Shown in pieces: positions 1 to 64,000 of a stretch of DNA of 64,000 nucleotides. Location of the stretch: contig NZ_CP029186.1 in the NCBI RefSeq assembly GCF_003096035.1, forward strand, positions 881,001 to 945,000, in the 5' to 3' direction. A model generated the notes under the pieces. It ran no database searches. It was not told the DNA's origin and saw nothing but the letters and a program-made list of their open reading frames with translations. The translations under genes were made by a program, and so were the position numbers. Numbering within the stretch: position 1 is the stretch's first letter; every line of letters begins with the position of its first letter. This stretch comes from Flavobacterium album. Its GTDB lineage: Bacteria; Bacteroidota; Bacteroidia; Flavobacteriales; Flavobacteriaceae.

Positions 1-2873
1 ACGTTCACTTCGGCTTTTATCAGCTCTGCAACGGCTTCAATTTCAGCCTTCTGTTTTGCGTCAAGCACCGGAATCATTACCTTTTGCAGCGGCTGGCGTA
101 CCTTTATCATCTCCTTCTTCCTTAGTGAAAGGACAAGCGACGAAATGGTCTGCGCCTTCTGCATCCTGCTTTCCAGCGATTTATCAACAAAGTTATCAGC
201 ATAAGCAGGAAAATCGGCTAAATGTACGCTTTCGAACTTCTCTTGTTGTGAAGCCTTTGTTAAATCTTTATAAAGCCTGTCCATAAAGAACGGCGCTATC
301 GGCGCGCTTAGCTTTGCCACGGCCACAAGACAGGTGTACAAGGTCTGGTAGGCCGCTATCTTGTCCTGCGCATATTCGCCTTTCCAGAAGCGCCTCCTGC
401 ACAGGCGAACGTACCAGTTGCTCAGGTTTTCCTGAACGAAATCAGATATTGCACGTGCGGCTTTGGTAGGCTCATAATCGGCATAGAAGCCGTCCACGTC
501 TTTTATCAGTGTATTCAGCTCGCTCAAAATCCAGCGGTCGATCTCCGGCCTTTCGTTGAGCGGCACTTCCGGCTCTTCGTAAGAAAAACCGTCGATATTA
601 GCATATAACGCAAAGAATGAGTACGTATTATATAAGGTACCGAAGAACTTACGGCGGACTTCAGCCACACCTTCAATGTCGAATTTCAGGTTGTCCCACG
701 GGTTGGCATTGCTTATCATGTACCAGCGCGTAGCATCGGGGCCGTATTCGGCAAGTGTGGTAAACGGGTCTACCGCATTGCCAAGGCGCTTACTCATCTT
801 CTGGCCGTTCTTGTCGAGCACCAATCCGTTGGATACTACATTCTTATAAGCCACCTCATCGAATACCAAAGTAGCTATCGCATGCAGCGTATAGAACCAG
901 CCACGGGTCTGGTCTACCCCTTCGGCAATAAAGTCGGCCGGGAACGCCTTGTGGTTGTCTATCAGCTCTTTATTTTCGAACGGATAATGCCATTGTGCAT
1001 ACGGCATGGCGCCGCTGTCGAACCAAACGTCTATAAGGTCGGCTTCGCGGTGCATTGGCTTGCCCGACGGCGAAACCAGCACTATCTTATCTACCACATT
1101 CTTGTGGAGGTCAACTAAATCGTAATTCTCCTCGCTCATGTTGCCCGGCTCAAACCCTTTGAACGGGTTCTCTGCCATCAGTCCGGCTTCAACTGCTTTT
1201 TCGATGCCGTTGAATAATTCTTCAACCGAACCGATTATCATTTCTTCAGTCTTGTCTTCTGTCCTCCATATCGGGAGTGGGATACCCCAGTAGCGGGAGC
1301 GCGACAGGTTCCAGTCGTTGGCGCTTTTCAGCCAGTTGCCAAAACGCCCTTCGCCGGTAGCCTTGGGCTTCCAGTTGATGGTATCGTTCAGGTCGAACAT
1401 GCGCTCCTTAACATCGGTCATTTTTATGAACCAGCTATCGAGCGGGTAGTACAGCAGCGGCTCGTCCGTCCTCCAGGAGTGCGGGTAGCTGTGCACGTAT
1501 TTTTCTACCTTAAAGGCTTTGTTATTTTCCTTCAGGTAGATAGATATCTCTACGTCGGCCGACCTTTCCGGTGCGGTTCCGGCGTCGTAGTATTCGTTCT
1601 TTACATATTTGCCTGCCAGTTCCAGCGGCTTGCCATTCGGGTTAGCCAGGCTGCCGGAATGCGAGGTGAACCTGCCCTGCATATCTACGAGCGGAACCGG
1701 GTTACCATTATCATCCAATACAAGCATTGGCGGCACCTCCGGTTTGGCTTCTTTGGCTACCTTGGCATCATCGGCACCAAAAGTAGGCGCGGTATGCACG
1801 ATACCTGTACCGTCTTCGGTGGTAACAAAGTCGCCCGATATTACGCGGAAAGCATTTTCAGGATTTTGGTATGGCAGCACGAAAGGAAGCAATTGCTCGT
1901 AACGGATGCCAACCAGGTCTTTGCCTTTGGCTTCTGCCAATATTTTATATGGTATATTTTTATCTCCTTCTTTAAAATCGTTGAAGGCAGCATCATCGGC
2001 ACTTTCAAAATAATTTTTGCCGAACTGCTTGCCTACAAGGTTCTTTGCCAATACAACATTTATCGGCTGGAAAGTATATTGGTTGAATGTCTGTACCAAA
2101 ACATAATCGATGTTCGGGCCGACAGTCAAAGCCGTATTTGATGGAAGTGTCCATGGTGTTGTCGTCCAGGCCATGATATCCACATCCCCAAATCCTTTCA
2201 GGAAATCAGGAAGTGTGTCGGCAATCGTTTTAAACTGTGCCACGATAGTCGTATCGGTTACATCCCTGTACGCACCCGGCTGGTTTACCTCGTGTGAAGA
2301 TAATCCGGTACCCGCTTTTGGCGAATACGGTTGTATGGTGTAGCCTTTGTATAGCAGGCCTTTGTCGTATATCTGCTTCAGGAGCCACCAAACGGTCTCC
2401 ATGTATTTCGGCTTGTAGGTTACATACGGGTCTTCCATATCTACCCAGTAGCCCATTTTTTCGGTAAGGTCGTTCCACACGTCGGTGTAGCGCATTACCG
2501 TACGCTTACAGGCTTCGTTGTATTCTTCTATAGATATGGTTTTGCCGATGTCTTCTTTGGTGATACCAAGCTCTTTTTCCGTGCCAAGCTCTACCGGAAG
2601 GCCGTGGGTATCCCAGCCTGCCTTACGCTTTACCTGGTGGCCCTTCTGCGTTTGGTAACGGCAGAAAATATCCTTGATGGCACGCGCCATAACATGGTGA
2701 ATTCCCGGAAGGCCGTTCGCGCTTGGCGGGCCTTCGTAAAATACATATTGCGGCTTCCCTTCGCGGGTTGTTACGCTTTTTTCAAATATTTGCTCCTTCT
2801 TCCAGAAATCAAGCACTTCGCCTGCTAGTCCGGCAAGGTCAAGTCCTTTATATTCAGTAAACTTCTTACTCAT
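1..2873 (-). CDS. ileS: Isoleucine--tRNA ligase (N-terminal 957 codons; 3' end outside window)
   Basis: Class I aminoacyl-tRNA synthetase that charges tRNA-Ile in the cytoplasm. Read on the minus strand from ATG at 2873, the protein starts MSKKFTEYKGLDLAG. It carries the HIGH-type motif as PGIHH near residues 56-60 and an intact KMSKR at about residue 692 (bases near 800-786). The long editing (CP1) domain lies between them. The frame is still open at base 1, so the C-terminal anticodon-binding part is cut off by the window edge; family members in this phylum are about 1100-1150 aa. Several long plus-strand frames across this gene are antisense shadows. Identification is secure; the C-terminus cannot be judged. 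Confidence 0.97.
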   Translation of the reverse strand, partial: MSKKFTEYKGLDLAGLAGEVLDFWKKEQIFEKSVTTREGKPQYVFYEGPPSANGLPGIHHVMARAIKDIFCRYQTQKGHQVKRKAGWDTHGLPVELGTEKELGITKEDIGKTISIEEYNEACKRTVMRYTDVWNDLTEKMGYWVDMEDPYVTYKPKYMETVWWLLKQIYDKGLLYKGYTIQPYSPKAGTGLSSHEVNQPGAYRDVTDTTIVAQFKTIADTLPDFLKGFGDVDIMAWTTTPWTLPSNTALTVGPNIDYVLVQTFNQYTFQPINVVLAKNLVGKQFGKNYFESADDAAFNDFKEGDKNIPYKILAEAKGKDLVGIRYEQLLPFVLPYQNPENAFRVISGDFVTTEDGTGIVHTAPTFGADDAKVAKEAKPEVPPMLVLDDNGNPVPLVDMQGRFTSHSGSLANPNGKPLELAGKYVKNEYYDAGTAPERSADVEISIYLKENNKAFKVEKYVHSYPHSWRTDEPLLYYPLDSWFIKMTDVKERMFDLNDTINWKPKATGEGRFGNWLKSANDWNLSRSRYWGIPLPIWRTEDKTEEMIIGSVEELFNGIEKAVEAGLMAENPFKGFEPGNMSEENYDLVDLHKNVVDKIVLVSPSGKPMHREADLIDVWFDSGAMPYAQWHYPFENKELIDNHKAFPADFIAEGVDQTRGWFYTLHAIATLVFDEVAYKNVVSNGLVLDKNGQKMSKRLGNAVDPFTTLAEYGPDATRWYMISNANPWDNLKFDIEGVAEVRRKFFGTLYNTYSFFALYANIDGFSYEEPEVPLNERPEIDRWILSELNTLIKDVDGFYADYEPTKAARAISDFVQENLSNWYVRLCRRRFWKGEYAQDKIAAYQTLYTCLVAVAKLSAPIAPFFMDRLYKDLTKASQQEKFESVHLADFPAYADNFVDKSLESRMQKAQTISSLVLSLRKKEMIKVRQPLQKVMIPVLDAKQKAEIEAVAELIKAEVN

Positions 2874-2900
2874 TGGTAGTACCTTCTAAAAATCAATTTG

Positions 2901-2927
2901 CGAAAGTAACGATTTTTTTTATGCAAA
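2901..2927 (-). promoter_or_regulatory. Possible ileS promoter
   Basis: On the minus strand TACTTTCG (2908-2901) matches the Bacteroidota -7 element TAnnTTTG at 7 of 8 positions. TTTG lies upstream at 2927-2924. The spacing of about 15 bases is shorter than usual, so this is a weak call. Confidence 0.3.
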
Positions 2928-2967
2928 GGGGAAATTGGGAAAATATGTGGGAATGATAACGTTTGAG

Positions 2968-2997
2968 TTGCACGAATGACCAAATTATTTATATTTG
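2968..2997 (+). promoter_or_regulatory. Promoter of the 3025 gene
   Basis: TTG at 2968-2970 and a perfect TATATTTG (-7 type, TAnnTTTG) at 2990-2997 are separated by 19 bases, the usual Bacteroidota spacing. The start codon is 28 bases beyond the -7 element. Confidence 0.65.
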
Positions 2998-3024
2998 TCC
3001 CATAACTTTAAATATTTATAAGCC

Positions 3025-3690
3025 ATGAAAAAAATTTATTTATCTGCCGTTATGCTTCTTGTAATGATCATCGGCAATGCACAAGACAGAGTAGATGTTG
3101 CTTTGCCAAAAATCAACAAAACGACTATTGGCAAATTAATTGCCGCAAAAGGATGGACCCAGGGTTCTACAGGGCAGTGGGACTACAGAACCAACAAGTT
3201 AGATGGGGATAACTTTTTGTATTATGAATTGCACGATGTAATGATTGGTGATTCAAGCTATTCGATATTTATACAAAAATACACCTCCGGATACTATGAC
3301 TATCCTAACATACAAGAAGGATGGCATCAGACCATGGCGATTAAATATTTTGTGTTTGATACGAAAGAACTGGAAAAACTGAAAAATCCTGAAGCTGACA
3401 AAACGACATCCACATCTATACCAGTACTATACAGAGGCGATATGCCTATAAGTGCAACAGAATTTTCTGTGGCCAAAAGGATTGAGGAAGATCTGGCGAA
3501 AGAGATCTTGAAAAATGAAAAGCCAATTTATGATCATTTAATTATAAAAATAAGGCCATATAAAGACACTATCCGCTTTGTCTTTAAGGAGGCTTCAGCA
3601 TATGAAGTTGATAAGGTGCAGGCAACTGATATTACGAATGCCTACTACGAGGTTCCAAGAGAAAAATTTTCAAAATTATTCAAAATATAA
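3025..3690 (+). CDS. Secreted hypothetical protein
   Basis: A 221-aa protein with a clear Sec signal peptide (MKKIYLSAVMLLVMIIGNAQ, likely cut near residue 19-20). The mature part is soluble-looking, lysine- and aspartate-rich, with many aromatic residues in its first half (repeated Tyr in a YTSGYYDYPN stretch). No lipobox, transmembrane segment or type IX sorting domain is visible. I do not recognise the family. It is a single-gene unit with its own promoter upstream and a strong terminator directly after the stop, so it is probably expressed independently. Periplasmic location is inferred. Confidence 0.8.
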   Translation: MKKIYLSAVMLLVMIIGNAQDRVDVALPKINKTTIGKLIAAKGWTQGSTGQWDYRTNKLDGDNFLYYELHDVMIGDSSYSIFIQKYTSGYYDYPNIQEGWHQTMAIKYFVFDTKELEKLKNPEADKTTSTSIPVLYRGDMPISATEFSVAKRIEEDLAKEILKNEKPIYDHLIIKIRPYKDTIRFVFKEASAYEVDKVQATDITNAYYEVPREKFSKLFKI

Positions 3691-3697
3691 GTTTAAC

Positions 3698-3722
3698 AAA
3701 CTCCCCTGCGGGAGTTTTTTTA
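3698..3722 (+). terminator. Rho-independent terminator
   Basis: An AACTCCC / GGGAGTT stem with a CTGC loop is followed by a run of seven Ts, 8 bases after the stop of the secreted protein gene. Confidence 0.85.
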
Positions 3723-3748
3723 TGCCCCATACACAACCTTTACCCCCT

Positions 3749-3770
3749 CTTTTACATCTATATGTAAAAG
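3749..3770 (+). promoter_or_regulatory. Perfect inverted repeat just before a start codon
   Basis: CTTTTACAT and ATGTAAAAG form a perfect 9-bp inverted repeat with a 4-base centre, ending 9 bases before the ATG at 3780. It could be an operator or an mRNA hairpin covering the ribosome-binding region. Confidence 0.4.
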
Positions 3771-3779
3771 ACCATTGCT

Positions 3780-4184
3780 ATGGAAACCCATTTCTCCCTT
3801 ACCGATGCCGAATTTGAGCGCCTGTTCGGGACAGGCTCGCTCGACCCTGACCTCTTCACCCACGAGGCTCACATCCGCCTGGCATGGATACATATACGCC
3901 GTTACGGATTGGATAAAGCATGTTATAATATCGTGAACCAACTACAGGACTATGTAAAGATTCTTGGCGTGACAGATAAATTCAACCTCACACTGACCAT
4001 CGCTTCCCTTAAGCTCATTGATTATTTTGTGGAGAACAGCAAGCAGGGTTCGTTCGCGGAATTTATCACCGAGTTCCCACAGCTGAACACTAATTTCAGC
4101 GAACTGCTGACGCAATATTATACGAGTGGCACTCTTCATGAAACAAGGCAAAGCCATATGGAACCGGACATTATGAATTTTTAA
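3780..4184 (+). CDS. Conserved hypothetical protein, small and helical
   Basis: A 134-aa soluble protein with no signal peptide. Its most distinctive stretch is FTHEAHIRLAWIHIRRYG (about residues 28-45). I associate this H-x-x-H-[IV]-R-L-A-W pattern with a family of small uncharacterised bacterial proteins, but I cannot name a function. The rest is predicted helical. It follows a strong terminator and has a perfect palindrome next to its start codon, so it may be regulated on its own. The stop is 69 bases before the response regulator gene, which has its own candidate promoter. Confidence 0.75.
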   Translation: METHFSLTDAEFERLFGTGSLDPDLFTHEAHIRLAWIHIRRYGLDKACYNIVNQLQDYVKILGVTDKFNLTLTIASLKLIDYFVENSKQGSFAEFITEFPQLNTNFSELLTQYYTSGTLHETRQSHMEPDIMNF

Positions 4185-4204
4185 CAACTGTTTAACGCAG
4201 ACAA

Positions 4205-4236
4205 TTGCTGCCAGCATAAGTAAAGTCGTAATTTTA
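4205..4236 (+). promoter_or_regulatory. Candidate promoter of the response regulator
   Basis: TTG at 4205-4207 and TAATTTTA (7 of 8 to TAnnTTTG) at 4229-4236 are separated by 21 bases, just upstream of the ATG at 4254. Confidence 0.45.
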
Positions 4237-4253
4237 TCGATTAATCCTTACTT

Positions 4254-4679
4254 ATGAGCAACAAGCGTACCTGTTTCCTGATAGATGATGATGAAGATGA
4301 CCGCGAGATTTTTTCGCTGGCACTGGGATCTGCCGATAATTGCTGTTCCTGTATTACGGTCAAAAACGGGCTTGAGGCATTGAACTTCATTAACGAAAAT
4401 CCGGATTTTCTGCCGGACTTTATTTTCATTGACCTTAATATGCCTTATATGACCGGCAAGGAATGCCTCGAGGCCATAAAGCAAATACCCCGCTTCGCGA
4501 ATGTCCCTGCCATTATATACACCACCTCATCCTATACACGGGATGCAGAGGATGCCCGCGAACTCGGCGCTGCCCATTTTTTGGTAAAGCCATCAAGCAT
4601 TGGTGCCCTCACCTCGGCCCTTACCCTGATACTGGCCGGTACGCCTGCCGTTTATTATCTCAATACCGCCACGGTGTAG
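4254..4679 (+). CDS. Single-domain response regulator (CheY/Rcp1-like)
   Basis: A 141-aa receiver domain with no output domain. The acidic pocket DDDEDD lies at residues 11-16, the phosphoacceptor is Asp60 (in FIFIDLNMP), the conserved Thr is in IYTTSS near 90, and the conserved Lys is K112 (LVKPSS). All catalytic positions are present. Stand-alone receivers of this kind usually shuttle phosphate from a histidine kinase or act as phosphate sinks. The next gene is a soluble PAS kinase on the same strand 55 bases downstream, the likely partner (inference from adjacency). No DNA-binding part is present, so any transcriptional output must be indirect. Confidence 0.92.
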   Translation: MSNKRTCFLIDDDEDDREIFSLALGSADNCCSCITVKNGLEALNFINENPDFLPDFIFIDLNMPYMTGKECLEAIKQIPRFANVPAIIYTTSSYTRDAEDARELGAAHFLVKPSSIGALTSALTLILAGTPAVYYLNTATV

Positions 4680-4734
4680 GCATGTTTATGGCAATTAGCT
4701 AATTGATTATATTTACCCTTATCAATATCGTTTT

Positions 4735-6357
4735 ATGGAAAATGCAGATAATAGCCCCGTTTCTTCGTTTCCCGGACTGACACCGCATTCACACCCTGCG
4801 AACTATATTTCTTTGCTGGAAGCCATGCCTACGCCCATATACATTTGCGATATGGACGGAAGGATTACTTTTTTTAATCCTGCTGCCACAAAATTTTGGG
4901 GAATAGCTCCCGAAAAAGGCGTGCTATGGCATATGTTCATGAAAATATTTAATCCCGATGGCTCGCTGCTCACGGCAAACGACTGCCCAGTGAACGAAGT
5001 ACTACGCGAAAACCATCCTGTAAGGCATAAAGAGCTTATAATCGAAAGGCATAACGGGGTACGGCATGATATAAAACTGGATGTACAACCGTTGCTGGAC
5101 ACAGCCGGATCCCTGACAGGAATCCTATGCATCATCACTGACATTACCCATAAAAAGCTGGAGGATGCCCTGCAAATCGAAGATGAGGGCCGCTATAGGT
5201 CGCTTTCGCAGGTGCTGGAAAAAATGGTGGCCGAGAGGACGCTCAACCTTAAAAAAAGCGAGGAACGTTACCATAAGATGATTGAGGAAGTACAGGATTA
5301 TGCGATTATCCTCCTTGACCATGACGGATACATCCTTAACTGGAACCTTGGCGCCCAAAAGATAAAGGGCTACACCGAAGAAGAGATCATCGGGAAGAAT
5401 TTCAGGATATTCTATCAAAAGCATGACCAGGAAGGAAAACTGCCCGAAAAGCTTATTACCCGTGCCCTGTATACCGGCAGGGCCACACATGAGGGCTGGC
5501 GCGTACGGAAAGACGGCAGCACCTTTTGGGGATCTGTCGTAATAACAGCGCTGCATGACGATGAGAACAATATCATCGGTTTCACTAAAGTAACGCGCGA
5601 CCTTACTGAAAGGAAACTGGCCGATGACAGGATGCAGAACTATGCGCTGGAAATAGAGTTCCGCAACAAGCAACTGGAAGAATATGCCTATATCGCCTCG
5701 CACGACCTGCAGGAGCCATTGAGGAAGATACAGATCTTTGCCGAAATGCTGGAAACCAATATCAGCGATCCGGAAAAAGCGAAGAAGCAGCTTGAAAAAA
5801 TAAATTTGGCCGCAAAGCGTATGTCGAGCCTTATAAAGGACGTACTGAAATACTCGCAGCTTTCCCGTGCCGACGAACTTTTTGAAGATGTATCGCTCAA
5901 TACCGTCATTGCGTCCATCAAAGACGATTTTGAGCTGCTGATCGAACAAAAGCAGGTAGTTATCGTACAGAATGACCTCCCGGTACTGAAGGGCATTCCA
6001 ATACAGCTCAATCAATTATTTGCCAACCTGATAAACAATTCAATAAAATTCAGCTCTGATAATCCGGTAATCGAAATTTACAGCGAAAATGCAGGTATTG
6101 ATGAGATTAGTAATTATCCCGGGCTGAACCACTCGCAAGGCCATGTAAAAATAAGCGTGAAGGATAACGGCGTGGGCTTTGAGCAGCAGTATGGCGAACA
6201 GGTGTTCAGGATGTTCAAACGCCTTACCGATAACAGCGGGACCGGTATCGGCCTGGCACTCTGCAAGAAGATAGTAGAAAACCATAATGGCCATATCAGC
6301 GTCAGCAGCGAGCCGGGCAAAGGCACGGAGTTTACAATATTGCTGCCTGTAGGATAG
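4735..6357 (+). CDS. Soluble double-PAS sensor histidine kinase
   Basis: A 540-aa kinase without a signal peptide or membrane segments, so cytoplasmic. Two PAS domains (about residues 25-140 and 170-295) precede a HisKA domain with the H-box ASHDLQEPLRKIQ (His323) and a HATPase_c domain. In the latter the N-box is NLINNSIKFS (about 431-440), the G1 box DNGVGF (477-482) and the G2 box GTGIGLAL (502-509). All kinase motifs are intact. The architecture resembles phytochrome-like or light/redox PAS kinases that pair with Rcp1-type receivers, and a stand-alone receiver is encoded immediately upstream. The signal is unknown; no cofactor-binding Cys or His typical of LOV or heme PAS is evident. Confidence 0.93.
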   Translation: MENADNSPVSSFPGLTPHSHPANYISLLEAMPTPIYICDMDGRITFFNPAATKFWGIAPEKGVLWHMFMKIFNPDGSLLTANDCPVNEVLRENHPVRHKELIIERHNGVRHDIKLDVQPLLDTAGSLTGILCIITDITHKKLEDALQIEDEGRYRSLSQVLEKMVAERTLNLKKSEERYHKMIEEVQDYAIILLDHDGYILNWNLGAQKIKGYTEEEIIGKNFRIFYQKHDQEGKLPEKLITRALYTGRATHEGWRVRKDGSTFWGSVVITALHDDENNIIGFTKVTRDLTERKLADDRMQNYALEIEFRNKQLEEYAYIASHDLQEPLRKIQIFAEMLETNISDPEKAKKQLEKINLAAKRMSSLIKDVLKYSQLSRADELFEDVSLNTVIASIKDDFELLIEQKQVVIVQNDLPVLKGIPIQLNQLFANLINNSIKFSSDNPVIEIYSENAGIDEISNYPGLNHSQGHVKISVKDNGVGFEQQYGEQVFRMFKRLTDNSGTGIGLALCKKIVENHNGHISVSSEPGKGTEFTILLPVG

Positions 6358-6554
6358 CTGATGTAAATCTTATATATTGCATCAATCTGCTTTCTGATAT
6401 GGCACCTCGCCAATAACACACAACCGCAGGCTTTTCTAATGAGAATCTCTAAAAATACTCAGGAAAACCTATCTGTTACGGTTCTGCAAAAACGTGCAGA
6501 AAACGAATTAAGGAAAATTTTACATTTTTAGCTTTTAAACAAAAATAGAATTTC

Positions 6555-6562
6555 TATATTTG
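6555..6562 (+). promoter_or_regulatory. -7 promoter element of tRNA-Arg
   Basis: A perfect TATATTTG (TAnnTTTG) ends 15 bases before the first base of the tRNA. The -33 element is not clear. Confidence 0.5.
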
Positions 6563-6577
6563 CACCTCGAAAATAAC

Positions 6578-6649
6578 GGCCTCGTAGTTCAACGGATAGA
6601 ATGGGAGTTTCCTAAACTTTTGATCCAAGTTCGATTCTTGGCGAGGCTA
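6578..6649 (+). tRNA. tRNA-Arg (anticodon CCU)
   Basis: The cloverleaf reads as follows. The acceptor GGCCTCG pairs with CGAGGCT (one G-U at the first pair). Bases T8 and A9 and a D-arm with GTTC follow. The anticodon stem GGAGT/ACTTT closes the loop TTCCTAA, giving anticodon CCT. The T-arm contains GTTCGATTC. The discriminator is A and CCA is not encoded. A terminator follows within 3 bases. Confidence 0.93.
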
Positions 6650-6651
6650 CT

Positions 6652-6685
6652 AAAAAGCAGTACAGCAATGTGCTGCTTTTTTTTG
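6652..6685 (+). terminator. Terminator of tRNA-Arg
   Basis: AAAAAGCAG and CTGCTTTTT pair around an inner ACA/TGT extension, followed by a run of Ts. Confidence 0.85.
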
Positions 6686-6756
6686 TTTTATGCTATATTT
6701 GAAATTCCCAATAATTAAAGGAAAAACAATCCTGGATAAACATAAAATATAAACCA

Positions 6757-7398
6757 ATGAGTGACTTTAAATCTGAACTTGAAAACTACCTTAAAATATT
6801 AGCCGATTATGGTTCTGCTGGGCCAATGGTAATAAAAGGAGCTGACAGCATTGAATCGGTATTAAAATTAAACGAGTTGAAAAATGTGGAGTTGCCCGCC
6901 GACCTCATTACCTATTTCATGATGATCGATGGCTATGATTACAGTAAAGAGCGCCAGTTTGAGGATATGCCAACAGAAATTGCGGCAGGCATGGCCGCAA
7001 TGAACCTGAAAGAATCTTATGATGCGGTTAAAGACTTTGCCGGATTTAATGGGGATGACGACACTATGTGGCCTCATGGCTTTGTGCCTATATTATTTAA
7101 TTACGGCGCCAACTATATCGTGGTAAATTGTATCAGGGAATCGCCCACCTATGGGGCAGTATATGATTTAACCGAAGGCGTGGGAATAAACATGATGGCC
7201 CGCGACCTGAGCCATTTTATAGCATGCTCAGCACAGGAGCTTACTAACGGATTCAGGGTATTTAAACACGATGATGAAGATTATGAATTCCAGTCCATCA
7301 CGGTAAAAAGCTTTGCCGAACAAGCGGAAATTTATGGTAACACACCCTACTTCAGCAAAGACAGAAAACGTAATGAACAAATTATTGACTGGATGTAA
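6757..7398 (+). CDS. SMI1/KNR4 (SUKH) family protein, likely immunity protein
   Basis: A 213-aa acidic soluble protein with the SUKH pattern: LPADLITYFMMIDGYDY (about residues 46-62), then a loop ending WPHGFVPILFNYGANYIVV, then GAVYDL, and a helical end. SUKH proteins commonly neutralise polymorphic or contact-dependent toxins (established for the superfamily), though some have other roles. No toxin gene is visible next to it. It lies directly after tRNA-Arg in an AT-rich pocket with another unrecognised ORF, so an orphan immunity gene is a reasonable inference. Start chosen at the first ATG of the frame; no strong Shine-Dalgarno is visible. Confidence 0.8.
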   Translation: MSDFKSELENYLKILADYGSAGPMVIKGADSIESVLKLNELKNVELPADLITYFMMIDGYDYSKERQFEDMPTEIAAGMAAMNLKESYDAVKDFAGFNGDDDTMWPHGFVPILFNYGANYIVVNCIRESPTYGAVYDLTEGVGINMMARDLSHFIACSAQELTNGFRVFKHDDEDYEFQSITVKSFAEQAEIYGNTPYFSKDRKRNEQIIDWM

Positions 7399-7558
7399 GG
7401 TTATTAATCTAATACATCCCAGAATTTAGGGAATACCTTAATTTGATGCGATAGAATCACTGCACTATAAAATTACATTACCTTGAACATTATATAAAAA
7501 CTGAAATATCTATTTGAAAATAACCATCAAAAGCATTAAATTATTATAACTTTATGAA

Positions 7559-8047
7559 ATGATACCAGAACAATGCTGTCTCCGAAATAATGAAGAAGAT
7601 TTTACAAACTTTATTTTGTACTTTGAGCAATCCAATGTAAATGAAAATATTAAGCGAGAAGTTCTTGATATTCTGCCATTACTTAAAAACTTAAATTACG
7701 ATCTAATAAATGTATTATATGAAGATTTAGAAATAGAATTTGAACTGATTTTTTTTGAGCCCACTGCTGATGATTCAGGCAAAGTCATTATTACATTTAG
7801 AGATTTATCCTTTAAAATTTACATAAACGGTTGTAAATTCAGGTCAGAAGACTTTTTAGACAAAACTGTTAATGATATTTTATATTTAATTTTATCAGGG
7901 GAATATTTTGTTACCGAAACATTTTATAATGATGAGTTATTATCATTTGAAGTTCAGTTTATGGATATGAAAAAGAAATCTGAATACGGATTATTTAATT
8001 TTTATAAAAAGAATATCAAAACAAGTTTAAAGGAAAAAATTATTTGA
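7559..8047 (+). CDS. Hypothetical acidic protein, possible immunity gene
   Basis: A 162-aa protein, rich in Asp, Glu, Phe and Ile and encoded by visibly AT-rich DNA compared with the genes on either side. It has no signal peptide, no transmembrane segment and no motif I recognise. Size, acidity and position after a SUKH gene make an orphan immunity protein plausible, but this is inference. An earlier ATG at 7554 is closed by a stop after one codon, so 7559 is the first usable start. The base composition suggests acquisition from elsewhere. Confidence 0.6.
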   Translation: MIPEQCCLRNNEEDFTNFILYFEQSNVNENIKREVLDILPLLKNLNYDLINVLYEDLEIEFELIFFEPTADDSGKVIITFRDLSFKIYINGCKFRSEDFLDKTVNDILYLILSGEYFVTETFYNDELLSFEVQFMDMKKKSEYGLFNFYKKNIKTSLKEKII

Positions 8048-8347
8048 ATAAGCTTTAGCCATTATGTTTACTAATCATTTAAATATAGCATACTTAATAG
8101 AGCTATGGAGTTCGAAGAATATGCGATCCTGGAATTCAAAGTGGCTAACTCAAAGTTTATTGATATGTTGGTAATGGGCTGGTAGTGGGTGGCAAATGAT
8201 ATGATAGCGTAGTGATTTATACCGTGGGTATCGCTATAACTGGTAATCTTAAGCAGCTACAGTTTTAGCAAAAACGCCTAAGAAGAGCTTTACAATAGTA
8301 AAGGGCCGCAATTATGCAGCCCTTTTACAGAAAGTTTAGAAAATCTA
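8048..8347 (+). other. 300-base gap with possible gene remnants
   Basis: No intact gene is seen. There is a 26-codon ORF from ATG 8105 (starts MEFEEYAILEF, ends MLVMGW). Near 8257-8337 a short stretch in another frame reads like a protein C-terminus (ending GRNYAALLQKV and a stop). They may be pieces of a decayed gene belonging to the AT-rich pocket; the alternative is chance. Confidence 0.3.
8299..8326. terminator. Possible bidirectional terminator
   Basis: AAAGGGC and GCCCTTT form a 7-bp stem with a 12-base loop and short T runs on both sides, between convergent genes. Confidence 0.45.
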
Positions 8348-8632
8348 TTATATAAAAGCGTTTACCACCGCGATAAGGCTGTTGCCAATTACGCTTAGTA
8401 ATAGCAGGTCGAAAACCAATTTTGGCTTTTGCTGTGACAGTACCGCGCCATTGAAGCCGCTGGCAAGTATCACCACAAAAAATAATTGTATCATTTGGGC
8501 GGGGCTGGCTCCGTTTTCAAGCACCATCATTGCAGCGATGCCACCAATACAGCTTTGCACCATTACGGCAAGTGCGTTAAACCCCATAAACCCTTTTAAG
8601 TATCCCTCTAAATTTTTTTGATAATAGCTCAT
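8348..8632 (-). CDS. Small integral membrane protein, hypothetical
   Basis: A 94-aa protein starting MSYYQKNLEGYLKGF. About three hydrophobic segments follow (residues ~18-38, 47-62 and 72-93), separated by short loops with NGASP and QQKPK. No family motif is recognised. It probably sits in the inner membrane. It is transcribed alone on the minus strand; the nearest minus-strand gene upstream (DinB-like) ends 135 bases away. Confidence 0.7.
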   Translation of the reverse strand: MSYYQKNLEGYLKGFMGFNALAVMVQSCIGGIAAMMVLENGASPAQMIQLFFVVILASGFNGAVLSQQKPKLVFDLLLLSVIGNSLIAVVNAFI

Positions 8633-8767
8633 GACCTAAAGTATTTGAATTATAGTACAAAGATCAGGCGCTATAGCGGGGTGTAACATGACGTTAGTCA
8701 CCTGTTAAAAAATTTACACTGCTGAAAGTCAATAAAAAAGCCTCAAAAATATGAGGCTTATCACTTT

Positions 8768-9268
8768 TTACCTTTCCCAGAAGGCCGGTGGCTCGATACC
8801 CAAAGCACGCAGGTACACATAGCCCTGCCCACGGTGGTGTATCTCGTTATCCACAAAATAGAGCAGTGTGCCGTATACCGGGCCGGGCCATTGGCCGAAT
8901 GCCACCGTTTGCTCCTGGAAGCGCTGCGGGTCCAGCTGGCCCCAAAGCCTGTCTATCTTGGCAGTAGTTTCGTCCCAAAGGGCCAGCAGCTCTTCTTTGG
9001 TTTCCGGCATGCCTTCGCCTGTCTGGTGGGACATGTTGTACTTTTCCCTCCATTCCCCGGTCACGATGCCGTCTATGCCGGGATTGGCAAGGTCGGTCAT
9101 TTCCATAGCCAGTACGGCAAAGGTGCGCATCCCCCCGATGGAGAATGTGAAGAGTTCTTTTTCGGGGAATGCCTCGATAATCCTGCGGGTGAGACCCCTG
9201 TGGCCCTGCCAGTGTGCCAAAAATGCTTCGGGTGTAATTACGGTAGCTGTTGCAATGTTCGTTTCCAT
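8768..9268 (-). CDS. DinB-like four-helix metal-binding protein
   Basis: A 166-aa cytoplasmic protein of the DinB/YfiT fold. The C-terminal signature DNEIHHRGQGYVYLRALG contains the HHRGQ metal-binding histidines, and an earlier histidine is expected in the N-terminal helix (HWQGHRG, about residues 19-25). DinB-family members bind Ni/Zn/Fe and include thiol transferases and many of unknown role. The substrate cannot be assigned here. The gene is on the minus strand in a loose cluster with RidA, AraC and hemerythrin genes, but gaps of over 200 bases argue against one operon. Confidence 0.85.
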   Translation of the reverse strand: METNIATATVITPEAFLAHWQGHRGLTRRIIEAFPEKELFTFSIGGMRTFAVLAMEMTDLANPGIDGIVTGEWREKYNMSHQTGEGMPETKEELLALWDETTAKIDRLWGQLDPQRFQEQTVAFGQWPGPVYGTLLYFVDNEIHHRGQGYVYLRALGIEPPAFWER

Positions 9269-9492
9269 GATCTTTACTTTTATTTGGTTTATGAAGCAAA
9301 GATATTTGTGTCTTGTGACAGCCCTATGTCAGCAGGTTTTTGGGAAATGAAATTTTTTTATTCTGAGTCCGGAACAACCTAATTATGAAAATGTGAATTA
9401 TGCGTAGTACAAAGTATTACCATAATCATGCTTCCCGACTGCGCTCGAAGTGACAACGTCAATCAAGCCAAATTCACATTAACAAAGAAGCT

Positions 9493-9885
9493 TTAACCGG
9501 ACACAGTAGCCTCTATTTCTACAAGAAGCTGCGGGAACGCCAATGCCTTTATTTCTATAAGCGTGCTTGCGGGCTGTATGCCGTGCTGCAGCACCCAGCT
9601 GGTTATGATATCGTAAGCGGCAAAGAATTCGGGGATAGATGTCGTGTAATAATTAAGCCGCACAATACCTTTTGGGGTATATCCCGCTTTTTCAATTACC
9701 TGTTCCAGGTTTTGCAGCGCTAATTTTATCTGCGCCCGCATCCCTTCGCCGGAAGGCTGCCCGTTGGCATCCACAGCGGCCTGCCCTGCACAGTAAAGTG
9801 TCCTGGTATTATTTTTTACTTCTACGGCCTGTGAATAGCCAAGGGAGTCCTGCCACTGCCAGGGGTTTGTCAATGTAATGTCCAT
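9493..9885 (-). CDS. RidA/YjgF/UK114 family protein
   Basis: A 130-aa protein matching the full RidA length (~130). Family features seen are TRTLYCAGQAAVDANGQ near residues 28-44, LQNLEQVIEKAG near 75-86, VRLNYYTTSI near 93-102 and the end ALAFPQLLVEIEATVSG. RidA proteins hydrolyse reactive 2-aminoacrylate and related enamines. The usual catalytic Arg of the archetype (near position 105) is not obviously present in TLIEIKALAFP, so this may be a non-archetypal subgroup member; this rests on reading by eye. Confidence 0.88.
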   Translation of the reverse strand: MDITLTNPWQWQDSLGYSQAVEVKNNTRTLYCAGQAAVDANGQPSGEGMRAQIKLALQNLEQVIEKAGYTPKGIVRLNYYTTSIPEFFAAYDIITSWVLQHGIQPASTLIEIKALAFPQLLVEIEATVSG

Positions 9886-9929
9886 TTATTTGATTTATGA
9901 TGATTGATGATGTATTGTTTTTTTGAAGG

Positions 9930-10050
9930 AACACACCCCGACCCCTCTCAAGCGGGGAACACTCGGGGTATGCTTACTCAAACCCTTAATACGGGCTTAT
10001 TTTCGGCATGAGTGAAGCTCTTCCCCTCTTGAGAGGGGCCAGGGTGTGTT
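9930..10050. repeat. Intergenic inverted repeat, CCCCTCTC family
   Basis: The left arm (9930-9952, with ACACACCCCGACCCCTCTCA) pairs with the right arm (10028-10050, with TGAGAGGGGCCAGGGTGTGT). Between them is GCATGAGTGAAGCTCTTCCC (from 10006), a tag seen again near 46934, 50025, 51500 and 56263. Confidence 0.8.
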
Positions 10051-10067
10051 TAAGAAAACAAGTAGGA

Positions 10068-10898
10068 TTAAATTGCAATTCCCGTTTTGCGGAAAACCAT
10101 GCCTTCGTCGTGCAGCATCAGGTTGGGGATGACGCCGGAGAATTCCTTGAATTCCCTGATGAAATGCGCCTGGTCCGAGTAGCCCAAGAGATAGGATAAC
10201 CCTGCCCAGCCGCCGGCTTCTTCCAGGTTTTGCATTTCCTTAAAGGCATTGCTGAAGCGGATGATGCGGCCAAATGTTTTCGGGCTTGTACCCACCTGGT
10301 CCCTGAACACGCGCTGCAGCTGCCTCGGGCTGACTGCAAGCCTGCTGCTCACTTCTTCCACGCTGATGCCGCCTTTTGCCTTGCGCATCAGGTTGGCCGC
10401 CTCTATAAAATAATTGCTTTCCCGTTGGTTTTTCAGCAGCTGCTCCTTAAGGTAGGCCTCTACCCTTGCGACGATCTGGTCAGGGGTTGCGAGCCCTATG
10501 AGGGTGTCGGTAAAGGATACTGCCTGGCGCAAACCGATATTGTCTATAGAAGTATAGTCATTATACAACGCGGATGCAGGCATTTTAAAAAGCGAGTATA
10601 GCGCTTCGGGCTTCAGGCGTATGCCGAATTTCCTGCTGTCGCCCGGCGAGCGCCACAATACCGTGTCGCGGTACAGGCCTGCCAGGAACACTTGTGGCAG
10701 TTTGTGCCAGATACCGTCAAAAAGCACCTCGCAACGGTTATCATCCAGATGGGCTATAAGCTCTACGGTGCCGAAAGGAAGGCAGCGCTGTATGGGCGAC
10801 AGCTCTCCTGCCGTTTCGGTAAAGGTTTGCATCCAGTAGCAATCCACATAGGACTGCAATTCGGGTGACGGCTGTATTTCGCGATAGGAAATATTCAT
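10068..10898 (-). CDS. AraC family transcriptional regulator
   Basis: A 276-aa regulator. The N-terminal part (about 1-150) is a sensor of the kind found in many Bacteroidota AraC proteins, beginning with a short helix and ELQSYVDCYW. The C-terminal part (about 160-265) carries the two helix-turn-helix units: the first in ISVEEVSSRLAVSPRQLQRV, then the family motif FRDQVGTSPKTFGRIIRF, and the second near GYSDQAHFIREFKEFSG. Target genes are unknown. The RidA gene downstream and the hemerythrin gene upstream are on the same strand, the latter only 18 bases away. Confidence 0.9.
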   Translation of the reverse strand: MNISYREIQPSPELQSYVDCYWMQTFTETAGELSPIQRCLPFGTVELIAHLDDNRCEVLFDGIWHKLPQVFLAGLYRDTVLWRSPGDSRKFGIRLKPEALYSLFKMPASALYNDYTSIDNIGLRQAVSFTDTLIGLATPDQIVARVEAYLKEQLLKNQRESNYFIEAANLMRKAKGGISVEEVSSRLAVSPRQLQRVFRDQVGTSPKTFGRIIRFSNAFKEMQNLEEAGGWAGLSYLLGYSDQAHFIREFKEFSGVIPNLMLHDEGMVFRKTGIAI

Positions 10899-10916
10899 AG
10901 TGCAAATGTATGAAAA

Positions 10917-11594
10917 CTAATAATTTAACGCGAATTTTTCTTCAACCTGCGCCATACGTTCGGCCGATAGCTCTTCCCTTGCCATCCCTAGGTACATTTG
11001 GTACACCGCTTCCGGCGCACCCATGCGGATGCCTTCCAGCCAACCCGATATTTCGGGTACGCTCAGGCTACGCATCATCCAGCGGCTTTCGGCCATAAGC
11101 ACTTCCGGATCTATCGCGGCGATTATCTGCTGCTCCATGCTGTGTATTTCTTCATCGGTAAAGTGTTTCCAAAGCAGCAACAGCAACTGGTTCTCCTCTT
11201 TGTTCATGTGGTAGAGGTTGAAGGCAATAAATTCATTCATGGCGAAAAATAGCTGTTTCCCCGCCATTTCTTTTTCATTATCTGTAACCGCATTTTTCCA
11301 TTGTGTAATACTCCCACGAAGGGCTTCGCTAAGATTGTGGTCGATAACATGGTCGTTTTCCAGCTCCTGTACAATGGAGGGTTCCAGTGCGGCAATATTC
11401 GCCAGGATAAAACGGTCTTCATGGTCGGCATGCTCATCGAAATACCGCAATGCCTTTTCCATCTCCGCAATAACTGCCCCGGCTTCAGGATGGGTAAAAT
11501 CGGTTTGTTGTATGGTTATCTGCAGGTGGAACAACATTCCCCTTAATCCCTTGTGGATGTTGTTGAATACATTGTAGCGTTGGTAACTGTTCAT
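10917..11594 (-). CDS. Hemerythrin-like domain protein
   Basis: A 225-aa helical protein starting MNSYQRYNVFNNIHKGLRG. Histidines and carboxylates are spaced as in hemerythrin HHE proteins: H near the N-terminus in NIHKG, HADHEDRF, ENDHVIDHN, and HMNKEENQLL. Such proteins bind a di-iron centre and act in O2/NO sensing or iron-related stress. An upstream extension of the frame to 11798 would encode part of an intergenic repeat and is rejected; the ATG at 11594 gives a normal start. The stop is 18 bases before the AraC gene on the same strand, so co-transcription is possible. Confidence 0.82.
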   Translation of the reverse strand: MNSYQRYNVFNNIHKGLRGMLFHLQITIQQTDFTHPEAGAVIAEMEKALRYFDEHADHEDRFILANIAALEPSIVQELENDHVIDHNLSEALRGSITQWKNAVTDNEKEMAGKQLFFAMNEFIAFNLYHMNKEENQLLLLLWKHFTDEEIHSMEQQIIAAIDPEVLMAESRWMMRSLSVPEISGWLEGIRMGAPEAVYQMYLGMAREELSAERMAQVEEKFALNY

Positions 11595-11670
11595 TTGATT
11601 TGATTTTAATGATTGACGGGGCAAAAGTAGGCACAGCATAAACACCGGTATTGAACAAATGCGACATTTT

Positions 11671-11775
11671 GGCCTCACCTGGCCCCCTAACCCCCGAAGG
11701 GGAACTCCACTCAGTCCCGATAACCAATGAGTAAGCACGCCCGAGTAGAATTCCCCTTCGGGGGCTAGGAGGCCC
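11671..11775. repeat. Intergenic inverted repeat, CCCCCGAAGGGGAA family
   Basis: CCCCCTAACCCCCGAAGGGG (from about 11683) is mirrored by TTCCCCTTCGGGGGCTAGGA (11751-11770). The 50-base centre contains an ACTCAGTCC segment. Confidence 0.8.
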
Positions 11776-11863
11776 TCTGTCAACACACATGTCAACACTG
11801 TTAACGCTTATTTAATGAGGGATATAAATAAATTTACGATACTATTAATCAAAATCATTGGCT

Positions 11864-14800
11864 ATGAAATTTATTACCCCACTGGTTTCGGCTGTTTTCG
11901 CTTTTGTACTGCTGCCCGTAACGGCGAGTGCACAAAGCGCAAACGGATTTGAGAACCAAAAAGGCTTTGAGGTGTCGCAGCAAAGCGGTGTGCTCTCAAA
12001 GCTGTCGAAATGGCAAAAGCAACTGCCCAAACCTAAAATAATAAACGACCCGCAGAAAAGGATGCTGTCGCAGCTGGGTGTGCGCCCCGCTACCAATATG
12101 GCAACACTGGATACGGAATACGAATTTTACGGTGGGCTGGCAGCCAAAGGCAACAGCGTACCCTTAGCCTCGATAACCGATGCGGCAGGCAATACTTATA
12201 TTACTGGCGGAAGCGGAAGCGAAGACTATGCGGGCGGCAATTATTTTACAATAAAAGTAAGCCCTACAGGAACCATACTTTGGGAAGCCCGGGAAGAATC
12301 GCCGCAATATGCCGTGGAAACCGGGATGAAATTGTTGCTTGATAACGATGGGAATCTTATCACTACAGGCATTCACTGGAACGGTAATGATATGGACATT
12401 AAGACCATTAAATACAACCCTTCCACAGGTGCAAAATTGTGGACCGGCATTTACAACGGTCCCGGCGAAGGTGTCGATATCCCTGCGGCAATAGTTAATG
12501 ATTCCAACGGGAATATCTTTGTTACCGGCATGAGCTATTCAGGGACTTCGATAGATTATATTACGGTGAAATACAATGCTGACGGCTCTGAAGCGTGGAA
12601 TGTTCGCGATAGCGGCCCCGGCGAAGGCAGCTGGAACGAGGCGACCGCCATTGCGCTCGACGGAAACGGCAATGTAGTAGTGGCAGGCTACAGCCCCAAT
12701 GCGGAAGGCTGGCTGAACTACCACACCGTTAAATACAGCCCGGCAGGCGCCGAAGTATGGGCACAGGATTATAATTATGAAAGCACCGACCCTGATAATA
12801 TTGCCGATGTTACTAACTCGGTACCGTGGGCAATTACTACAGATGCCAACGGGAATGTATATGTAACTGGTGTGTTCGATACCTTCCTCGGGCGTTTCGG
12901 TACTATAAAATACAACGCGGCAGGTGTGCAGCAATGGGTTGAAACCTATAAAAGCGACACCCAAAAAACACAGGCTTTTGCGATAGCGGTGCACGACAAC
13001 ACGCTGTATGTTGCAGGAACGCACAATGGCGGGTTTGCCGAAAATGGCAATACATTCGTGTCTTACGGACTTGACGGTACCCAAAACTGGATCCGGGAAA
13101 CTACCGACCTGATAGATGCCGGCAATACCCAACTGCTGTTTGATGGTGATGATATTGTGGTTGCCGCCAAGGGCATGACACCCGGTGCGGAAGAATGGCA
13201 GCAGGATGTTGCCGCAAGGGCTAAGAAATATTCGCCGGATGGCACGTTGCTGGGTGAGGCAGCGTTCGTAATCGTAACAACGGATGGTACTGCAAGCATG
13301 GGCGATATGGCCGGTGCAGGCCTGGATGCCGATGGCAATGTGTACTTTGCTGTCAACTCCTACTACAGCGCGCAGGGTGCGGTGATAGAAACGGTAAAGT
13401 CGGGTTTTGCAGCTACCGCGCCGGCAACCGACTGGAATACGGTTTACACCAATTTGGGCAACCCGAGCGCTACCATGCTGTATTCGTTTCCGGATAACCA
13501 CAACGGAACGATATCTACCGGGCAATTTTATGTTTTTGCCGATAACATGCTTATTACCAATTACTTTTTGGTAAAGCACAATGCCGATGGGACAATTGCC
13601 TGGCAGAAAGTATTTAATGCAGATAATGGCAATGCCGCCAATGGCATCATAGGCCGTGCGGATGCCGATGGCAACCTGTTCGTTTGCCTGCTGCCGGATT
13701 TTGACCAGACGGCGCTTACTATCAAGAAATTCTCACCGGCAGGCGACCAGCTTTGGGAAACCGAGGTAGAGCTTACCAACGCAGCAGTATTTGTGATGGA
13801 AGCCGGGCAGGACGGCTCGCTTTACCTGGGCGGTACGGCTTTTGAAAATGAAGCGGCAGAACACGCGTCGTTCGTAGCCATGAAACTGAACGCATCGGGT
13901 GCGCCGCAATGGACAACCTATACCGGCACAGGGAATGAAAGCGACAATATCTACCTGGTAAATGCAGGGAAAGTGAGCCAGGGTGGCGAGCTTATCCTTA
14001 CCGGCCACTCCGGCTCAGGCGATTTTATGGCGCAGGAAGTGAATGCTACCGTGGTAAAATTCAACGCCGATGGCAGTGCCGGATGGGTTGCCGAAGTGCC
14101 TTATGACGGTTCTAACTCTTCGGGTTCTAACCTGCTTATCGATAGCGGTGGTGACGTATACTTAAACGGGTATGATGAAAACAGTGATACGTTCTATACC
14201 AATATAATAGTTGCCAAAGTGGATGCCGATGGTAACGTGCTGTGGAGTCACGAATATGATGAAGCCGACAGGAATGAGCGTTCCTATACGGTTAAGCAAT
14301 TTTCTGACGGTGCGATTGCGGTTGTCGGCTATAGCATTGATCCCCTTGCCGGTGACATCCACAATGTATTGCTGAAATATGATGCCGATGGCAACCAGCT
14401 GTGGGAGTTTTCGTCGGAGGACATGCGTTATTATAATGACTTCCATATTGACGGCTCAGACAATTGCTTTATCATGGACCAGGAGATCATTGACCCGTTC
14501 CCGCATAAGATATACCAGGCCCCCTTCCCTATCGCAACGCTTATTACGGTAGATGCTGAAGGTAATGGCGACGAGCAGTTCTTCGTAGGGCCTGAATATG
14601 CCGAGTTCTATGGTGAAAACCTTATACCGCATCCTGACAACAGGCTGCTGTTGGGCGGAAGCGCAGGCAACCAGGCATTTTATGAAGGGCTTTACTTTTT
14701 TGAGACCGAACATGACGGATCACTTGGAGTGGACGGCCATGAAATTGTAAAAGACGGTAATTCATTGGGCCAGAACTACCCCAACCCGATTGCGGGCGTT

Positions 14801-15019
14801 ACCCAGATCCCGCTTTACCTGATGAATGGCGGAAAGGCCAGTATAAAGCTATACAACAACCAGGGCAGGCTTGTAAAAGAAATTGCCAACGACACTTTTG
14901 CCCCCGGCAAAAACACAATAGAATTTGACGGTTCAGGATTATCCGAAGGTATTTATTACTATCAGATCACGGCAGGCAAATTTAAGCAGGCACGGAAGAT
15001 GGTGGTGGGAAGGAAGTAG
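11864..15019 (+). CDS. Large type IX-secreted beta-propeller (SBBP-like) protein
   Basis: A 1051-aa exported protein. The frame can open at TTG 11858, but ATG 11864 (MKFITPLVSAVFAFVLL) gives a clean signal peptide ending near TASAQS. The body holds many repeats of the form DADGNVYVTG...IKYN/VKYNADG...WN..Y (about residues 100-900), typical of SBBP/WD-like propeller blades with Asp/Asn-rich loops. The last ~75 residues start NSLGQNYPNPI and include YNNQGRLVKE and GIYYYQI. They match a type A type IX sorting domain, which directs outer-membrane export and surface attachment. Surface location follows from the family; ligand unknown. It is a single-gene unit. Long minus-strand frames across it are shadows. 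Confidence 0.93.
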   Translation: MKFITPLVSAVFAFVLLPVTASAQSANGFENQKGFEVSQQSGVLSKLSKWQKQLPKPKIINDPQKRMLSQLGVRPATNMATLDTEYEFYGGLAAKGNSVPLASITDAAGNTYITGGSGSEDYAGGNYFTIKVSPTGTILWEAREESPQYAVETGMKLLLDNDGNLITTGIHWNGNDMDIKTIKYNPSTGAKLWTGIYNGPGEGVDIPAAIVNDSNGNIFVTGMSYSGTSIDYITVKYNADGSEAWNVRDSGPGEGSWNEATAIALDGNGNVVVAGYSPNAEGWLNYHTVKYSPAGAEVWAQDYNYESTDPDNIADVTNSVPWAITTDANGNVYVTGVFDTFLGRFGTIKYNAAGVQQWVETYKSDTQKTQAFAIAVHDNTLYVAGTHNGGFAENGNTFVSYGLDGTQNWIRETTDLIDAGNTQLLFDGDDIVVAAKGMTPGAEEWQQDVAARAKKYSPDGTLLGEAAFVIVTTDGTASMGDMAGAGLDADGNVYFAVNSYYSAQGAVIETVKSGFAATAPATDWNTVYTNLGNPSATMLYSFPDNHNGTISTGQFYVFADNMLITNYFLVKHNADGTIAWQKVFNADNGNAANGIIGRADADGNLFVCLLPDFDQTALTIKKFSPAGDQLWETEVELTNAAVFVMEAGQDGSLYLGGTAFENEAAEHASFVAMKLNASGAPQWTTYTGTGNESDNIYLVNAGKVSQGGELILTGHSGSGDFMAQEVNATVVKFNADGSAGWVAEVPYDGSNSSGSNLLIDSGGDVYLNGYDENSDTFYTNIIVAKVDADGNVLWSHEYDEADRNERSYTVKQFSDGAIAVVGYSIDPLAGDIHNVLLKYDADGNQLWEFSSEDMRYYNDFHIDGSDNCFIMDQEIIDPFPHKIYQAPFPIATLITVDAEGNGDEQFFVGPEYAEFYGENLIPHPDNRLLLGGSAGNQAFYEGLYFFETEHDGSLGVDGHEIVKDGNSLGQNYPNPIAGVTQIPLYLMNGGKASIKLYNNQGRLVKEIANDTFAPGKNTIEFDGSGLSEGIYYYQITAGKFKQARKMVVGRK

Positions 15020-15132
15020 GTTTATTTGGTGATTTAGTTATCCATAACACTGAAACAAATCCGGAATAACCTGCGAGGTTTTTTAATACAGGTGTTCGGA
15101 AGACTATGCCGAAGTCAAAAGATTAGTATCCG

Positions 15133-15213
15133 TGTCATTCTGACGAAGGAAGAATCTCTTTAGCATTCGATAATTCGAGATTCTTCACTCCGCAAGCTGC
15201 GTTCAGAATGACA
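15133..15213. repeat. Intergenic inverted repeat, GTCATTCTGA family
   Basis: GTCATTCTGACGAAGGAAGA (from 15133) is mirrored by a TTCAGAATGAC end near 15213. Inner GAATCTCTT and GAGATTCTTC segments also pair. A diverged copy lies at 26047-26126. Confidence 0.8.
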
Positions 15214-15273
15214 AAACGTGCTACTTCCGTCTACGGTTTGATAATACCTGCTAAGGAAATACCATCAAAAATG

Positions 15274-15307
15274 AAATCCCTTAAGTTTTAGGCTTAAGGG
15301 ATTTTTT
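15274..15307. terminator. Strong hairpin terminator
   Basis: AAATCCCTTAAG pairs with CTTAAGGGATTT, followed by further Ts. It lies in the gap after the propeller gene and could serve either strand; A/T runs flank both sides. Confidence 0.75.
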
Positions 15308-15364
15308 ATGTTGTGATATTATGGCTGCGTGTGATGTAAATAAGATTACAACTCTACTTATGAC

Positions 15365-15466
15365 GCGTACCTTCCGCGTGACGGATAGAAGCGGCATCCC
15401 CGCCTTTTCGGCGGGATATAGCGGATAGCCGGACGGCGCAGGCACGTAGCCGGCACGCCCAAACTA
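15365..15466. repeat. GCGGCATCC...GATATAGCGGA repeat element
   Basis: A GC-rich segment reading GATAGAAGCGGCATCC, an inner GCC/GGC hairpin, then GGATATAGCGGATAGCC. A shorter relative (GCGGCATCC...GGATATAGCGGA) lies at 50641-50675. Together with the 15133 repeat and the 15274 hairpin it fills the 472-base gap 15020-15491; no gene is seen there. Confidence 0.6.
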
Positions 15467-15491
15467 TCCTTACAGCTGAATCAAAATTAAT

Positions 15492-16082
15492 TTATACCGC
15501 GATGCTGTCAATCGCTTTTTGGAGCGCGATATCTTTAAGGTTGGGCATGTTAACGCCCTCTGCGCGTACGGTTGTAATATCTGTCACGCCGATAAAGTTG
15601 AATACTTTCTCAAGATAAGGTGCGGCAAAGTCGTACTCCTTCAGTGGGCCTTCGGAATAAATGCCGCCCGATGCCACCGCAAGATACACCTGTTTGCCGG
15701 TGATGAGCCCCTGCACGCCTTTTTCGCTATAGGTAAAGGCAACGCCCGGGCGCACTACATTGTCCAGCCAGCTTTTCAGGGTCGAAGGAATACCGAAATT
15801 GAACAGCGGCACACCAATTACTATGATATCGGCTTCTTTTACCTGTTGCACTGCATTGTTGGAACGTTTCAGTCCTTCATCATCCACAGGCCCGGGAGCC
15901 GAGCGTGTTACCCTTATAAGGTTTTCCTCAAGGTGAGGGAACGGGTCTTTTGCTACATTGATTTCGGTAACGGAACTGCCTGGATATTCGGATATAAGCT
16001 TTTCCACAATAGCATTTCCCAACTTTATGCTTACTGAATTCTCACCGCTCGGGCTTGATATTACATGCAATATATTTTTCAT
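15492..16082 (-). CDS. azoR: FMN-dependent NADH:quinone/azo oxidoreductase
   Basis: A 196-aa flavodoxin-fold enzyme of normal AzoR length. Family features seen are the N-terminal strand and phosphate loop MKNILHVISSPSGENSVSIK, PLFNFGIPSTLKSWLDNVVR (about residues 91-110; FMN site and dimer contact), GVAFTYSEKGVQGLITGK and ASGGIYS. AzoR enzymes reduce quinones and azo compounds and protect from electrophile stress. The gene is divergent from an HxlR regulator 105 bases away; in other bacteria HxlR proteins such as YodB control azoreductases in response to quinones. The same logic is likely here (inference). Confidence 0.93.
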   Translation of the reverse strand: MKNILHVISSPSGENSVSIKLGNAIVEKLISEYPGSSVTEINVAKDPFPHLEENLIRVTRSAPGPVDDEGLKRSNNAVQQVKEADIIVIGVPLFNFGIPSTLKSWLDNVVRPGVAFTYSEKGVQGLITGKQVYLAVASGGIYSEGPLKEYDFAAPYLEKVFNFIGVTDITTVRAEGVNMPNLKDIALQKAIDSIAV

Positions 16083-16107
16083 GGTTTTATGTTTAGAATT
16101 TATTGGA

Positions 16108-16179
16108 CAAAATTACATACCTTTGATAACCAAAAGTAAGTACTATACAAAAAGTAACCACTTACCTTTTAGTAACCGC
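16108..16179. promoter_or_regulatory. azoR promoter and candidate HxlR operator region
   Basis: On the minus strand TAATTTTG (16115-16108) is a perfect -7 element for azoR. Upstream of it, 16131-16179 holds repeated and inverted AAAGTAA / TTACCTTTT motifs, such as AAAAGTAAGTACT, AAAAAGTAACC and ACTTACCTTTTAGTAAC. These lie between the divergent azoR and hxlR starts and are plausible binding sites for the regulator. Confidence 0.5.
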
Positions 16180-16187
16180 AATAAATT

Positions 16188-16556
16188 ATGGAAACACATC
16201 TTGAACCGGAACCGCTCACCACGGCACAATGCCAAAGCCGCCTAACTGCTGTAGGCGATGCCTTATATGTTATCGGGGGTAAATGGAAATTGCGCATCAT
16301 CATCGCGCTGAAAGAAGGGCACAGCCGCTTTAACGAACTACAGCGCGTTATCCACGGGATATCGGCCAAGGTGCTTTCGCAGGAACTAAAAGACCTGGAG
16401 ATCAATGGCTTTGTGGAACGCAGGGTGCATGCGGATATTCCCGTTGTTGTAGAATACCTGCCTACGCCTTATACTGCTTCACTAAAAAATGTACTCGAAG
16501 CGCTTAGCGAATGGGGAATGCAGCACAGGGAGAAACTGCGGGAGGAGGCGAAGTGA
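16188..16556 (+). CDS. HxlR family transcriptional regulator
   Basis: A 122-aa winged-helix protein with the HxlR layout: a cysteine near the N-terminus (AQCQSR, Cys15), then GDALYVIGGKWKLRIIIAL, the recognition region RFNELQRVIHGISAKVLSQE, and the wing LEINGFVERRV. The N-terminal cysteine matches the redox- or quinone-sensing Cys of YodB/HypR-type members. Divergent placement against azoR supports direct control of that gene. The last helix (NVLEALSEWGMQHREK) is the usual dimerisation helix. Confidence 0.9.
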   Translation: METHLEPEPLTTAQCQSRLTAVGDALYVIGGKWKLRIIIALKEGHSRFNELQRVIHGISAKVLSQELKDLEINGFVERRVHADIPVVVEYLPTPYTASLKNVLEALSEWGMQHREKLREEAK

Positions 16557-16627
16557 TCTTGAAAAGTTTTCAGTCGCAGCCTGCCTGCCGGCATACGCAG
16601 GTCGCAGCTTTCAATTAGCGGAAACAG

Positions 16628-17158
16628 TTACGGTTTCGGCTCTTTGCGCATCTTTTCTAATAAAGCATCTTCGTATTTGCCTTTGAGGGGAATAACGTCA
16701 TTGGTGGCATCATTGGGGACGGTCATCGAGAGGACGTAGTGTTTTATTTTCCATTCTTTTCCTTCCTTTTCAAGTACGCCCGAACCACGGCAGGCTTTCA
16801 TCCAGGTGTCGAGTAGTTCGTCGAACCACGCGGTCTTACCGTCTTTGCTAAAGTAGATGTGGCGCTCCACAGATTTGAAGTCCCATGCTTTGCCGCGGTC
16901 GAAATACGGCTTTGAGAAAGCGGCAAATGCTTTTTTATCCCAGTTTTCGGTGGCATCAGTTCCGATGTAGCGGCCATCTTCGGCAATTTTCCCGAAATAG
17001 CCATTGTAGTCGCCTTTTGCGGCGGCGGCATGCCAGTCGTTGAGGAAGGTGTTGATGGCTTTGGTTTCTTTTGCAGGGTCGAATGTATCGTTTTTCATGG
17101 CGAAGTAGCTTGCCGAACTGGTTATTGATAGGAATAACAGTAAGTATATCTTTTTCAT
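16628..17158 (-). CDS. Exported NTF2/SnoaL-like protein
   Basis: A 176-aa protein with an N-terminal signal sequence (MKKIYLLLFLSITSSASYFA). An NTF2-like domain follows: helix ETKAINTFLNDWHAAAAKGDYNGYFGKIAEDGRYIGTD split over residues ~33-70, then DKKAFAAFSKPYF and the strands with GKTAWFDELLDTWM. The fold is common to many secreted SnoaL_3-type proteins in this phylum with no established reaction. It may be a periplasmic binding or enzyme-like protein. The signal peptide lacks a clear lipobox. It is convergent with the hxlR gene and forms a single-gene unit. Confidence 0.8.
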   Translation of the reverse strand: MKKIYLLLFLSITSSASYFAMKNDTFDPAKETKAINTFLNDWHAAAAKGDYNGYFGKIAEDGRYIGTDATENWDKKAFAAFSKPYFDRGKAWDFKSVERHIYFSKDGKTAWFDELLDTWMKACRGSGVLEKEGKEWKIKHYVLSMTVPNDATNDVIPLKGKYEDALLEKMRKEPKP

Positions 17159-17205
17159 GGGAAGTTTTTTATAAAGATATAACTATCTGTATAATACGCA
17201 AAAAA

Positions 17206-17331
17206 CATTTAACCACATAGATACATAGGCTTCGATAATGGAAAGAAAGCCTGCGAAAGAAAGCATAGTGAAGCTATGCTTCAAAGCGATAGTATATCAG
17301 AGTAAACTATGTGCCTATGTGGTTAAAAAAT
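17206..17331. repeat. ACCACATAG inverted repeat
   Basis: TTTAACCACATAGATACATAGG at the left end (split here as TTAACCACATAG and ATACATAGG) is mirrored by CTATGTGCCTATGTGGTTAA at the right end. An inner AGCATAG/CTATGCT hairpin lies between them. The element fills the gap between two minus-strand genes. Confidence 0.8.
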
Positions 17332-17340
17332 CTTGAACTA

Positions 17341-18690
17341 CTACCCAATCATTTCATTATGCTGCGAGAGGTCAAGCCCCTGCTCTTCGGCTTCTTCGGA
17401 AACGCGGAGTGGGATGAAAAAGTTGGTGACCTTGTACAGCAACATCGCCCCGAAGAAGGAGAATACCGCAACCAGTACCAACGCCATCATGTGGTGCCCG
17501 AAAACATTCCACCCGCCGTGAAGGAGACTGGCATTCTCGCCTTCGGCAAATATCGCGGTGAGTATCATTCCCATGATGCCGCCTACGCCGTGGCAAGCAA
17601 AAACATCGAGGGTATCGTCTATCTTTTTCAGGGACTTCCAGTTGACCATGAGGTTAGATACTATAGCGGCAGCAAACCCGAAGAAAATACTTTTAGGCAC
17701 CGATACGTAACCCGCAGCTGGCGTTATAGCCACAAGTCCAACCACCGCACCGATGCAGCAACCTAATGCCGACACCCTACGCCCGTTGATCCTGTCGAAA
17801 AATGCCCAGGTAAGCATGGACGACGCCGAAGCAATTGTAGTGGTGGCAAAAGCCATTGCAGCAGTATGGTTGGCTGCGAGCGCCGATCCTGCATTGAACC
17901 CAAACCACCCGAACCAAAGCATCCCTGTGCCTAATAGGACAAACGGTATATTGGTAGGGATGTATTCGAGGTTTTTGCGTTTACCCAACACGAGTACGCC
18001 AGCTATCGCGGCAAACCCTGCGCTCATGTGCACTACCGTTCCACCGGCGAAATCTTTCACGCCGAAATAGCTGCCGAGGAGTCCGTTGGGATGCCATACC
18101 ATATGGCAAAGCGGTGCATAGATGCATATCGAGAACAGGCAGATGAATAGTAAAAAGGAGATAAACCGTATGCGCTCAGCCAGTGCGCCCGTGATGATAG
18201 CGGGGGTGATGATGGCAAACTTCATCTGGAAAAGGGCAAAAAGTATGAACGGTATGGTAGTGGCCATCTTGGTGTGCGGATGCTCATCGACATAGTCGAA
18301 GAAGGCGAAATCCGATGGGGAGCCTATGAGACCGTAGTGCGTACCGTTAATAGTAATGCCTATAGGGTCGCCAAAGGAAAGGCTGAAACCCACCGCCACC
18401 CATAGCAGGCTGATCACGCCAAGGCAGATGAAGCTTTTAAGCATGGTGGAAATGACGTTCTTTTTGCCTACCATGCCCCCATAGAAGAACGACAGCCCCG
18501 GTGTCATGAGCAAAACGAGGCAAGAGGCCGTGAGCAGCCAGGCAACATCGGCGGGGACAATAGCATCAGTGGAATTGAATCGTGAATCGGGTTCCGTCAT
18601 TTCAGCATGATCCCAGAACAAACCGGTAATTGCAATTGCAGTAGTAATAATAAAGGCGGCTATCCATCTTTTTTCTAACTTCTTTTCCAT
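17341..18690 (-). CDS. amt: Ammonium transporter (Amt family)
   Basis: A 449-aa polytopic inner-membrane channel for NH4+/NH3 with about eleven or twelve transmembrane segments. Family motifs seen are PGLSFFYGGMVGKKN (about residues 64-78), DFAGGTVVHMSAGFAAIAG (signature; conserved pore His) and, later, ACHGVGGIMGMILTAIF with the second pore His. The N-terminal segment is preceded by a short cytoplasmic stretch (MEKKLEKRW). No glnB/glnK PII gene, a frequent neighbour in other bacteria, is adjacent. Start at ATG 18690 is preceded by AT-rich leader DNA. Confidence 0.95.
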   Translation of the reverse strand: MEKKLEKRWIAAFIITTAIAITGLFWDHAEMTEPDSRFNSTDAIVPADVAWLLTASCLVLLMTPGLSFFYGGMVGKKNVISTMLKSFICLGVISLLWVAVGFSLSFGDPIGITINGTHYGLIGSPSDFAFFDYVDEHPHTKMATTIPFILFALFQMKFAIITPAIITGALAERIRFISFLLFICLFSICIYAPLCHMVWHPNGLLGSYFGVKDFAGGTVVHMSAGFAAIAGVLVLGKRKNLEYIPTNIPFVLLGTGMLWFGWFGFNAGSALAANHTAAMAFATTTIASASSMLTWAFFDRINGRRVSALGCCIGAVVGLVAITPAAGYVSVPKSIFFGFAAAIVSNLMVNWKSLKKIDDTLDVFACHGVGGIMGMILTAIFAEGENASLLHGGWNVFGHHMMALVLVAVFSFFGAMLLYKVTNFFIPLRVSEEAEEQGLDLSQHNEMIG

Positions 18691-18965
18691 TGTACCTTAT
18701 AAATTTATAGGTATAAAAATAAAAATTTGTTTTCAGGGAATTTACATCCCCCTCATTTTTACGGTTAATGTAAAAACATAGTGGATTTTCACGCCGCAAT
18801 TTGAAATTGTGATTTGTTTTTTGGAATTTTTTCGTTTTATGCTTCAATTTCAAGCCTGTAGGAAAGCCTGCATGCATAAGTAGGTTGATAAGTTAATGCC
18901 ATGTTAACGGATCGTATCGAAAATTTTTCTAAAATTGTAGTAATCAATCAAAATCCAAAATCGTT

Positions 18966-19205
18966 ATGAACACATTACAGCACACCGTAGAAGACTACAA
19001 GCTATTTGAGGCCATTGCCGATATCGCTTTTATTGCCGGCCAAAAGGGCTTTTTCTCAGGCGACTCCCGGGAAGATATTGCAGAGATCATCCGTTGGGGC
19101 AAAGAGTTTGAAGCCATCCATGAGGACACTGACTGGGACGAAGTGGATTACACTGCCGCTGTAGAGGCTTTCGCAGCGAATAAATTGAGGATTGATTTGC
19201 ATTAG
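18966..19205 (+). CDS. Small acidic hypothetical protein
   Basis: A 79-aa soluble acidic protein starting MNTLQHTVEDYKLFEAIAD and rich in Asp/Glu (DTDWDEVDYTAAVEAF). No domain is recognised. The composition matches the core genome rather than the AT-rich stretch that follows. A weak -7 element (TAAAATTG, 7 of 8) lies about 30 bases before the ATG. It is convergent with the next minus-strand ORF. The function is unknown. Confidence 0.65.
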   Translation: MNTLQHTVEDYKLFEAIADIAFIAGQKGFFSGDSREDIAEIIRWGKEFEAIHEDTDWDEVDYTAAVEAFAANKLRIDLH

Positions 19206-19220
19206 GAACCGCTCCTTAAT

Positions 19221-19517
19221 TTATTTTAATAAAATCCTTATTAGAAAGTCTTCTATAAGGCAAGAACCCAAATTTTCATTTGTAGCTTCTATACTTTCGA
19301 ACTCATGCCATATATGGTCATCTGAATTTTTAACTTCAAAGAATAAATCTGGCAACTGCCAATCTTCTGAAGAGAAAAATTCTCCATCTATTAGATTTCC
19401 CCTAACAGCATTCTCAATCAGAATTAGTGGAATGCTGTTAGGATTCGAAAATATTACACTTCCATAGTTTTTATAATTGCTGGCATCACGGTAAAGGTAG
19501 TTGAATTTTAGATTCAT
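19221..19517 (-). CDS. Hypothetical protein in AT-rich insert
   Basis: A 98-aa soluble protein starting MNLKFNYLYRDASNYKNYG and containing PDLFFEVKNSDDHIWHEFESIE. I recognise no domain. Codon use is AT-rich like the adjacent regulator/nuclease-helicase pair and unlike amt or sdhCAB. It probably arrived with the same insert. It is divergent from the XRE regulator gene, with the C-box-like operator between them, so the operator could affect both. A role in the same system is possible but unproven. Confidence 0.6.
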   Translation of the reverse strand: MNLKFNYLYRDASNYKNYGSVIFSNPNSIPLILIENAVRGNLIDGEFFSSEDWQLPDLFFEVKNSDDHIWHEFESIEATNENLGSCLIEDFLIRILLK

Positions 19518-19558
19518 ATTTATTTACATTAATATCAATCAAATATACTAAAACCCCC

Positions 19559-19591
19559 GACTATACTCCGTTGTTTTATAGTCTACATTTT
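19559..19591 (+). promoter_or_regulatory. C-box-like operator and -7 element of the XRE gene
   Basis: GACTATA (19559-19565) and TATAGTC (19577-19583) are perfect inverted arms around CTCCGTTGTTT. The layout resembles C-boxes of restriction-modification controller proteins (GACT...AGTC pairs with a central CCGTnG). TACATTTT (19584-19591; 7 of 8 to TAnnTTTG) follows at once, so a bound protein would sit on the promoter. The start codon is 22 bases after the inverted repeat. Confidence 0.6.
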
Positions 19592-19605
19592 ACAACTTTT
19601 GTTAC

Positions 19606-19812
19606 ATGGGCATTAAACAAAAGTTCGGACTAAAAATAAAAGAACTACGAAAACTTAGAGGGCTTTCACAGGAAAAGCTCGCCAATCTTGCAGAGATTGA
19701 CAGAACCTATTTACCAACAATAGAAAAGGGCGAGCGCAATGTTTCTATTGAAGTCGTAGAAAAATTGGCAAATGCATTGGAAGTAAAAATTAAAGACTTA
19801 TTTGATGAATAG
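19606..19812 (+). CDS. XRE/C-protein-like HTH regulator
   Basis: A 68-aa single-domain helix-turn-helix protein: KIKELRKLRGLSQEKLANLA, then EIDRTYLPTIEKGERNVS and VVEKLANALEVKIKDLF. Length and the DRTY...IEKGERN pattern are those of controller (C) proteins of type II restriction-modification systems, which bind C-boxes upstream of their own gene and time nuclease expression. A C-box-like inverted repeat is present 22 bases before the ATG. The stop overlaps the start of the nuclease-helicase gene by 8 bases, implying co-transcription and translational coupling. Confidence 0.88.
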   Translation: MGIKQKFGLKIKELRKLRGLSQEKLANLAEIDRTYLPTIEKGERNVSIEVVEKLANALEVKIKDLFDE

Positions 19813-21784
19813 GGCTTACTACTCTTCTTCCATTTCAAATTTTATAACGGAGGATATTGACAGTATTTATGGCAAGATCACAGGACAATATGATTTGAAC
19901 AATTTAGTCAAACAGCAGTCAAATGCTTGGAAAAATCAAATTTCCATTCTGAAAAATCAACTTAAAGGCTTTGCTGGGAAAATTTATTTTGAGTTTACCA
20001 TCCCGAGAATGGGTAAACGTGTTGACAATATTATCATTATTGATAATTGTATTTTCATCGTAGAATTTAAAATCGGTTCGACAACATATGATAATCATGC
20101 AAAAGAGCAGACTTTTAATTATGCCCTGGATATGAATAATTTTCATGAAGGGAGTCATAATAAAATTATTATACCGATTTTAGTAGCTGATCTCGCATTA
20201 GCAACAAATAATAACTATATCCTGAGCATTGATAATTTGTATGAAACAATTTATGCAAATGGAAATTCGCTTCAACTATTAATCAAAGAAAGTTTAGATC
20301 AGTTTAAAACTGTAGAAAAAATCGATGTTGAGTATTGGGAGAATTCTATTTATAAACCAACCCCAACAATTATCGAAGCAGCAACAGCATTGTATAAAAA
20401 CCATAATGTTGAAGAAATTTCAAGAAGTGATGCAGGTGCTGAAAACTTATCAGTAACCTCTAAATGCATTTCTGAAATTATTGATTATTCGAAAGTAAAC
20501 AATAAAAAATCCATCTGTTTTGTAACAGGTGTTCCTGGAGCAGGCAAAACTTTAGCAGGGCTAAATATTGCAAACTTACGCTCCAATTATAAAGAAGAAG
20601 AACATGCGGTATTTCTGTCCGGAAACGGCCCTTTGGTTGATGTTTTACGTGAAGCTTTGTGCAGAGATAAGGTAAGCACTGCTAAAGAAAACAATCTCAC
20701 GATAACAAAATATGCTGCTTCTTCAGAAGTAAAGTCTTTCATCCAAAATATTCACCATTTCAGAGATGCATCCATTAGAGACAACAAAGCTCCTATAGAG
20801 AAAGTCACAATTTTTGATGAGGCACAAAGGGCATGGACAAAAGAACAAGCTTCGAGTTTCATGAAAAGAAATAAAGGAATTTCTGATTTCGATAAGTCAG
20901 AACCTGAATTTCTTATCGAAGTCATGGACCGACATCAAGACTGGTGCACAATTGTTTGTCTTATTGGTGGTGGACAGGAAATTAATACTGGCGAGGCAGG
21001 ATTAGAAGAATGGATAATGCCGTTTGGTAATGGATATGAGGGTTGGCAGATTTATTATTCTTCTAAAATAGTTGATGATTCAAATTACATAAAAAATAAA
21101 AATGCTTTAACAACACTAAAAGATAGAAAAGCAACCGCGAAAGAAGAATTGCATCTGTCGGTTTCTTTGAGATCATTTCGAAGTGCGCAACTATCAAATT
21201 TTGTACAGGAAATTATCAATAATAATGCTCGAGAAGCCAAAAACATTTATAATAATTTCATTCAAAAAAATTATCCTATCCGAATCACTCGTGATTTAGA
21301 GACTGCCAAACAATGGCTTAAAGATAATGCTAAAGGTTCCGAAAGAACGGGTATTGTAGCTTCTTCAGGAGGAATTCGCTTAAGACCATTTGGAATAAAT
21401 GTGAAGGCAAAAATAGACGCACCTATTTGGTTTCTTAATGACAAACATGATATTCGTTCCTCTTTTTTCCTTGAAGAAGTAGCAACCGAATTTGACATCC
21501 AAGGTTTAGAATTAGACTGGACTTGTGTCGCTTGGGACGGTGATTTGTTTTATGACAGTAACCAATGGAACTACAGAAAGTTTAAAGGAACAAAATGGCA
21601 AAACATTGCAGATCCAAACATTGTTAATTATTTAATCAATTCTTATCGTGTTTTACTTACCAGAGCACGGCAAGGAATGATAATTTATATTCCTTTTGGA
21701 AACCATGAAGACATAACCCGTCCTCCTCAAATCTACGACGGGACTTTTACTTTCTTTAAAAGTTTAGGAATCAAAGAAATTTAG
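19805..21784 (+). CDS. DUF2075-type nuclease-helicase, candidate defence effector
   Basis: A 659-aa cytoplasmic protein counted from ATG 19805, which overlaps the regulator stop; a TTG three bases earlier is also in frame. Residues ~55-95 look like a PD-(D/E)XK nuclease core: Glu63 in IYFEFTIPR, Asp74 in GKRVDNIIII, and Glu87-x-Lys89 in IFIVEFKIG. An SF1-helicase-like ATPase follows: Walker A GVPGAGKT (~242-249), Walker B IFDEAQRAW (~336-344), a GGGQEINTGE motif III-like segment (~388-397), and SYRVLLTRARQGM (motif VI) near the C-terminus. The helicase part matches the DUF2075 family by eye. DNA is AT-rich relative to flanks. No methyltransferase is nearby. Phage defence is inferred. Confidence 0.8.
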   Translation: MNRAYYSSSISNFITEDIDSIYGKITGQYDLNNLVKQQSNAWKNQISILKNQLKGFAGKIYFEFTIPRMGKRVDNIIIIDNCIFIVEFKIGSTTYDNHAKEQTFNYALDMNNFHEGSHNKIIIPILVADLALATNNNYILSIDNLYETIYANGNSLQLLIKESLDQFKTVEKIDVEYWENSIYKPTPTIIEAATALYKNHNVEEISRSDAGAENLSVTSKCISEIIDYSKVNNKKSICFVTGVPGAGKTLAGLNIANLRSNYKEEEHAVFLSGNGPLVDVLREALCRDKVSTAKENNLTITKYAASSEVKSFIQNIHHFRDASIRDNKAPIEKVTIFDEAQRAWTKEQASSFMKRNKGISDFDKSEPEFLIEVMDRHQDWCTIVCLIGGGQEINTGEAGLEEWIMPFGNGYEGWQIYYSSKIVDDSNYIKNKNALTTLKDRKATAKEELHLSVSLRSFRSAQLSNFVQEIINNNAREAKNIYNNFIQKNYPIRITRDLETAKQWLKDNAKGSERTGIVASSGGIRLRPFGINVKAKIDAPIWFLNDKHDIRSSFFLEEVATEFDIQGLELDWTCVAWDGDLFYDSNQWNYRKFKGTKWQNIADPNIVNYLINSYRVLLTRARQGMIIYIPFGNHEDITRPPQIYDGTFTFFKSLGIKEI

Positions 21785-21939
21785 CAATGCTTTTCGCTAT
21801 TTACCCATAGCCACTCATAAAACAAAACCATTACATTATTTCAACTATGTAACCTTAAAAAAATGCAGAATATAATTTTCATGGTGAAAAAATTAAAAAA
21901 ATCCCCACTTTATATTCATTATAAATTAGGTCGCAAAGG

Positions 21940-21970
21940 TTGTAGTTGTTGAGTTTTCCCCTTAAATTTG
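21940..21970 (+). promoter_or_regulatory. sdh operon promoter
   Basis: TTG at 21940-21942 and a perfect TAAATTTG at 21963-21970 are separated by 20 bases. The sdhC start codon lies 37 bases downstream of the -7 element. Confidence 0.6.
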
Positions 21971-22007
21971 TTTGATTTTTTAAAACATTACTTTTTAAAC
22001 AAATACT

Positions 22008-22847
22008 ATGGCAAAATCTGCATTTTTGAAGTCATCCATCGCCAAGAAATACTGGATGGCTTTAACAGGTTTATTTCTCTGCCTGTTCCTTGTCGGGCAC
22101 TTGCTGGGTAACCTCCAGCTGATATTTTCAGACGCACTGCATTTCAACCAGTACGCATTGTTCATGACCACCAACCCTGCCGTTAAGGTGCTTTCGTACC
22201 TTACCTACGCCTCGATCATCTTCCACGCGATTGACGGGATCGTGCTTACGGTTCAAAACCAAAAGGCCAGGCCGGTGAAGTATGTGATGAACAGGCCCGG
22301 AAAAAACACCATTTGGGCTTCGCGCAACATGGCAGTTTTAGGGACGGTTATACTTGTTTTCATCGTTTCGCACATGGTTACTTTCTGGGCTGTAATGCAT
22401 TTTGACGAAAAGATGCCGCTGCAAACCATAATGATAAATTCCAACGGCCCGGGGTTGCCGCCTCAGGAATTCTACCTTACCACAGATGGAGGGTACCTTC
22501 CGAAAGCACAGGTAGACCAGGGACTTATCAAGATAGAGCACCGCACGGAGTTTCATGATGCCGGCGCTAAAGTAAAGCTGAAAGAAGGTTACAAAGACCT
22601 TCATAAAATCACTGTCGACTTCTTTAAGCAGCCAAAATACGGCCTTATCTACACGATACTTTATGTACTGTCTATGGTAGTGCTTGGGTTCCACCTGTAC
22701 CACGGCTTTGGCAGCGCCTTCCAGTCGATGGGCGCTAACAATCCGAAATACAACGGGCTTATCAGGAACTTTGGCTATGCATTCGCGATCATCGTGCCGC
22801 TGCTGTTTGCCATTATTCCGCTGTACATTTACTTTTTACTAAAATAA
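22008..22847 (+). CDS. sdhC: Succinate dehydrogenase cytochrome b558 subunit
   Basis: A 279-aa inner-membrane anchor of respiratory complex II, carrying heme and the quinone site. It starts [21 protein letters not shown]; five membrane helices are expected. Candidate heme histidines are in [26 protein letters not shown] and GFHLYHGFG. About 55 residues of soluble sequence (roughly 143-197, including [17 protein letters not shown]) sit between the third and fourth helices. That makes the protein longer than I expect for the Bacteroidota b558 family (~220-230 aa). It is the first gene of sdhCAB; sdhA starts 17 bases after its stop. Confidence 0.92.
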
Positions 22848-22863
22848 TCAAACATCAACAACT

Positions 22864-24870
22864 ATGTTAGATTCTAAGATACCCGCAGGGGAACTATCCC
22901 AGAAATGGACCAAATATAAAGACCAACTTAAGCTTGTTGCCCCAAACAACAGGCCTAAGATCGATATCATCGTGGTAGGTACCGGCCTTGCAGGCGCTTC
23001 GGCTGCCGCATCGCTTGGAGAAATGGGCTACAATGTAAAGGCTTTCTGCTTCCAGGATTCACCACGCCGTGCGCACTCTATTGCTGCACAGGGTGGTATC
23101 AATGCTGCTAAGAATTACCAAAACGACGGGGACAGCGTTTACAGGCTGTTTTACGACACTATAAAAGGAGGCGACTACCGTGCGCGTGAGGCAAACGTAC
23201 ACCGCCTTGCGGAGGTTTCCGGAAACATTATCGACCAGTGTGTGGCGCAGGGGGTTCCTTTTGCGCGCGACTACGGCGGGATGCTGGACAACCGCTCTTT
23301 CGGAGGTACACAGGTACAGCGCACATTCTACGCCGCAGGGCAAACGGGACAGCAGCTGCTGCTTGGAGCCTACTCGGCATTGTCAAGGCAAATCGGCCAG
23401 GGCAACGTACAGATGTACAACCGCCACGAAATGCTCGACATCGTAAAAGTGGGGGGCAAGGCACGCGGCATCATTGCGCGTAACCTTATCACCGGCGAAC
23501 TGGAAAGGCATTCGGCGCATGCCGTGATCATTGCATCGGGCGGCTACGGAAACGTTTATTTCCTTTCTACCAATGCGATGGGCTCTAACGTAACTGCCGC
23601 ATGGAAAATCCACAAAAAAGGCGCTTACTTTGCCAACCCATGCTTCGTACAGATCCACCCTACCTGTATCCCGGTACACGGCACCAACCAATCGAAACTG
23701 ACACTGATGTCGGAATCGCTGCGTAACTCGGGCCGTATATGGGTGCCTAAAAAGAAAGAAGATGCTGAGGCTATCCGTGCAGGAAAGCTGAAGCCAACAC
23801 AAATAGCAGAAGAGGACAGGGATTACTTCCTTGAAAGAAGGTACCCTGCCTTTGGTAACCTGGTACCGCGCGATGTGGCTTCGAGGGCCGCAAAAGAGCG
23901 TTGTGATGCCGGTTTCGGTATTGAAAACAACGACACGCAGGAAGGTGTTTACCTTGATTTCTCTTCGGAGATCATCAGCAAAGGGAAACAATCGGCCTAT
24001 GCTGCCGGTAACCACAATCCGACCGATGAAGAAGTTATTAAATTAGGTAAAGCATGGATCGAGGAGAAATACGGCAACCTTTTCCAGATGTACCAAAAGA
24101 TCACCGATGAGAATCCGTATGAAACCCCGATGAAGATCTATCCTGCGGTACATTATACCATGGGTGGCGTTTGGGTTGATTACAACCTTCAGAGCACCAT
24201 ACCGGGCTGCTTCGTGGCAGGTGAGGCCAACTTCTCCGACCACGGCGCGAACCGCCTGGGCGCATCTGCGCTGATGCAGGGCCTTGCGGACGGCTATTTC
24301 GTATTGCCTTATACCGTTTCCGATTACCTTGCTGGCGATATCCGTACCGGTAAGATCCCGACGAATACACCGGAATTTGACGAGGCAGAGAATAGCGTAA
24401 GGAGCAGCATAGAGAAATTCCTCAACAACAACGGAACGAAGACGGTTGACCATTTCCATAAAAAGCTGGGCCACATTATGTGGAACAAAGTGGGCATGGC
24501 GCGCAATGGACAGGGACTTACAGAAGCCGTTCGCGAAATTGACGAGCTAAGGAAAGAATTCTACAGGGATGTATATGTACCTGGTGGCGCTTACGAGCTG
24601 AACCCTGAGCTGGAAAAGGCGCTTCGTGTAGCCGACTTTATGGAACTTGGCCAGCTAATGGCTATGGATGCCCTGCAGCGTAGGGAATCGGCAGGAGGGC
24701 ACTTCCGTGAGGAATACCAGGATGCAGAGGGCGAAACGCTTCGTGACGACGTGAACTTTAATTTTGTTGGCGCGTGGGAATACGGCGGAAGCGATATTAA
24801 TGCCGAAACCCTTCACAAAGAAGTGCTGAACTACGAATACATCAAGATCGCCGCAAGGAACTACAAATAA
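22864..24870 (+). CDS. sdhA: Succinate dehydrogenase flavoprotein subunit
   Basis: A 668-aa catalytic subunit of complex II that oxidises succinate to fumarate. The FAD-binding GxGxxG motif is [20 protein letters not shown] (about residues 38-57), and the covalent-FAD region is [18 protein letters not shown] (about 69-86, with His). Substrate-site segments are seen near HPTCIP and in ARGIIARNL. The [13 protein letters not shown] stretch near residue 470 is also typical. Length fits the Bacteroidota/epsilon-type SdhA. It is the middle gene of the operon; sdhB starts 12 bases after the stop. Confidence 0.97.
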
Positions 24871-24881
24871 AATACAAGATC

Positions 24882-25643
24882 ATGGCTTCTAATAAAAATA
24901 TAAACATCAACCTGAAAATATGGCGCCAGAAGGATGCCAAAACAAAAGGTAAAATAGAAACATACAAACTGGACAATGTTTCGACTGACAGCTCTTTCCT
25001 TGAAATGCTGGACCAGTTGAATGAACAGTTGGTGAACAACAGGCAGGAGCCTGTGGCTTTCGACCACGATTGCCGCGAAGGTATCTGCGGTATGTGCTCG
25101 CTGTACATTAACGGACGCGCACACGGGCCGGATACTGCTATTACTACCTGCCAGCTGCACATGCGCTCATTTAAGGACGGTGACACGATTTATGTAGAGC
25201 CGTGGAGGTCTAAGGCCTTCCCGGTAATAAAAGACCTTGTTGTAGACCGCAGCGCATTTGACAGGATACAGCAGGCGGGCGGATTCGTTTCGGTAAATAC
25301 TTCCGGCCGTACTATTGATGCTAACGCCACACCGGTGCCTAAGCATGATGCGGACAGGTCGTTTGAAGCCGCCGCTTGTATTGGCTGCGGAGCATGCGTT
25401 GCCAGCTGCAAGAACGGTTCGGCTATGCTTTTTGCTGGCGCTATCGTTTCTAAATTTGCATTGCTTCCCCAAGGTAAAGTTGAAGCTACCCAAAGGGTAA
25501 TGAATATTGTAAGGCAGATGGACGAAGAAGGATTTGGTAACTGTACCAATACCGGTGCCTGCGAGGTAGAATGCCCTAAGGGTATCTCACTGGAGAACAT
25601 TGCCAGAATGAACAGGGAGTACCTTTTTGCAACACTGAAATAA
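24882..25643 (+). CDS. sdhB: Succinate dehydrogenase iron-sulfur subunit
   Basis: A 253-aa electron-transfer subunit. The N-terminal 2Fe-2S site is CREGICGMC plus a downstream Cys (DTAITTC), about residues 67-93. The C-terminal ferredoxin half has [11 protein letters not shown] and [14 protein letters not shown], giving the ligands for the 4Fe-4S and 3Fe-4S centres. All expected cysteines are present. It passes electrons from SdhA to the quinone at SdhC. It is the last gene of the operon, with a clear terminator 20 bases after the stop. Confidence 0.97.
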
Positions 25644-25662
25644 GAATCCAATTATTCTATAT

Positions 25663-25691
25663 AAAGGCATCCTTCGGGATGCTTTTTTGTT
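25663..25691 (+). terminator. sdh operon terminator
   Basis: AAAGGCATCC and GGATGCTTTTTT form a 7-bp stem with a TTCG tetraloop, a textbook stable hairpin followed by Ts. Confidence 0.9.
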
Positions 25692-25742
25692 TTTATGAAG
25701 ATGCATATTTTTCCTACCTTTATATCCCTCAACAGCAAAACT

Positions 25743-25955
25743 ATGGAAACTAAGCGCGAACTCACCGAAAAAATATTGAAGATCACCATACTGATCCAGG
25801 AAAAATATCCCGAACTGTCCAAATATTTATCCGAAGTGCAGGAAACACTGCCGGCACTGGAACATCCGGAAGTTGAGGCAGAAGACCTCGCCAAATATTA
25901 CCAGACCCTCGACGAGATGCTAAGGGATTACTTATTGGAGCATCCGGAGCTTTAA
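25743..25955 (+). CDS. Small conserved-looking acidic protein
   Basis: A 70-aa helical, Glu-rich protein starting METKRELTEKILKITILIQE. The frame extends upstream to ATG 25695, but that start lies right behind the sdh terminator T-run, so ATG 25743 is preferred. Two short helices are likely (residues ~1-35 and ~45-68, ending LLEHPEL). It has no motif of known function. It looks like a small uncharacterised protein of a type often seen in flavobacteria. Confidence 0.65.
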   Translation: METKRELTEKILKITILIQEKYPELSKYLSEVQETLPALEHPEVEAEDLAKYYQTLDEMLRDYLLEHPEL

Positions 25956-25961
25956 GCCGAA

Positions 25962-25995
25962 AAAGTTCCGAGTTTCGGGTTCTGGGCTAAGGGTT
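25962..25995 (+). repeat. Stop-adjacent GTTCCGGGTTT-type repeat
   Basis: AGTTCCGAGTTTCGGGTTCT begins about 10 bases after the stop of the 25743 gene and reads in the same direction as that gene. It belongs to the family found beside stop codons at 38668, 41599, 54401 and 55586. Confidence 0.65.
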
Positions 25996-26046
25996 GCATC
26001 AAAATTCAGCCAGTGGAATTTAGGCGCGAGAAAAGTGCGGCGCTTT

Positions 26047-26126
26047 TGTCATTCTTACGAAGGAAGAATCTCTTAACTGTTAATCGGGATTTTTCACTTC
26101 ATTGCATTCTGTTCAGAATGACACTT
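26047..26126. repeat. Diverged copy of the GTCATTCTGA inverted repeat
   Basis: GTCATTCTTACGAAGGAAGA at the left and GTTCAGAATGAC at the right match the element at 15133-15213, with a more diverged centre. Confidence 0.75.
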
Positions 26127-26150
26127 TGATGCATTCCTCATGTGGGGGAG

Positions 26151-26558
26151 CTAACCTATCATGATACCCTCCTTAAACAGCACAGGCACTTCCTCTGTAT
26201 TTTCTTCGCTTATCGTATTCGCCCTGAACACATAAGTCTTGTCGTATAGTGTATTGCCAATAAAGAATGTTACCATAAACTGGTTGTCCAGCACCAGTAC
26301 GCTATCCTCCATCAATTCGATCTTAACGGCCGATACGGGCGGTATCTCCTTAAATGCATGGCGCAGCATCGATGTCTTGCGTGGTTCGCCATCTATCATG
26401 CCTGAAGCGCCCGAGACCACGATACCATTTTCAAGGGTGAAATCGCTGTCGTTTATAAGGTAGGCATACCATGTTTTCTGCATGAAATCGTCGTTCCATT
26501 CCTGCACAGCTGCCATATATACGTTTTCCACTTGTGGGATGATGATGTCTTTTTTCAT
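26151..26558 (-). CDS. Conserved hypothetical protein (beta-rich)
   Basis: A 135-aa soluble protein starting MKKDIIIPQVENVYMAAVQE, with alternating hydrophobic strands (for example VSAVKIELMEDSVLVLDNQFMVTFFIGNTL split across residues ~75-105). There is no signal peptide. It resembles small uncharacterised flavobacterial proteins I have seen without a function. The pheS gene lies about 640 bases to the right on the same strand, with a divergent lipoprotein gene between, so an operon with pheS is unlikely. It is divergent from the NlpE-like gene; the starts are 54 bases apart. Confidence 0.7.
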   Translation of the reverse strand: MKKDIIIPQVENVYMAAVQEWNDDFMQKTWYAYLINDSDFTLENGIVVSGASGMIDGEPRKTSMLRHAFKEIPPVSAVKIELMEDSVLVLDNQFMVTFFIGNTLYDKTYVFRANTISEENTEEVPVLFKEGIMIG

Positions 26559-26611
26559 ATTTCATTAAGATAGTAACACAAAGGCATTTAGTACCTTTAA
26601 ATAAAAATTAG

Positions 26612-27073
26612 ATGAAAAGCATACAATTACTATGCCTGATCGCTGCCCTGGCAATGATCGGGTGCAAAGATGGTGAAAAACCCACAGCTACACAAGATAT
26701 TGCACCAACCGGAGCCACCGAGCCTGCCATGTCGCCGCAAATGCCTCCTGAAAAGACAAGTGCTGCCTGGATGGGCAAATATGCCGGCGTACTCCCCTGT
26801 TGGAACGAATGCAAAGGCCTGAAAACAGAGATCGAGGTACGTAATGACAGTACTTATACACTTTCGTCACAGGCACTGGGGCAGGAAGACAAACCGCGGA
26901 TATTTAAGGGCACCTTCAATTTTAATACGGCTAAAAAAACCATTACGCTTGACGCGGAAGGCGACCATCTGAAATTCCTTGTCAATGATGGTATGCTGAA
27001 AAAGCTTGATAAGTTTGGTGATCCGGAACAGGGAGCCCCGCAGGAGAAGTATTTATTGAAAAAAGTACAGTAA
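26612..27073 (+). CDS. NlpE-like copper-resistance lipoprotein
   Basis: A 153-aa lipoprotein: signal MKSIQLLCLIAALAMIGC with the lipobox Cys18, then a Pro/Thr/Ala-rich linker to about residue 50. The NlpE N-terminal domain follows: WMGKYAGVLPCWNECKGLKT (~53-72), TYTLSSQALG, GTFNFNTAKKTITLDAEGD and KYLLKKV. In the family the strand-turn with two cysteines (usually PCADC) matters for redox or copper sensing. Here it reads PCWNEC, so the spacing is one residue longer. Roles in copper tolerance or envelope stress are inferred from the family. Confidence 0.85.
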   Translation: MKSIQLLCLIAALAMIGCKDGEKPTATQDIAPTGATEPAMSPQMPPEKTSAAWMGKYAGVLPCWNECKGLKTEIEVRNDSTYTLSSQALGQEDKPRIFKGTFNFNTAKKTITLDAEGDHLKFLVNDGMLKKLDKFGDPEQGAPQEKYLLKKVQ

Positions 27074-27085
27074 TTGTCTACGTTT

Positions 27086-27183
27086 TTGTCATTTCGAGCG
27101 AAACGCAGTGGAGTCGAGAAATCTCGCAATTCATACTAATGTAAGTTGAGATTTCTCACTCCGTGCCTTCGTTCGAAATGACA
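27086..27183. repeat. GTCATTTCGAGCGAA inverted repeat
   Basis: TCATTTCGAGCGAAACGCAG (from about 27088) is mirrored by TTCGTTCGAAATGACA at the right end. Inner GAGAAATCTC and GAGATTTCTC segments also pair. A related element lies at 52376-52480. Confidence 0.8.
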
Positions 27184-27201
27184 GAACGATATATCATTGA
27201 A

Positions 27202-28221
27202 TTATATACTCGATTTAAACTGCTCCAAAAACCTTACATCATTCTCGTAGAACATACGGATGTCGCTTATCTGGTACAAGAGCATGGCGATGCGCTCGAT
27301 ACCCATACCGAAAGCGAACCCATTGTATTTTGCAGCATCGATGCCACAGTTCTTAAGCACGTTAGGATCAACCATACCGCAGCCCATGATCTCGAGCCAT
27401 CCGGTACCTTTTGTTATCCTGTAGTCAATTTCGGTCTTCAGTCCCCAGTAGATGTCCACCTCAGCGCTTGGCTCTGTGAACGGGAAGTACGACGGGCGAA
27501 GGCGTATCTTGCTTTTGCCGAACATCTCTTTGGTAAAGTATAACAGCGTCTGCTTAAGGTCGGCAAACGAAACGTCTTTGTCAATATAAAGCCCTTCTAC
27601 CTGGTGGAAGATGCAGTGCGAACGCGACGATATGGCCTCGTTACGGAACACCCTGCCCGGGGAAATGGTACGGATGGGCGGCTTATTGTTCTCCATATAA
27701 CGCACCTGTACTGATGATGTATGCGTACGCAGCAGCACATCCGGATTGGTCTGGATGAAGAAAGTGTCCTGCATATCCCGTGCCGGATGGTATTCCGGAA
27801 GGTTAAGTGCGGTAAAGTTATGCCAGTCGTCCTCTATTTCCGGTCCTTCGGAAACATTGAAACCTATATTGGAAAAAATATCGATAATCTGGTTCTTAAC
27901 GATAGATATCGGGTGGCGCGAACCTACCTGGAACGGCTCACCGGGACGGGTAAGGTCGCCGTAAAGGTTTTTGCTCTCTACTTTGCTTTCAAGTTCGTCC
28001 TGTATGGCATTCACCTTATGCTGTGCAGCATTCTTCAGGTTATTGATTACCTGGCCGAATTCCTTCTTCATGTCATTCGGCACATTTTTGAACTCCGCAA
28101 GGAAGTCGTTAAGAACGCCCTTCTTGCCCAGGAACTTGATCCTGAATGCTTCAAGGTCTTCTTTGGTATGTGCTCTAAACGCTTCGGCTTCGGCTATGTA
28201 GCCCTTGATCTTGTCTATCAT
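27202..28221 (-). CDS. pheS: Phenylalanine--tRNA ligase alpha subunit
   Basis: A 339-aa class II synthetase subunit of normal length. An N-terminal coiled-coil arm (about residues 1-85) precedes the catalytic core. The core carries motif 2-type [20 protein letters not shown] (about 200-219), [18 protein letters not shown] (~259-276), [18 protein letters not shown], and motif 3 [16 protein letters not shown] near the end. It pairs with PheT, which is not in this window. The start [15 protein letters not shown] at 28221 is typical. Plus-strand frames through it are shadows. Confidence 0.96.
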
Positions 28222-28475
28222 CGTTACTCAGTAAAAGTGTGCAAATTTAGGCATTTTACAAACGAATTGCACGAATTTATCTGCTATAATTAACTTAAAA
28301 TTAAACCTCCCAAAAACATTAATAAAGCCGGTAATACCTGCTTGTAAAATTCGCCGCACATATAAGACGGTTCACCTCAATTTATAAATAATACAAGGCT
28401 ATTGCCGTTATAGTATAGACGCAAGGCTTAAAACAGCTTTGCCTTAGTTAATAAATTGGTTGGTTTGATTTGTTG

Positions 28476-28504
28476 AAACCTGTGCGGCCCCCTGCACAGG
28501 TTTT
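28476..28504. terminator. Hairpin overlapping a stop codon
   Basis: AAACCTGTGC and GCACAGGTTTT pair around GGCCCCCT. The right side runs into the stop codon of the 28503 gene, which it probably terminates on the minus strand. The remaining part of the gap 28222-28475 shows nothing else convincing. Confidence 0.7.
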
Positions 28505-28865
28505 ACTTTATAAGGCCTTTTTCCAAAAAATAGTCTACTATCGCCCCCTTCATCAGTACGCTCTGCTCGCCGGCCTTCAATGGCGGAAGCTCTTCCTTTA
28601 CAGTATAATGTGGCCATCCGTCGGCATCAAACATTTCGAATTCATAATAACCGTAAGGTTCCAGCAGGCGGCAGATGGCAATATGCATCAGGTTCAGCTT
28701 TTCATCTTTCTTGAATTTACGGTTGAATTGCCCCAGTTCCTGCACGCCTATCAGGTAAATGATGGCATCGAGGTCTAGTTTTTCACCGTCGGCAAAACGG
28801 TCGGATAATATAGTGACAAGCTGTTCCCAGCGTTCTTTCAGTTGTTCGTCTCTTGACATGTTCAT
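28503..28865 (-). CDS. Conserved hypothetical protein
   Basis: A 120-aa soluble protein. It starts MNMSRDEQLKERWEQLVTIL (a second Met is two codons in) and contains LDAIIYLIGVQELG, YGYYEFEMFDADGWPHY and MKGAIVDYFLEKGLI. It is mainly helical with no signal peptide. I believe this type is widespread in Bacteroidota but uncharacterised. It is a single-gene unit, with a hairpin terminator at its stop codon. Confidence 0.75.
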   Translation of the reverse strand: MNMSRDEQLKERWEQLVTILSDRFADGEKLDLDAIIYLIGVQELGQFNRKFKKDEKLNLMHIAICRLLEPYGYYEFEMFDADGWPHYTVKEELPPLKAGEQSVLMKGAIVDYFLEKGLIK

Positions 28866-28929
28866 GATTTAAGCCGCAAAGATAGTAACTTGGAAATTAA
28901 TGGTGCCAAAGGACTTTTTGGGTTCGACG

Positions 28930-29036
28930 GGAGGGTTTCACAAAGATTCGCAAAGAAGACGCCAAGGGACACAAAATTTAAACATCAGTAAATGTCCTTG
29001 TGCATCTTTGCGTCTCCTTGGTGGTTCTTTGCGGTA
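28930..29036. repeat. CACAAAG...CTTTGCG inverted repeat
   Basis: CACAAAGATTCGCAAAGAAG and a following GACGCCAAGG segment are mirrored by CATCTTTGCGTCTCCTTGG and GTTCTTTGCGG. A single-arm relative lies near 54252. Confidence 0.75.
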
Positions 29037-29062
29037 TAGCTTTTAAATTTTACCTTTGCCTT

Positions 29063-29551
29063 ATGACAGGAATTGACATCATATTAGGCGGGCTACTCCT
29101 ATACGGACTTGGAAAAGGCGCATACAAAGGGCTTTTTGTAGAACTGGCGTCACTGGTATCGCTTATTGCCGGGCTTTTTATCGCGGTAAAATTCTCGCAG
29201 CTTACGGCAAATGTACTCGAAGGCAATTTAACTGACGACCCGGCTACAGCAGGTGTTATTGCGTTTGCAATTACTTTTATTGCTGTGGTGGTGGGGATTA
29301 TGCTCCTTGCCAAGGTATTTACCAAGCTGGCTGACTATTCAGGTTTGGGGCTGACGAACCGGTTACTGGGAGGAATATTTGGTTTTTTCAGGATGGTATT
29401 GGTGCTGAGCGTACTGCTGAACTTCTTTATGAAGGTCAACCTAAACAATGCCCTGACCGAAAAGAAAACCCTTGATGAGTCGCTTTTCTTTTACCCAATA
29501 CTGGAGGTTTCGGCTTATATTTTTCCTGTATTTGAGGATTGGTTCCGTTAA
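29063..29551 (+). CDS. CvpA family membrane protein
   Basis: A 162-aa integral membrane protein with about four transmembrane segments. It begins MTGIDIILGGLLLYGLGKGA, which is the typical CvpA opening (DIxxxxxLxxGxxKGxxxGL). Later family features are LASLVSLIAGLFIAVKFS, a second hydrophobic pair around residues 70-95, and GLGLTNRLLGGIFGFFRM. The open frame extends upstream to 29000, but ATG 29063 matches the family start. CvpA is linked to colicin V production and bile/cell-envelope tolerance in enterobacteria; its role here is unknown. Short GATTTCAGATTT-type repeats follow the stop. Confidence 0.88.
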   Translation: MTGIDIILGGLLLYGLGKGAYKGLFVELASLVSLIAGLFIAVKFSQLTANVLEGNLTDDPATAGVIAFAITFIAVVVGIMLLAKVFTKLADYSGLGLTNRLLGGIFGFFRMVLVLSVLLNFFMKVNLNNALTEKKTLDESLFFYPILEVSAYIFPVFEDWFR

Positions 29552-29681
29552 GGATTTCAGATTTCAGATTGTAGATTTTAGATTGAGTTTCACTCGGCTG
29601 ACAAATGTTTATATGAAGAATTTTGCTTGCTTGCAAGACTTCAAAATTCCCTGCATCTGACTTCGGACTTCAGACTTACAT

Positions 29682-30428
29682 TTAAAGCTCTTTTATCGCC
29701 GCGGAAGGGACCCAGCCTACGGTATCGTCCGGCATTTGTACCTTCTGCCATTGCCCTTTTGAGCCAATGATATACACCTTAATCCCGGCATGAAGGATAA
29801 AGGCATCCTGTGCGCCCTGCGATGCATCTGTCTTTACCTGCACCATATCGCTGAAAACAATTGCGGGATGCCTGCTCTCCGCTTCTGACCTGGCATGAAA
29901 TGCCGTTATAAGGGCGAAGATCAGTACTACCACCATTACACACATTCCTGCAAAAAAACTGCGTTTAAGCGCTGTTTTGCGTGTCATATAATATCCTGAG
30001 AACAATAGCAATGAGAGAAAGGCGGCTACTACCGCGATCCATGCGAGGGTATCAAAATGCCATGTTCCGGAAAGGCTGTCCATTATTCCTGCGAAACCCG
30101 GTTGCGCAACAGGCTGGATATTATCGGTGATCAGCTGATGCGCATAGCCAAGATTGATCTCAATATCGCTGTTGCCCGGATCGAGCTGCAATGCCTTTTC
30201 GTAGTTGTAAACCGCGGGCGCGACCTTTTCGAGCTTATAATACGCATTGCCAAGATTGAAATACAACTCCGCCGACTCCTTATTTTCCTTAAGGACGCTT
30301 TCATAACTCGCCGCGGCCTGGCTGTATTGGCCCTGCCTGTACTGCTCATTGCCTTTTTCGAAAGCCGACTGCGCAAACAATGCCTGTGATAAGAATATAA
30401 GTATGTATAGTATGTTTTTCATATTCAT
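29682..30428 (-). CDS. batE: BatE-like TPR/SH3 protein
   Basis: About 248 aa from ATG 30428 (a second Met is two codons in). A signal peptide (KNILYILIFLSQALFAQ) is followed by TPR repeats: KGNEQYRQGQYSQAAASYE, AELYFNLGNAYYKLEKVAPA and YEKALQLDPGNSDIE. Two transmembrane helices lie at ~130-150 and ~160-180, and a C-terminal bacterial SH3-like domain ends GQWQKVQMPDDTVGWVP. This is the usual last member of the Bacteroides aerotolerance (Bat) operon. Bat proteins are thought to form an envelope complex with MoxR; the exact activity is not settled. Its start overlaps the stop region of the upstream gene. GTCTGAAGTCCGAAGTC-type repeat sequence lies just after its stop. Confidence 0.85.
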   Translation of the reverse strand: MNMKNILYILIFLSQALFAQSAFEKGNEQYRQGQYSQAAASYESVLKENKESAELYFNLGNAYYKLEKVAPAVYNYEKALQLDPGNSDIEINLGYAHQLITDNIQPVAQPGFAGIMDSLSGTWHFDTLAWIAVVAAFLSLLLFSGYYMTRKTALKRSFFAGMCVMVVVLIFALITAFHARSEAESRHPAIVFSDMVQVKTDASQGAQDAFILHAGIKVYIIGSKGQWQKVQMPDDTVGWVPSAAIKEL

Positions 30429-30433
30429 TAGTA

Positions 30434-30922
30434 TCAATACAACTCATCTGCCATCTTCAGCAGACCGCTCTCCCTAATCTCCATTAATGAGCCTTCAATA
30501 GTATTTTTATTGCCTATTATCTTATATTCCTTATTAGTCTTTGTATTGGTCACTAAAACCCCAACACTAATTTGATCATCTTCTGCAGAATAATCGTAAT
30601 AAATTATATACTCATATCCATCATTTTCAAAGATGATATTTTGGATTTCCAGACCTGCATTTGCTTTCCCTCCGCCTCTGAAATAATAGGCATATTTAAA
30701 CTGTGACCAGCTGTCTTTCAAATCTCCCGGATACTCTAATTCAATTTTGCTTTTCGTCCCAAAACGATAAACTAAATATTTATCGGCCTTACTCTTAGCA
30801 AGCACTACGTTTTTGCCATTATTCGTCTTAAATGAAAAAACTAATTCTTCATTGTCCTTTACATAATCCGCCTGGGCAAACACCGCCTGCGATAAGAATA
30901 AAAGTATGTATAGTAGTCTCAT
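30434..30922 (-). CDS. Secreted hypothetical protein inserted in the Bat operon
   Basis: A 162-aa protein with a signal peptide (MRLLYILLFLSQAVFAQ). The mature part is beta-rich with no recognised domain (FSFKTNNGKNVVLAKSKADK, YEYIIYYDYSAEDDQ). It lies between batD and batE, where I expect no gene. Its first ~28 codons resemble those of the next gene, batE, at protein level (LLYILLFLSQAVFAQAD against ILYILIFLSQALFAQSA) and at DNA level (CTATACATACTT and TTCTTATC shared). After that they diverge. A partial duplication of the batE 5' end fused to other sequence is a likely origin (inference). Confidence 0.75.
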   Translation of the reverse strand: MRLLYILLFLSQAVFAQADYVKDNEELVFSFKTNNGKNVVLAKSKADKYLVYRFGTKSKIELEYPGDLKDSWSQFKYAYYFRGGGKANAGLEIQNIIFENDGYEYIIYYDYSAEDDQISVGVLVTNTKTNKEYKIIGNKNTIEGSLMEIRESGLLKMADELY

Positions 30923-30951
30923 GTCTTAATACTTTGTACTCATTACTTTCT

Positions 30952-32727
30952 TTATATCTGCTTCTCCAATGCCGTTACAACCGCCACAGCATTATCATAA
31001 TCCTGCTGCATGGCTGAACCTGATGAGGGAGCGTAGCGTGCGAATTCGCAGCTGTCCATTATCTTTATGAAATCATTAACCGTGTCGGCTGGCACTTTGC
31101 GCGAAAGCAACAGCTCCCTCACGTTCTGCCTGCTCATATCGACGGTCTCTATGTTCAGTTTAGCTTTTAATACATTATGCAGCGCTTTTTCAAGGTGCAT
31201 GTAAAATGGTTCTTTGTCGCCTAAGTGGTTTTTGGCCTCAGCCAGGTATTTTTTCGCCAGCTTATTGGTCTCCCTTATTTTGCTTCCGGTAACATCGCTG
31301 TCATAGGCTTCTTTTTTCTTTCTTGCCAGCACGACCACCGGCATCAGCAGGAATGGCAGCACCAGAAGTATCCAGAACAATACCGACCCCAAAAAGTGGC
31401 TGCTCCCTTTGGCCTGCAGTGTGGTTGCCGAAGCTATAAAACGGAATGGCTCCCTTGCTTCCGGCGCTCCCTTCCTGCCTGAGGAAGCGGTTTCTGCATC
31501 ATATGCCGATGCCGCCGGTACATTAAGCACATCGACCATTATATTATCGAAAGCCATGGTCCTGTAGGTCTGTAATTTCGGGTCGAACCAGGAAAACGAC
31601 AAACCTTTTATCGCAAATTTGCCCTTTTTATGAGGAACAACCGTATAGCTGTCAGACATGCTTCCTTCCATACCGCTTAACGTGACAGAAATATTTTCTT
31701 TATGCTCCGGGTCAAACATTTCAAGTTCTGGTGCAACTGAAGGCTTTGGCAGCTTAAAGAGCTTCAGGTTGCCTTTGCCTGTAACTGACACATCCAGCTT
31801 CAGCGATTCGCCATTTGCCAATGTTGTTTTGGAAGATGTGGCTTTAAATACAAAGCTTCCCACTGCCCCGTTGAAATTAGCGGGACGGCCATTTTCCGGC
31901 AGTGGCTTCACATTGATGGCCGTTTTACCCGTAGAGACCATCTTATTCTCAACGGTATAACCATCATTGCCAAATGCATCCGGGCGCCCTGTCGGGATCT
32001 CAAGCACAATAGATGTCGACATCGGCTCCAGTTCCAGCCTGCCGCTTTTCTGAGGGTAAAGCACTGCCTTCCGTACTACGACATAATTGTACATTTCCCC
32101 TTTATGCGTCCCCTGCAAAACCTGCTGCCTGTCTTTTGGCACGCTTTCCGTCTGGCTCCAGAAGTCGGGATACTGCGGGTTATCGGCTGTATCCCACGAC
32201 CGCACCCCTGTACCCACCCGCACATACAGCTTATACACAACATTCACAGGCTCGTTGACATAAGGGTTCGGATTACTCACCTCAGCCACAAGCTCCACGC
32301 CGCTTAAGGCTTTCTGAAGTTGCTTCGCATTATTGACAACCGGGTTGCCCGACGTATTGCCATTTTGTACAGCGGCAGTTACGGTTACCTGGAAAGGTAT
32401 CGTTTTGTATATCTTGCCATCAATCTCTATCGAGGCCTGGCCAATTGTAAATTTGCCCCTTGCGGTTGGGGTAAGGTAGTAGGTATATATTTTGCGGTAG
32501 GTCTGCTTTTTAAAAACCCCGGTGATCGCCTGCGTAGGGCCCGATACATTAAAGCCTTTAAACGATGGCGGGTTAAAATTATCGCCGTCGTCATTCATGC
32601 TGAAATCAAGCTTAATGGTTTCATTGATCCCTATTGTGGTCTTTTCAGGAATAGCCTTAAATTCCACCTGGGCATAGATCCCGTGGATGCAGAAAAACAA
32701 CAGTAATAGTAAGCTATGTCTTTTCAT
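30952..32727 (-). CDS. batD: BatD (oxygen tolerance) membrane-anchored protein
   Basis: A 591-aa protein. A signal peptide (MKRHSLLLLLFFCIHGIYAQ) precedes a long periplasmic beta-sandwich region (about 20-440) with the BatD pattern: EFKAIPEKTTIGINETIKLD, FKGFNVSGPTQ, YYLTPTARGKFTIGQA and GVELVAEVSNPNPYVNEP. One transmembrane helix lies near 443-465, followed by a basic cytoplasmic tail of about 120 aa (helical, LAKKYLAEAKNHLGDKEPFY). BatD family members are predicted scaffold proteins of the Bat complex. It lies within the operon 74 bases after batC. Confidence 0.92.
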   Translation of the reverse strand: MKRHSLLLLLFFCIHGIYAQVEFKAIPEKTTIGINETIKLDFSMNDDGDNFNPPSFKGFNVSGPTQAITGVFKKQTYRKIYTYYLTPTARGKFTIGQASIEIDGKIYKTIPFQVTVTAAVQNGNTSGNPVVNNAKQLQKALSGVELVAEVSNPNPYVNEPVNVVYKLYVRVGTGVRSWDTADNPQYPDFWSQTESVPKDRQQVLQGTHKGEMYNYVVVRKAVLYPQKSGRLELEPMSTSIVLEIPTGRPDAFGNDGYTVENKMVSTGKTAINVKPLPENGRPANFNGAVGSFVFKATSSKTTLANGESLKLDVSVTGKGNLKLFKLPKPSVAPELEMFDPEHKENISVTLSGMEGSMSDSYTVVPHKKGKFAIKGLSFSWFDPKLQTYRTMAFDNIMVDVLNVPAASAYDAETASSGRKGAPEAREPFRFIASATTLQAKGSSHFLGSVLFWILLVLPFLLMPVVVLARKKKEAYDSDVTGSKIRETNKLAKKYLAEAKNHLGDKEPFYMHLEKALHNVLKAKLNIETVDMSRQNVRELLLSRKVPADTVNDFIKIMDSCEFARYAPSSGSAMQQDYDNAVAVVTALEKQI

Positions 32728-32801
32728 TATTCAAAAATACGAACCTCAGCCTTTTTAGCTACGCATTACACAAATTAAACAAATTATTTACAGAATTTTC
32801 T

Positions 32802-33572
32802 TTACCAGTCCTTCTCCTGTTTCTTAGGCTGTGCCTGTACCCTTACGCCTTTTACCCTGTCCTGCACCTTTTTCTCTTCGTTGTTCATAGCATCCAGCAG
32901 GTTTTCCATGCGTTGTTTGGACGGGTCGTCGCTGGCCGGCTGCGGGTTGCCCTGGTTATCGGCACCGCCTTTGCTCTGCTGCGCCCCTGCACCCCCGCCG
33001 CCCTTTTGCGGTTTATCTTTACTTCCGCCACCATCAGCTTTTTCGCCGCTGTCGCCACGGTTTTTTGCGACATTGCTTTTGTTATCCTGCTTATCGTCTT
33101 TCGGTGGGTCTTTCCTGTCGTCCTTTTTAGGAGGAGGCGGTGGCGGGTTGTCTTTCAGCATTTTTTTTGCCAATGCATAGTTGTATCGCGTCTGCTCATC
33201 ATACGGGTTGTTGCGCAACGCATTTTTATAGGCATCTACCGCGTTTTGGTATTCCTTTGCATCCATGAACACATTGCCCATATTATGGTAGGCCATGTGC
33301 TTTTGCTGTTTGGTATGCGCATTCTCGAGCGCCCGTGAATAGGCTAAAAACGCTTCTGCCTTCTGCCCCTGGCGATATATCGAATTGCCAAGGTTATAAT
33401 CTGCAGATGCTTTGGCAGGCGACTTAGATTTCGATACCCTGTAATCGGCCTCAGCATCGCGGTATTGCTTTTGTTTGAATTCCTCGTTCCCTTTTGCCAT
33501 GTCGTTATCGGGCTTTTGCGCAAAAGCAAAAACCGGCACCAAAAGCAGCAGGTATGCCATCAGTCCCTTCAT
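32802..33572 (-). CDS. batC: BatC-like TPR protein
   Basis: A 256-aa exported TPR protein. A signal peptide (MKGLMAYLLLLVPVFAFAQ) is followed by TPR units: GNEEFKQKQYRDAEADYR, ADYNLGNSIYRQGQKAEAF, HMAYHNMGNVFMDAKEYQN and ALRNNPYDEQTRYNYALAK. Then comes a charged low-complexity tail (Pro run, then Lys/Asp, then Gly/Lys repeats; about 155-256). The tail is encoded by GC-rich repetitive DNA. It overlaps batB by 4 bases, so translation is coupled. It is a protein-interaction component of the Bat system by family knowledge. Confidence 0.88.
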   Translation of the reverse strand: MKGLMAYLLLLVPVFAFAQKPDNDMAKGNEEFKQKQYRDAEADYRVSKSKSPAKASADYNLGNSIYRQGQKAEAFLAYSRALENAHTKQQKHMAYHNMGNVFMDAKEYQNAVDAYKNALRNNPYDEQTRYNYALAKKMLKDNPPPPPPKKDDRKDPPKDDKQDNKSNVAKNRGDSGEKADGGGSKDKPQKGGGGAGAQQSKGGADNQGNPQPASDDPSKQRMENLLDAMNNEEKKVQDRVKGVRVQAQPKKQEKDW

Positions 33573-34606
33573 TGTACTTTTTCGTTAAAGAGGTTCAGTT
33601 TCATTATCCAGGCCGTTTTGCGCTCCAGCAGGAACATATCGATAATCAGCAAAAGAAGCGCCGCGGCCAAAAACCACTGGTACTGGGAGTCATAATCCGA
33701 TACCTGCCTTGTTGCAAAGCCTTTTTTGTCGATATTTTCCAATGCCTTAGCCACATAATCTGCTACTTCGCGGCTGTCATTCCCGGTAATATAGCCGCCC
33801 CCGGTAATTTTGGCAAGCTCTTTAAGCGGCCCGGGATATAATTTTGTCGTCACGATCTGCCCTTCATTATCGCGCTTATAACTTTCGGTCACGCCATTGC
33901 GCTTTAGGGGGATGGTAGTTCCTTTTTCGGTACCAATGCCCACCGTTACCATCTTTATGCCGCGCTTGGCCAGTTCTTCTGCCGCGTTGTTGCTGTCCTG
34001 CCCGTGGTCTTCACCATCCGAAAGCAGTACGACCATCTTGCCGGCTTTTGGGTCGTCAAAATACGATGCCGACATCAGCAACGCTTCATTGATAGCAGTG
34101 CCCTGTGACGATACCATGTCAGTGTCCATTCCTTCAAGCAGCATTTTGGCCACACCATAATCAGTTGTTATGGGCAATACCGGGAAAGCGCTGCCGGCAT
34201 AACCAATGATGCCTACCCTGTCGGCTCCCAGTCGCTTCATTACCTGCGACACGATCTGCTTGCTTTTCTCAAGCCTGTTCGGCGCTATGTCTTCGGCCAG
34301 CATACTTTTCGAGACATCTATGGCAAAAACAATATCGGCGCCTTGGGTCTTAACCACCTCTTTGCGTATTCCGGCTCTTGGGTTCACCAGTGCCAGGATG
34401 AGCCCTGTAAGCACCAGCAGGACGATAATGAATTTTAACCCTGCCTTAAAAGGCGAATTTTCCGGTGAGAGCCTGCCCACCATTTCGGGGCTGCCAAACT
34501 CACGCTGTTTTTTCTTTTTCCAATACATGTCGTACAGGTACAGCCCGGCCAGCACCGGAATGATGGCCAAAAGGTAAAAATATATGGGTTTGTCGAATAC
34601 GTACAT
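33569..34606 (-). CDS. batB: BatB: VWA-domain membrane protein
   Basis: A 345-aa protein with an N-terminal membrane pair (about residues 9-25 and 58-77). A von Willebrand A domain follows with the MIDAS motif DVSKSMLAEDIAPNRLEKSK (DxSxS; about 96-115), the conserved Thr in SSQGTAINEALLMS and the Asp in LLSDGEDHGQDSNN. A C-terminal helix (~310-330) is followed by a short tail. It is the second of two tandem VWA proteins of the Bat operon. It overlaps batC by 4 bases and follows batA by 1 base. Confidence 0.93.
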   Translation of the reverse strand: MYVFDKPIYFYLLAIIPVLAGLYLYDMYWKKKKQREFGSPEMVGRLSPENSPFKAGLKFIIVLLVLTGLILALVNPRAGIRKEVVKTQGADIVFAIDVSKSMLAEDIAPNRLEKSKQIVSQVMKRLGADRVGIIGYAGSAFPVLPITTDYGVAKMLLEGMDTDMVSSQGTAINEALLMSASYFDDPKAGKMVVLLSDGEDHGQDSNNAAEELAKRGIKMVTVGIGTEKGTTIPLKRNGVTESYKRDNEGQIVTTKLYPGPLKELAKITGGGYITGNDSREVADYVAKALENIDKKGFATRQVSDYDSQYQWFLAAALLLLIIDMFLLERKTAWIMKLNLFNEKVQ

Positions 34607-34607
34607 A

Positions 34608-35615
34608 TCAGATAAAGCTTCTGTAAAGGGTTCGTTTTGCTACCGCTTCAAGCAACAGCAACAGCAATGCGGCCCACACAAAAATGCGGAATTTTTCGTC
34701 GTAATTAAAATATTTCAGTTCGGGCATCTCGCTTTTTTCAAGCTTGTCGATCTCGGTATAAATTTCTTTCAGCTTGCTGTTGCTGGTTGCGCGAAAGTAT
34801 TTTCCGCCGGTTTGCTTAGCAATATCCTGAAGCAGCTGCTCATCTATCTTTACAGGGGCCATGCGGTAAATAATATCGCCTGTAAAGGGGTCCTGCATCC
34901 AGGGGAACTCGGCATTGCCGTTGGTCCCAATGCCTATAGTATACACTTTAAGCCCGTATTCTTTAGCAATCGTGGCAGCGGTTTTCGGGTCGATAAAACC
35001 GGCATTGTTCACGCCATCGGTCATCAGGATAATCACACGACTTTTGGCCTTGCTTTCCTTCAGGCGGTTGATGGCCGTGGCCAGCCCCGTGCCGATTGCT
35101 GTACCGTCTTTAATCATTATATTGTCATAATTAACCGACAGCACTGCCTGCTTTACCAGCGCCTTATCGCTGGTAACCGGTATTTTGGTATAGGCCTCAG
35201 CAGCATAAAGCACCAGCCCTATGCGGTCGTTTACCCGGGCATCTACAAATTCCGCGGCTGTTTTCTTTAATGCCTCAAAGCGGTTAGGTTTCAGGTCGCG
35301 GGCCAGCATACTTGTTGATACGTCGATTGCCATTACGATATCAATGCCATTTACAGAGCCTGCCTTGCTGCTCACATCGGCAGTGCGCGGCCTTGCAAGC
35401 GCAATGATCATGCATAATAATGCTAAAAGGCGCAGGCCAAAGAGGGCCGGCCTGAGTTTTGTCTTCCATGAGGGCGCGGCTTTAAACCCTGCTACCGAGC
35501 TGATGCGGAGCGTGGCCGACTGCTGTTTCCTTTTCAGGAAATACCAGCCTGCCGCCGCGGGAAGCAACAGCAGCAGCCAGAAGAAACCGGGATGTAAAAA
35601 AGTTATCTCGCTCAT
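34608..35615 (-). CDS. batA: BatA: VWA-domain membrane protein
   Basis: A 335-aa protein with the BatA opening MSEITFLHPGFFWLLLLLPA (first helix) and a second helix near 55-75. The VWA domain has the MIDAS motif DVSTSMLARDLKPNRFEALK (DxSxS), the Thr in KDGTAIGTGLATAINRLK and the Asp in MTDGVNNAGFIDP. The C-terminal helix ends the protein (~310-328). Residues for metal-dependent binding are intact. It is a paralogue of the adjacent batB. It overlaps the DUF4381-type gene by 4 bases. Confidence 0.93.
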   Translation of the reverse strand: MSEITFLHPGFFWLLLLLPAAAGWYFLKRKQQSATLRISSVAGFKAAPSWKTKLRPALFGLRLLALLCMIIALARPRTADVSSKAGSVNGIDIVMAIDVSTSMLARDLKPNRFEALKKTAAEFVDARVNDRIGLVLYAAEAYTKIPVTSDKALVKQAVLSVNYDNIMIKDGTAIGTGLATAINRLKESKAKSRVIILMTDGVNNAGFIDPKTAATIAKEYGLKVYTIGIGTNGNAEFPWMQDPFTGDIIYRMAPVKIDEQLLQDIAKQTGGKYFRATSNSKLKEIYTEIDKLEKSEMPELKYFNYDEKFRIFVWAALLLLLLEAVAKRTLYRSFI

Positions 35616-37252
35616 TTCTTCTTCTTTTCTTTAAACTCTATGGAGTCTTTTATCCTGTCGGCTATTTTTTTGGCATATTTGTCGCCGTCCTCATGAAGTA
35701 TTATTACCTGCTGTACGCCCTGGTCCTGCTTGAAGTATATTATTTCATAGGACACTTTCTTGCGTTCTTTTGTTATCGGGTCGGGCAGGAACATCGTGCC
35801 AAAAGCCCGCAGCCCCTCTGTGCCGTGTTCGGTCTTAAAGCCTTCCATCTTTACCAAGATAGTACTAGCGCCCTGCGCTTCCCAGCTTTTCTCGGTGGCA
35901 TCAAATGCTGTTTCCAGGTTAATGTCCACTTTCTGCTTAAACACGGTAGTAGCCACCGCTATATGGAAGTTATCGAACAGTGAGCCGTACTGGAACATCT
36001 GCATCTGGCTGATGTTCTTTGCCGCCTCTTTGGTAACATATTTGCTGATATCCGCGCGTTTAAGCACTTTTGGTGTTTCAATGGTAATGCCCGGCACGCC
36101 ATATTCGCTTTTTACCCATTCGCTGTCCAGCAGCTCTTTGGTCGGGTGTCCAAGGATATTGTCTTTCAGGTAATCGAACCCTTTAGTAATCCCGATATAT
36201 GCGCCTGTGCCCAACACCAGTAAAAAGCAGGATGCCGCAATGATAACCGTGCGCTGCCTTTTTTTCTTTTTTTGCGCAAGCGCCAGCATCCTGGCCTTCT
36301 CTTCTTCGGTAGGCTCTCTTTCCTCCACCTCTTCCGGAAGGCTTTTATCGATAACATTTATCGCCTGTTCAATACGTTCACGGTCCTGCATTACCACATT
36401 GTCCGATGGCCGTGAGAGGGCAAATTTTGCCATATCGGCATTGCGCAGCACTTTTTCGAGTTCCTCATACACGGTTTCGTCAAGGCCCATCTTCTTACGT
36501 GCCGCTGCCTCATGCATGGCTGCAATCAGCTGGCTTGTGGTGCTTTCCATAGCCGGGATGTGCAATGTCTCTTCGAGGTAGGCTCGTGCAATATCCACCA
36601 GCCCGCTGTAGTATTCTTTTACCTCTCCTTTTTGAAGCAGTTTTTCCTGCTCAAGCCTGGTGAGGCTTATTCGTACCCTTTCGATAGGCGTGGTATTGTC
36701 TGCCGGGATTTCTTTAGGTTCCAGCCTGCGTTTTTGGCGGTATTTGTAAATATAGTAGCCCACAACGCCCCAAAACAGGATGCCAAGCACGATATACAGC
36801 CACAGCCAGCTCCGCGATGTCGCGCCCATAACCGGCTTAATGTCATACATTTTCTGCTTGAGGGTATCCACAACAATGTTGTTTACCTCGATAGTAAGCG
36901 GATTGGTCTGGTATGTCTTATTATTGATGATTACTGGAAGCTTCGGTATCTCATACCTGCCGGAATCGAACTGGGTGAGCCCGTATTTTTTTACCAACTC
37001 ATACATCGCATCTTTTTCGATGGTATCGGTAGGGAAGGCTTCGAGCACTTCGAGCTGGCCGAAATTCTTACCTTCGGGGAAGCTGATTTTCTCGCCTTTA
37101 TTGGCTGTTGCCTTTAAAATAAGGTGGAACTGCGAGCCGATCCTTATTTTGGTGGAATCGATACTTGCCTGTACCGGCCTGTGCTGCCCGAATGTTGCAG
37201 CGGCAGTGAGCAGTAAAAGCAATGTATAATATAATCTGGTCATTTGTATCAT
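35612..37252 (-). CDS. BatD/DUF4381-like membrane protein of the Bat operon
   Basis: A 546-aa protein. The signal peptide (TRLYYTLLLLLTAAATFGQ) opens the frame; the start is ATG 37252 or the fourth codon ATG 37243. A periplasmic beta domain (about 25-150) contains QASIDSTKIRIGSQFHLILK. A transmembrane helix lies near 160-180. Then comes a cytoplasmic helical segment typical of DUF4381 (LTRLEQEKLLQKGEVKEYYS, MESTTSQLIAAMHEAAAR), a charged linker (EEVEEREPTEEEKARM) and a second membrane helix near 335-355. A final domain of about 190 aa carries no recognised motif. The first half is standard for this operon position. Confidence 0.85.
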   Translation of the reverse strand: MIQMTRLYYTLLLLLTAAATFGQHRPVQASIDSTKIRIGSQFHLILKATANKGEKISFPEGKNFGQLEVLEAFPTDTIEKDAMYELVKKYGLTQFDSGRYEIPKLPVIINNKTYQTNPLTIEVNNIVVDTLKQKMYDIKPVMGATSRSWLWLYIVLGILFWGVVGYYIYKYRQKRRLEPKEIPADNTTPIERVRISLTRLEQEKLLQKGEVKEYYSGLVDIARAYLEETLHIPAMESTTSQLIAAMHEAAARKKMGLDETVYEELEKVLRNADMAKFALSRPSDNVVMQDRERIEQAINVIDKSLPEEVEEREPTEEEKARMLALAQKKKKRQRTVIIAASCFLLVLGTGAYIGITKGFDYLKDNILGHPTKELLDSEWVKSEYGVPGITIETPKVLKRADISKYVTKEAAKNISQMQMFQYGSLFDNFHIAVATTVFKQKVDINLETAFDATEKSWEAQGASTILVKMEGFKTEHGTEGLRAFGTMFLPDPITKERKKVSYEIIYFKQDQGVQQVIILHEDGDKYAKKIADRIKDSIEFKEKKKK

Positions 37253-37259
37253 TTCTGTA

Positions 37260-38126
37260 TTAACCCCTGCTTTTAAAATAGCCCAGCAGTTTGGTTACAT
37301 AAGATTCCCCAACCTGCGCGCTTACCGTTCCGGCACCGCATCGGCTGAAAGTCTCCTTAAAATATTTCACCCTTTCGGCATAATGCGTTTCATACTGCAG
37401 CCTTACCGCTTTAGAGCCGGTATCTACCGATATGACTTCGCCTGTTTCGGCATCGGCCATATCCACAAAGCCGATGTCGGGCATTTTTTCCTCGCGGATG
37501 TCGTGCACGCGAACGCCTGTAATGTCGTGTTTCTTAGACGCTATTTTCAGGTTATGCTCATATCCGGCATCCATGAAATCGGATATCAGGAATACAATAG
37601 CCTTTTTCTTTTGTACGCCCGAGAGGAACTTCAGCGCCTGCGAAAGGCCGGTCCTTCTGCTTTGCGGCTCAAATTCTATCAGCTCGCGGATGATGCGCAG
37701 CACATGCGACTTGCCTTTTTTTGGCGGCACATACAGCTCTATTTTGTCGGAAAAGAGTATCAATCCTATCTTATCGTTATTTTGCGTAGCCGAGAATGCC
37801 ATTGTGGCGGCGATCTCGGTCACCATGTCTTTCTTAAACTGGCTTTGCGACCCGAAATTCTCCGACCCGCTCACGTCTACCATCAGCATCATGGTAAGTT
37901 CGCGCTCCTCCTCGAATACCTTTACATAGGGCTCGTTGTAGCGGGCGGTCACGTTCCAGTCGATAGCCCGTACATCGTCCCCGAACTGGTACTGGCGCAC
38001 TTCGCTAAAGGTCATACCCCGCCCTTTGAAGGACGTATGGTATTCCCCCGAGAAGATGTGATCGCTCAGCCTCCGGGTCTTTATCTCAATCTTGCGGACT
38101 TTTTTAAATATTTCTTTAGTATCCAA
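37260..38126 (-). CDS. DUF58 domain protein (TTG start)
   Basis: A 288-aa cytoplasmic protein with the DUF58 signature FSEVRQYQFGDDVRAIDWNV (about residues 40-59) inside a VWA-like fold: MMLMVDVSGSENFG (DxSGS) and VFLISDFMDAG. It is found next to moxR in most Bat-type operons and probably links the ATPase to the membrane VWA proteins. The N-terminus DTKEIFKKVRKIEIKTRR is what I expect for the family, but the initiation codon here is TTG at 38126; the first ATG in frame is about 37 codons downstream. The four-helix-bundle gene and its flanking repeat end 10 bases upstream. Confidence 0.9.
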   Translation of the reverse strand: MDTKEIFKKVRKIEIKTRRLSDHIFSGEYHTSFKGRGMTFSEVRQYQFGDDVRAIDWNVTARYNEPYVKVFEEERELTMMLMVDVSGSENFGSQSQFKKDMVTEIAATMAFSATQNNDKIGLILFSDKIELYVPPKKGKSHVLRIIRELIEFEPQSRRTGLSQALKFLSGVQKKKAIVFLISDFMDAGYEHNLKIASKKHDITGVRVHDIREEKMPDIGFVDMADAETGEVISVDTGSKAVRLQYETHYAERVKYFKETFSRCGAGTVSAQVGESYVTKLLGYFKSRG

Positions 38127-38136
38127 TTTTTCGCAG

Positions 38137-38586
38137 TTATGGGTTCAGGGTTTCGGGTTCAGGGTTTTGAGCATCCGCCTGAATACTTGTGCCTGCTTTA
38201 GTAAATTTAGATCCTTTATAATTAGAAGCATTTAAATAGGAAATAAAAGAACCTAATAATTTGTTTTCCTGTTCCGTTTTATCGGCAACAAGTCTGAACT
38301 GTTCTTCACTAATATGTTTCCTGTCGAGAGCACGGTATAATTGGGAACGAAGTTCACCGCATGAACCTTTTGAAATACTAAGGAACTGAATGAATTCACG
38401 ATTTCCGTTACGTTCAAAGCCTTCTGAAATATTGTCCATAATAGAACCTGATGACTTATTCATTTGGTTGCGAAGTTCAAAATCTTTTCCAAGAGTTGTA
38501 GTTTCAAATAAATACCAGACATCCTGGCATATCTCTCTTGCCAGCTGCCAAACTTTTAAATCTTCAAATTTCTCAATTTTCGCCAT
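38137..38586 (-). CDS. S23-type four-helix-bundle protein, copy A
   Basis: A 149-aa protein of the S23/four-helix-bundle family, named after ORFs in 23S rRNA intervening sequences and related in fold to the Avd protein of diversity-generating retroelements. Motifs are FEDLKVWQLAREIC, GKDFELRNQMNKSSGSIMDN, ISEGFERNGNREFIQFLSIS, KGSCGELRSQLYRALDR and NYKGSKFT. The last ~12 residues (DAQNPEPETLNP) are encoded by an intergenic GGGTTC-type repeat. About 80% identical by eye to copy B at 41686. It sits between moxR and the DUF58 gene, where the operon normally has no gene. It is not a ribosomal protein. Confidence 0.85.
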   Translation of the reverse strand: MAKIEKFEDLKVWQLAREICQDVWYLFETTTLGKDFELRNQMNKSSGSIMDNISEGFERNGNREFIQFLSISKGSCGELRSQLYRALDRKHISEEQFRLVADKTEQENKLLGSFISYLNASNYKGSKFTKAGTSIQADAQNPEPETLNP

Positions 38587-38668
38587 ATAGCTAATTTACT
38601 ACAAAAACCCGCAATTGTTTTTTACGTTTCTACAAGCAACCCGGAACTCTAAACCCAAAACCCAGAAC
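38139..38668. mobile_element. Candidate S23 cassette A bounded by inverted repeats
   Basis: The left arm (38139-38168, GGGTTCAGGGTTTCGGGTTC) and the right arm (38639-38668, containing ACCCGGAACTCTAAACCC and AACCCAGAAC) are inverted copies of one repeat. They enclose the S23 gene. The right arm ends 5 bases from the moxR stop and the left arm 13 bases from the DUF58 start. No transposase is inside. That this is a mobilised unit is inference. Confidence 0.45.
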
Positions 38669-38672
38669 GGTT

Positions 38673-39677
38673 TTACGGCACCTCAACTTCGTTGATGATC
38701 TTATTGATGATATCCACCGAGGTGATGTTCTCGGCTTCGGCTTCGTAGGTAATACCGATACGGTGGCGCAGTACATCATATACTACAGCACGTACATCTT
38801 CGGGGATTACGAAACCGCGGCGCTTGATGAAGGCATAGCACTTGGCCGCCACGGCAAGGTTGATGCTTCCCCTTGGTGAAGAACCGAAACTGATCCACGG
38901 CTTGATTTTTTCTAATTTATATTTTTCGGGGTAGCGGGTAGCGAACACGATGTCGAGGATATATTTCTCGATCTTTTCGTCCATGTAAACCTCGCGGACG
39001 GTTTGCTGGGCGCGGAGTATCTGTTCTATGGAAACGACCTGGTTCACTTTGTCGTAAGCCCCTTTCAGGTTTTGGCGGATCACCATGCGCTCCTCGTCCA
39101 TTTTCGGGTAATCGATAACGGCTTTCAGCATAAAACGGTCTACCTGTGCTTCCGGCAGCGGATAGGTACCTTCCTGCTCCACGGGGTTTTGCGTTGCCAT
39201 TACCAGGAACGGCTGCTGCAGTTTAAAGGTTTCTTCACCAATGGTCACCTGCTTTTCCTGCATCGCCTCGAGCAACGCACTCTGCACTTTGGCAGGGGCA
39301 CGGTTGATCTCATCCGCAAGGACGAAGTTGGCGAATATCGGGCCTTTCTTTATGGTAAATTCGTTTTGCTTTACGTTGTAGATCATGGTTCCCACCACGT
39401 CGGCAGGAAGCAGGTCGGGCGTAAACTGGATACGGCTGAAGCTGCCGTGCACCGCCTGCGACAGTGTGTTGATGGCAAGGGTTTTCGCAAGCCCGGGAAC
39501 GCCTTCGAGAAGGATATGCCCCTGCCCGAGTAGCCCTATCAGCAGGCGCTCAATCATATATTTCTGGCCTACGATGACCTTGTTCATTTCCATGGTGAGC
39601 AGGTCGACAAAGGCACTTTCGCGTTCTATCTTTTCGTTGATCGCCCTTATATCGAGGGACGATGTAGTATCTTCCAT
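38673..39677 (-). CDS. MoxR family AAA+ ATPase
   Basis: A 334-aa cytoplasmic ATPase with Walker A GVPGLAKT (residues 59-66), Walker B and DEINRAPAKVQSALLEAMQE (~115-134), sensor 1 MATQNPVEQEGTYPLPEAQ and arginine-finger region DRFMLK. The C-terminal helical lid contains YPEKYKLEKI and FGSSPRGSINLA (sensor 2). MoxR proteins work as chaperone-like partners of VWA proteins. It is the first gene of the Bat operon; transcription of the downstream genes would have to pass the S23 gene and its flanking repeats. Confidence 0.95.
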   Translation of the reverse strand: MEDTTSSLDIRAINEKIERESAFVDLLTMEMNKVIVGQKYMIERLLIGLLGQGHILLEGVPGLAKTLAINTLSQAVHGSFSRIQFTPDLLPADVVGTMIYNVKQNEFTIKKGPIFANFVLADEINRAPAKVQSALLEAMQEKQVTIGEETFKLQQPFLVMATQNPVEQEGTYPLPEAQVDRFMLKAVIDYPKMDEERMVIRQNLKGAYDKVNQVVSIEQILRAQQTVREVYMDEKIEKYILDIVFATRYPEKYKLEKIKPWISFGSSPRGSINLAVAAKCYAFIKRRGFVIPEDVRAVVYDVLRHRIGITYEAEAENITSVDIINKIINEVEVP

Positions 39678-39855
39678 ATCCTAAAAGTTTTGGAGTGTGA
39701 ATTTAGTGATGTAAAGCTAACGAAACAAATAGACTTTTAATATATTCCGTGTATGTTAACGACTTGTTAAGAATTAACGCCTAAATATGGTATTGCCATT
39801 TTGCCAATCCTATTTTTCCTATTTTTATGGCACCAAAAAAATAAAATCCATTCTG

Positions 39856-40725
39856 ATGAACTTAAAACTGTCCCCGGTAATAGCGGGAACGATGAACTGG
39901 GGCGTGTGGCAGGCCAACTTCACCACCGCCCAGATGATACAGCTGATGCACGAATGCATATCGTATGGCATTACTACTTTTGACCATGCCGATATTTACG
40001 GCGGCTATACTACTGAAGAGGAATTTGGCAGGGCATTCGCCGAAAGCGGGATCAACCGTGAAGATATACAACTTATATCCAAGTGCGGCATCCAACACAC
40101 ATTGGGAAGCCGTCCTACCAAAGTAAAGCATTACGACTACTCGAAGGAATATATTATCTGGTCAGCAGAGAACTCCCTGAAGTTTTTGCAGACTGACTAT
40201 CTCGACATCCTCTTATTACACCGCCCGAGCCCGCTTATGCAGCCCGATGAGATCGCCGAAGCGGTGGAAAAGCTGAAAAGCGAAGGCAAGATAAAGGAGT
40301 TTGGCGTATCAAATTTTACCAACAGCCAGACCGACCTAATCCGTTCCCGTACCGAAGTGGCCTGCAACCAGATCGAATTTTCGGCTACGCATTTTGAGCC
40401 AATGCTTGACGGCAGCATGGATTATATGACCGTGAACGGCATAAAGCCACTGGCATGGAGCCCTATAGGATCTGTATTTAAAGCGGACACGGAACAATCG
40501 CAACGCCTGAAAATGTTGTTGCTGGAATTTGTTGAAAAATATGAGGCTTCGGCCGATGTTATCCTCCTGGCGTGGATCATGCAGCACCCCGCAGGCATTA
40601 TCCCGGTAACCGGATCGTGCAGCACCGACAGGCTAAAGAACCAGATGAAAGCTACTCAGCTCCAACTCGAACTCGAAGACTGGTTCGCTATATGGACGGA
40701 AAGCATGGGGGCGAAGGTTCCTTAA
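39856..40725 (+). CDS. Aldo/keto reductase
   Basis: A 289-aa NADPH-dependent oxidoreductase with a TIM barrel. The AKR catalytic residues are visible: Asp/Tyr in FDHADIYGGYTTEEEFG (about residues 38-54), Lys in LISKCGIQ, and His in ILLLHRPSPL. The NADPH-binding C-terminal part has GIIPVTGSCSTDRLKNQMKA. It is close to the YdhF subgroup by pattern. The open frame reaches back to 39787, but ATG 39856 (MNLKLSPVIAGTMNWGVW) is the family start. The substrate is unknown. Confidence 0.9.
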   Translation: MNLKLSPVIAGTMNWGVWQANFTTAQMIQLMHECISYGITTFDHADIYGGYTTEEEFGRAFAESGINREDIQLISKCGIQHTLGSRPTKVKHYDYSKEYIIWSAENSLKFLQTDYLDILLLHRPSPLMQPDEIAEAVEKLKSEGKIKEFGVSNFTNSQTDLIRSRTEVACNQIEFSATHFEPMLDGSMDYMTVNGIKPLAWSPIGSVFKADTEQSQRLKMLLLEFVEKYEASADVILLAWIMQHPAGIIPVTGSCSTDRLKNQMKATQLQLELEDWFAIWTESMGAKVP

Positions 40726-40736
40726 TTTTGTCCGAA

Positions 40737-40816
40737 GTCCGGGGTCGGAAGTCGGAAGCCGGAGGTCGTGAGGACAAGACGTATAGGCATCGGACATCGG
40801 ACTTCCGACCCCGGAC
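40737..40816. repeat. GTCCGGGGTCGGAAGTC inverted repeat after a stop codon
   Basis: TTTGTCCGAAGTCCGGGGTC at the left (GTCCGGGGTCGGAAGTCGG core) is mirrored by GACTTCCGACCCCGGACAAA at the right. It starts 11 bases after the stop of the aldo/keto reductase gene. The last ~35 bases before the next ATG are AT-rich. Confidence 0.75.
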
Positions 40817-40850
40817 AAAAATCTAATAATCTAACTATTCAACAATCTAA

Positions 40851-41600
40851 ATGAAGACAGCATTAATAACAGGGGCAACAAGCGGTATCGGCAGGGAAAC
40901 GGCCAGGCTGTTTGCCAAAAACCATTTCAGGATCATCCTTTGCGGGCGCAGGGAAGACCGGCTCGCCGAGTTACAGGACGAATTCTCGGCACTTACGAAA
41001 GTACACACGCTGAACTTTGACGTGCGCGACAGGAAGGATGTAGAGGCGGCCATAGCAGCTATTCCAGAGGAATTTGCCAACATCGATATACTTATCAACA
41101 ATGCAGGCAATGCCCATGGCCTCGATCCTATCCAGAATGGTGATGTGGACGACTGGGATGCCATGATCGACATTAATGTAAAAGGGCTTTTGTATGTTTC
41201 CAAAGAAGTGATACCGGGCATGGTGGAGCGGAAACACGGGCACATCATCAATATTGGGTCGATCGCAGGGAAAGAGGTTTATCCCAACGGCAATGTTTAC
41301 GCGGCTACCAAACATGCTGTTGATGCATTGAACCAGGGGATGCGCATGGATCTTAACCAGTACGGCATCCGCGTAGGCGCTATCAACCCGGGCATGGTAA
41401 ATACCGAATTTTCCGAAGTACGCTTTAAAGGCGACACCCAGCGTGCAGAGAACGTGTATAAAGGTATGGAGCCACTAAAGCCGGAGGATATCGCGGACAT
41501 AATTTTGTTTGTTGTAACAATGCCTTACCATGTCAATATTGCGGATTTGATGGTGTTACCTACTGCACAGGCTTCAGCTACAATGGTGAATAGGTTATGA
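40851..41600 (+). CDS. SDR family oxidoreductase (YdfG-like)
   Basis: A 249-aa short-chain dehydrogenase of classical length. The cofactor motif is TGATSGIGRE (residues 8-17), followed by LCGRREDRLAEL, the NNAG motif at LINNAGNAHG (~83-92), the catalytic Ser in IINIGSIAGKE and YAATKHAVDAL (YxxxK; ~151-161). The pattern resembles YdfG/serine 3-dehydrogenase enzymes acting on hydroxy acids. Cofactor preference for NADP is suggested by the basic GRREDR stretch. The stop codon TGA is directly joined to a GTTCCGGGTT repeat. Confidence 0.92.
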   Translation: MKTALITGATSGIGRETARLFAKNHFRIILCGRREDRLAELQDEFSALTKVHTLNFDVRDRKDVEAAIAAIPEEFANIDILINNAGNAHGLDPIQNGDVDDWDAMIDINVKGLLYVSKEVIPGMVERKHGHIINIGSIAGKEVYPNGNVYAATKHAVDALNQGMRMDLNQYGIRVGAINPGMVNTEFSEVRFKGDTQRAENVYKGMEPLKPEDIADIILFVVTMPYHVNIADLMVLPTAQASATMVNRL

Positions 41601-42140
41601 GTTCCGGGTTGCGAGTTCCGGGTTACTCGGAGGTGACGTAGAGAAGTTGGGGGTTTAGAATTGCTTGTTGGCATAAAAACATTATATGGCAAGAATCGAG
41701 AAATTTGAAGATTTAAAAGTTTGGCAACTGTCCAGAGAAATCTGCCGTGATATTTGGCATTTATTTGAAATGACCCCGTTAGGGAGAGATTTTGAACTTC
41801 GAAATCAAATGAATAGATCATCGGGTTCAATTATGGACAACATTTCGGAAGGTTTTGAACGTAACGGTACCAGAGAGTTCATTCAGTTTCTAAGTATTTC
41901 AAAAGGCTCGTGCGGAGAACTCCGTTCACAACTTTACAGAGCTCTTGACAGAAAACATATCAGTCAGGAACAGTTTGATATGATTGTCGTAAAAACAGAT
42001 TCTGAAAGTAAGCTAATAGGTTCATTCATGTCATATCTTAATTCCGCTAATTATAAAGGAAGTAAATTTACCAAACCAACTTCAACATCTAATCACGCAG
42101 ATGCTCAAAACCCGGAACCCGAAACCCAAAACCCGGAACT
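41599..42140. mobile_element. Candidate S23 cassette B bounded by inverted repeats
   Basis: The left arm (41599-41624, GAGTTCCGGGTTGCGAGTTC) and the right arm (42107-42140, CCCGGAACCCGAAACCC and ACCCGGAACT) are inverted copies of the same repeat as in cassette A, again enclosing an S23 gene. The left arm overlaps the SDR stop codon; the right arm encodes the end of the S23 protein and stops 7 bases before the next ATG. Confidence 0.5.
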
Positions 42141-42144
42141 ATAA
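41686..42144 (+). CDS. S23-type four-helix-bundle protein, copy B
   Basis: A 152-aa paralogue of copy A (38137). It starts MARIEKFEDLKVWQLSREIC. The central block (RSSGSIMDNISEGFERNG, FIQFLSISKGSCGELRSQLY, RALDRKHIS) is almost unchanged, and divergence is concentrated in the helix after residue 93. About 80% identical overall by eye, so the two are not a recent duplication. The C-terminal DAQNPEPETQNPEL is again read from the repeat. Family members are basic, probably RNA- or DNA-binding bundles; no catalytic residues are known. The next gene begins 2 bases after its stop. Confidence 0.85.
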   Translation: MARIEKFEDLKVWQLSREICRDIWHLFEMTPLGRDFELRNQMNRSSGSIMDNISEGFERNGTREFIQFLSISKGSCGELRSQLYRALDRKHISQEQFDMIVVKTDSESKLIGSFMSYLNSANYKGSKFTKPTSTSNHADAQNPEPETQNPEL

Positions 42145-42146
42145 CC

Positions 42147-43307
42147 ATGATCAACAAACGCCTCCTCATAAAAAACCTGCTGGCTCACAATGATGAGAGC
42201 AGCTTTTATGACAAGAAGCGCCAACTAAATTTGCATACCAAGGAAGGCAAAGGGAAATTCGTAAAGCATATCTGTGCGCTGTCGAATTCCAATCCTTCCA
42301 ACAATTCTTATATCGTGGTGGGTGTGGAAGACCATGACAATGAGATAACTGGTACCGATTTTTACGACGACAGCCGCATACAGAACCTCGTGAATGCCTA
42401 TCTGGAAAACCCGCCAACGATACAGTATGAAAATGTACCGTTTCCGAGCCTTTCGAAGGATAAAGTAATTGGATTGGTGACCATCCACCCGAAGCAAAAC
42501 CATAAACCTTCCTATTTTAAGAAGGCAGTTTATACCATACCTGCAGGGGCGGTCTTTGTACGCAGGGGCAGCAATTCCATGCCGGCTGAAATAGAAAATG
42601 TATTTGATGAAAGCCCTGCCAATGCTGATGTTGTAGCCCAGATCGAGAACGGTTCGCGCAACAGCATCGAGCACACGCTGGAGGGCGTGATGGACTTTAT
42701 CACCAACCGCCACAAGGACATGACCGCCAAATACAAGGTCTTCCAGGAGCTGTTCATCGTCTGCTGGGCCGGAAATAAAAAAGTAGTAAAGGGAAAAACC
42801 TATTTTTCGAGGGTGGATATCGAGCTGATCAACGAGCAGGTGAAGCTGTTCTATTCGGCGCTGGACGAAGTGAGCATCGACTATACTGACGATAGCTTTT
42901 CCATTACCGAATATGTGGCCCTCGGTCTTAACGACAAGACAAGCTACTACCCGCTGGAAGAAGTGAGCATCCGTTTTAAGGAGAACGGCTATTACAATAT
43001 CGAGTCGACACTTTTGTTTGAGCCGCCGCAGTTTAACCGGAATGTGATGCACCATATTTACAACTCTACCCTCGTGCTGCTGGACAAGCTCCAGAAAGGG
43101 GTGCCGTTATCAGAAAGGGAGGAGAAGGATATTTACAACCTGCCTTCTACCCTGATGATCTGCTATCTCAACGATTTTACCGATGCCAAGCGCAGGCTGA
43201 TCGATGCCAAGCCGCTGCTAAAGGCGTATCCTGACGCAAGTGTATATGTGTCGTTCAAGGAAGCGATGCGCATCTTACGAAAAATGAAATACGACCGCAT
43301 CGATTAA
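42147..43307 (+). CDS. AlbA_2 (Schlafen AlbA-like) domain protein
   Basis: A 386-aa cytoplasmic protein. The N-terminal ~130 residues match the AlbA_2 pattern: ESSFYDKKRQLNLHTKEGKG (about 16-35), FVKHICALSNSNPSNNSYIV, VGVEDHDNEITG, then IQNLVNAYLENPPTIQYE and AVFVRRGSNSMPA. The domain is a nucleic-acid-binding or ATPase-like module found in regulators and some defence proteins. The remaining ~250 aa have no motif I recognise. By memory similar proteins are common in flavobacteria, so this is likely core rather than mobile. It starts 2 bases after S23 copy B. Confidence 0.78.
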   Translation: MINKRLLIKNLLAHNDESSFYDKKRQLNLHTKEGKGKFVKHICALSNSNPSNNSYIVVGVEDHDNEITGTDFYDDSRIQNLVNAYLENPPTIQYENVPFPSLSKDKVIGLVTIHPKQNHKPSYFKKAVYTIPAGAVFVRRGSNSMPAEIENVFDESPANADVVAQIENGSRNSIEHTLEGVMDFITNRHKDMTAKYKVFQELFIVCWAGNKKVVKGKTYFSRVDIELINEQVKLFYSALDEVSIDYTDDSFSITEYVALGLNDKTSYYPLEEVSIRFKENGYYNIESTLLFEPPQFNRNVMHHIYNSTLVLLDKLQKGVPLSEREEKDIYNLPSTLMICYLNDFTDAKRRLIDAKPLLKAYPDASVYVSFKEAMRILRKMKYDRID

Positions 43308-43337
43308 TTTTTGTATCTTGAATAATATTTCAATGTA

Positions 43338-44066
43338 ATGGGCAGAGAACTTGTAATTGGCGACATACACGGAAGCTACAAAGCGGTAAAACAGATTTTG
43401 GAACGGGCAGCGGTTACTGCAACCGACCGCCTGATATTTTTGGGCGATTATGTAGACGGCTGGGGGCAGTCGCCGGAAGTAATTGATTACCTGCTTCAAT
43501 TGAAATCACAGTTCGATTGCGTTTTCATTCGTGGCAATCACGACGATCTGCTGCTGCGCTGGCTGAAGACCGGCGAATATACCGAGGAATGGTTCAATCA
43601 CGGCGGGAGGCTGACCATGGAACATTATGAAAGGCTTCCCGCTGACAAGCGCCAATTGCACATCCTTTTTCTGGAAAGTTTGCAGGACTATTATCTTGAC
43701 GATGACAACCGACTCTTCGTACATGCAGGCTTCACCAGCCTTAACGGGGTAAAGCACGAATTTTTTACGCGAATGTTCTTTTGGGACAGGACGCTTTGGG
43801 AAACAGCGCTATGCCTGGATAAAAGCATCGGCCATAACGACCCGTTGTATCCGAAGCGCTTCACACATTACAAAGAAATATTCATTGGCCACACGCCGGT
43901 AACACGCATCGGGGAAACGGTGCCCGTGCAAAAAGCCAATATCTGGAATGTGGATACCGGTGCGGCTTTTAAAGGCCCGCTGACTATTATGGATACCGGA
44001 ACTAAGGAATACTGGCAGAGCGACCCCGTACATGAACTGTATCCGGACGAGAAAGGGAGAAACTAA
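43338..44066 (+). CDS. Metallophosphoesterase (PPP-type protein phosphatase)
   Basis: A 242-aa enzyme with the calcineurin-like metal motifs in order: GDIHGSYKAV (GDxHG, residues 8-17), FLGDYVDGWGQS (GDxxDxG-like, ~35-46) and FIRGNHDDLLL (GNHD/E, ~66-76). Later histidines are in LFVHAGFTS and FIGHTPVTRIG. The size matches bacterial PrpA/ApaH-like phosphatases. It acts on phosphoproteins or dinucleotide polyphosphates by family knowledge; the substrate is unassigned. It follows the AlbA_2 gene by 30 bases and may share its transcript. Confidence 0.92.
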   Translation: MGRELVIGDIHGSYKAVKQILERAAVTATDRLIFLGDYVDGWGQSPEVIDYLLQLKSQFDCVFIRGNHDDLLLRWLKTGEYTEEWFNHGGRLTMEHYERLPADKRQLHILFLESLQDYYLDDDNRLFVHAGFTSLNGVKHEFFTRMFFWDRTLWETALCLDKSIGHNDPLYPKRFTHYKEIFIGHTPVTRIGETVPVQKANIWNVDTGAAFKGPLTIMDTGTKEYWQSDPVHELYPDEKGRN

Positions 44067-44180
44067 ACGCACTATTATTACAGCATGTAAGCCTTGACAG
44101 ATGTTATCTTTTAGTTAAAAAGAAAAACATAAAATACAGCAGCGACTGGTAAATCATTAACTTAGTATAAATACTGATTA

Positions 44181-45335
44181 ATGATTTCTTTCGAGCACTA
44201 TACTACCATCCGGAAACATACAGAATACATTTGCAGTTTTCTGCAGACGGAAGACTATGTGCCGCAGCCTGTCCCTTTTGTGAGCCCGCCCAAGTGGCAC
44301 CTTGCCCACAGCACCTGGTTTTTTGAAGAATTCATACTAAAAAAGTACTTCGACGGCTATGCGGAATTTGATAGTGACTTTGGCTTCCTGTTCAACAGTT
44401 ACTACAATACGATAGGCAAAAGAGTGTTGCGTGCCCAACGGGGCAATATTACCCGTCCCGGTATCGACAGAATATATGAGTACCGGCAGTATATAGACAG
44501 CCACATGGAAATTATCATCCAGCTTAAAAGCGGCGACCCCGAATTTCGAAATACGCTTGCGCTCGGCCTTAACCATGAACAGCAGCACCAGGAATTGCTT
44601 GTAACCGACATCAAATATATCCTTGGCCACAACCCAATATTCCCTGTATATAATGAAGCAATTGACTGGGAATCGGTGCGGGAAGAAAACACCGGCTTTA
44701 TCTCTGTTCCGGAAGGGATGTATGACATTGGCCACACGGGCGAAGGGTTCAGCTTTGACAATGAACATGGTACGCACAGGGTTTTCCTTGATGCCTTTGA
44801 AATTTCTGCACAGCTCGTCACCAACAGTGAATATATGGAGTTTATGGAAGCCGGCGGCTATGCCAACTTTAACTACTGGCTGGACGAAGGCTGGAGCTGG
44901 GTTTTACAAAATGATATCCACGCGCCGTTATACTGGCACAGCATCGACGGGGAGTGGCATCACTATACCCTCCGTGGGCTTGAAAAAGTAGACCCAGATG
45001 CAATGCTTACGCATATCAGCTTTTATGAAGCTGCGGCTTATGCCGAATGGAAACGAATGCGCCTGCCTACCGAGTTTGAATGGGAAGCCGCATCTTCTCA
45101 ATTCAATTGGGGGAAGCGTTGGGAATGGACCCACAGCGCCTACCTGCCTTATCCACGGTTCCGGAAGCCTGAAGGCGCCATAGGCGAGTACAATGGCAAG
45201 TTCATGATCAACCAGATGGTGCTTCGGGGATCATCCTGCGCCACCCCGCAGGGCCACAGCCGCAACACCTACCGTAATTTTTTTCATCCTGACGAACGCT
45301 GGCAGTTTACCGGCATCCGTCTCGTAAAACTGTAG
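44181..45335 (+). CDS. egtB: Ergothioneine biosynthesis sulfoxide synthase EgtB
   Basis: A 384-aa non-heme iron enzyme. The N-terminal DinB-like domain has an early His in KWHLAHSTWFFEEF (~38-51) and the iron motif HxxxHxE at His132, His136, Glu138 (NHEQQHQELL). The C-terminal formylglycine-enzyme-like domain has VPEGMYDIGHTGEGFSFDNE, a THISFYEAAAYAEWKRMRLP segment and the end MVLRGSSCATPQGHSRNTYRNFF in pieces. EgtB joins hercynine with a thiol donor via O2. The next gene is EgtD, 7 bases after the stop. No egtA, egtC or egtE is present here, so the thiol donor and C-S lyase cannot be deduced. Confidence 0.92.
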   Translation: MISFEHYTTIRKHTEYICSFLQTEDYVPQPVPFVSPPKWHLAHSTWFFEEFILKKYFDGYAEFDSDFGFLFNSYYNTIGKRVLRAQRGNITRPGIDRIYEYRQYIDSHMEIIIQLKSGDPEFRNTLALGLNHEQQHQELLVTDIKYILGHNPIFPVYNEAIDWESVREENTGFISVPEGMYDIGHTGEGFSFDNEHGTHRVFLDAFEISAQLVTNSEYMEFMEAGGYANFNYWLDEGWSWVLQNDIHAPLYWHSIDGEWHHYTLRGLEKVDPDAMLTHISFYEAAAYAEWKRMRLPTEFEWEAASSQFNWGKRWEWTHSAYLPYPRFRKPEGAIGEYNGKFMINQMVLRGSSCATPQGHSRNTYRNFFHPDERWQFTGIRLVKL

Positions 45336-45342
45336 CATTATT

Positions 45343-46293
45343 ATGAAAACCAAAACATTAGTAGATCCATTTGCCGAAGATGTAACAAAAGGGCTTACCG
45401 AAAACCCGAAATCCCTGCCGTCAAAGTATTTTTATGATGACAGGGGAAGCCGCATTTTCATGGAGATAATGGCAATGCCTGAATACTACCCTACCGGGTG
45501 CGAATTTGAGATACTGCTACAGCAATCTCCTGCGATCGTAAACAAACTGCCTTTTACGGTCCCTTTCAATATCATTGAATTCGGTTCCGGCGATGGTATG
45601 AAAACAAAACATTTGCTCAAAGCCTTTACAGAACAGGGTGCGCCATTTACGTATATCCCTATAGATATTTCACAGGAAGCCATCGATGCGCTCGAAGCCA
45701 ATATCAACCAGGCTTTGCCGGGAATAGACATGCAGCCGCAAACAGGTGACTATTTTGAGGCGCTAACCGGTATTGACAGCGAAAAACCCGCACTGTTCCT
45801 GTTTTTGGGTGGCAACATTGGCAATTATAAAGATGCCGATGCTATAGCGCTACTGGAAAGATTTCACGCGCAAATGAAGACAGGCGATATGCTGCTGATG
45901 GGAATGGACCTTCAAAAAAACCCGAGGATTATACAGAAAGCGTATGACGATCCGCATGGCGTGACACGTGCATTCAATATGAACCTACTAACGCGGATAA
46001 ACAGGGAGCTTGATGCCGATATCAACCTGGACCAGTTTGATTTTTACTGTGACTACAATCCGCAAAGCGGGGAAGTGAACAGTTATCTTGTGAGCCTGAA
46101 AAAACAGCATGTGCACAGCGCTTTACTCAACACTACTTTTTATTTTGAGAAGGACGAGCTGGTATGGACAGAGCTTTCCAAAAAATATACTTTAGCCGGT
46201 ATTAGCGCCCTTGCACAATCTGCAGGTTTTGCTGTAGCCCATAACTTTATGGATTGCAGGCATTATTTTACTGACAGCTTGTGGATAAAATAA
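45343..46293 (+). CDS. egtD: L-histidine N(alpha)-methyltransferase EgtD
   Basis: A 316-aa SAM-dependent enzyme that trimethylates histidine to hercynine. Family features are LTENPKSLPSKYFYDDRGSR (about residues 18-37), PEYYPTGCEFEIL with the histidine-pocket Tyr, the SAM loop IEFGSGDGMKTKHLL (~79-93), IPIDISQEAIDAL and LFLGGNIGNYKD (~157-168). Pocket residues near the end (YFEKDELVWTELSKKYTL) also fit. It acts before EgtB in the same pathway. A hairpin with a short T-run follows the stop. Confidence 0.94.
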   Translation: MKTKTLVDPFAEDVTKGLTENPKSLPSKYFYDDRGSRIFMEIMAMPEYYPTGCEFEILLQQSPAIVNKLPFTVPFNIIEFGSGDGMKTKHLLKAFTEQGAPFTYIPIDISQEAIDALEANINQALPGIDMQPQTGDYFEALTGIDSEKPALFLFLGGNIGNYKDADAIALLERFHAQMKTGDMLLMGMDLQKNPRIIQKAYDDPHGVTRAFNMNLLTRINRELDADINLDQFDFYCDYNPQSGEVNSYLVSLKKQHVHSALLNTTFYFEKDELVWTELSKKYTLAGISALAQSAGFAVAHNFMDCRHYFTDSLWIK

Positions 46294-46319
46294 AAGGCTG
46301 CCCTTGCGGACAGCCTCTT
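46294..46319. terminator. Terminator between egtD and the convergent TPR gene
   Basis: AGGCTGCCC and GGACAGCCT pair with a TTGC loop. The element begins right at the egtD stop and ends beside the stop of the minus-strand TPR gene, so it may serve both. Confidence 0.7.
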
Positions 46320-46321
46320 AC

Positions 46322-46861
46322 TTATGAAGCATTCTTTTCTTTTTTGCTTTTGGCTTCCTTCTTTTTGGACTTTTTTTCCAGGTTTTTCTTGTCCTTTACC
46401 CTTTTGATGTGGCCGTCCATCGCTTCCATGAAATAAGTATTCATGGCCGATCTCTTTGCATCGGTGTAATAGTCGATGGCAGTGCTGTACATTTCGTACT
46501 TCTCATACAATACACCGGACAGGTACGCAAGCCTCGCCCTATCGGCTCCCGGCACTTTTTTACCAAGGTCGATGATCTTTAGGGCTTCGTCGATCCTGTT
46601 CCTGTTGATGAGCATAGAAGCATACTGATAGTAAGCAGGAAGGTACTCGTTATCGAGGTACAGCGTCATCCTGTAATAGAATTCCGCCTGCTTATAATCC
46701 TCCAGCTGCTCTTCGTATATTTTGCCCATAAGGAACTGCGCGCCGGTATGCTCGCTGTCGGCAGCGATGACGTATTGCAGCTTCTCGATGCATTCTTCCA
46801 CATTGTAAGGGTAATTGTCCCTTGCCTGGATGTACATCACTTCGTAGGTGTTAATTCCCAT
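46322..46861 (-). CDS. Tetratricopeptide repeat protein with basic tail
   Basis: A 179-aa cytoplasmic protein with about four TPR-like units: CIEKLQYVIAADSEHTGAQ, QAEFYYRMTLYLDNEYLPAY, RIDEALKIIDLGKKVPGA and MYSTAIDYYTDAKRSAM. A lysine/glutamate tail (about 155-179) of KKKEAKSKKEK type follows. It has no signal peptide. TPR arrays mediate protein contacts; the Lys-rich tail could bind nucleic acid or ribosomes (speculative). It is a single-gene unit on the minus strand. Confidence 0.85.
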   Translation of the reverse strand: MGINTYEVMYIQARDNYPYNVEECIEKLQYVIAADSEHTGAQFLMGKIYEEQLEDYKQAEFYYRMTLYLDNEYLPAYYQYASMLINRNRIDEALKIIDLGKKVPGADRARLAYLSGVLYEKYEMYSTAIDYYTDAKRSAMNTYFMEAMDGHIKRVKDKKNLEKKSKKKEAKSKKEKNAS

Positions 46862-46931
46862 TGTTATTGTTTTTTATAACCTGCAAGGTTTTTTCCAACC
46901 CTGTAGGTTTGATTATTTTAATTCATTTCTC

Positions 46932-47043
46932 CAGCATGAGTGAAGCTCTTCCCCTCCTCTGGAGGGGTGGCGGAGCCGGGGGTGGTTTATACATAATTTA
47001 ACCACCCCTCCCTTCGGGCACCCCTCCAAAGGAGGGGAAGCGA
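46932..47043. repeat. GAGTGAAGCTCTTCCCCTC inverted repeat
   Basis: It starts GCATGAGTGAAGCTCTTCCC (46935-46954), continues as CTCCTCTGGAGGGGTGG, and closes with CCACCCCTCCCTTCGGGCAC and CCTCCAAAGGAGGGGAAGCG. Same tag as the elements near 10006, 50025, 51500 and 56263. Confidence 0.8.
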
Positions 47044-47049
47044 GGACAA

Positions 47050-48447
47050 TCACCCCCTGTCCATCCTCACGATCTTTGGCAGGAAAGTGCCCACAACATC
47101 CACGAGTTCCGTTTGGTGTGCCATTACCTTCTTAATGTCCTTGTAGGCCATAGGCGCTTCATCCAGGCCTGCGCCAAGAAGTGTCACGCCGTGATCCTTT
47201 AACACTTTTTTGAGCTCGCTTTGTGTGACGGATCGTTTGGCATCGGTGCGCGACATTTGCCTTCCTGCTCCATGTGAAGCCGAATTTAGTGATAACGGGT
47301 TGCCTTTTCCCTTTACAATGTAACCCGGTGCGGTCATCGATCCCGGGATAATGCCCAGCACGTTCTTTTGTGCCGGGGTAGCGCCTTTGCGGTGCACGAT
47401 GAGTTCCTGCCCGTTCACGATCTCCTTCCACGCAAAGTTGTGATGGTTCTCTACCATAGCCAGCGGCCTTTCGCCCAACGCCTTCGCTATCCGTCTGTGG
47501 ATGTCGTGGTGGCATGCAGAGGCATAATCACCGGCAAGGTTCATCGCGATCCAGTATTCCTGTCCATCGTGCGAGTCGAGATCGAGCCAGGCAAGGTGCT
47601 GCGCCATTTTTGGCAGCGGCGTTTGCTTCGTGGCGAGGTAGGTGTACTCTTTGGCCACATTGGCACCAAGCCCGCGCGACCCGCTGTGCGATAATACACC
47701 TACATACTTACCCGGCGGCACTTTAAATTCATTATCATCTCCCAGCACTTCTACGATGCCAAACTCCACGAAGTGATTGCCGCCGCCGGAACTGCCTAAC
47801 TGTTGGTAGGCTTTGTTCTTAAGCTTTTTCAGCAATGGTATTTCCCTGAAGGCATCACGTTCAAAGATCTCATGGTCCCCACGGCTTTTGTGTACTTCAT
47901 TAGTGCCGAACTTGGTGTGCGTTTCGAGTATGCCCACATATTTGTCCTTATGCCCTTCGATGAACGACGGGTTGATGTCGAATATGCTCAGGCACATCCG
48001 GCACCCGATATCTACACCTACTCCATAGGGTATCACCGCATTTTCTGTCGCCAGCACCCCGCCAATGGGCAGGCCGTAACCTGAGTGGCCGTCGGGCATC
48101 AGTGCACCTGCTTTAGAAACCGGCAGTTTCAGCGCAGTGAACAATTGCTCTTTGGCACTTGCCCCGATCTCGTTCTCACCAAAAATGGTGAACGATGCGC
48201 GGGTGTTGTTCAGCTGCCGTGATTCGGTTTTTTTGGCCTCGAGCAGCGCTTCGGAAATTTTACCAAAGATGCCGTTGCCTTTAAATTTTGCAGGATCATC
48301 CAGCACTTCCTTCAGTATCGCGAGCGCCCTGGGCTTTGTTTCCCTTTTGTAGTGGCGCAGCATGATCTCCATTGCTATGCTGATGGATTTGTTTTGCGGA
48401 TATCCTATATCGATGAGGTCTTTGCCTCTTAATCTTAATTTTGCCAT
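47050..48447 (-). CDS. rtcB: RtcB family RNA ligase
   Basis: A 465-aa 3'-phosphate RNA ligase. The start is ATG 48447 (MAKLRLRGKDLIDIGYPQNK), not the upstream extension. Mn/GTP-site motifs are seen: GVGVDIGCRMCL (metal Asp/Cys), SGGGNHFVEFG, GVLSHSGSRGLG (His), NHHNFAW and the guanylylated-His motif SASHGAGRQMSR (His392). The KGATPAQKN segment is also typical. All core residues appear intact. RtcB joins 2',3'-cyclic phosphate to 5'-OH ends in tRNA or damaged-RNA repair. It lies 43 bases downstream of a PcfJ-like gene on the same strand, probably one transcript. Confidence 0.94.
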   Translation of the reverse strand: MAKLRLRGKDLIDIGYPQNKSISIAMEIMLRHYKRETKPRALAILKEVLDDPAKFKGNGIFGKISEALLEAKKTESRQLNNTRASFTIFGENEIGASAKEQLFTALKLPVSKAGALMPDGHSGYGLPIGGVLATENAVIPYGVGVDIGCRMCLSIFDINPSFIEGHKDKYVGILETHTKFGTNEVHKSRGDHEIFERDAFREIPLLKKLKNKAYQQLGSSGGGNHFVEFGIVEVLGDDNEFKVPPGKYVGVLSHSGSRGLGANVAKEYTYLATKQTPLPKMAQHLAWLDLDSHDGQEYWIAMNLAGDYASACHHDIHRRIAKALGERPLAMVENHHNFAWKEIVNGQELIVHRKGATPAQKNVLGIIPGSMTAPGYIVKGKGNPLSLNSASHGAGRQMSRTDAKRSVTQSELKKVLKDHGVTLLGAGLDEAPMAYKDIKKVMAHQTELVDVVGTFLPKIVRMDRG

Positions 48448-48490
48448 AATTTTAAATTTTTGAATCAGGTAAAGCAGCATTCATGCTGCC

Positions 48491-49882
48491 TTACCGTAGT
48501 TTTGATAAGATCCAAAGGATCTTGATAATGATCAATACGATCCGTACAACCTCTGTTGCGCTTAGTTCGTTTGTAGGCCTGTATGCCCTGTAGTAGTCTA
48601 CGGGCTGCTGTACCGGCTCGCCTCCCTGGTAATGCACGGCGGCAGGTGGCGGCGGGACATATTCCTCTTCGTAAAAAGTGCCATCGGTCAATTTCTCTGT
48701 TGCTGCCCACTCTGCCATTATTGCCCTCGCTTCATCAGAAGGTATTTCGTTGAACTTCGCTTTCGCCTGAACAATCTCCATCGTTTCAACTGCCACTTCG
48801 ATGGTTGCAAGAGTGATATAGCCTTTATCACCGGGTATGAACCTCCTCAAAGAGAAGATCGCGCAGGTTCCAATGGTGCAATCATAGGCATAATCGGCCA
48901 CGCAGTGTGACTGTTCGGCGCCTTCTTCATACAATTCCTGTGAGGTGCCCAATTGCACTATCCTAAAGATCGCGTCCTCTTTTTGCACTTCGTAGTTCTT
49001 AACACTGCATAGTTCCCAGTCGCTAAACTGCGCCGCTGCCAGCCTTTTGGCCATCTCCGCATGGTATTCTGCTGCCCTTTTTGCAACCGATGCCCATGTA
49101 CGGCCTTTAAGGCTGTAAGCATTATCAACCTCATACATAGCGTCAAGGTATAGTAGTACACGCTGCAACTGGTCGAAAGCGACAGGCTCCTCCACTCTGG
49201 CAACGAACCGTATCACAACAAGCGTAAACGCCGCATCCCGGAATCTTTCGAATTCATGCGCCCACGCCACAGCTTCGGCCCTTGCTATTGTAGCGCCACA
49301 GCCCAATGCCTGTGCCCGCCGTATGGCCTGCACCAGGGTGAACTGTCTTGGCGTGTTGCGGAACTCGTGGGCCATCCTTGCCGTAAAGCCCTTGGGGATG
49401 ATATTCAACGCCTGAACACTATCGCCGCGGCCAAGCTTTATATAGTAGTACATGGGTATCCTGCTGCTTTCGGCGAAGGCGTACTCCATGAACTCTGGCA
49501 CCTCGTACTTTGCAAAACAATGCCTAATCAACGATGCGAGCTGGCCTTCGGCAGTAAGGGCATCTTTAACCCATTCATTTACAGGCCGCACCATTTTGTC
49601 TTCAAAATATGCAATGTTCACCAACACATTGATGAAAGCCGGGTTACGCAGCACACCGTAGCATTTCTTGGTATGAATTAGCAGCAATAGCATGCGGAAA
49701 GCAGCCTTCTTTGGCTTGTGGTTCTCTCCCATAAGATCCATAAGGGCAAACTGGCGCCTGATGACACCTTCGAGCGTGGTCTCGCCATATTGCAGCTCAT
49801 GCTTTTCGGTATACAGCCTTTCTACCATGTCCGGAAAACCGGGCCTGGTGGCTATTCGTATTGCTGTGCTTTGTGTTTCCAT
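48491..49882 (-). CDS. PcfJ-like protein with hydrophobic C-terminal tail
   Basis: A 463-aa protein. The middle-to-C-terminal part carries the PcfJ-like pattern FRIVQLGTSQELYEEGAEQS, HCVADYAYDCTIGTC, FSLRR and ITLATIEV (about residues 325-385). The N-terminal ~320 aa are helical and without a motif I know. The end is unusual: a Pro/Tyr-rich linker (YVPPPPAAVHYQGGEP) followed by about 20 residues of almost pure Val/Ile/Leu (EVVRIVLIIIKILWILSKLR), which would suit a tail anchor. PcfJ was first named on conjugative plasmids; the cellular role is unknown. It stands directly upstream of rtcB, suggesting a joint RNA role. Confidence 0.75.
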   Translation of the reverse strand: METQSTAIRIATRPGFPDMVERLYTEKHELQYGETTLEGVIRRQFALMDLMGENHKPKKAAFRMLLLLIHTKKCYGVLRNPAFINVLVNIAYFEDKMVRPVNEWVKDALTAEGQLASLIRHCFAKYEVPEFMEYAFAESSRIPMYYYIKLGRGDSVQALNIIPKGFTARMAHEFRNTPRQFTLVQAIRRAQALGCGATIARAEAVAWAHEFERFRDAAFTLVVIRFVARVEEPVAFDQLQRVLLYLDAMYEVDNAYSLKGRTWASVAKRAAEYHAEMAKRLAAAQFSDWELCSVKNYEVQKEDAIFRIVQLGTSQELYEEGAEQSHCVADYAYDCTIGTCAIFSLRRFIPGDKGYITLATIEVAVETMEIVQAKAKFNEIPSDEARAIMAEWAATEKLTDGTFYEEEYVPPPPAAVHYQGGEPVQQPVDYYRAYRPTNELSATEVVRIVLIIIKILWILSKLR

Positions 49883-49988
49883 TGCCTTTGATGTTGCGGC
49901 AACACCGTTGCCTGGTTACGTTTTGGTCATTTGTTGTTTTAAATGTTATCTTGCTTTGCTGTGCCGAATACATACTCTTAATTCCTAA

Positions 49989-50043
49989 TACAACCACCCC
50001 GCCCTTCGGGCACCCCTCCAAGGGAGGGGAAGAGCTTCACTCA
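49989..50043. repeat. CACCCCGCCCTTCGGGCACC repeat, partial
   Basis: CACCCCGCCCTTCGGGCACC, CCTCCAAGGGAGGGG and AAGAGCTTCACTCATA match the right half of the element at 46932-47043. The GAGTGAAGCTCTT tag is inverted relative to it. Confidence 0.75.
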
Positions 50044-50063
50044 TACCCAATACCTGTTTAGGT

Positions 50064-50101
50064 ATAAAAAAAAGCCCGGTACCATTATCGGACCGGGCTT
50101 T
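50064..50101 (-). terminator. Terminator after micro-ORF 2
   Basis: AAAGCCCGGT (50071-50080) pairs perfectly with ACCGGGCTTT (50092-50101), 10 bp. On the minus strand the stem is followed by eight Us. Confidence 0.88.
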
Positions 50102-50128
50102 ACCTACGAATAGGCAGTATTCCTCCTT

Positions 50129-50215
50129 TCACAAGGGAATATGCGGTCCTGCGTGACGGCCATAAGTGGCTGCCATCAGCGAATTGTCCTGTATGTTATG
50201 CGAACTGTATTTCAT
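50129..50215 (-). CDS. Micro-ORF 2, 28 codons
   Basis: An uninterrupted 28-codon ORF from ATG 50215 (an in-frame ATG at 50221 would add two codons), beginning MKYSSHNIQDNSL and ending GPHIPL. It starts 6-7 bases after the T-run of the preceding terminator and is itself followed by a 10-bp hairpin with eight Us. It has the same length as micro-ORF 1 and the same opening pattern M-[RK]-[FY]-[ST], with a shared Asn at position 11 and [NS]-[VL] at 12-13. It is too short for ordinary gene callers. Expression and function are unknown; a leader peptide or small-RNA gene are alternatives. Confidence 0.4.
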   Translation of the reverse strand: MKYSSHNIQDNSLMAATYGRHAGPHIPL

Positions 50216-50221
50216 AAGCAT

Positions 50222-50253
50222 AAAAAAACCCGGAGCCTTTGGAGATCCGGGTT
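50222..50253 (-). terminator. Terminator after micro-ORF 1
   Basis: AACCCGGA (50227-50234) pairs with TCCGGGTT (50246-50253) around an 11-base loop. On the minus strand a run of seven Us follows. Confidence 0.85.
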
Positions 50254-50280
50254 GCTATATTGTATAATTAGATTTTACTT

Positions 50281-50367
50281 CTAAGAATTCGGCACGCACA
50301 ACCCGGGCCATAATGCAGGGATACTTCCTACATTGTTAAGCTCATATTTAGATTGTGTAAAACGCAT
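50281..50367 (-). CDS. Micro-ORF 1, 28 codons
   Basis: A 28-codon ORF from ATG 50367, beginning MRFTQSKYELNNV and ending WPGLCVPNS. A perfect -7 element (TACATTTG) lies 38 bases upstream, with a TTG box at typical spacing. The leader is AT-rich, and a strong hairpin with a U-run follows 27 bases after the stop. Promoter, short ORF and terminator thus form a complete small transcription unit. It is related by pattern to micro-ORF 2 downstream. Both lie upstream of the pcfJ-like/rtcB pair on the same strand. Whether peptide or RNA is the product cannot be decided from sequence. Confidence 0.45.
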   Translation of the reverse strand: MRFTQSKYELNNVGSIPALWPGLCVPNS

Positions 50368-50405
50368 GGTGCTGAATTTTAATTTTTGTTGTTATTAATC
50401 GGATG

Positions 50406-50434
50406 CAAATGTAGGCTAATTTCCTTACAAACAA
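50406..50434 (-). promoter_or_regulatory. Promoter of the micro-ORF unit
   Basis: On the minus strand TTG at 50434-50432 and a perfect TACATTTG at 50413-50406 are separated by 18 bases. Confidence 0.6.
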
Positions 50435-50493
50435 AATTTTGAAGGTAATTTGAATTTAGAATAAATCTAAGGTTCAGTTTTCAGTCACAGTTC

Positions 50494-50553
50494 TCAAAAG
50501 TCCTCTCCCCCGACCCCTCTCCCAAGGAGAGGGGAGCGAGATGTGCCGACAGA
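50494..50553. repeat. CCTCTCCCAAGGAGAGG repeat with ACGTGCCGACAG tail
   Basis: AGTCCTCTCCCCCGACCCCT, CTCCCAAGGAGAGGGGAGCG, then AGATGTGCCGACAG. Nearly identical over about 55 bases to 56283-56337 (AGACGTGCCGACAG there). Confidence 0.85.
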
Positions 50554-50618
50554 ACGTTATCTGGCCTGTAATGGAACGTTTAAAAAGTGCCTGTAGTTTG
50601 GTAATAGCCCTGGCGGAA

Positions 50619-50690
50619 CCTGCCTGCCGGCAAAGGCAGGGCGGCATCCCCGACGCAGGAGGGATATAGCGGACGACAGGAAAATGGCGT
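50619..50690. repeat. CCTGCCTGCCGGCA hairpin and GATATAGCGGA element
   Basis: CCTGCCTGCCGGCAAAGGCA forms a hairpin, then GCGGCATCCCCGACG and GGATATAGCGGACG. It matches the order of the longer element at 15365-15466. A CCTGCCTGCCGGCA copy also lies near 16580. Confidence 0.6.
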
Positions 50691-50736
50691 AAAAGATGCA
50701 GGAAGTTTGGCTTCAAATAATCGGTATGTGAGAAAA

Positions 50737-50772
50737 CAGAAAGGAGGACATCTTTCGACGTCCTTCTTTCAG
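50737..50772. terminator. Hairpin, possible terminator
   Basis: AAAGGAGGAC and GTCCTTCTTT pair around ATCTTTCGAC. There is no gene immediately upstream on either strand, so its role is uncertain. Confidence 0.35.
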
Positions 50773-50852
50773 GGGGAAATAAACACTACTGATTTGTTTT
50801 TTGATCTCTTATCAGATGCAGGAAATATCTTAGGGTTGCGTGGCAGGATAAA

Positions 50853-50870
50853 TTTTGCCAAATGGCAAAA
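50853..50870. promoter_or_regulatory. 18-bp palindrome, candidate Crp-type operator (copy 1)
   Basis: TTTTGCCAAATGGCAAAA has perfect 8-bp arms and a 2-base centre. It lies 8 bases before ATG 50879 of the Crp-family regulator. The identical sequence recurs at 51565-51582. Confidence 0.6.
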
Positions 50871-50878
50871 AGCAAAAC

Positions 50879-51469
50879 ATGATCTATGCTTACCTTTATG
50901 GCATGGAAGAACTTATAAACAAGCTACTGCAATTCGGCAGTCTGAACCCGCAGCAAATCGAGCTGATTAAACAGCATGCATCGGAGCTGCATGTAAAAAA
51001 AGGCGATTATTTTCATGAGGCAGGCAAGATCGCGAAGCAGGTGGGGTTTTTAACCAACGGGGCTATCAGGCTGTGCTATTACGGAAAAGGCGGCGAGGAT
51101 TTTACCCGTTATTTTATGGTTGAGGGATCTTTTATTGTTGATCTTGACAGTTTTTATAATGAGATACCTTCGTCAGTCTACACGGAAGCTGTGACCGATT
51201 GCAGCCTGATCGTTTTTGAGAAGGAGGATTTTCAGCACCTTGCCGGAACGATCATCGCCTGGAATGAGATATTCACCAAAATTGCCACACAAGCCCTTTC
51301 TTTTAAAGCGAGTGCCAGTTCGGTCATGCTTACCCAGGATGCTACCGAACGCTACGAAGCATTCCTGAAGCGCTGGCCCGGACTGGCGAACAGGATATCG
51401 TTATCGTCGCTGGCTTCCTATTTAGGGATCACGCAGTCATCTTTGAGCAGGATACGGAAGAATATTTAG
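50879..51469 (+). CDS. Crp/Fnr family transcriptional regulator
   Basis: About 196 aa from ATG 50879; ATG 50903 (MEELINKLLQFGSLNPQQIE) is the alternative and fits the family start better. A cyclic-nucleotide-binding-like beta barrel (VKKGDYFHEAGKIAKQVGFL, about residues 42-61) is followed by a dimer helix and a C-terminal HTH (ISLSSLASYLGITQSSLSRI). The effector-binding Arg/Ser set of true cAMP sensors is not evident, as in many Bacteroidota members that respond to unknown cues. A perfect palindrome overlaps its leader and also lies upstream of the following SDR gene, suggesting it controls itself and that gene. Confidence 0.88.
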   Translation: MIYAYLYGMEELINKLLQFGSLNPQQIELIKQHASELHVKKGDYFHEAGKIAKQVGFLTNGAIRLCYYGKGGEDFTRYFMVEGSFIVDLDSFYNEIPSSVYTEAVTDCSLIVFEKEDFQHLAGTIIAWNEIFTKIATQALSFKASASSVMLTQDATERYEAFLKRWPGLANRISLSSLASYLGITQSSLSRIRKNI

Positions 51470-51472
51470 GCC

Positions 51473-51525
51473 TCACCCCCCACCCCCCTCTCCAGGGGAG
51501 AGGGGGCAGCTTCACTCAGGCGGGC
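51473..51525. repeat. CCCCCTCTCCAGGGGAGAGG repeat
   Basis: CCCACCCCCCTCTCCAGGGG, AGAGGGGG, then CAGCTTCACTCAGGCGGGCC. Same AGCTTCACTCA tag as at 56263. It starts a few bases after the Crp gene stop. Confidence 0.75.
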
Positions 51526-51564
51526 CCACTCCTATGGAATAACAATTTATGGTAAACGAATGCT

Positions 51565-51582
51565 TTTTGCCAAATGGCAAAA
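51565..51582. promoter_or_regulatory. 18-bp palindrome, candidate Crp-type operator (copy 2)
   Basis: TTTTGCCAAATGGCAAAA, identical to 50853-50870, lies 53 bases before the SDR start codon in the promoter region. Confidence 0.6.
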
Positions 51583-51635
51583 TTTAATCCTTTGGGCTGT
51601 TGCAATTTTGTGGTGTAATTAAAAAACAACATAAA

Positions 51636-52361
51636 ATGAAAAAAACAGCATTAATCACCGGGGCTAATAAAAGCATCGGTTTTGAGACGGCAAAGCAATT
51701 GCTTCAGCAAGGATATAAAGTATTCATCGGAAGCAGGGATGCCGGGCGCGGTGAAAAAGCCGTAAACGAACTAAAAGCAGCAGGATTTGAGGATGTTGAG
51801 GCAATTGCACTGGAAGTAACCGATGCGGTATCCATCAGCCGTGCAGCGGACTTACTTTCTTCAAAGGTTCCACACCTCGATGTTCTTATCAATAATGCAG
51901 GCATCCCGGGGACTTATCCACAAGAGGCGGGCAGCGTTTCGCAGGAAAACCTTCGCACCGTATTCGATACGAACTTTTTCGGATTGATAGAAGTGACCCA
52001 GGCATTCCTGCCCTTATTAAAACAATCGGATGCCCCGCGTATCGTAAATGTGTCAAGCGACCTTGGTTCGCTGGGCTTTAATACCGATCCCGGATCACGG
52101 CATTATGAGGTTAAGCCTGTTGCCTACAATTCTTCTAAAGCTGCGCTTAATATGTATACTGTTATACTTGCTTATGAGCTTAGGGACACCACCTTTAAAG
52201 TAAACAGCGTGAATCCCGGCTATACAGCAACTGATTTCAATAACCACACCGGTTACAAAACAGTAGAAGAGGCTGCGGCTCCTATTGTGAAGTATGCTAC
52301 CATTGGAGAGGATGGGCCAACGGGTAAATTCTTTAGTGATTATGGTGATACGCCGTGGTAA
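51636..52361 (+). CDS. SDR family oxidoreductase
   Basis: A 241-aa short-chain dehydrogenase (ATG 51636, MKKTALITGANKSIGFETAK). Motifs are TGANKSIG (cofactor loop), VLINNAGIPGTYP (NNAG, ~84-96), IVNVSSDLGSLGF (catalytic Ser, ~134-146) and YNSSKAALNMY (YxxxK, ~166-176). The pattern is like carbonyl reductase-type SDRs in bacteria. The in-frame extension to TTG 51600 is not needed. The identical palindrome shared with the upstream Crp-family gene makes this a likely target of that regulator. Confidence 0.92.
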   Translation: MKKTALITGANKSIGFETAKQLLQQGYKVFIGSRDAGRGEKAVNELKAAGFEDVEAIALEVTDAVSISRAADLLSSKVPHLDVLINNAGIPGTYPQEAGSVSQENLRTVFDTNFFGLIEVTQAFLPLLKQSDAPRIVNVSSDLGSLGFNTDPGSRHYEVKPVAYNSSKAALNMYTVILAYELRDTTFKVNSVNPGYTATDFNNHTGYKTVEEAAAPIVKYATIGEDGPTGKFFSDYGDTPW

Positions 52362-52375
52362 TTTACGATTTGCGA

Positions 52376-52480
52376 TGAAGAGATTTCTCCCTGCGGTCGA
52401 AATGGAATAACGAAAATTTTAATTGGAAATGATGTTCCATTTCGAACGCAGCGCAGCGGAGAGAGAAATCTCATATAATA
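52376..52480. repeat. GAGATTTCTC / CGAAATGGAA inverted repeat
   Basis: GAAGAGATTTCTCCCTGCGG and TCGAAATGGAATAACG are mirrored by TTCCATTTCGAACGCAGCGC and GGAGAGAGAAATCTC. Related to 27086-27183. A further single CGTCGAAATGGAAGAACG piece follows near 52508. Confidence 0.8.
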
Positions 52481-52530
52481 AATATAGTAAAGAAGAGAAT
52501 TCTCATATCGTCGAAATGGAAGAACGGAAA

Positions 52531-52568
52531 TAAAAAGTCCCGCCTTAAAGCTAAGACGGGACTTTCTA
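52531..52568. terminator. Terminator between convergent genes
   Basis: AAAGTCCCGCCTTA pairs with TAAGACGGGACTTT (one mismatch) around an AAGC loop, with A/T runs on both sides. It serves the aldehyde dehydrogenase gene on the minus strand and possibly the SDR gene. Confidence 0.8.
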
Positions 52569-52587
52569 TATAAGATCAATTGTTATA

Positions 52588-54135
52588 TTACAAATCGAAA
52601 CGGATGCCTTGTGCCAATGGCAATTGCGTACCATAGTTGATGGTGTTGGTCTGCCTCCTCATGTAAGCTTTCCATGCATCGGAGCCACTCTCGCGGCCAC
52701 CGCCTGTTTCTTTTTCACCACCAAATGCACCGCCGATCTCAGCACCCGAAGTACCGATGTTCACGTTGGCAATACCACAGTCTGACCCTGCCTGAGAAAG
52801 GAACAATTCCATCTCGCGCATGTTGTTGGTGAATATCGATGAAGATAGCCCTTGCGGCACGCCATTCTGCAGTTCGATAGCCTGCTCGATGGTGCTGTAT
52901 TTCATGATGTACAGTATCGGTGCGAATGTTTCTTCCTGAACGATGTTGAAGTGGTTTTCAGCCTCGATAATGCACGGCTTCACGTAGCAGCCGCTTTCGT
53001 AGCCTTCGCCTTCCATTACGCCGCCTTCCACGATAATCTTGCCACCTTCCTGTTTTGCTTTCTCGATAGCATTCAGGTAGTCCTGCACCGACCCTTTGTC
53101 GATAAGCGGGCCTACGTGGTTGTTGCTGTCCAATGGGTTGCCTATTTTCAGCTGGCCGTAAGCATTTTTCAGTACTTCAACTGTTTTGTCGTACACACTT
53201 TCGTGGATGATCAACCTGCGTGTAGTAGTACACCTTTGTCCGGCTGTACCTACAGCGCCGAATACCGCACCTACCAATACCATAGAGATATCGGCATGCT
53301 CTGATACGATGATCGCATTGTTACCGCCTAACTCAAGGATGGTGTTACCAAAACGCTCAGCCACCGTTTTCGACACGTGGCGGCCTATCCTTGTAGAGCC
53401 TGTGAATGATACCAATGGAATACGCTTGTCGTTGTTTATAAGGTCGCCCGACTCGTTACCTACCACAAGGCAGCTAACGCCTTCCGGCACGTTGTTTCTT
53501 TCTAATACAGTCTTGATGATGTTCTGACAGGCTACGGCACAAAGAGGAGTCTTCGAGCTTGGCTTCCAGATACAAACGTCGCCGCAAACCCATGCAAGCA
53601 TCGAGTTCCAGCTCCATACCGCTACCGGGAAATTGAATGCCGAGATGATGCCTACTACACCAAAAGGGTGCCATTGCTCATACATACGGTGCATTGGCCT
53701 TTCGCTGTGCATGGTAAGTCCGTAAAGCTGGCGTGAAAGACCCACTGCAAAGTCGCAGATATCGATCATTTCCTGAACCTCGCCAAGGCCTTCCTGAAGG
53801 CTCTTGCCCATTTCGTAAGAAACAAGCTGCCCAAGAGCGTCTTTGTGCTTGCGAAGCTCATCGCCCATCTGGCGAACGATCTCCCCACGCTTAGGCGCAG
53901 GTACCAGCCTCCATGTTTTGAATGCCTCTTCGGCTTTGGCCATAGCAGCCTGGTAATCGTCGGCAGTAGATGCTTTTACTTTCGCGATAAGCGTGCCGTC
54001 TACCGGTGAATAGGATTCTATTATTTTACCGTTTGCAAAGCTGTTGCTCCCGGTTGATGTTCCTTCATTTATTTCTTTTATTCCCAGTGAAGCCAGTGCT
54101 TCCTGAATACCAAACTGGTCTGTAAGTGTTGCCAT
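52588..54135 (-). CDS. Aldehyde dehydrogenase, antiquitin (ALDH7)-like
   Basis: A 515-aa NAD(P)-dependent enzyme starting at ATG 54135 ([18 protein letters not shown]). Key segments are [20 protein letters not shown] (Asn of the active site), [31 protein letters not shown], the general-base Glu in [11 protein letters not shown], and the nucleophile Cys in [13 protein letters not shown]. The C-terminal substrate loop has [24 protein letters not shown]7-type enzymes oxidise alpha-aminoadipic semialdehyde in lysine catabolism and also act in osmoprotection. No other lysine-degradation gene is adjacent, so the pathway is inferred. Confidence 0.92.
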
Positions 54136-54249
54136 TGTAACTTTTTTGTAGTTTAATGTTATTTTGCACAAAGATATGGTTTTTTTGTGTTTTTGATAAA
54201 TTGTACAGCATTAAGTGAATGTATTGTAATTATTATGCAATGGTGTGTG

Positions 54250-54401
54250 GGCTATACCGCAAAGATGCGCGTAGCGACGAGAAGATGCACAAAAGGTTTT
54301 TCTGCTTCACAGAATGGGGTTACTATGTGAGACGTAGCAGTGCTACGCCTCTACGCCGTATTTGGCGGCAACCCCGAACCCGCGACCCGAAACCCGGAAC
54401 T
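54250..54401. repeat. Composite repeat: CGTAGCAGTGCTACG and stop-adjacent arm
   Basis: CGCAAAGATGCGCG near 54256 recalls the 28930 element. GTGAGACGTAGCAGTGCTAC (about 54326-54345), then GGCAACCCCGAACCCG and GACCCGAAACCCGGAACTT follow. Read on the minus strand the last part is GTTCCGGGTTTCGGGTC, beginning 7 bases after the corA stop. A partner copy is at 55512-55586. Confidence 0.75.
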
Positions 54402-54407
54402 TAATTT

Positions 54408-55334
54408 TTAAAACAGCTTTTTCCTCTTGAACATGAAAACGCTGATTCCGGATATTATAAGCGAAATAAACAGGATTATCCACAGGCCATAAGGATTATT
54501 TTCCAATGCATTAGGAACGTTCATTCCGTACATACTGGCAATGAAGGTAGGAATCATCAGGATTATGGATATCGATGTCAGTTTCTTCATAATGATATTC
54601 AGGTTATTGGATATTACCGAAGCATAGGCATCCATCATCCCTGAAAGGATATTGCTGTAGATATTGGCACTATCCTGCGCCTGCTTGAGTTCAATATCAA
54701 CATCTTCAAGCAAATCCGGGTCGAAAGTGCTGTTGTAGTTTCGCAAATTCCTTATCCTGTAAAAAAGGGTATCGTTTCCCTTTAATGAAGTAATGAAATA
54801 TACAAGGCACTTTTCTAATTGCAGGAGCGCCTGGAGGTCTTCATTACGAATGGATTGCTCAAGGCTGTTCTCTGCCACCTTGATACGGTGGTTGATCTGC
54901 TTCAGGTATTTTTGGTACCATACACTCGCGGAAAGAAGCAGCTTTAGTACCAGGTCAAAATCATTAGTAATTGTCACCTGCTTGCGCTGCGTATAAGTAA
55001 TAAAATCGGTGACCATGTGGTTTTTCACAAAGCAGAGCGAGATAAATTTCCCATGGCCGAACACAAGGCCGAGCGGTGCGGTGCTGTACGGCAGCTTTTC
55101 GTCGTTGGTGTGATAGGGAATACGAAGAATTATAAGCGTCCAACCGTCCTCAGTTTCGATGCGGGGGCGCTCGTCCATATCTTCAATATCGTTATAGAAA
55201 GCCTGCGGTATCTGGAGTTCTTCAAGCAGGTAGGCGGTTTCAGAAAGTGTAGGCTCTATAGCGTTTATCCAAATGCTTTTTGAGGCATTTTCAGCAACTT
55301 CAAGCCCGTTGCCGTTTTTGTAGAATGTGATCAT
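54408..55334 (-). CDS. corA: CorA family magnesium transporter
   Basis: A 308-aa divalent-cation channel. The cytoplasmic N-terminal domain (about 1-240) contains DMDERPRIETEDGWTLIILR and the long stalk helix. Two C-terminal transmembrane helices flank the selectivity motif in IASMYGMNVPNALENNPYG (GMN, about residues 269-271), with FKRKKLF basic residues at the end. All signature features are present and the length is normal. It is a single-gene unit on the minus strand; the repeat element behind its stop may affect the 3' end of its mRNA. Confidence 0.95.
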   Translation of the reverse strand: MITFYKNGNGLEVAENASKSIWINAIEPTLSETAYLLEELQIPQAFYNDIEDMDERPRIETEDGWTLIILRIPYHTNDEKLPYSTAPLGLVFGHGKFISLCFVKNHMVTDFITYTQRKQVTITNDFDLVLKLLLSASVWYQKYLKQINHRIKVAENSLEQSIRNEDLQALLQLEKCLVYFITSLKGNDTLFYRIRNLRNYNSTFDPDLLEDVDIELKQAQDSANIYSNILSGMMDAYASVISNNLNIIMKKLTSISIILMIPTFIASMYGMNVPNALENNPYGLWIILFISLIISGISVFMFKRKKLF

Positions 55335-55511
55335 TAGAATGCAGTTCTTTTGGATAAAGAACTGCGCGGCAATTCCTTATCCGGTGATTAAATGTTCTTT
55401 ACTATCGGGATGCGAATCGTCCATAAATGAATTTTTTTGCGGTGCAAAGTTAGGAATTAAAACTGTAATTGTAATGTGTTTATGTGGAATAAGAAGTTTA
55501 GAATAAGCATC

Positions 55512-55586
55512 ATGATGCGTGAGACATAGCAGTGCTACGCCCGTACATCGTTGCGAATGGCAACCCCGAACCCTAAGCCCCGAACT
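55512..55586. repeat. Composite repeat, partner of 54250-54401
   Basis: GTGAGACATAGCAGTGCTAC, GCCCGTACATCGTTGCGAAT and GGCAACCCCGAACCCTAAGC run into the stop codon of nbaC. On the minus strand the stop TAG is itself the start of TAGTTCGGGGCTTAGGGTTC. Confidence 0.75.
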
Positions 55587-56118
55587 AAACCGTATATCGC
55601 GGGTCGGCTTCCATCACATACCCGCATTTATCGCAGGTACGCAATTCTTCAGAATTATAAAAGTGGTTAAAGTGCGGCAGGAAATCTTTTTCGATATCCT
55701 TAAGCTCAAAATATACTTCATATAGCTTATGGTTGCAGTTTTCACAGAACCATAAAAGGCCATCGGTAAAGCCCCTGCCTGCGCGGACACGTTCGATAAC
55801 CAGTCCGATAGAGCCTTCGCTGCGTACGGGGGAGTGCGGCACCTTTCCGGGATGCAGGTACATATCGCCGGCATTCAGTTCCATTTCCTTGCGCTCTCCT
55901 TCGTGCTGTACGATTACCTTAATACTGCCTTCGAGCTGGTAGAATAATTCCTCGGTTTCATTATAATGATAGTCCTTGCGGGCATTTGGCCCTGCTACGA
56001 CCATGACAATATAGTCATCCGATAGCGGATAGATATTCTTGTTGCCTACCGGCGGCTTGAGGAGGTGGCGGTTATCATCTATCCATTTATTAAGGTTGAA
56101 GGGTTTTAGCAAAGACAT
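55585..56118 (-). CDS. nbaC: 3-hydroxyanthranilate 3,4-dioxygenase
   Basis: A 177-aa cupin dioxygenase of kynurenine/tryptophan breakdown (and NAD synthesis), starting at ATG 56118 (MSLLKPFNLNKWIDDNRHLL). The longer open frame to 56190 is not needed. Iron ligands and substrate Arg are seen in GPNARKDYHYNETEELFYQL (His/Glu) and DMYLHPGKVPHSPVRSEGS (His). The rubredoxin-like C-terminal metal site has two pairs, CENCNHKLYE and CDKCGYVME. No other kynurenine-pathway gene is adjacent; the antiquitin-type dehydrogenase 1.4 kb away is not the usual partner. The stop codon is part of an intergenic repeat. Confidence 0.94.
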   Translation of the reverse strand: MSLLKPFNLNKWIDDNRHLLKPPVGNKNIYPLSDDYIVMVVAGPNARKDYHYNETEELFYQLEGSIKVIVQHEGERKEMELNAGDMYLHPGKVPHSPVRSEGSIGLVIERVRAGRGFTDGLLWFCENCNHKLYEVYFELKDIEKDFLPHFNHFYNSEELRTCDKCGYVMEADPRYTV

Positions 56119-56204
56119 AGCGTAAAGTTTTAGTGGTACTAAGGTACGGAGATAATGATTTAAAAGAATGATAAAAATCATGGAGGACAAAAATCCCTAC
56201 TATT

Positions 56205-56342
56205 TGCCACCTCACCCCCAGCCCTGCCTACCGGCAGCAGGCCCTCTCCTAAGGAGAGGAAAGCAGCTTCACTCAGGCTGAACAGTCCTCTCCCCCTACC
56301 CCTCTCCCAAGGAGAGGGGAGCGAGACGTGCCGACAGTACGT
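56205..56342. repeat. Tandem CCCTCTCC-type inverted repeats
   Basis: Two related units: CCTCACCCCCAGCCCTGCC... AGGAGAGGAAAGCAGCTTCA (about 56208-56275), then CCTCTCCCCCTACCCCTCTC and CCAAGGAGAGGGGAGCGAGA followed by CGTGCCGACAG. The second is nearly identical to 50494-50553. They fill most of the 322-base gap 56119-56440, which holds no gene. Confidence 0.85.
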
Positions 56343-56440
56343 GTCAGTCTTCTGTATAGTTGCCCACACAATCAGAACAATTAGCGAAGTAAATGAATTC
56401 CGGCAACAAAAAAGCCAGCTATTCGCTGGCCTGTTTTGTA

Positions 56441-57541
56441 TTATTTTACTTCCTGTATCAGGTAGACGTACACCGGGAAGTGGTCACTGAAACCGGGTTC
56501 CCCGTTCGAGTTTCGCAGCGGGTAGCCTTTGTACTGGCCGGAAGACTGCGTGAGGTAGGTCTTATTATATACCCCTGCTTTCCAGAAACGGAAGGAAGTG
56601 TAGTCTTTGCGGATAAGCGGCTCTGTCATGATCATCTGGTCGAAAAGGTCCCAGGCGTCACGGTAACCGATAGTTCCGATACCTTTATGAGCCATCTCTT
56701 CCATCGGGTTGAACAATCCGCCCTGCTTTACTTCGTCTTTTTTTCCTTTGGCTCCTAAAACTTTTTTAACGCTGTTGTTGTATGGACCGTCGTTAAGGTC
56801 GCCCATCGTGATCACTTTGGCATTCGGGTTGATCTTGTACAGAGAATCGATTATCTTTCTGTTAAGTGCGGCAGCGGCCTCACGGTTCGGGCTGCTCTTC
56901 TTTTCGCCTCCCGAGCGCGATGGCCAGTGGTTCACAATGAAGCTCACCTCTTCGCCATCAAGCAAACCTGTTACGAGTAACTGGTCGCGGGTAAAGATCC
57001 TTCCGGTATATTCGGCAGTTACCTTTCCATCACCGCTTTCTTTGGTAGCATCATTCTGCTCCACTTCGGCAATGTAACCGTTCCTTATAATAAGCGGTAT
57101 ATTGATATAGCTTGTCGGCTTAAAATGTTTTTTGTTGTAAAAAAGCCCAACATCAATACCCCTTTTATCGGGCGAATCGAAATGGATGATGCCGTAGTCC
57201 TTATTTACAAGAGCCGGCTGTTTCAGCAGGTCTTCAAGCACGCCACGGTTCTCTATCTCTGCAATACCTATTATAGTAGGCGATTCCGGGTTTTCTCCCG
57301 TGCCTATTTCGGCAAGGACCCTGGAAAGGTTAGCCAGTTTCTTCTTGTATTTTTTGGTGGTCCACTTTTGCCTTCCATCCCTCAGCCACTCTTCATCATT
57401 AATGGTAGGGTCGTTTATCGTATCAAACAGGTTCTCAATATTATAAAATGCAATGGTGTGCACTTTAAATTTTTTATCCTGCGCAGACGCGTTGAATACG
57501 GCCAACATTCCCAGCACCAACCAAACAAATCTTTTTATCAT
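56441..57541 (-). CDS. Exported endonuclease/exonuclease/phosphatase (EEP) family protein
   Basis: A 366-aa protein starting at ATG 57541 with a signal peptide (MIKRFVWLVLGMLAVFNASA). The EEP fold motifs are AFYNIENLFDT (Asn/Glu metal site, about residues 32-42), IIGIAEIENRG (Glu), FIVNHWPSRSGGE (His), TMGDLNDGPYN (GDxND) and GFSDHFPVYVYL (SDH). All catalytic residues for phosphodiester or phosphomonoester cleavage are present. The protein is periplasmic or surface-bound. It is divergent from a TonB receptor operon with DUF5689 and anchor-J lipoproteins, suggesting that it digests extracellular nucleic acid or phosphoesters for uptake (inference). Confidence 0.9.
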   Translation of the reverse strand: MIKRFVWLVLGMLAVFNASAQDKKFKVHTIAFYNIENLFDTINDPTINDEEWLRDGRQKWTTKKYKKKLANLSRVLAEIGTGENPESPTIIGIAEIENRGVLEDLLKQPALVNKDYGIIHFDSPDKRGIDVGLFYNKKHFKPTSYINIPLIIRNGYIAEVEQNDATKESGDGKVTAEYTGRIFTRDQLLVTGLLDGEEVSFIVNHWPSRSGGEKKSSPNREAAAALNRKIIDSLYKINPNAKVITMGDLNDGPYNNSVKKVLGAKGKKDEVKQGGLFNPMEEMAHKGIGTIGYRDAWDLFDQMIMTEPLIRKDYTSFRFWKAGVYNKTYLTQSSGQYKGYPLRNSNGEPGFSDHFPVYVYLIQEVK

Positions 57542-57617
57542 ATGTAACAAATATTAATTTTATGTCAACTTTTATAACAATTGCGATGCCAAAAGTAAAT
57601 AATATTTCTAAATGATG

Positions 57618-57625
57618 TACATTTG
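57618..57625 (+). promoter_or_regulatory. -7 element of the TonB receptor operon
   Basis: A perfect TACATTTG lies 55 bases before the ATG at 57681. No convincing -33 box is seen at the usual distance. Confidence 0.45.
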
Positions 57626-57680
57626 CGCCCGTTAAGAAATTTTTAACTTAGCAAAAAAGAGAACTAATCTAAATTTATTT

Positions 57681-60506
57681 ATGAAAAAACTAGTAATCAG
57701 TCTTTTATTTGTAATGCAGGTTTTCTGTGCCTGGGCGCAGGATACAGCGACAGTACAAGGTAAAGTAGTCGATTCTAAATCGCAGAAGCCTCTGGAAAAT
57801 GTGGTTGCCACACTGCAAAGCACAACCCAGACGGCCCTAACTAATGCAGAAGGTGTCTTTATTTTTGAAAACGCTCCCGCAGGTAGTGAAGTTATCGTGG
57901 TAAGCAGCGCGGGGTATGTTTCGCAAACATTCAGCCTTGAAATCGTTGCAGGACAGCCGCTTGACCTTGGCGTTGTATCGCTTGATGAGGACATTACCTC
58001 TGAGCAGCAGCTGAGCTTAATTACCATTACCGATAATGACCTTGGTGATGATAACAGCGGATCGGAAAATACCGCAGGCCTGTTACAGGCATCAAGGGAT
58101 ACTTACCAGCAGGCGGCCGCTTTCAACTGGGGGCAGGCACGTTTCAGGATAAGGGGACTTGATAATGAATACGGTACAACCATGATAAATGGTGTTATTA
58201 TGAACAAGCTTTATGACGGAAGGCCACAATGGAGCAACTGGGGCGGCCTTAACGATGCTACCCGTAACCAGGAATTTACTATGGGCTCTGCACCATCAGA
58301 TTATACTTTCGGAAGTATCTTAGGTACACAGGAAATAAACACCAGGGCCTCTATTTTCAGGCCGGGCGCAAGGATATCATTCTCAGGAACAAACACCAAC
58401 TACAACTGGAGGGCTATGGCCACTTATGCTTCCGGCATGAACGCTAACGGCTGGGCCTATGTGGTTTCGGGCTCAAGAAGGTGGGCTGTGGAAGGTAACT
58501 TTGAAGGTACCGATTACAGCGCAAACTCATTATTCATGAGTATCGAAAAGAAAATAAACGATGCCCACAGCATCAACTTTACCGGTATCTATGCGCAGAA
58601 CAGCAGGGGTAAAAACTCTCCGAACACAAAAGAAGTGAATGATATCGCCGGTGAAAAATACAACTCGTACTGGGGTTGGCAGGATGGTAAAAAAAGGAAC
58701 TCCCGCGACAAGGATGTTGAAGAGCCGATCCTTATGCTAAGCCACTTTTGGGAAATAAACGAAAAAAACAACCTGAACACTAACGTAGCTTACCAGTTTG
58801 GTAAAATAGGAAACAGCAGGCTGGATTACCAGAATGCACCAAATCCTGACCCAACATACTACAGGAACCTGCCAAGCTTCTTTACTTCTACGTATGATGA
58901 TGCAGGCAACTATGTAGGCGACCAGGAACCTTATGTTACCAATGCTGCCAATGCAAATTTCCTGAACAACAGGCAGATCGACTGGAATGCGCTTTATACT
59001 GCTAACAAAAATACTGCTAACGGCCGTAGCGCTTATGTACTATATGAAGACAGGACAGATGACAATACGCTGACTGCCAATTCAATACTTCATTCACAGT
59101 TATCGGACAACATTACGCTTAACGCGGGTGCTACGTACAAACATGTAAAATCGCATAACTTCCAGAACCTTCTGGACCTTTTGGGCGGTAAATTCTTTGA
59201 GGATTTTGACAATTTCTATACTGGTGATTTCTCACAATCGGATCTTAACCACCCGAACAGGACTGTGGGCGTGGGCGATACCTATGGCTACAACTACAAC
59301 TTGTTTGCTAATACAATCAATGCATTTACACAGTTTAAATTCTCTTACAAGAAGATAGATTTCTACCTTGGACAGGAATTCTCACGTTCCCAGTACCAAA
59401 GGGAAGGGCTTTACAGGAATGGCCTTTATGCCAACAACTCTTATGGAAAAAGCGCGAAGGCTAATTTTGAGAACTACGGCTTTAAAGGCGGCCTGACTTA
59501 CAAGATTGACGGAAGGAACATGCTTGTATTCAACGGTGTGCGCATGACTAAAGCCCCTACGTTAAGGAACACTTTCCCTAATGCAAGGCTAAATAACAAT
59601 ATTGTTGACGGATTGGGCAGCGAAACCCTGTCAAGTGTTGACGCAAGCTACGTTATCAGGACACCAAAGCTTAAAGCAAGGCTTACAGGTTTCTATACAA
59701 CAATACAAAATTCTACCGAAACATCATTCTTCTTTGGAGAAGGTATCTTTGACGGGTCAGATTCTGCCGATTCAAATGCATTCGTAGCAGAAACCGTAAC
59801 AGGTATTGACAAGAGGATGATGGGTGGTGAGCTTGGTATAGAGTACCAGGTTACATCTACCATCAAAGTTATGGGATCTGCCTCTATAGGCCAGTATACC
59901 TACACTAACAATCCTCACGTAAGCATCAATAATGATGCCCTTGCTGCACTTAGCACAAACGGCGACGGTACTGAGGTTTCTCTCAACCCGAACACTACTG
60001 TAGATTTTGGCCCTGCCTACCTTAAAAACTACAAGCTTCCGGGCACGCCACAACAGGCTTTCTCTATAGGTGCTGAATACCGCGACCCTAAATTCTGGTG
60101 GGTAGGCGCTAACGCTAACTACCTTGCAAACAATTATATGGACATTTCTGCGTTGTTAAGGACTTCTAACTTCTTTGACAATCCAGCAGCGCCGGGCACA
60201 ACTTTTGATGATGCTACAACTGCAAGGGCAAGGCAATTGCTAAAACAGGAGAAATTCGATAGCTTTACACTGATCAACCTTTCGGGAGGTAAGTCATGGA
60301 GGATAGGACAAAATACTGTGGGTATCTTTGCAAACGTAAACAACGTATTTGACGTAACTTATAAAACAGGCGGTTTCGAACAGGCACGTAATGCAAACTT
60401 CCAGCAGCTGAACCAGGATGTATCAAGCGGTACACCTTCTTTTGGACCTAAATATTTCTACGGTTACGGAAGGACTTATTTCGTTAACCTGTACATCAAC
60501 TTTTAA
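57681..60506 (+). CDS. TonB-dependent receptor with carboxypeptidase-like domain
   Basis: A 941-aa outer-membrane receptor. A signal peptide (MKKLVISLLFVMQVFCAWAQ) is followed by a CarboxypepD_reg-like beta domain (about 23-105: VQGKVVDSKSQKPLENVVAT, FIFENAPAGSEVIVVSSAGY). Then come a plug with ARFRIRGLDNEYGTTMINGV (~155-174) and a 22-strand barrel rich in Tyr/Asn, closing with GYGRTYFVNLYINF at the C-terminus. Such receptors import large or scarce substrates with TonB energy. It is the first gene of a three-gene operon with lipoproteins 11 and 12 bases apart. The substrate is inferred from the divergent EEP enzyme to be nucleic-acid or phosphate related. Confidence 0.93.
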   Translation: MKKLVISLLFVMQVFCAWAQDTATVQGKVVDSKSQKPLENVVATLQSTTQTALTNAEGVFIFENAPAGSEVIVVSSAGYVSQTFSLEIVAGQPLDLGVVSLDEDITSEQQLSLITITDNDLGDDNSGSENTAGLLQASRDTYQQAAAFNWGQARFRIRGLDNEYGTTMINGVIMNKLYDGRPQWSNWGGLNDATRNQEFTMGSAPSDYTFGSILGTQEINTRASIFRPGARISFSGTNTNYNWRAMATYASGMNANGWAYVVSGSRRWAVEGNFEGTDYSANSLFMSIEKKINDAHSINFTGIYAQNSRGKNSPNTKEVNDIAGEKYNSYWGWQDGKKRNSRDKDVEEPILMLSHFWEINEKNNLNTNVAYQFGKIGNSRLDYQNAPNPDPTYYRNLPSFFTSTYDDAGNYVGDQEPYVTNAANANFLNNRQIDWNALYTANKNTANGRSAYVLYEDRTDDNTLTANSILHSQLSDNITLNAGATYKHVKSHNFQNLLDLLGGKFFEDFDNFYTGDFSQSDLNHPNRTVGVGDTYGYNYNLFANTINAFTQFKFSYKKIDFYLGQEFSRSQYQREGLYRNGLYANNSYGKSAKANFENYGFKGGLTYKIDGRNMLVFNGVRMTKAPTLRNTFPNARLNNNIVDGLGSETLSSVDASYVIRTPKLKARLTGFYTTIQNSTETSFFFGEGIFDGSDSADSNAFVAETVTGIDKRMMGGELGIEYQVTSTIKVMGSASIGQYTYTNNPHVSINNDALAALSTNGDGTEVSLNPNTTVDFGPAYLKNYKLPGTPQQAFSIGAEYRDPKFWWVGANANYLANNYMDISALLRTSNFFDNPAAPGTTFDDATTARARQLLKQEKFDSFTLINLSGGKSWRIGQNTVGIFANVNNVFDVTYKTGGFEQARNANFQQLNQDVSSGTPSFGPKYFYGYGRTYFVNLYINF

Positions 60507-60517
60507 TTAAAGAAACT

Positions 60518-61117
60518 ATGAAAAATATAAAAATATTACTTTTCGGCACCTTTGCAGCGGTACTTGCTACAGGCTGTGTGAGCGATGACGATTTCCGTAC
60601 ACCACCGCTTAATGAAGTGATCTTTTCGCAAAACTTTAATGAAGCGGTTGACAACACACCTCTTGACATTACAGGATGGACGAACTTCGCCTCGCAGGGT
60701 ACTACAAAATGGACAGAGCAGGTATTTAGCGGTAACGGTTATGCAGAGTTCAGCAGTTTCAGCTCAGGCAATGCTGTCAATGTAGGCTGGCTTATTACCC
60801 CTGCCATCAATATTGATGGTTCTGCCAAAAAACTTACTTTTGTTGCTGCACAACACCATTTGGACTCTCCTGCAAACAAGCTTGAGGTATTGGTATCTAC
60901 CAATTTTGACGGTACCGATGTTATGGCAGCTACATGGACACCCGTAACCGCTACACTGCCAACGCAGGCTAACGACTGGTATGAGTTCGTACCTTCTGGC
61001 CAGGTTGACCTTTCTGCCTTTTCAGGCAATGTTTACATCGCTTTCAGAGTAACCGGATCAGGGACAGATACTACCCTGGACGGCGCTTACCAGATTGACA
61101 ACGTTAAACTATTTTAA
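60518..61117 (+). CDS. Choice-of-anchor J / DUF5017-like lipoprotein
   Basis: A 199-aa lipoprotein: signal MKNIKILLFGTFAAVLATGC with the lipobox Cys20, followed by Asp-rich residues (VSDDDF) that fit the surface-lipoprotein export signal of this phylum. The body is one jelly-roll domain: VIFSQNFNEAVDNTPLDITG, NVGWLITPAINIDGSAKKLT, ITFxVAAQ-like strands, and VYIAFRVTGSGTDTTLDGAY near the end with QIDNVKLF. This matches choice-of-anchor J / cleaved-adhesin-like domains. It probably sits on the cell surface beside the TonB receptor and helps bind substrate. Confidence 0.85.
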   Translation: MKNIKILLFGTFAAVLATGCVSDDDFRTPPLNEVIFSQNFNEAVDNTPLDITGWTNFASQGTTKWTEQVFSGNGYAEFSSFSSGNAVNVGWLITPAINIDGSAKKLTFVAAQHHLDSPANKLEVLVSTNFDGTDVMAATWTPVTATLPTQANDWYEFVPSGQVDLSAFSGNVYIAFRVTGSGTDTTLDGAYQIDNVKLF

Positions 61118-61129
61118 TAAAAAGAAACT

Positions 61130-62548
61130 ATGAAATTTTCCAAATACTTATTGATAGGCGCACTTTCGGCAGGTTTTCTTACCGGATGTGCCAATGACGA
61201 TGATTATGATGCGCCGGTAATGGAATGCATTAACCCGGGACTGACGGTAACAAAATCTGTCTCTGATATTTTAGCCACAGCTACCGCTACACCAACGCAA
61301 TATACGCAGGATGACATTATCGAAGCTTATGTTACATCAAGTGATGAGCGCGGTGCTTTCTTTAAAATTGTTTCCCTCCAGACACACCCGACGGACGGAT
61401 CTGCGCCAATCGGTTTCAGTATCAATATTGACGGGGCGGGATTATTTACACAGGGTTTTGTACCGGGTACAAAAGTAATGATCAAGCTTAAAGATCTTTA
61501 CTATGGTATCGATTTCGGTTCCCTTGAAATTGGTGCTCTATTTGAAGGACAGGTTGGCAGGATTTCTGAGCAAACCTACAAAGACCATATTTTTGTTAAC
61601 ACTTGCGAGAAACTTGAAGAGGCAGACCTGGTAACGCACATGACGGTAGCCCAGGCGCTAAATGATGCTAACATCAACAGGCTTATCGAGCTTGATAATG
61701 TAGAGTTCCTCGAGGCTTCTTTCGGATACAAATTATATGACGAAAGCGCACCTACTGCTAATGGTAATAACCCGCAAACCATTGGTGGGGCTACGAACCA
61801 TCAGCTGATCGACCAGGAAGGCAACAAGATCGTTTTCAGGACAAGCAGCTTTGCTAACTTCTCAGGAATGAAGATCCCTGAAGGTTCAGGAAAAGTAAGG
61901 GGTGTACTGACTAAATTCCTGGATACGTACCAGTTTGTAGCACGTTATGACACGGATATCAAATTGGATCAGCCAAGGTTTACACCGGTAGAGAACAGCG
62001 CTTCTGCACTGGGCGGTACTGCAATAGCCTATTCCGGATCATTTACCGAGGATTTCGAAAGCTATACGGCAGGCCTTACCACTTTCCCTAAATATGTAAA
62101 TGACTACACTACCGGCGGAAGGTATTGGCAATTGAAATCATTCTCGAACAATGAATATATCGAGATGTCCTCATTCAACGGTGCGGGCAATCAGGGCGTA
62201 ACTGCTAAAACGTATTTCTTCGTGCCCGTAAACTTCGATGCTGCCAGCACCTTCTCATTTGATAAGGAAATCCGTTATATGGCAGGCCAGTGCCTTAAAG
62301 TTTACCGTGCCGATGCAGGTACTTATATCCCAAGAACAGCTTTCAATGTAGCAAACTTTGTAGATATTACGTCGCAGTTCACCGGGCTTACATACCCTGC
62401 GACAGGCCAGTCTCAGAATACTTTCTCAACAGCCGGCACTTACAACATTCCTGCTTCTGTTACAGGAAACGGCTTCATTGTATTTGAATATTCCGGAGGC
62501 GGAACAGTTACAACCACTGTACAGATAGATAATATTTCAGCGAACTAA
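61130..62548 (+). CDS. DUF5689 domain lipoprotein
   Basis: A 472-aa lipoprotein with signal MKFSKYLLIGALSAGFLTGC (lipobox Cys20) and the acidic export stretch NDDDYDAP. Residues ~30-270 match DUF5689: DIIEAYVTSSDERGAFFKIV, ISEQTYKDHIFVNT, and NRLIELDNVEFLEASFG. A second jelly-roll domain follows (about 295-470: FTEDFESYTAGLTTFPKYVN, VQIDNISAN at the end), similar in type to the preceding lipoprotein. DUF5689 proteins often occur with secreted EEP nucleases in flavobacteria (from memory). It is the last gene of the receptor operon, with a strong terminator 20 bases downstream. Confidence 0.88.
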   Translation: MKFSKYLLIGALSAGFLTGCANDDDYDAPVMECINPGLTVTKSVSDILATATATPTQYTQDDIIEAYVTSSDERGAFFKIVSLQTHPTDGSAPIGFSINIDGAGLFTQGFVPGTKVMIKLKDLYYGIDFGSLEIGALFEGQVGRISEQTYKDHIFVNTCEKLEEADLVTHMTVAQALNDANINRLIELDNVEFLEASFGYKLYDESAPTANGNNPQTIGGATNHQLIDQEGNKIVFRTSSFANFSGMKIPEGSGKVRGVLTKFLDTYQFVARYDTDIKLDQPRFTPVENSASALGGTAIAYSGSFTEDFESYTAGLTTFPKYVNDYTTGGRYWQLKSFSNNEYIEMSSFNGAGNQGVTAKTYFFVPVNFDAASTFSFDKEIRYMAGQCLKVYRADAGTYIPRTAFNVANFVDITSQFTGLTYPATGQSQNTFSTAGTYNIPASVTGNGFIVFEYSGGGTVTTTVQIDNISAN

Positions 62549-62567
62549 TACTGAGATTCAGATAGAC

Positions 62568-62597
62568 AAAACGGGGCGAAATGGCCCCGTTTTTTTA
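62568..62597 (+). terminator. Terminator of the TonB receptor operon
   Basis: AAAACGGGGC and GCCCCGTTTT pair around GAAATG, followed by more Ts. Confidence 0.9.
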
Positions 62598-62678
62598 TAG
62601 ATGATTGTTTTCATAACCCGTTTTTGAAAATGTAATACTGTAAAGGCTGTAGTATTATAACCCGCCGGGCTGATTTTG

Positions 62679-63263
62679 TTAATGCGAATATTTTTTCCTG
62701 ATCTCTTTAGCGATTTCCTTGTAGCAGCTCATGATAAGGTTGCGCTTAGGTTTTACGCTTAACCCTGTAGCCTCGTGAAGTTTTCCATATACAGATTGGC
62801 TGTAAACCATTTCACCCCGGTTCAGGTCATACACTTCTAATGTCACTTTAGCGTATCGTATAAGTTCGATATAATAGGTTTGATAGATTGCCTCAAAATT
62901 AACCTGATTTTTCCTTGTGCTTTCACACTTTACATTAATAAAATAATCGGATCCTGTACCCGTCTTTAGATCCAATATTATGGCCCTGTCAGGATTTAAA
63001 GGAATTTCTTTAGGCAAAATGATTGATCTTTCATTTACAGAATATTTCAAATTCCCTTTTAAATGTTTTGAAAAATCACTTACAATTTTTGCAGCTATTT
63101 CATCTTTCACATCGGGATCGGCCTTTACAGGCCCAAGCAGCCATTTCCCTTGCGAGAAATCCAGTCCTGCCGGCTGTACAAATTTTTCTTTGTTGTAAAA
63201 TTTCAGGGCGCAGGACGAAAGGGACAATAATACCATGCCAATTAGTACAATCCTAAATTTCAT
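62679..63263 (-). CDS. Lipoprotein, hypothetical
   Basis: A 194-aa lipoprotein: signal MKFRIVLIGMVLLSLSSC with the lipobox Cys18, then ALKFYNKEKFVQPAGLDFS. The body has a helix (DEIAAKIVSDFSKHLKGNLK), strands and a basic helical C-terminus (CYKEIAKEIRKKYSH). The layout is reminiscent of small envelope lipoproteins that hold a LptE- or GNA1162-like fold, but I cannot assign it. It is transcribed alone on the minus strand, and starts downstream of the tRNA-Ala terminator. Confidence 0.75.
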   Translation of the reverse strand: MKFRIVLIGMVLLSLSSCALKFYNKEKFVQPAGLDFSQGKWLLGPVKADPDVKDEIAAKIVSDFSKHLKGNLKYSVNERSIILPKEIPLNPDRAIILDLKTGTGSDYFINVKCESTRKNQVNFEAIYQTYYIELIRYAKVTLEVYDLNRGEMVYSQSVYGKLHEATGLSVKPKRNLIMSCYKEIAKEIRKKYSH

Positions 63264-63280
63264 GTAATGTTCTTAAATTA

Positions 63281-63311
63281 AAAAACCGCAACATTATCTG
63301 CTGCGGTTTTG
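63281..63311 (-). terminator. Terminator of tRNA-Ala
   Basis: AAAACCGCA and TGCGGTTTT pair. On the minus strand the hairpin lies 4 bases after the tRNA end and is followed by a U-run. Confidence 0.85.
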
Positions 63312-63314
63312 TTG

Positions 63315-63388
<74 letters not shown>

Positions 63389-63483
63389 AATAATTGACGG
63401 CAAATATACTGCATTTAAATTCCAAAATCCAAATATCAAATTACAAACTTTCAAAAAATCATTACTGCTCCCCTATAATATAT

Positions 63484-63491
63484 TAATTTTG
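63484..63491 (+). promoter_or_regulatory. -7 element of the enoyl-CoA hydratase gene
   Basis: A perfect TAATTTTG lies 16 bases before the ATG at 63507. The -33 box is not clear. Confidence 0.4.
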
Positions 63492-63506
63492 CAAAAAAAC
63501 AGCACA

Positions 63507-64000
63507 ATGAGCATTACAACAAGGCCACAGGGCTCACTCTACACTTCAATCCAAAACAAGATAGCAACGGTTGAATTCGGCCACCCGGCCAGCAATTCAT
63601 TCCCATCAGAATTATTACAGCGGCTTACCGACGAACTGAATACCCTGAGCCATAATACTGATGTAAATATTATCGTTCTGAAAAGCGAGGGCGAGAAAGC
63701 GTTTTGCGCCGGTGCGTCGTTTGATGAGCTGCTTGAAGTTTCCAATCTTGAAGAGGGTGCCGTATTCTTTTCCGGATTTGCCAATGTGATCAATGCGATG
63801 CGCAATTGCTCCAAGCTCATTATAGGCCGTATACAGGGCAAAGCTGTAGGCGGAGGTGTTGGGCTTGTCGCGGCGTGCGATTATGCCTTAGCGACCGTAG
63901 AAAGCGCTGTGAAGCTATCTGAATTTACCATTGGCATAGGCCCGTTCGTTATTGCACCTGCTGTAGAACGTAAAATGGGAAAAGCCGCCCTTGCCGAAAT
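63507..64000 (+). CDS. Enoyl-CoA hydratase/isomerase family protein (5' part)
   Basis: The first 164 codons of a crotonase-fold enzyme; the rest is beyond the window. It starts MSITTRPQGSLYTSIQNKIA. The oxyanion-hole elements are EKAFCAGASFDELLE (about residues 62-76) and GKAVGGGVGLVAACDYALAT (~111-130), followed by FTIGIGPF. The usual Glu of the hydratase pair falls in KLSEFTIGIGP (Glu138). Members hydrate enoyl-CoA in fatty-acid, phenylacetate or leucine breakdown. By pattern a methylglutaconyl-CoA hydratase or PaaG-like role is possible; the 3' end is needed to decide. Confidence 0.9.
   Translation, partial: MSITTRPQGSLYTSIQNKIATVEFGHPASNSFPSELLQRLTDELNTLSHNTDVNIIVLKSEGEKAFCAGASFDELLEVSNLEEGAVFFSGFANVINAMRNCSKLIIGRIQGKAVGGGVGLVAACDYALATVESAVKLSEFTIGIGPFVIAPAVERKMGKAALAE

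Follow-up and report, generated by a model that had tools for sequence, protein, structure and literature searches.

Two genes of the S23 family lie in the window, the whole 64,000-nt stretch of Flavobacterium album DNA analysed here, and each is enclosed by inverted copies of one repeat. What does such a protein have to do with such a repeat? S23 genes are small orphan genes that occur in many bacterial phyla. Both window proteins match PF05635 (106.5 and 108.3 bits; cut-off 33.8) and TIGR02436, 23S_rRNA_IVP (101.2 and 100.7 bits; cut-off 24). Copy 1 (149 aa, 38137–38586, minus strand) has an upstream heptad arm of the GGGTTYC type at 38632–38668 on the minus strand, a lag-7 array belonging to inverted repeat I4, and a downstream arm at 38139–38173 on the plus strand, belonging to inverted repeat I2. 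Copy 2 (152 aa, 41686–42144, plus strand) has its upstream arm at 41600–41626 on the plus strand, within a lag-7 array at 41590–41629, and its downstream arm at 42107–42140 on the minus strand, part of repeats I2 and D4, which stops 6 nt before the next gene. In both copies the downstream arm overlaps the gene and supplies its last codons, so that DAQNPEPETLNP and DAQNPEPETQNPEL are encoded there. The original prediction had noted the enclosing arms, the shared codons and a protein identity of about 80%, and these observations held, the computed identity being 81%. At the DNA level the copies are 75% similar across 550 nt that comprise the gene and both arms, and the similarity stops there. 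The interval 38139–42140 is not a single element but contains two, with moxR, aldo/keto reductase and SDR genes between them. The neighbours of copy 1 are moxR and a gene that we read by eye as DUF58; those of copy 2 are the SDR gene and an SLFN/DUF5929 gene. The names sufC, sufD, DUF58 and "fatty-acid genes" are presumed assignments from our own reading of the sequence.

The window repeat is a 7-bp tandem of degenerate sequence, (CGGGTTY)n. As had been claimed, it also occurs singly, in lag-7 arrays of the GGGTTYC type at 25963–25995 (plus strand) and 54370–54400 (minus strand, repeat D4). A solo heptad hairpin of the TCGGAAG type lies without S23 at 40727–40819 on the plus strand, between the genes for the aldo/keto reductase and the SDR, and consists of two lag-7 arrays with an inverted match of 17.5 (repeat I8). 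The genome contains 68 matches to GGGTTYCGGGTTY at up to one mismatch, versus 32 to the reversed control pattern, and the three further S23 genes of this genome, which has five, carry heptads different from those of the window copies. S23 is the sole gene between the arms and Pfam gives PF05635 alone, in agreement with the view that the cassette holds neither nuclease nor polymerase. The predicted RNA fold of copy 1 was no better than that of shuffled sequences (z = −0.9), whereas copy 2 gave z = −3.5.

To place these two loci, we collected 157 S23 loci by protein similarity, with the arms playing no part in the choice. After removal of two duplicates, 155 distinct loci from about 15 phyla were compared with 600 control ORFs; locus L187, at a contig edge, was left out of a comparison of heptads among loci, and all 157 loci entered the AG phase analysis. 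Eighty of the survey loci are the best 80 of at least 551 confirmed, each genome search contributed its 30 top-scoring loci and not a random sample, and 15 of the 20 plasmid matches were fetched. The claim that S23 genes generally lie inside inverted arms was borne out: 131 of the 155 loci scored at least 18, compared with 52 of the 600 controls and 5.6% of shuffled arm pairs, and 11 scored below 15. The possibility that most related S23 genes lack arms is thereby answered in the negative. The inverted-arm observation is real and far more general than the two window genes.

A leading period of 7 or 8 (score at least 10) was found in 117 of 155 upstream and 120 of 155 downstream flanks, compared with 19 of 600 upstream control flanks. 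The mean best score was 13.3 upstream and 15.6 downstream at lag 7, 10.6 and 13.0 at lag 14, and 7.5 and 7.8 at lag 8, with 3.5–5.0 at the remaining lags. Median array length was 33 nt upstream and 35.5 nt downstream, about five units, a count based on arrays long enough to score at least 10. Upstream arrays are phased mostly on AG and downstream arrays on CT; phase-locking on AG was seen in 70% of the 119 upstream arrays and in 16% of the 122 downstream ones, and the upstream arrays contain 33% G versus 11% C, with the proportions reversed downstream. The heptad sequence varies among loci, while period, polarity and the pairing of the arms are kept. The notion of one repeat family being spread found no support, since the loci have period and polarity in common but not the heptads. 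S23 lies between co-directional genes at 103 of 136 loci (versus 721 of 1493); the loci are spread over many phyla and also occur on plasmids, and broken and partial S23 matches were seen. Each unit is made up of some five degenerate repeats of 7 nt (sometimes 8 nt), an S23 ORF and a complementary array, and its usual place is a short gap that separates co-directional genes.

At three orthologous junctions, S23 in its arms is present in some Flavobacterium species and a solo heptad hairpin in others. The sufC–sufD junction in 30 species, including F. album, comprises 17 short gaps, 10 sites with S23 genes of two N-terminal types, and 3 sites with 1–3 nt between the genes, which are empty sites in relatives of the kind associated with DNA transposons and MITEs. 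Lag 7 leads in 15 of the 17 short gaps, and the polarity of the solo hairpins is strong (16 of 17). The window loci are also unoccupied by S23 in most relatives at the species level; occupation throughout would have counted against the original prediction. In 49 other species a motif scan of the moxR site found no S23, and 25 of 42 parsed gaps (seven were unread) hold a heptad or octad hairpin, including that of the S23-free genome G073. In 39 of the 42 gaps the arms pair better with each other than with arms of other species (P = 3 × 10^−8), and the polarity of the solo hairpins there is weak (25 of 42, P = 0.047). At the SLFN site, 3 of 30 species have S23 and 10 of 20 measured gaps hold a heptad or octad array; seven species were unmeasured because there was no upstream ORF within 400 nt (five) or the gap was 2–3 nt (two). 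Arm co-evolution at one shared S23 site was weak (12 of 17, P = 0.01). The paralogues L004 and L005 have the gene and both arms in common. Recent transposition in the form of near-identical copies within a genome was rejected, as a set of 35 loci from four genomes (all 5 in F. album, and 10 from each of G097, G044 and G309, which have 17, 16 and 15 matches) contained no such copies, one exact 3.3-kb duplicate in G309 excepted.

We then compared the heptad load of genomes with and without S23. The pooled density of lag-7 arrays was 59.6 per Mb (67 in 1124 kb from 14 genomes) with S23 and 10.9 per Mb (10 in 920 kb from six genomes) without it, figures that are uneven among genomes and ignore kinship; 17 arrays had an inverted partner in the former set versus none in the latter. 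Per-genome densities of the seven S23-containing genomes from which at least 64 kb was sampled exceeded those of the six S23-free genomes (P = 0.016, kinship ignored; the F. album figure comes from the window and includes two S23 arms). G242 and G221 (8 and 17 per Mb) lie inside the S23-free range of 0–25 per Mb and G183 (33 per Mb) just above it, and no lag-7 array was found in any of the seven S23-containing genomes sampled at 20 kb only.

Our preferred reading, to which we give a probability of about 0.55, is that there is a family of heptad-hairpin elements whose protein-coding form is the S23 gene. The protein and the repeat, each an orphan until now, appear to form the two halves of a single unexplained system, and S23 and the heptad hairpins very probably work together as one functional system. 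S23 probably binds the heptad arrays; that it participates in spreading the hairpins is a more tentative suggestion. The AlphaFold model of copy 2 (pLDDT 87.5) has the four-helix bundle fold of 2gsc (TMt 0.92) and 2rld, and its next structural match is Avd (4dwl); a protein search for S23 relatives, judged on the best 120 of 5145 matches, added nothing further. A Xanthomonas S23 protein is reportedly a pentamer. Such a pentamer could form a ring that reads spacing, with one AG heptad per subunit, and its target would be the single-stranded arm, either as RNA or as DNA extruded into a hairpin. The tryptophan RNA-binding protein TRAP forms a ring that binds AG triplets at regular intervals in RNA; the proposed S23 ring would resemble it in reading regularly spaced AG units, but the protein families are unrelated. 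Reading of the arms might keep the elements going in one of two ways: S23 might promote hairpin copying and insertion into operon gaps with the help of host RNases and of the host enzymes for replication and repair, or it might control hairpin-containing transcripts. This full two-part arrangement, a pentameric ring reading the spacing of about five AG-phased heptads together with genome-wide hairpins that are kept alive or spread, is a conjecture that we rate somewhat below even. If it is true, S23 would supply the agent so far lacking for heptanucleotide repeats in bacteria at large, rRNA intervening sequences would be one special case, and two old puzzles, the role of S23 and the origin and change of heptanucleotide repeats in unrelated bacteria, would become one question. 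The anatomy would also explain S23 genes in operons (suf, CRISPR-cas) to which they have no apparent functional link.

Heptanucleotide repeats are familiar as the STRRs of cyanobacteria. Published examples are GGGAATC in Xanthomonas and GGGGA(T/C)T in Nostoc (PMC4692102) and TAACTGA in Beggiatoaceae (PMC4679880), and in the P6b region of Nostoc trnL there are classes of heptanucleotide repeat, with the whole hairpin replaced in place (PMC4476775). Like the present elements, these are degenerate, mostly intergenic 7-nt arrays; the difference is that S23 is tied to the arrays here, and neither "S23" nor "four helix" occurs in the main text of PMC4692102 and PMC4679880. Inverted heptad pairs are frequent in Xanthomonas but rare in Nostoc PCC 7120 (PMC4692102) and in Beggiatoaceae (PMC4679880), and the latter two cases count against the hairpin-family reading.

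The strongest alternative, which we consider unlikely but serious, is that S23 acts as an RNA-level regulator without mobility. Through their evenly spaced AG units, a TRAP-like S23 ring would bind the 5' arrays of the S23 mRNA and of solo hairpins, open the hairpin and tune the downstream operon gene; the hairpins would be inherited, their sequence drifting in place through slippage and template switching. The AG phase-locking of the sense-strand arrays ahead of the ORF, the five or so units per array and the location in co-directional operon gaps all favour this account, as do the persistence of hairpins at one site with turned-over sequence and matching arms and the scarcity of near-identical copies among the 35 loci. 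However, the near-zero gaps and the two S23 types at the sufC–sufD site require gain and loss, the broken and partial matches and the spread over many phyla and plasmids fit a selfish element, and, given how far the heptads diverge, spacing and AG are all that a protein could read.

S23 could instead be a parasite of hairpins that arise otherwise, an element like the rRNA intervening sequences (IVSs) that inserts into their loops and is rendered harmless by RNase III excision. The finding of S23 where relatives have solo hairpins favours this idea, as does the excision of the Coxiella IVS by RNase III (PMC4990558). That IVS has a 28-bp terminal stem and, before its S23 ORF, direct GACAGAT heptamers whose copy number varies among strains, and the same paper cites 23S rRNA IVSs with S23 ORFs in Leptospira and Brucella (PMC4990558). 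An S23 ORF within a stem of terminal inverted repeats is common to the IVSs and the present elements, an anatomy already published for the Coxiella IVS (PMC4990558). The present elements differ in having heptads in both arms, in occupying sites that also hold solo hairpins without an ORF, and in lying in protein-coding operons of many phyla and not in rRNA; both window copies lie between protein-coding genes. A loose script flagged rRNA motifs in four loci, which Rfam did not confirm; it matched none of the 14 S23 loci scanned besides the two window copies. Because the paralogues L004 and L005 share gene and both arms, and heptad arrays are not in excess in the pooled S23-free genomes, we regard parasitism as improbable.

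REP/RAYT systems consist of dispersed hairpins, some of which flank a dedicated gene in inverted orientation, and the heptad-hairpin elements resemble them in this respect, including repeats dispersed without the gene. A Y1 (HUH) transposase acting in trans might thus cut the hairpins. Among Bacteroidota, Y1_Tnp occurs in 128 of 157 S23-containing genomes versus 17 of 41 genomes without S23 (Fisher P = 1.5 × 10^−6, kinship ignored and lists compared by eye), and in a smaller set in 13 of 13 versus 0 of 2. The predicted likeness in repeat or partner nevertheless found no support: 29 of the 157 genomes, such as G147 with 9 S23 matches, have no Y1_Tnp, and 21 Y1 genes of the same genomes (one, L416, misread as 9 aa) have flanks that lack heptad arrays, with lag-7 scores of only 3–9, 11 of them carrying other inverted repeats (score at least 20). 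Moreover, the present elements contain no nuclease and no Y1/HUH transposase, and their repeat is defined by a 7-nt period and AG phase, not by a conserved short palindromic sequence. We rejected Y1 as the partner and regard this alternative as very unlikely.

Equally improbable is a retroelement in which S23, like Avd, would be a subunit of a reverse-transcriptase machine producing copies of the hairpin RNA. The S23 model shares its four-helix bundle with Avd of diversity-generating retroelements (DGRs; 4dwl) and matches the DGR RNP (8ub7), both with probability 1.00 and E of 0.02–0.06, and DGR homing requires a hairpin whose structure matters and not its sequence (PMC3240598). However, sequence identity to Avd is 11–14%, neither a reverse transcriptase nor a template/variable repeat was seen in the present elements, and no annotated feature closer than about 1.2 kb to any of the 15 plasmid S23 genes is a reverse transcriptase. 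RVT_1 is absent from 5 of 13 S23-containing genomes (G096, G109, G119, G242 and G309), and this partner was rejected as well. Neither a Y1 transposase nor a reverse transcriptase is obligatory. Chance or a compositional artefact of intergenic DNA has a negligible probability: inverted matches score at least 15 in 24% of control ORFs, but the controls exclude this reading, as the periodic signal belongs specifically to lag 7 (together with 8 and 14) and is absent at the 600 control ORFs and in the pooled S23-free genomes, and period 7 also appears in G+C-rich arrays such as those of L173 and L210.

The original prediction that both S23 genes (PF05635) of the window, one at the moxR site and one at the SLFN/DUF5929 site, lie between inverted arms, the downstream one encoding the C-terminus, was confirmed by the open reading frames, repeats and profile matches. 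A profile search of the complete 3.98-Mb Flavobacterium album genome (G000) found five PF05635 genes. The remaining three are each surrounded by inverted arrays of 7-bp period whose sequences are unlike the window arms; S23 in the gap read by eye as sufC-sufD has GTTTCAG-type arms, and S23 in the operon read by eye as fatty-acid has AGATNNN and TAGATTT/GAGAATT types. S23 genes were tested for arms at 155 distinct loci (157 less two duplicates), chosen by protein or profile similarity only: the five of G000; the 30 best-scoring loci from 121 genomes of the genus (S23 present in 119); the 28 best-scoring from 198 Bacteroidota genomes (present in 157); 15 of 20 plasmid matches (14 cyanobacterial and one from Riemerella); and 79 of the best 80 of at least 551 wider matches, covering about 15 phyla by record title and including one archaeal MAG, although MAG labels may err. 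The arm score, a local match of the upstream 200 nt to the reverse complement of the downstream DNA, was at least 18 at 131/155 S23 loci; control ORFs reached this value in 52/600 cases and shuffled pairs in 5.6%. It was at least 22 at 87/155 loci, compared with 8/600 and 2.0%, and fell below 15 at 11/155. The inverted-arm unit is associated with S23.

The arms share a period rather than a sequence. The leading self-match was at lag 7 or 8 (score ≥10) in 117/155 upstream and 120/155 downstream S23 flanks, compared with 19/600 control ORFs upstream, and array length centred on 33–35 nt, about five heptads. Read along the S23 sense strand, G is frequent and C scarce in upstream arrays, and the opposite holds downstream. 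AG keeps a fixed phase in 70% of the 119 arrays upstream, compared with 16% of the 122 downstream. The arrays at cyanobacterial S23 loci resemble known heptanucleotide repeats (STRR). Two S23 genes (L312 and L328) adjoin long tandem expansions that match themselves over about 440 and 230 nt.

The load of lag-7 arrays (self-matching at a 7-nt offset) also differed with S23 presence. Fourteen S23-bearing genomes (1124 kb sampled) held 67, compared with 12–25 at lags 5, 8, 10, 11 and 13, and 17 had an inverted partner, compared with 0–2 at other lags. In 920 kb from six S23-free genomes there were ten, similar to other lags (8–16), and none had an inverted partner. Densities per Mb were 172 (the window itself), 142, 86, 59, 33, 17 and 8 with S23, and 25, 17, 14, 9, 0 and 0 without it; the seven S23-bearing genomes sampled at just 20 kb had none. 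The per-genome difference (P 0.016) is uneven, comes from a small sample and ignores kinship.

At orthologous sites in other Flavobacterium species, the S23 unit alternates with solo hairpins (heptad hairpins lacking S23) and with near-empty sites. At the moxR site, a motif scan detected S23 in 0/49 other species, and 25/42 parsed gaps contained, under a strict rule, a heptad or octad hairpin of differing sequence families; a few species had a non-heptad hairpin. Own arms paired better there than cross-species arms in 39/42 (P 3e-8). Among the best 30 of 61 genomes compared at sufC-sufD, ten carried S23 (arm scores 12–22; two N-terminal types, five each), 17 had a short gap, in which lag 7 led in 15, and three had only 1–3 nt between the genes. 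Upstream of the SLFN/DUF5929 gene, S23 was present in three of the best 30 matching species, and a heptad or octad array occupied 10/20 measured gaps; seven of the 30 had no measurable gap or one of 2–3 nt. Where 17 species share S23 at one site, own arms exceeded cross arms modestly (12/17, P 0.01).

The window and three S23-rich genomes together gave 60 lag-7 arrays; 46 were intergenic despite 87% ORF coverage, 32 of them between co-directional genes. Co-directional neighbours on both sides were likewise found at 103/136 S23 genes, compared with 721/1493 control genes. CRISPR operons, with type I-D and III-B annotations, are among the hosts; on cyanobacterial plasmids (L100, L106 and L107), S23 occurs in the orders cas6-S23-cas4 and cas10-S23-cmr3. 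This placement might account for the "23S rRNA IVP" in a CRISPR-association figure of PMC10910872. In a draft genome (G044), six S23 matches (L310, L316, L319, L322, L325 and L331) are partial or contain stops, which suggests turnover. Because occupancy is patchy, some S23 copies are broken and the distribution is wide, we infer that S23 elements may spread; a regulator without mobility is a strong rival explanation.

The predicted model of a window S23 protein matches 2gsc and 2rld, followed by Avd (4dwl), the accessory protein of diversity-generating retroelements (DGRs), and a DGR ribonucleoprotein (8ub7). Q41, S48, N52 and E55 are invariant and R44 nearly so, all within the helix of residues 36–57, and R59 lies in the following loop. 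Avd is a pentamer. An S23 protein of Xanthomonas is also pentameric, according to an excerpt of PMC4990558. Given the pentamer, the unit number and the AG phase, an S23 ring would read about five AG heptads. DGR homing depends on hairpin structure, not sequence (PMC3240598, excerpt). The nearest published anatomy is the Coxiella IVS, with a stem and heptamers ahead of the S23 ORF (excerpt of PMC4990558). A word search of the main text of heptad papers on Xanthomonas/Nostoc and Beggiatoaceae returned neither "S23" nor "four helix", and searches of the openly licensed literature turned up no paper that links heptad arrays with S23 genes as a whole; the general link may be new.

As for a partner enzyme, an obligatory reverse transcriptase was rejected, RVT_1 having no match in 5/13 S23-bearing genomes. 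An obligatory Y1 (RAYT-family) transposase was also rejected: 29/157 S23-bearing genomes lack Y1_Tnp, and heptad flanks were absent at 21 Y1 genes of 11 genomes (lag-7 scores 3–9), 11 of which carry other inverted repeats. S23 and Y1_Tnp nevertheless co-occur beyond expectation among the 198 Bacteroidota (128/157 with S23 vs 17/41 without; lists compared by eye; P 1.5e-6, kinship ignored), yet their repeats are separate. Two Y1 genes, L402 (G000:C1:1185858-1186202) and L403 (1138709-1139038), have non-heptad inverted repeats such as CTCCGGAGGAG. A repeat search also revealed a second, GC-rich family of CCCCTCC..GGAGGGG hairpins in the window, direct and inverted, at 10002-10028, 11681-11774, 46934-47040, 49978-50050, 50493-50557 and 56278-56342; one pair is 92% identical, and this is probably an ordinary REP-like family.
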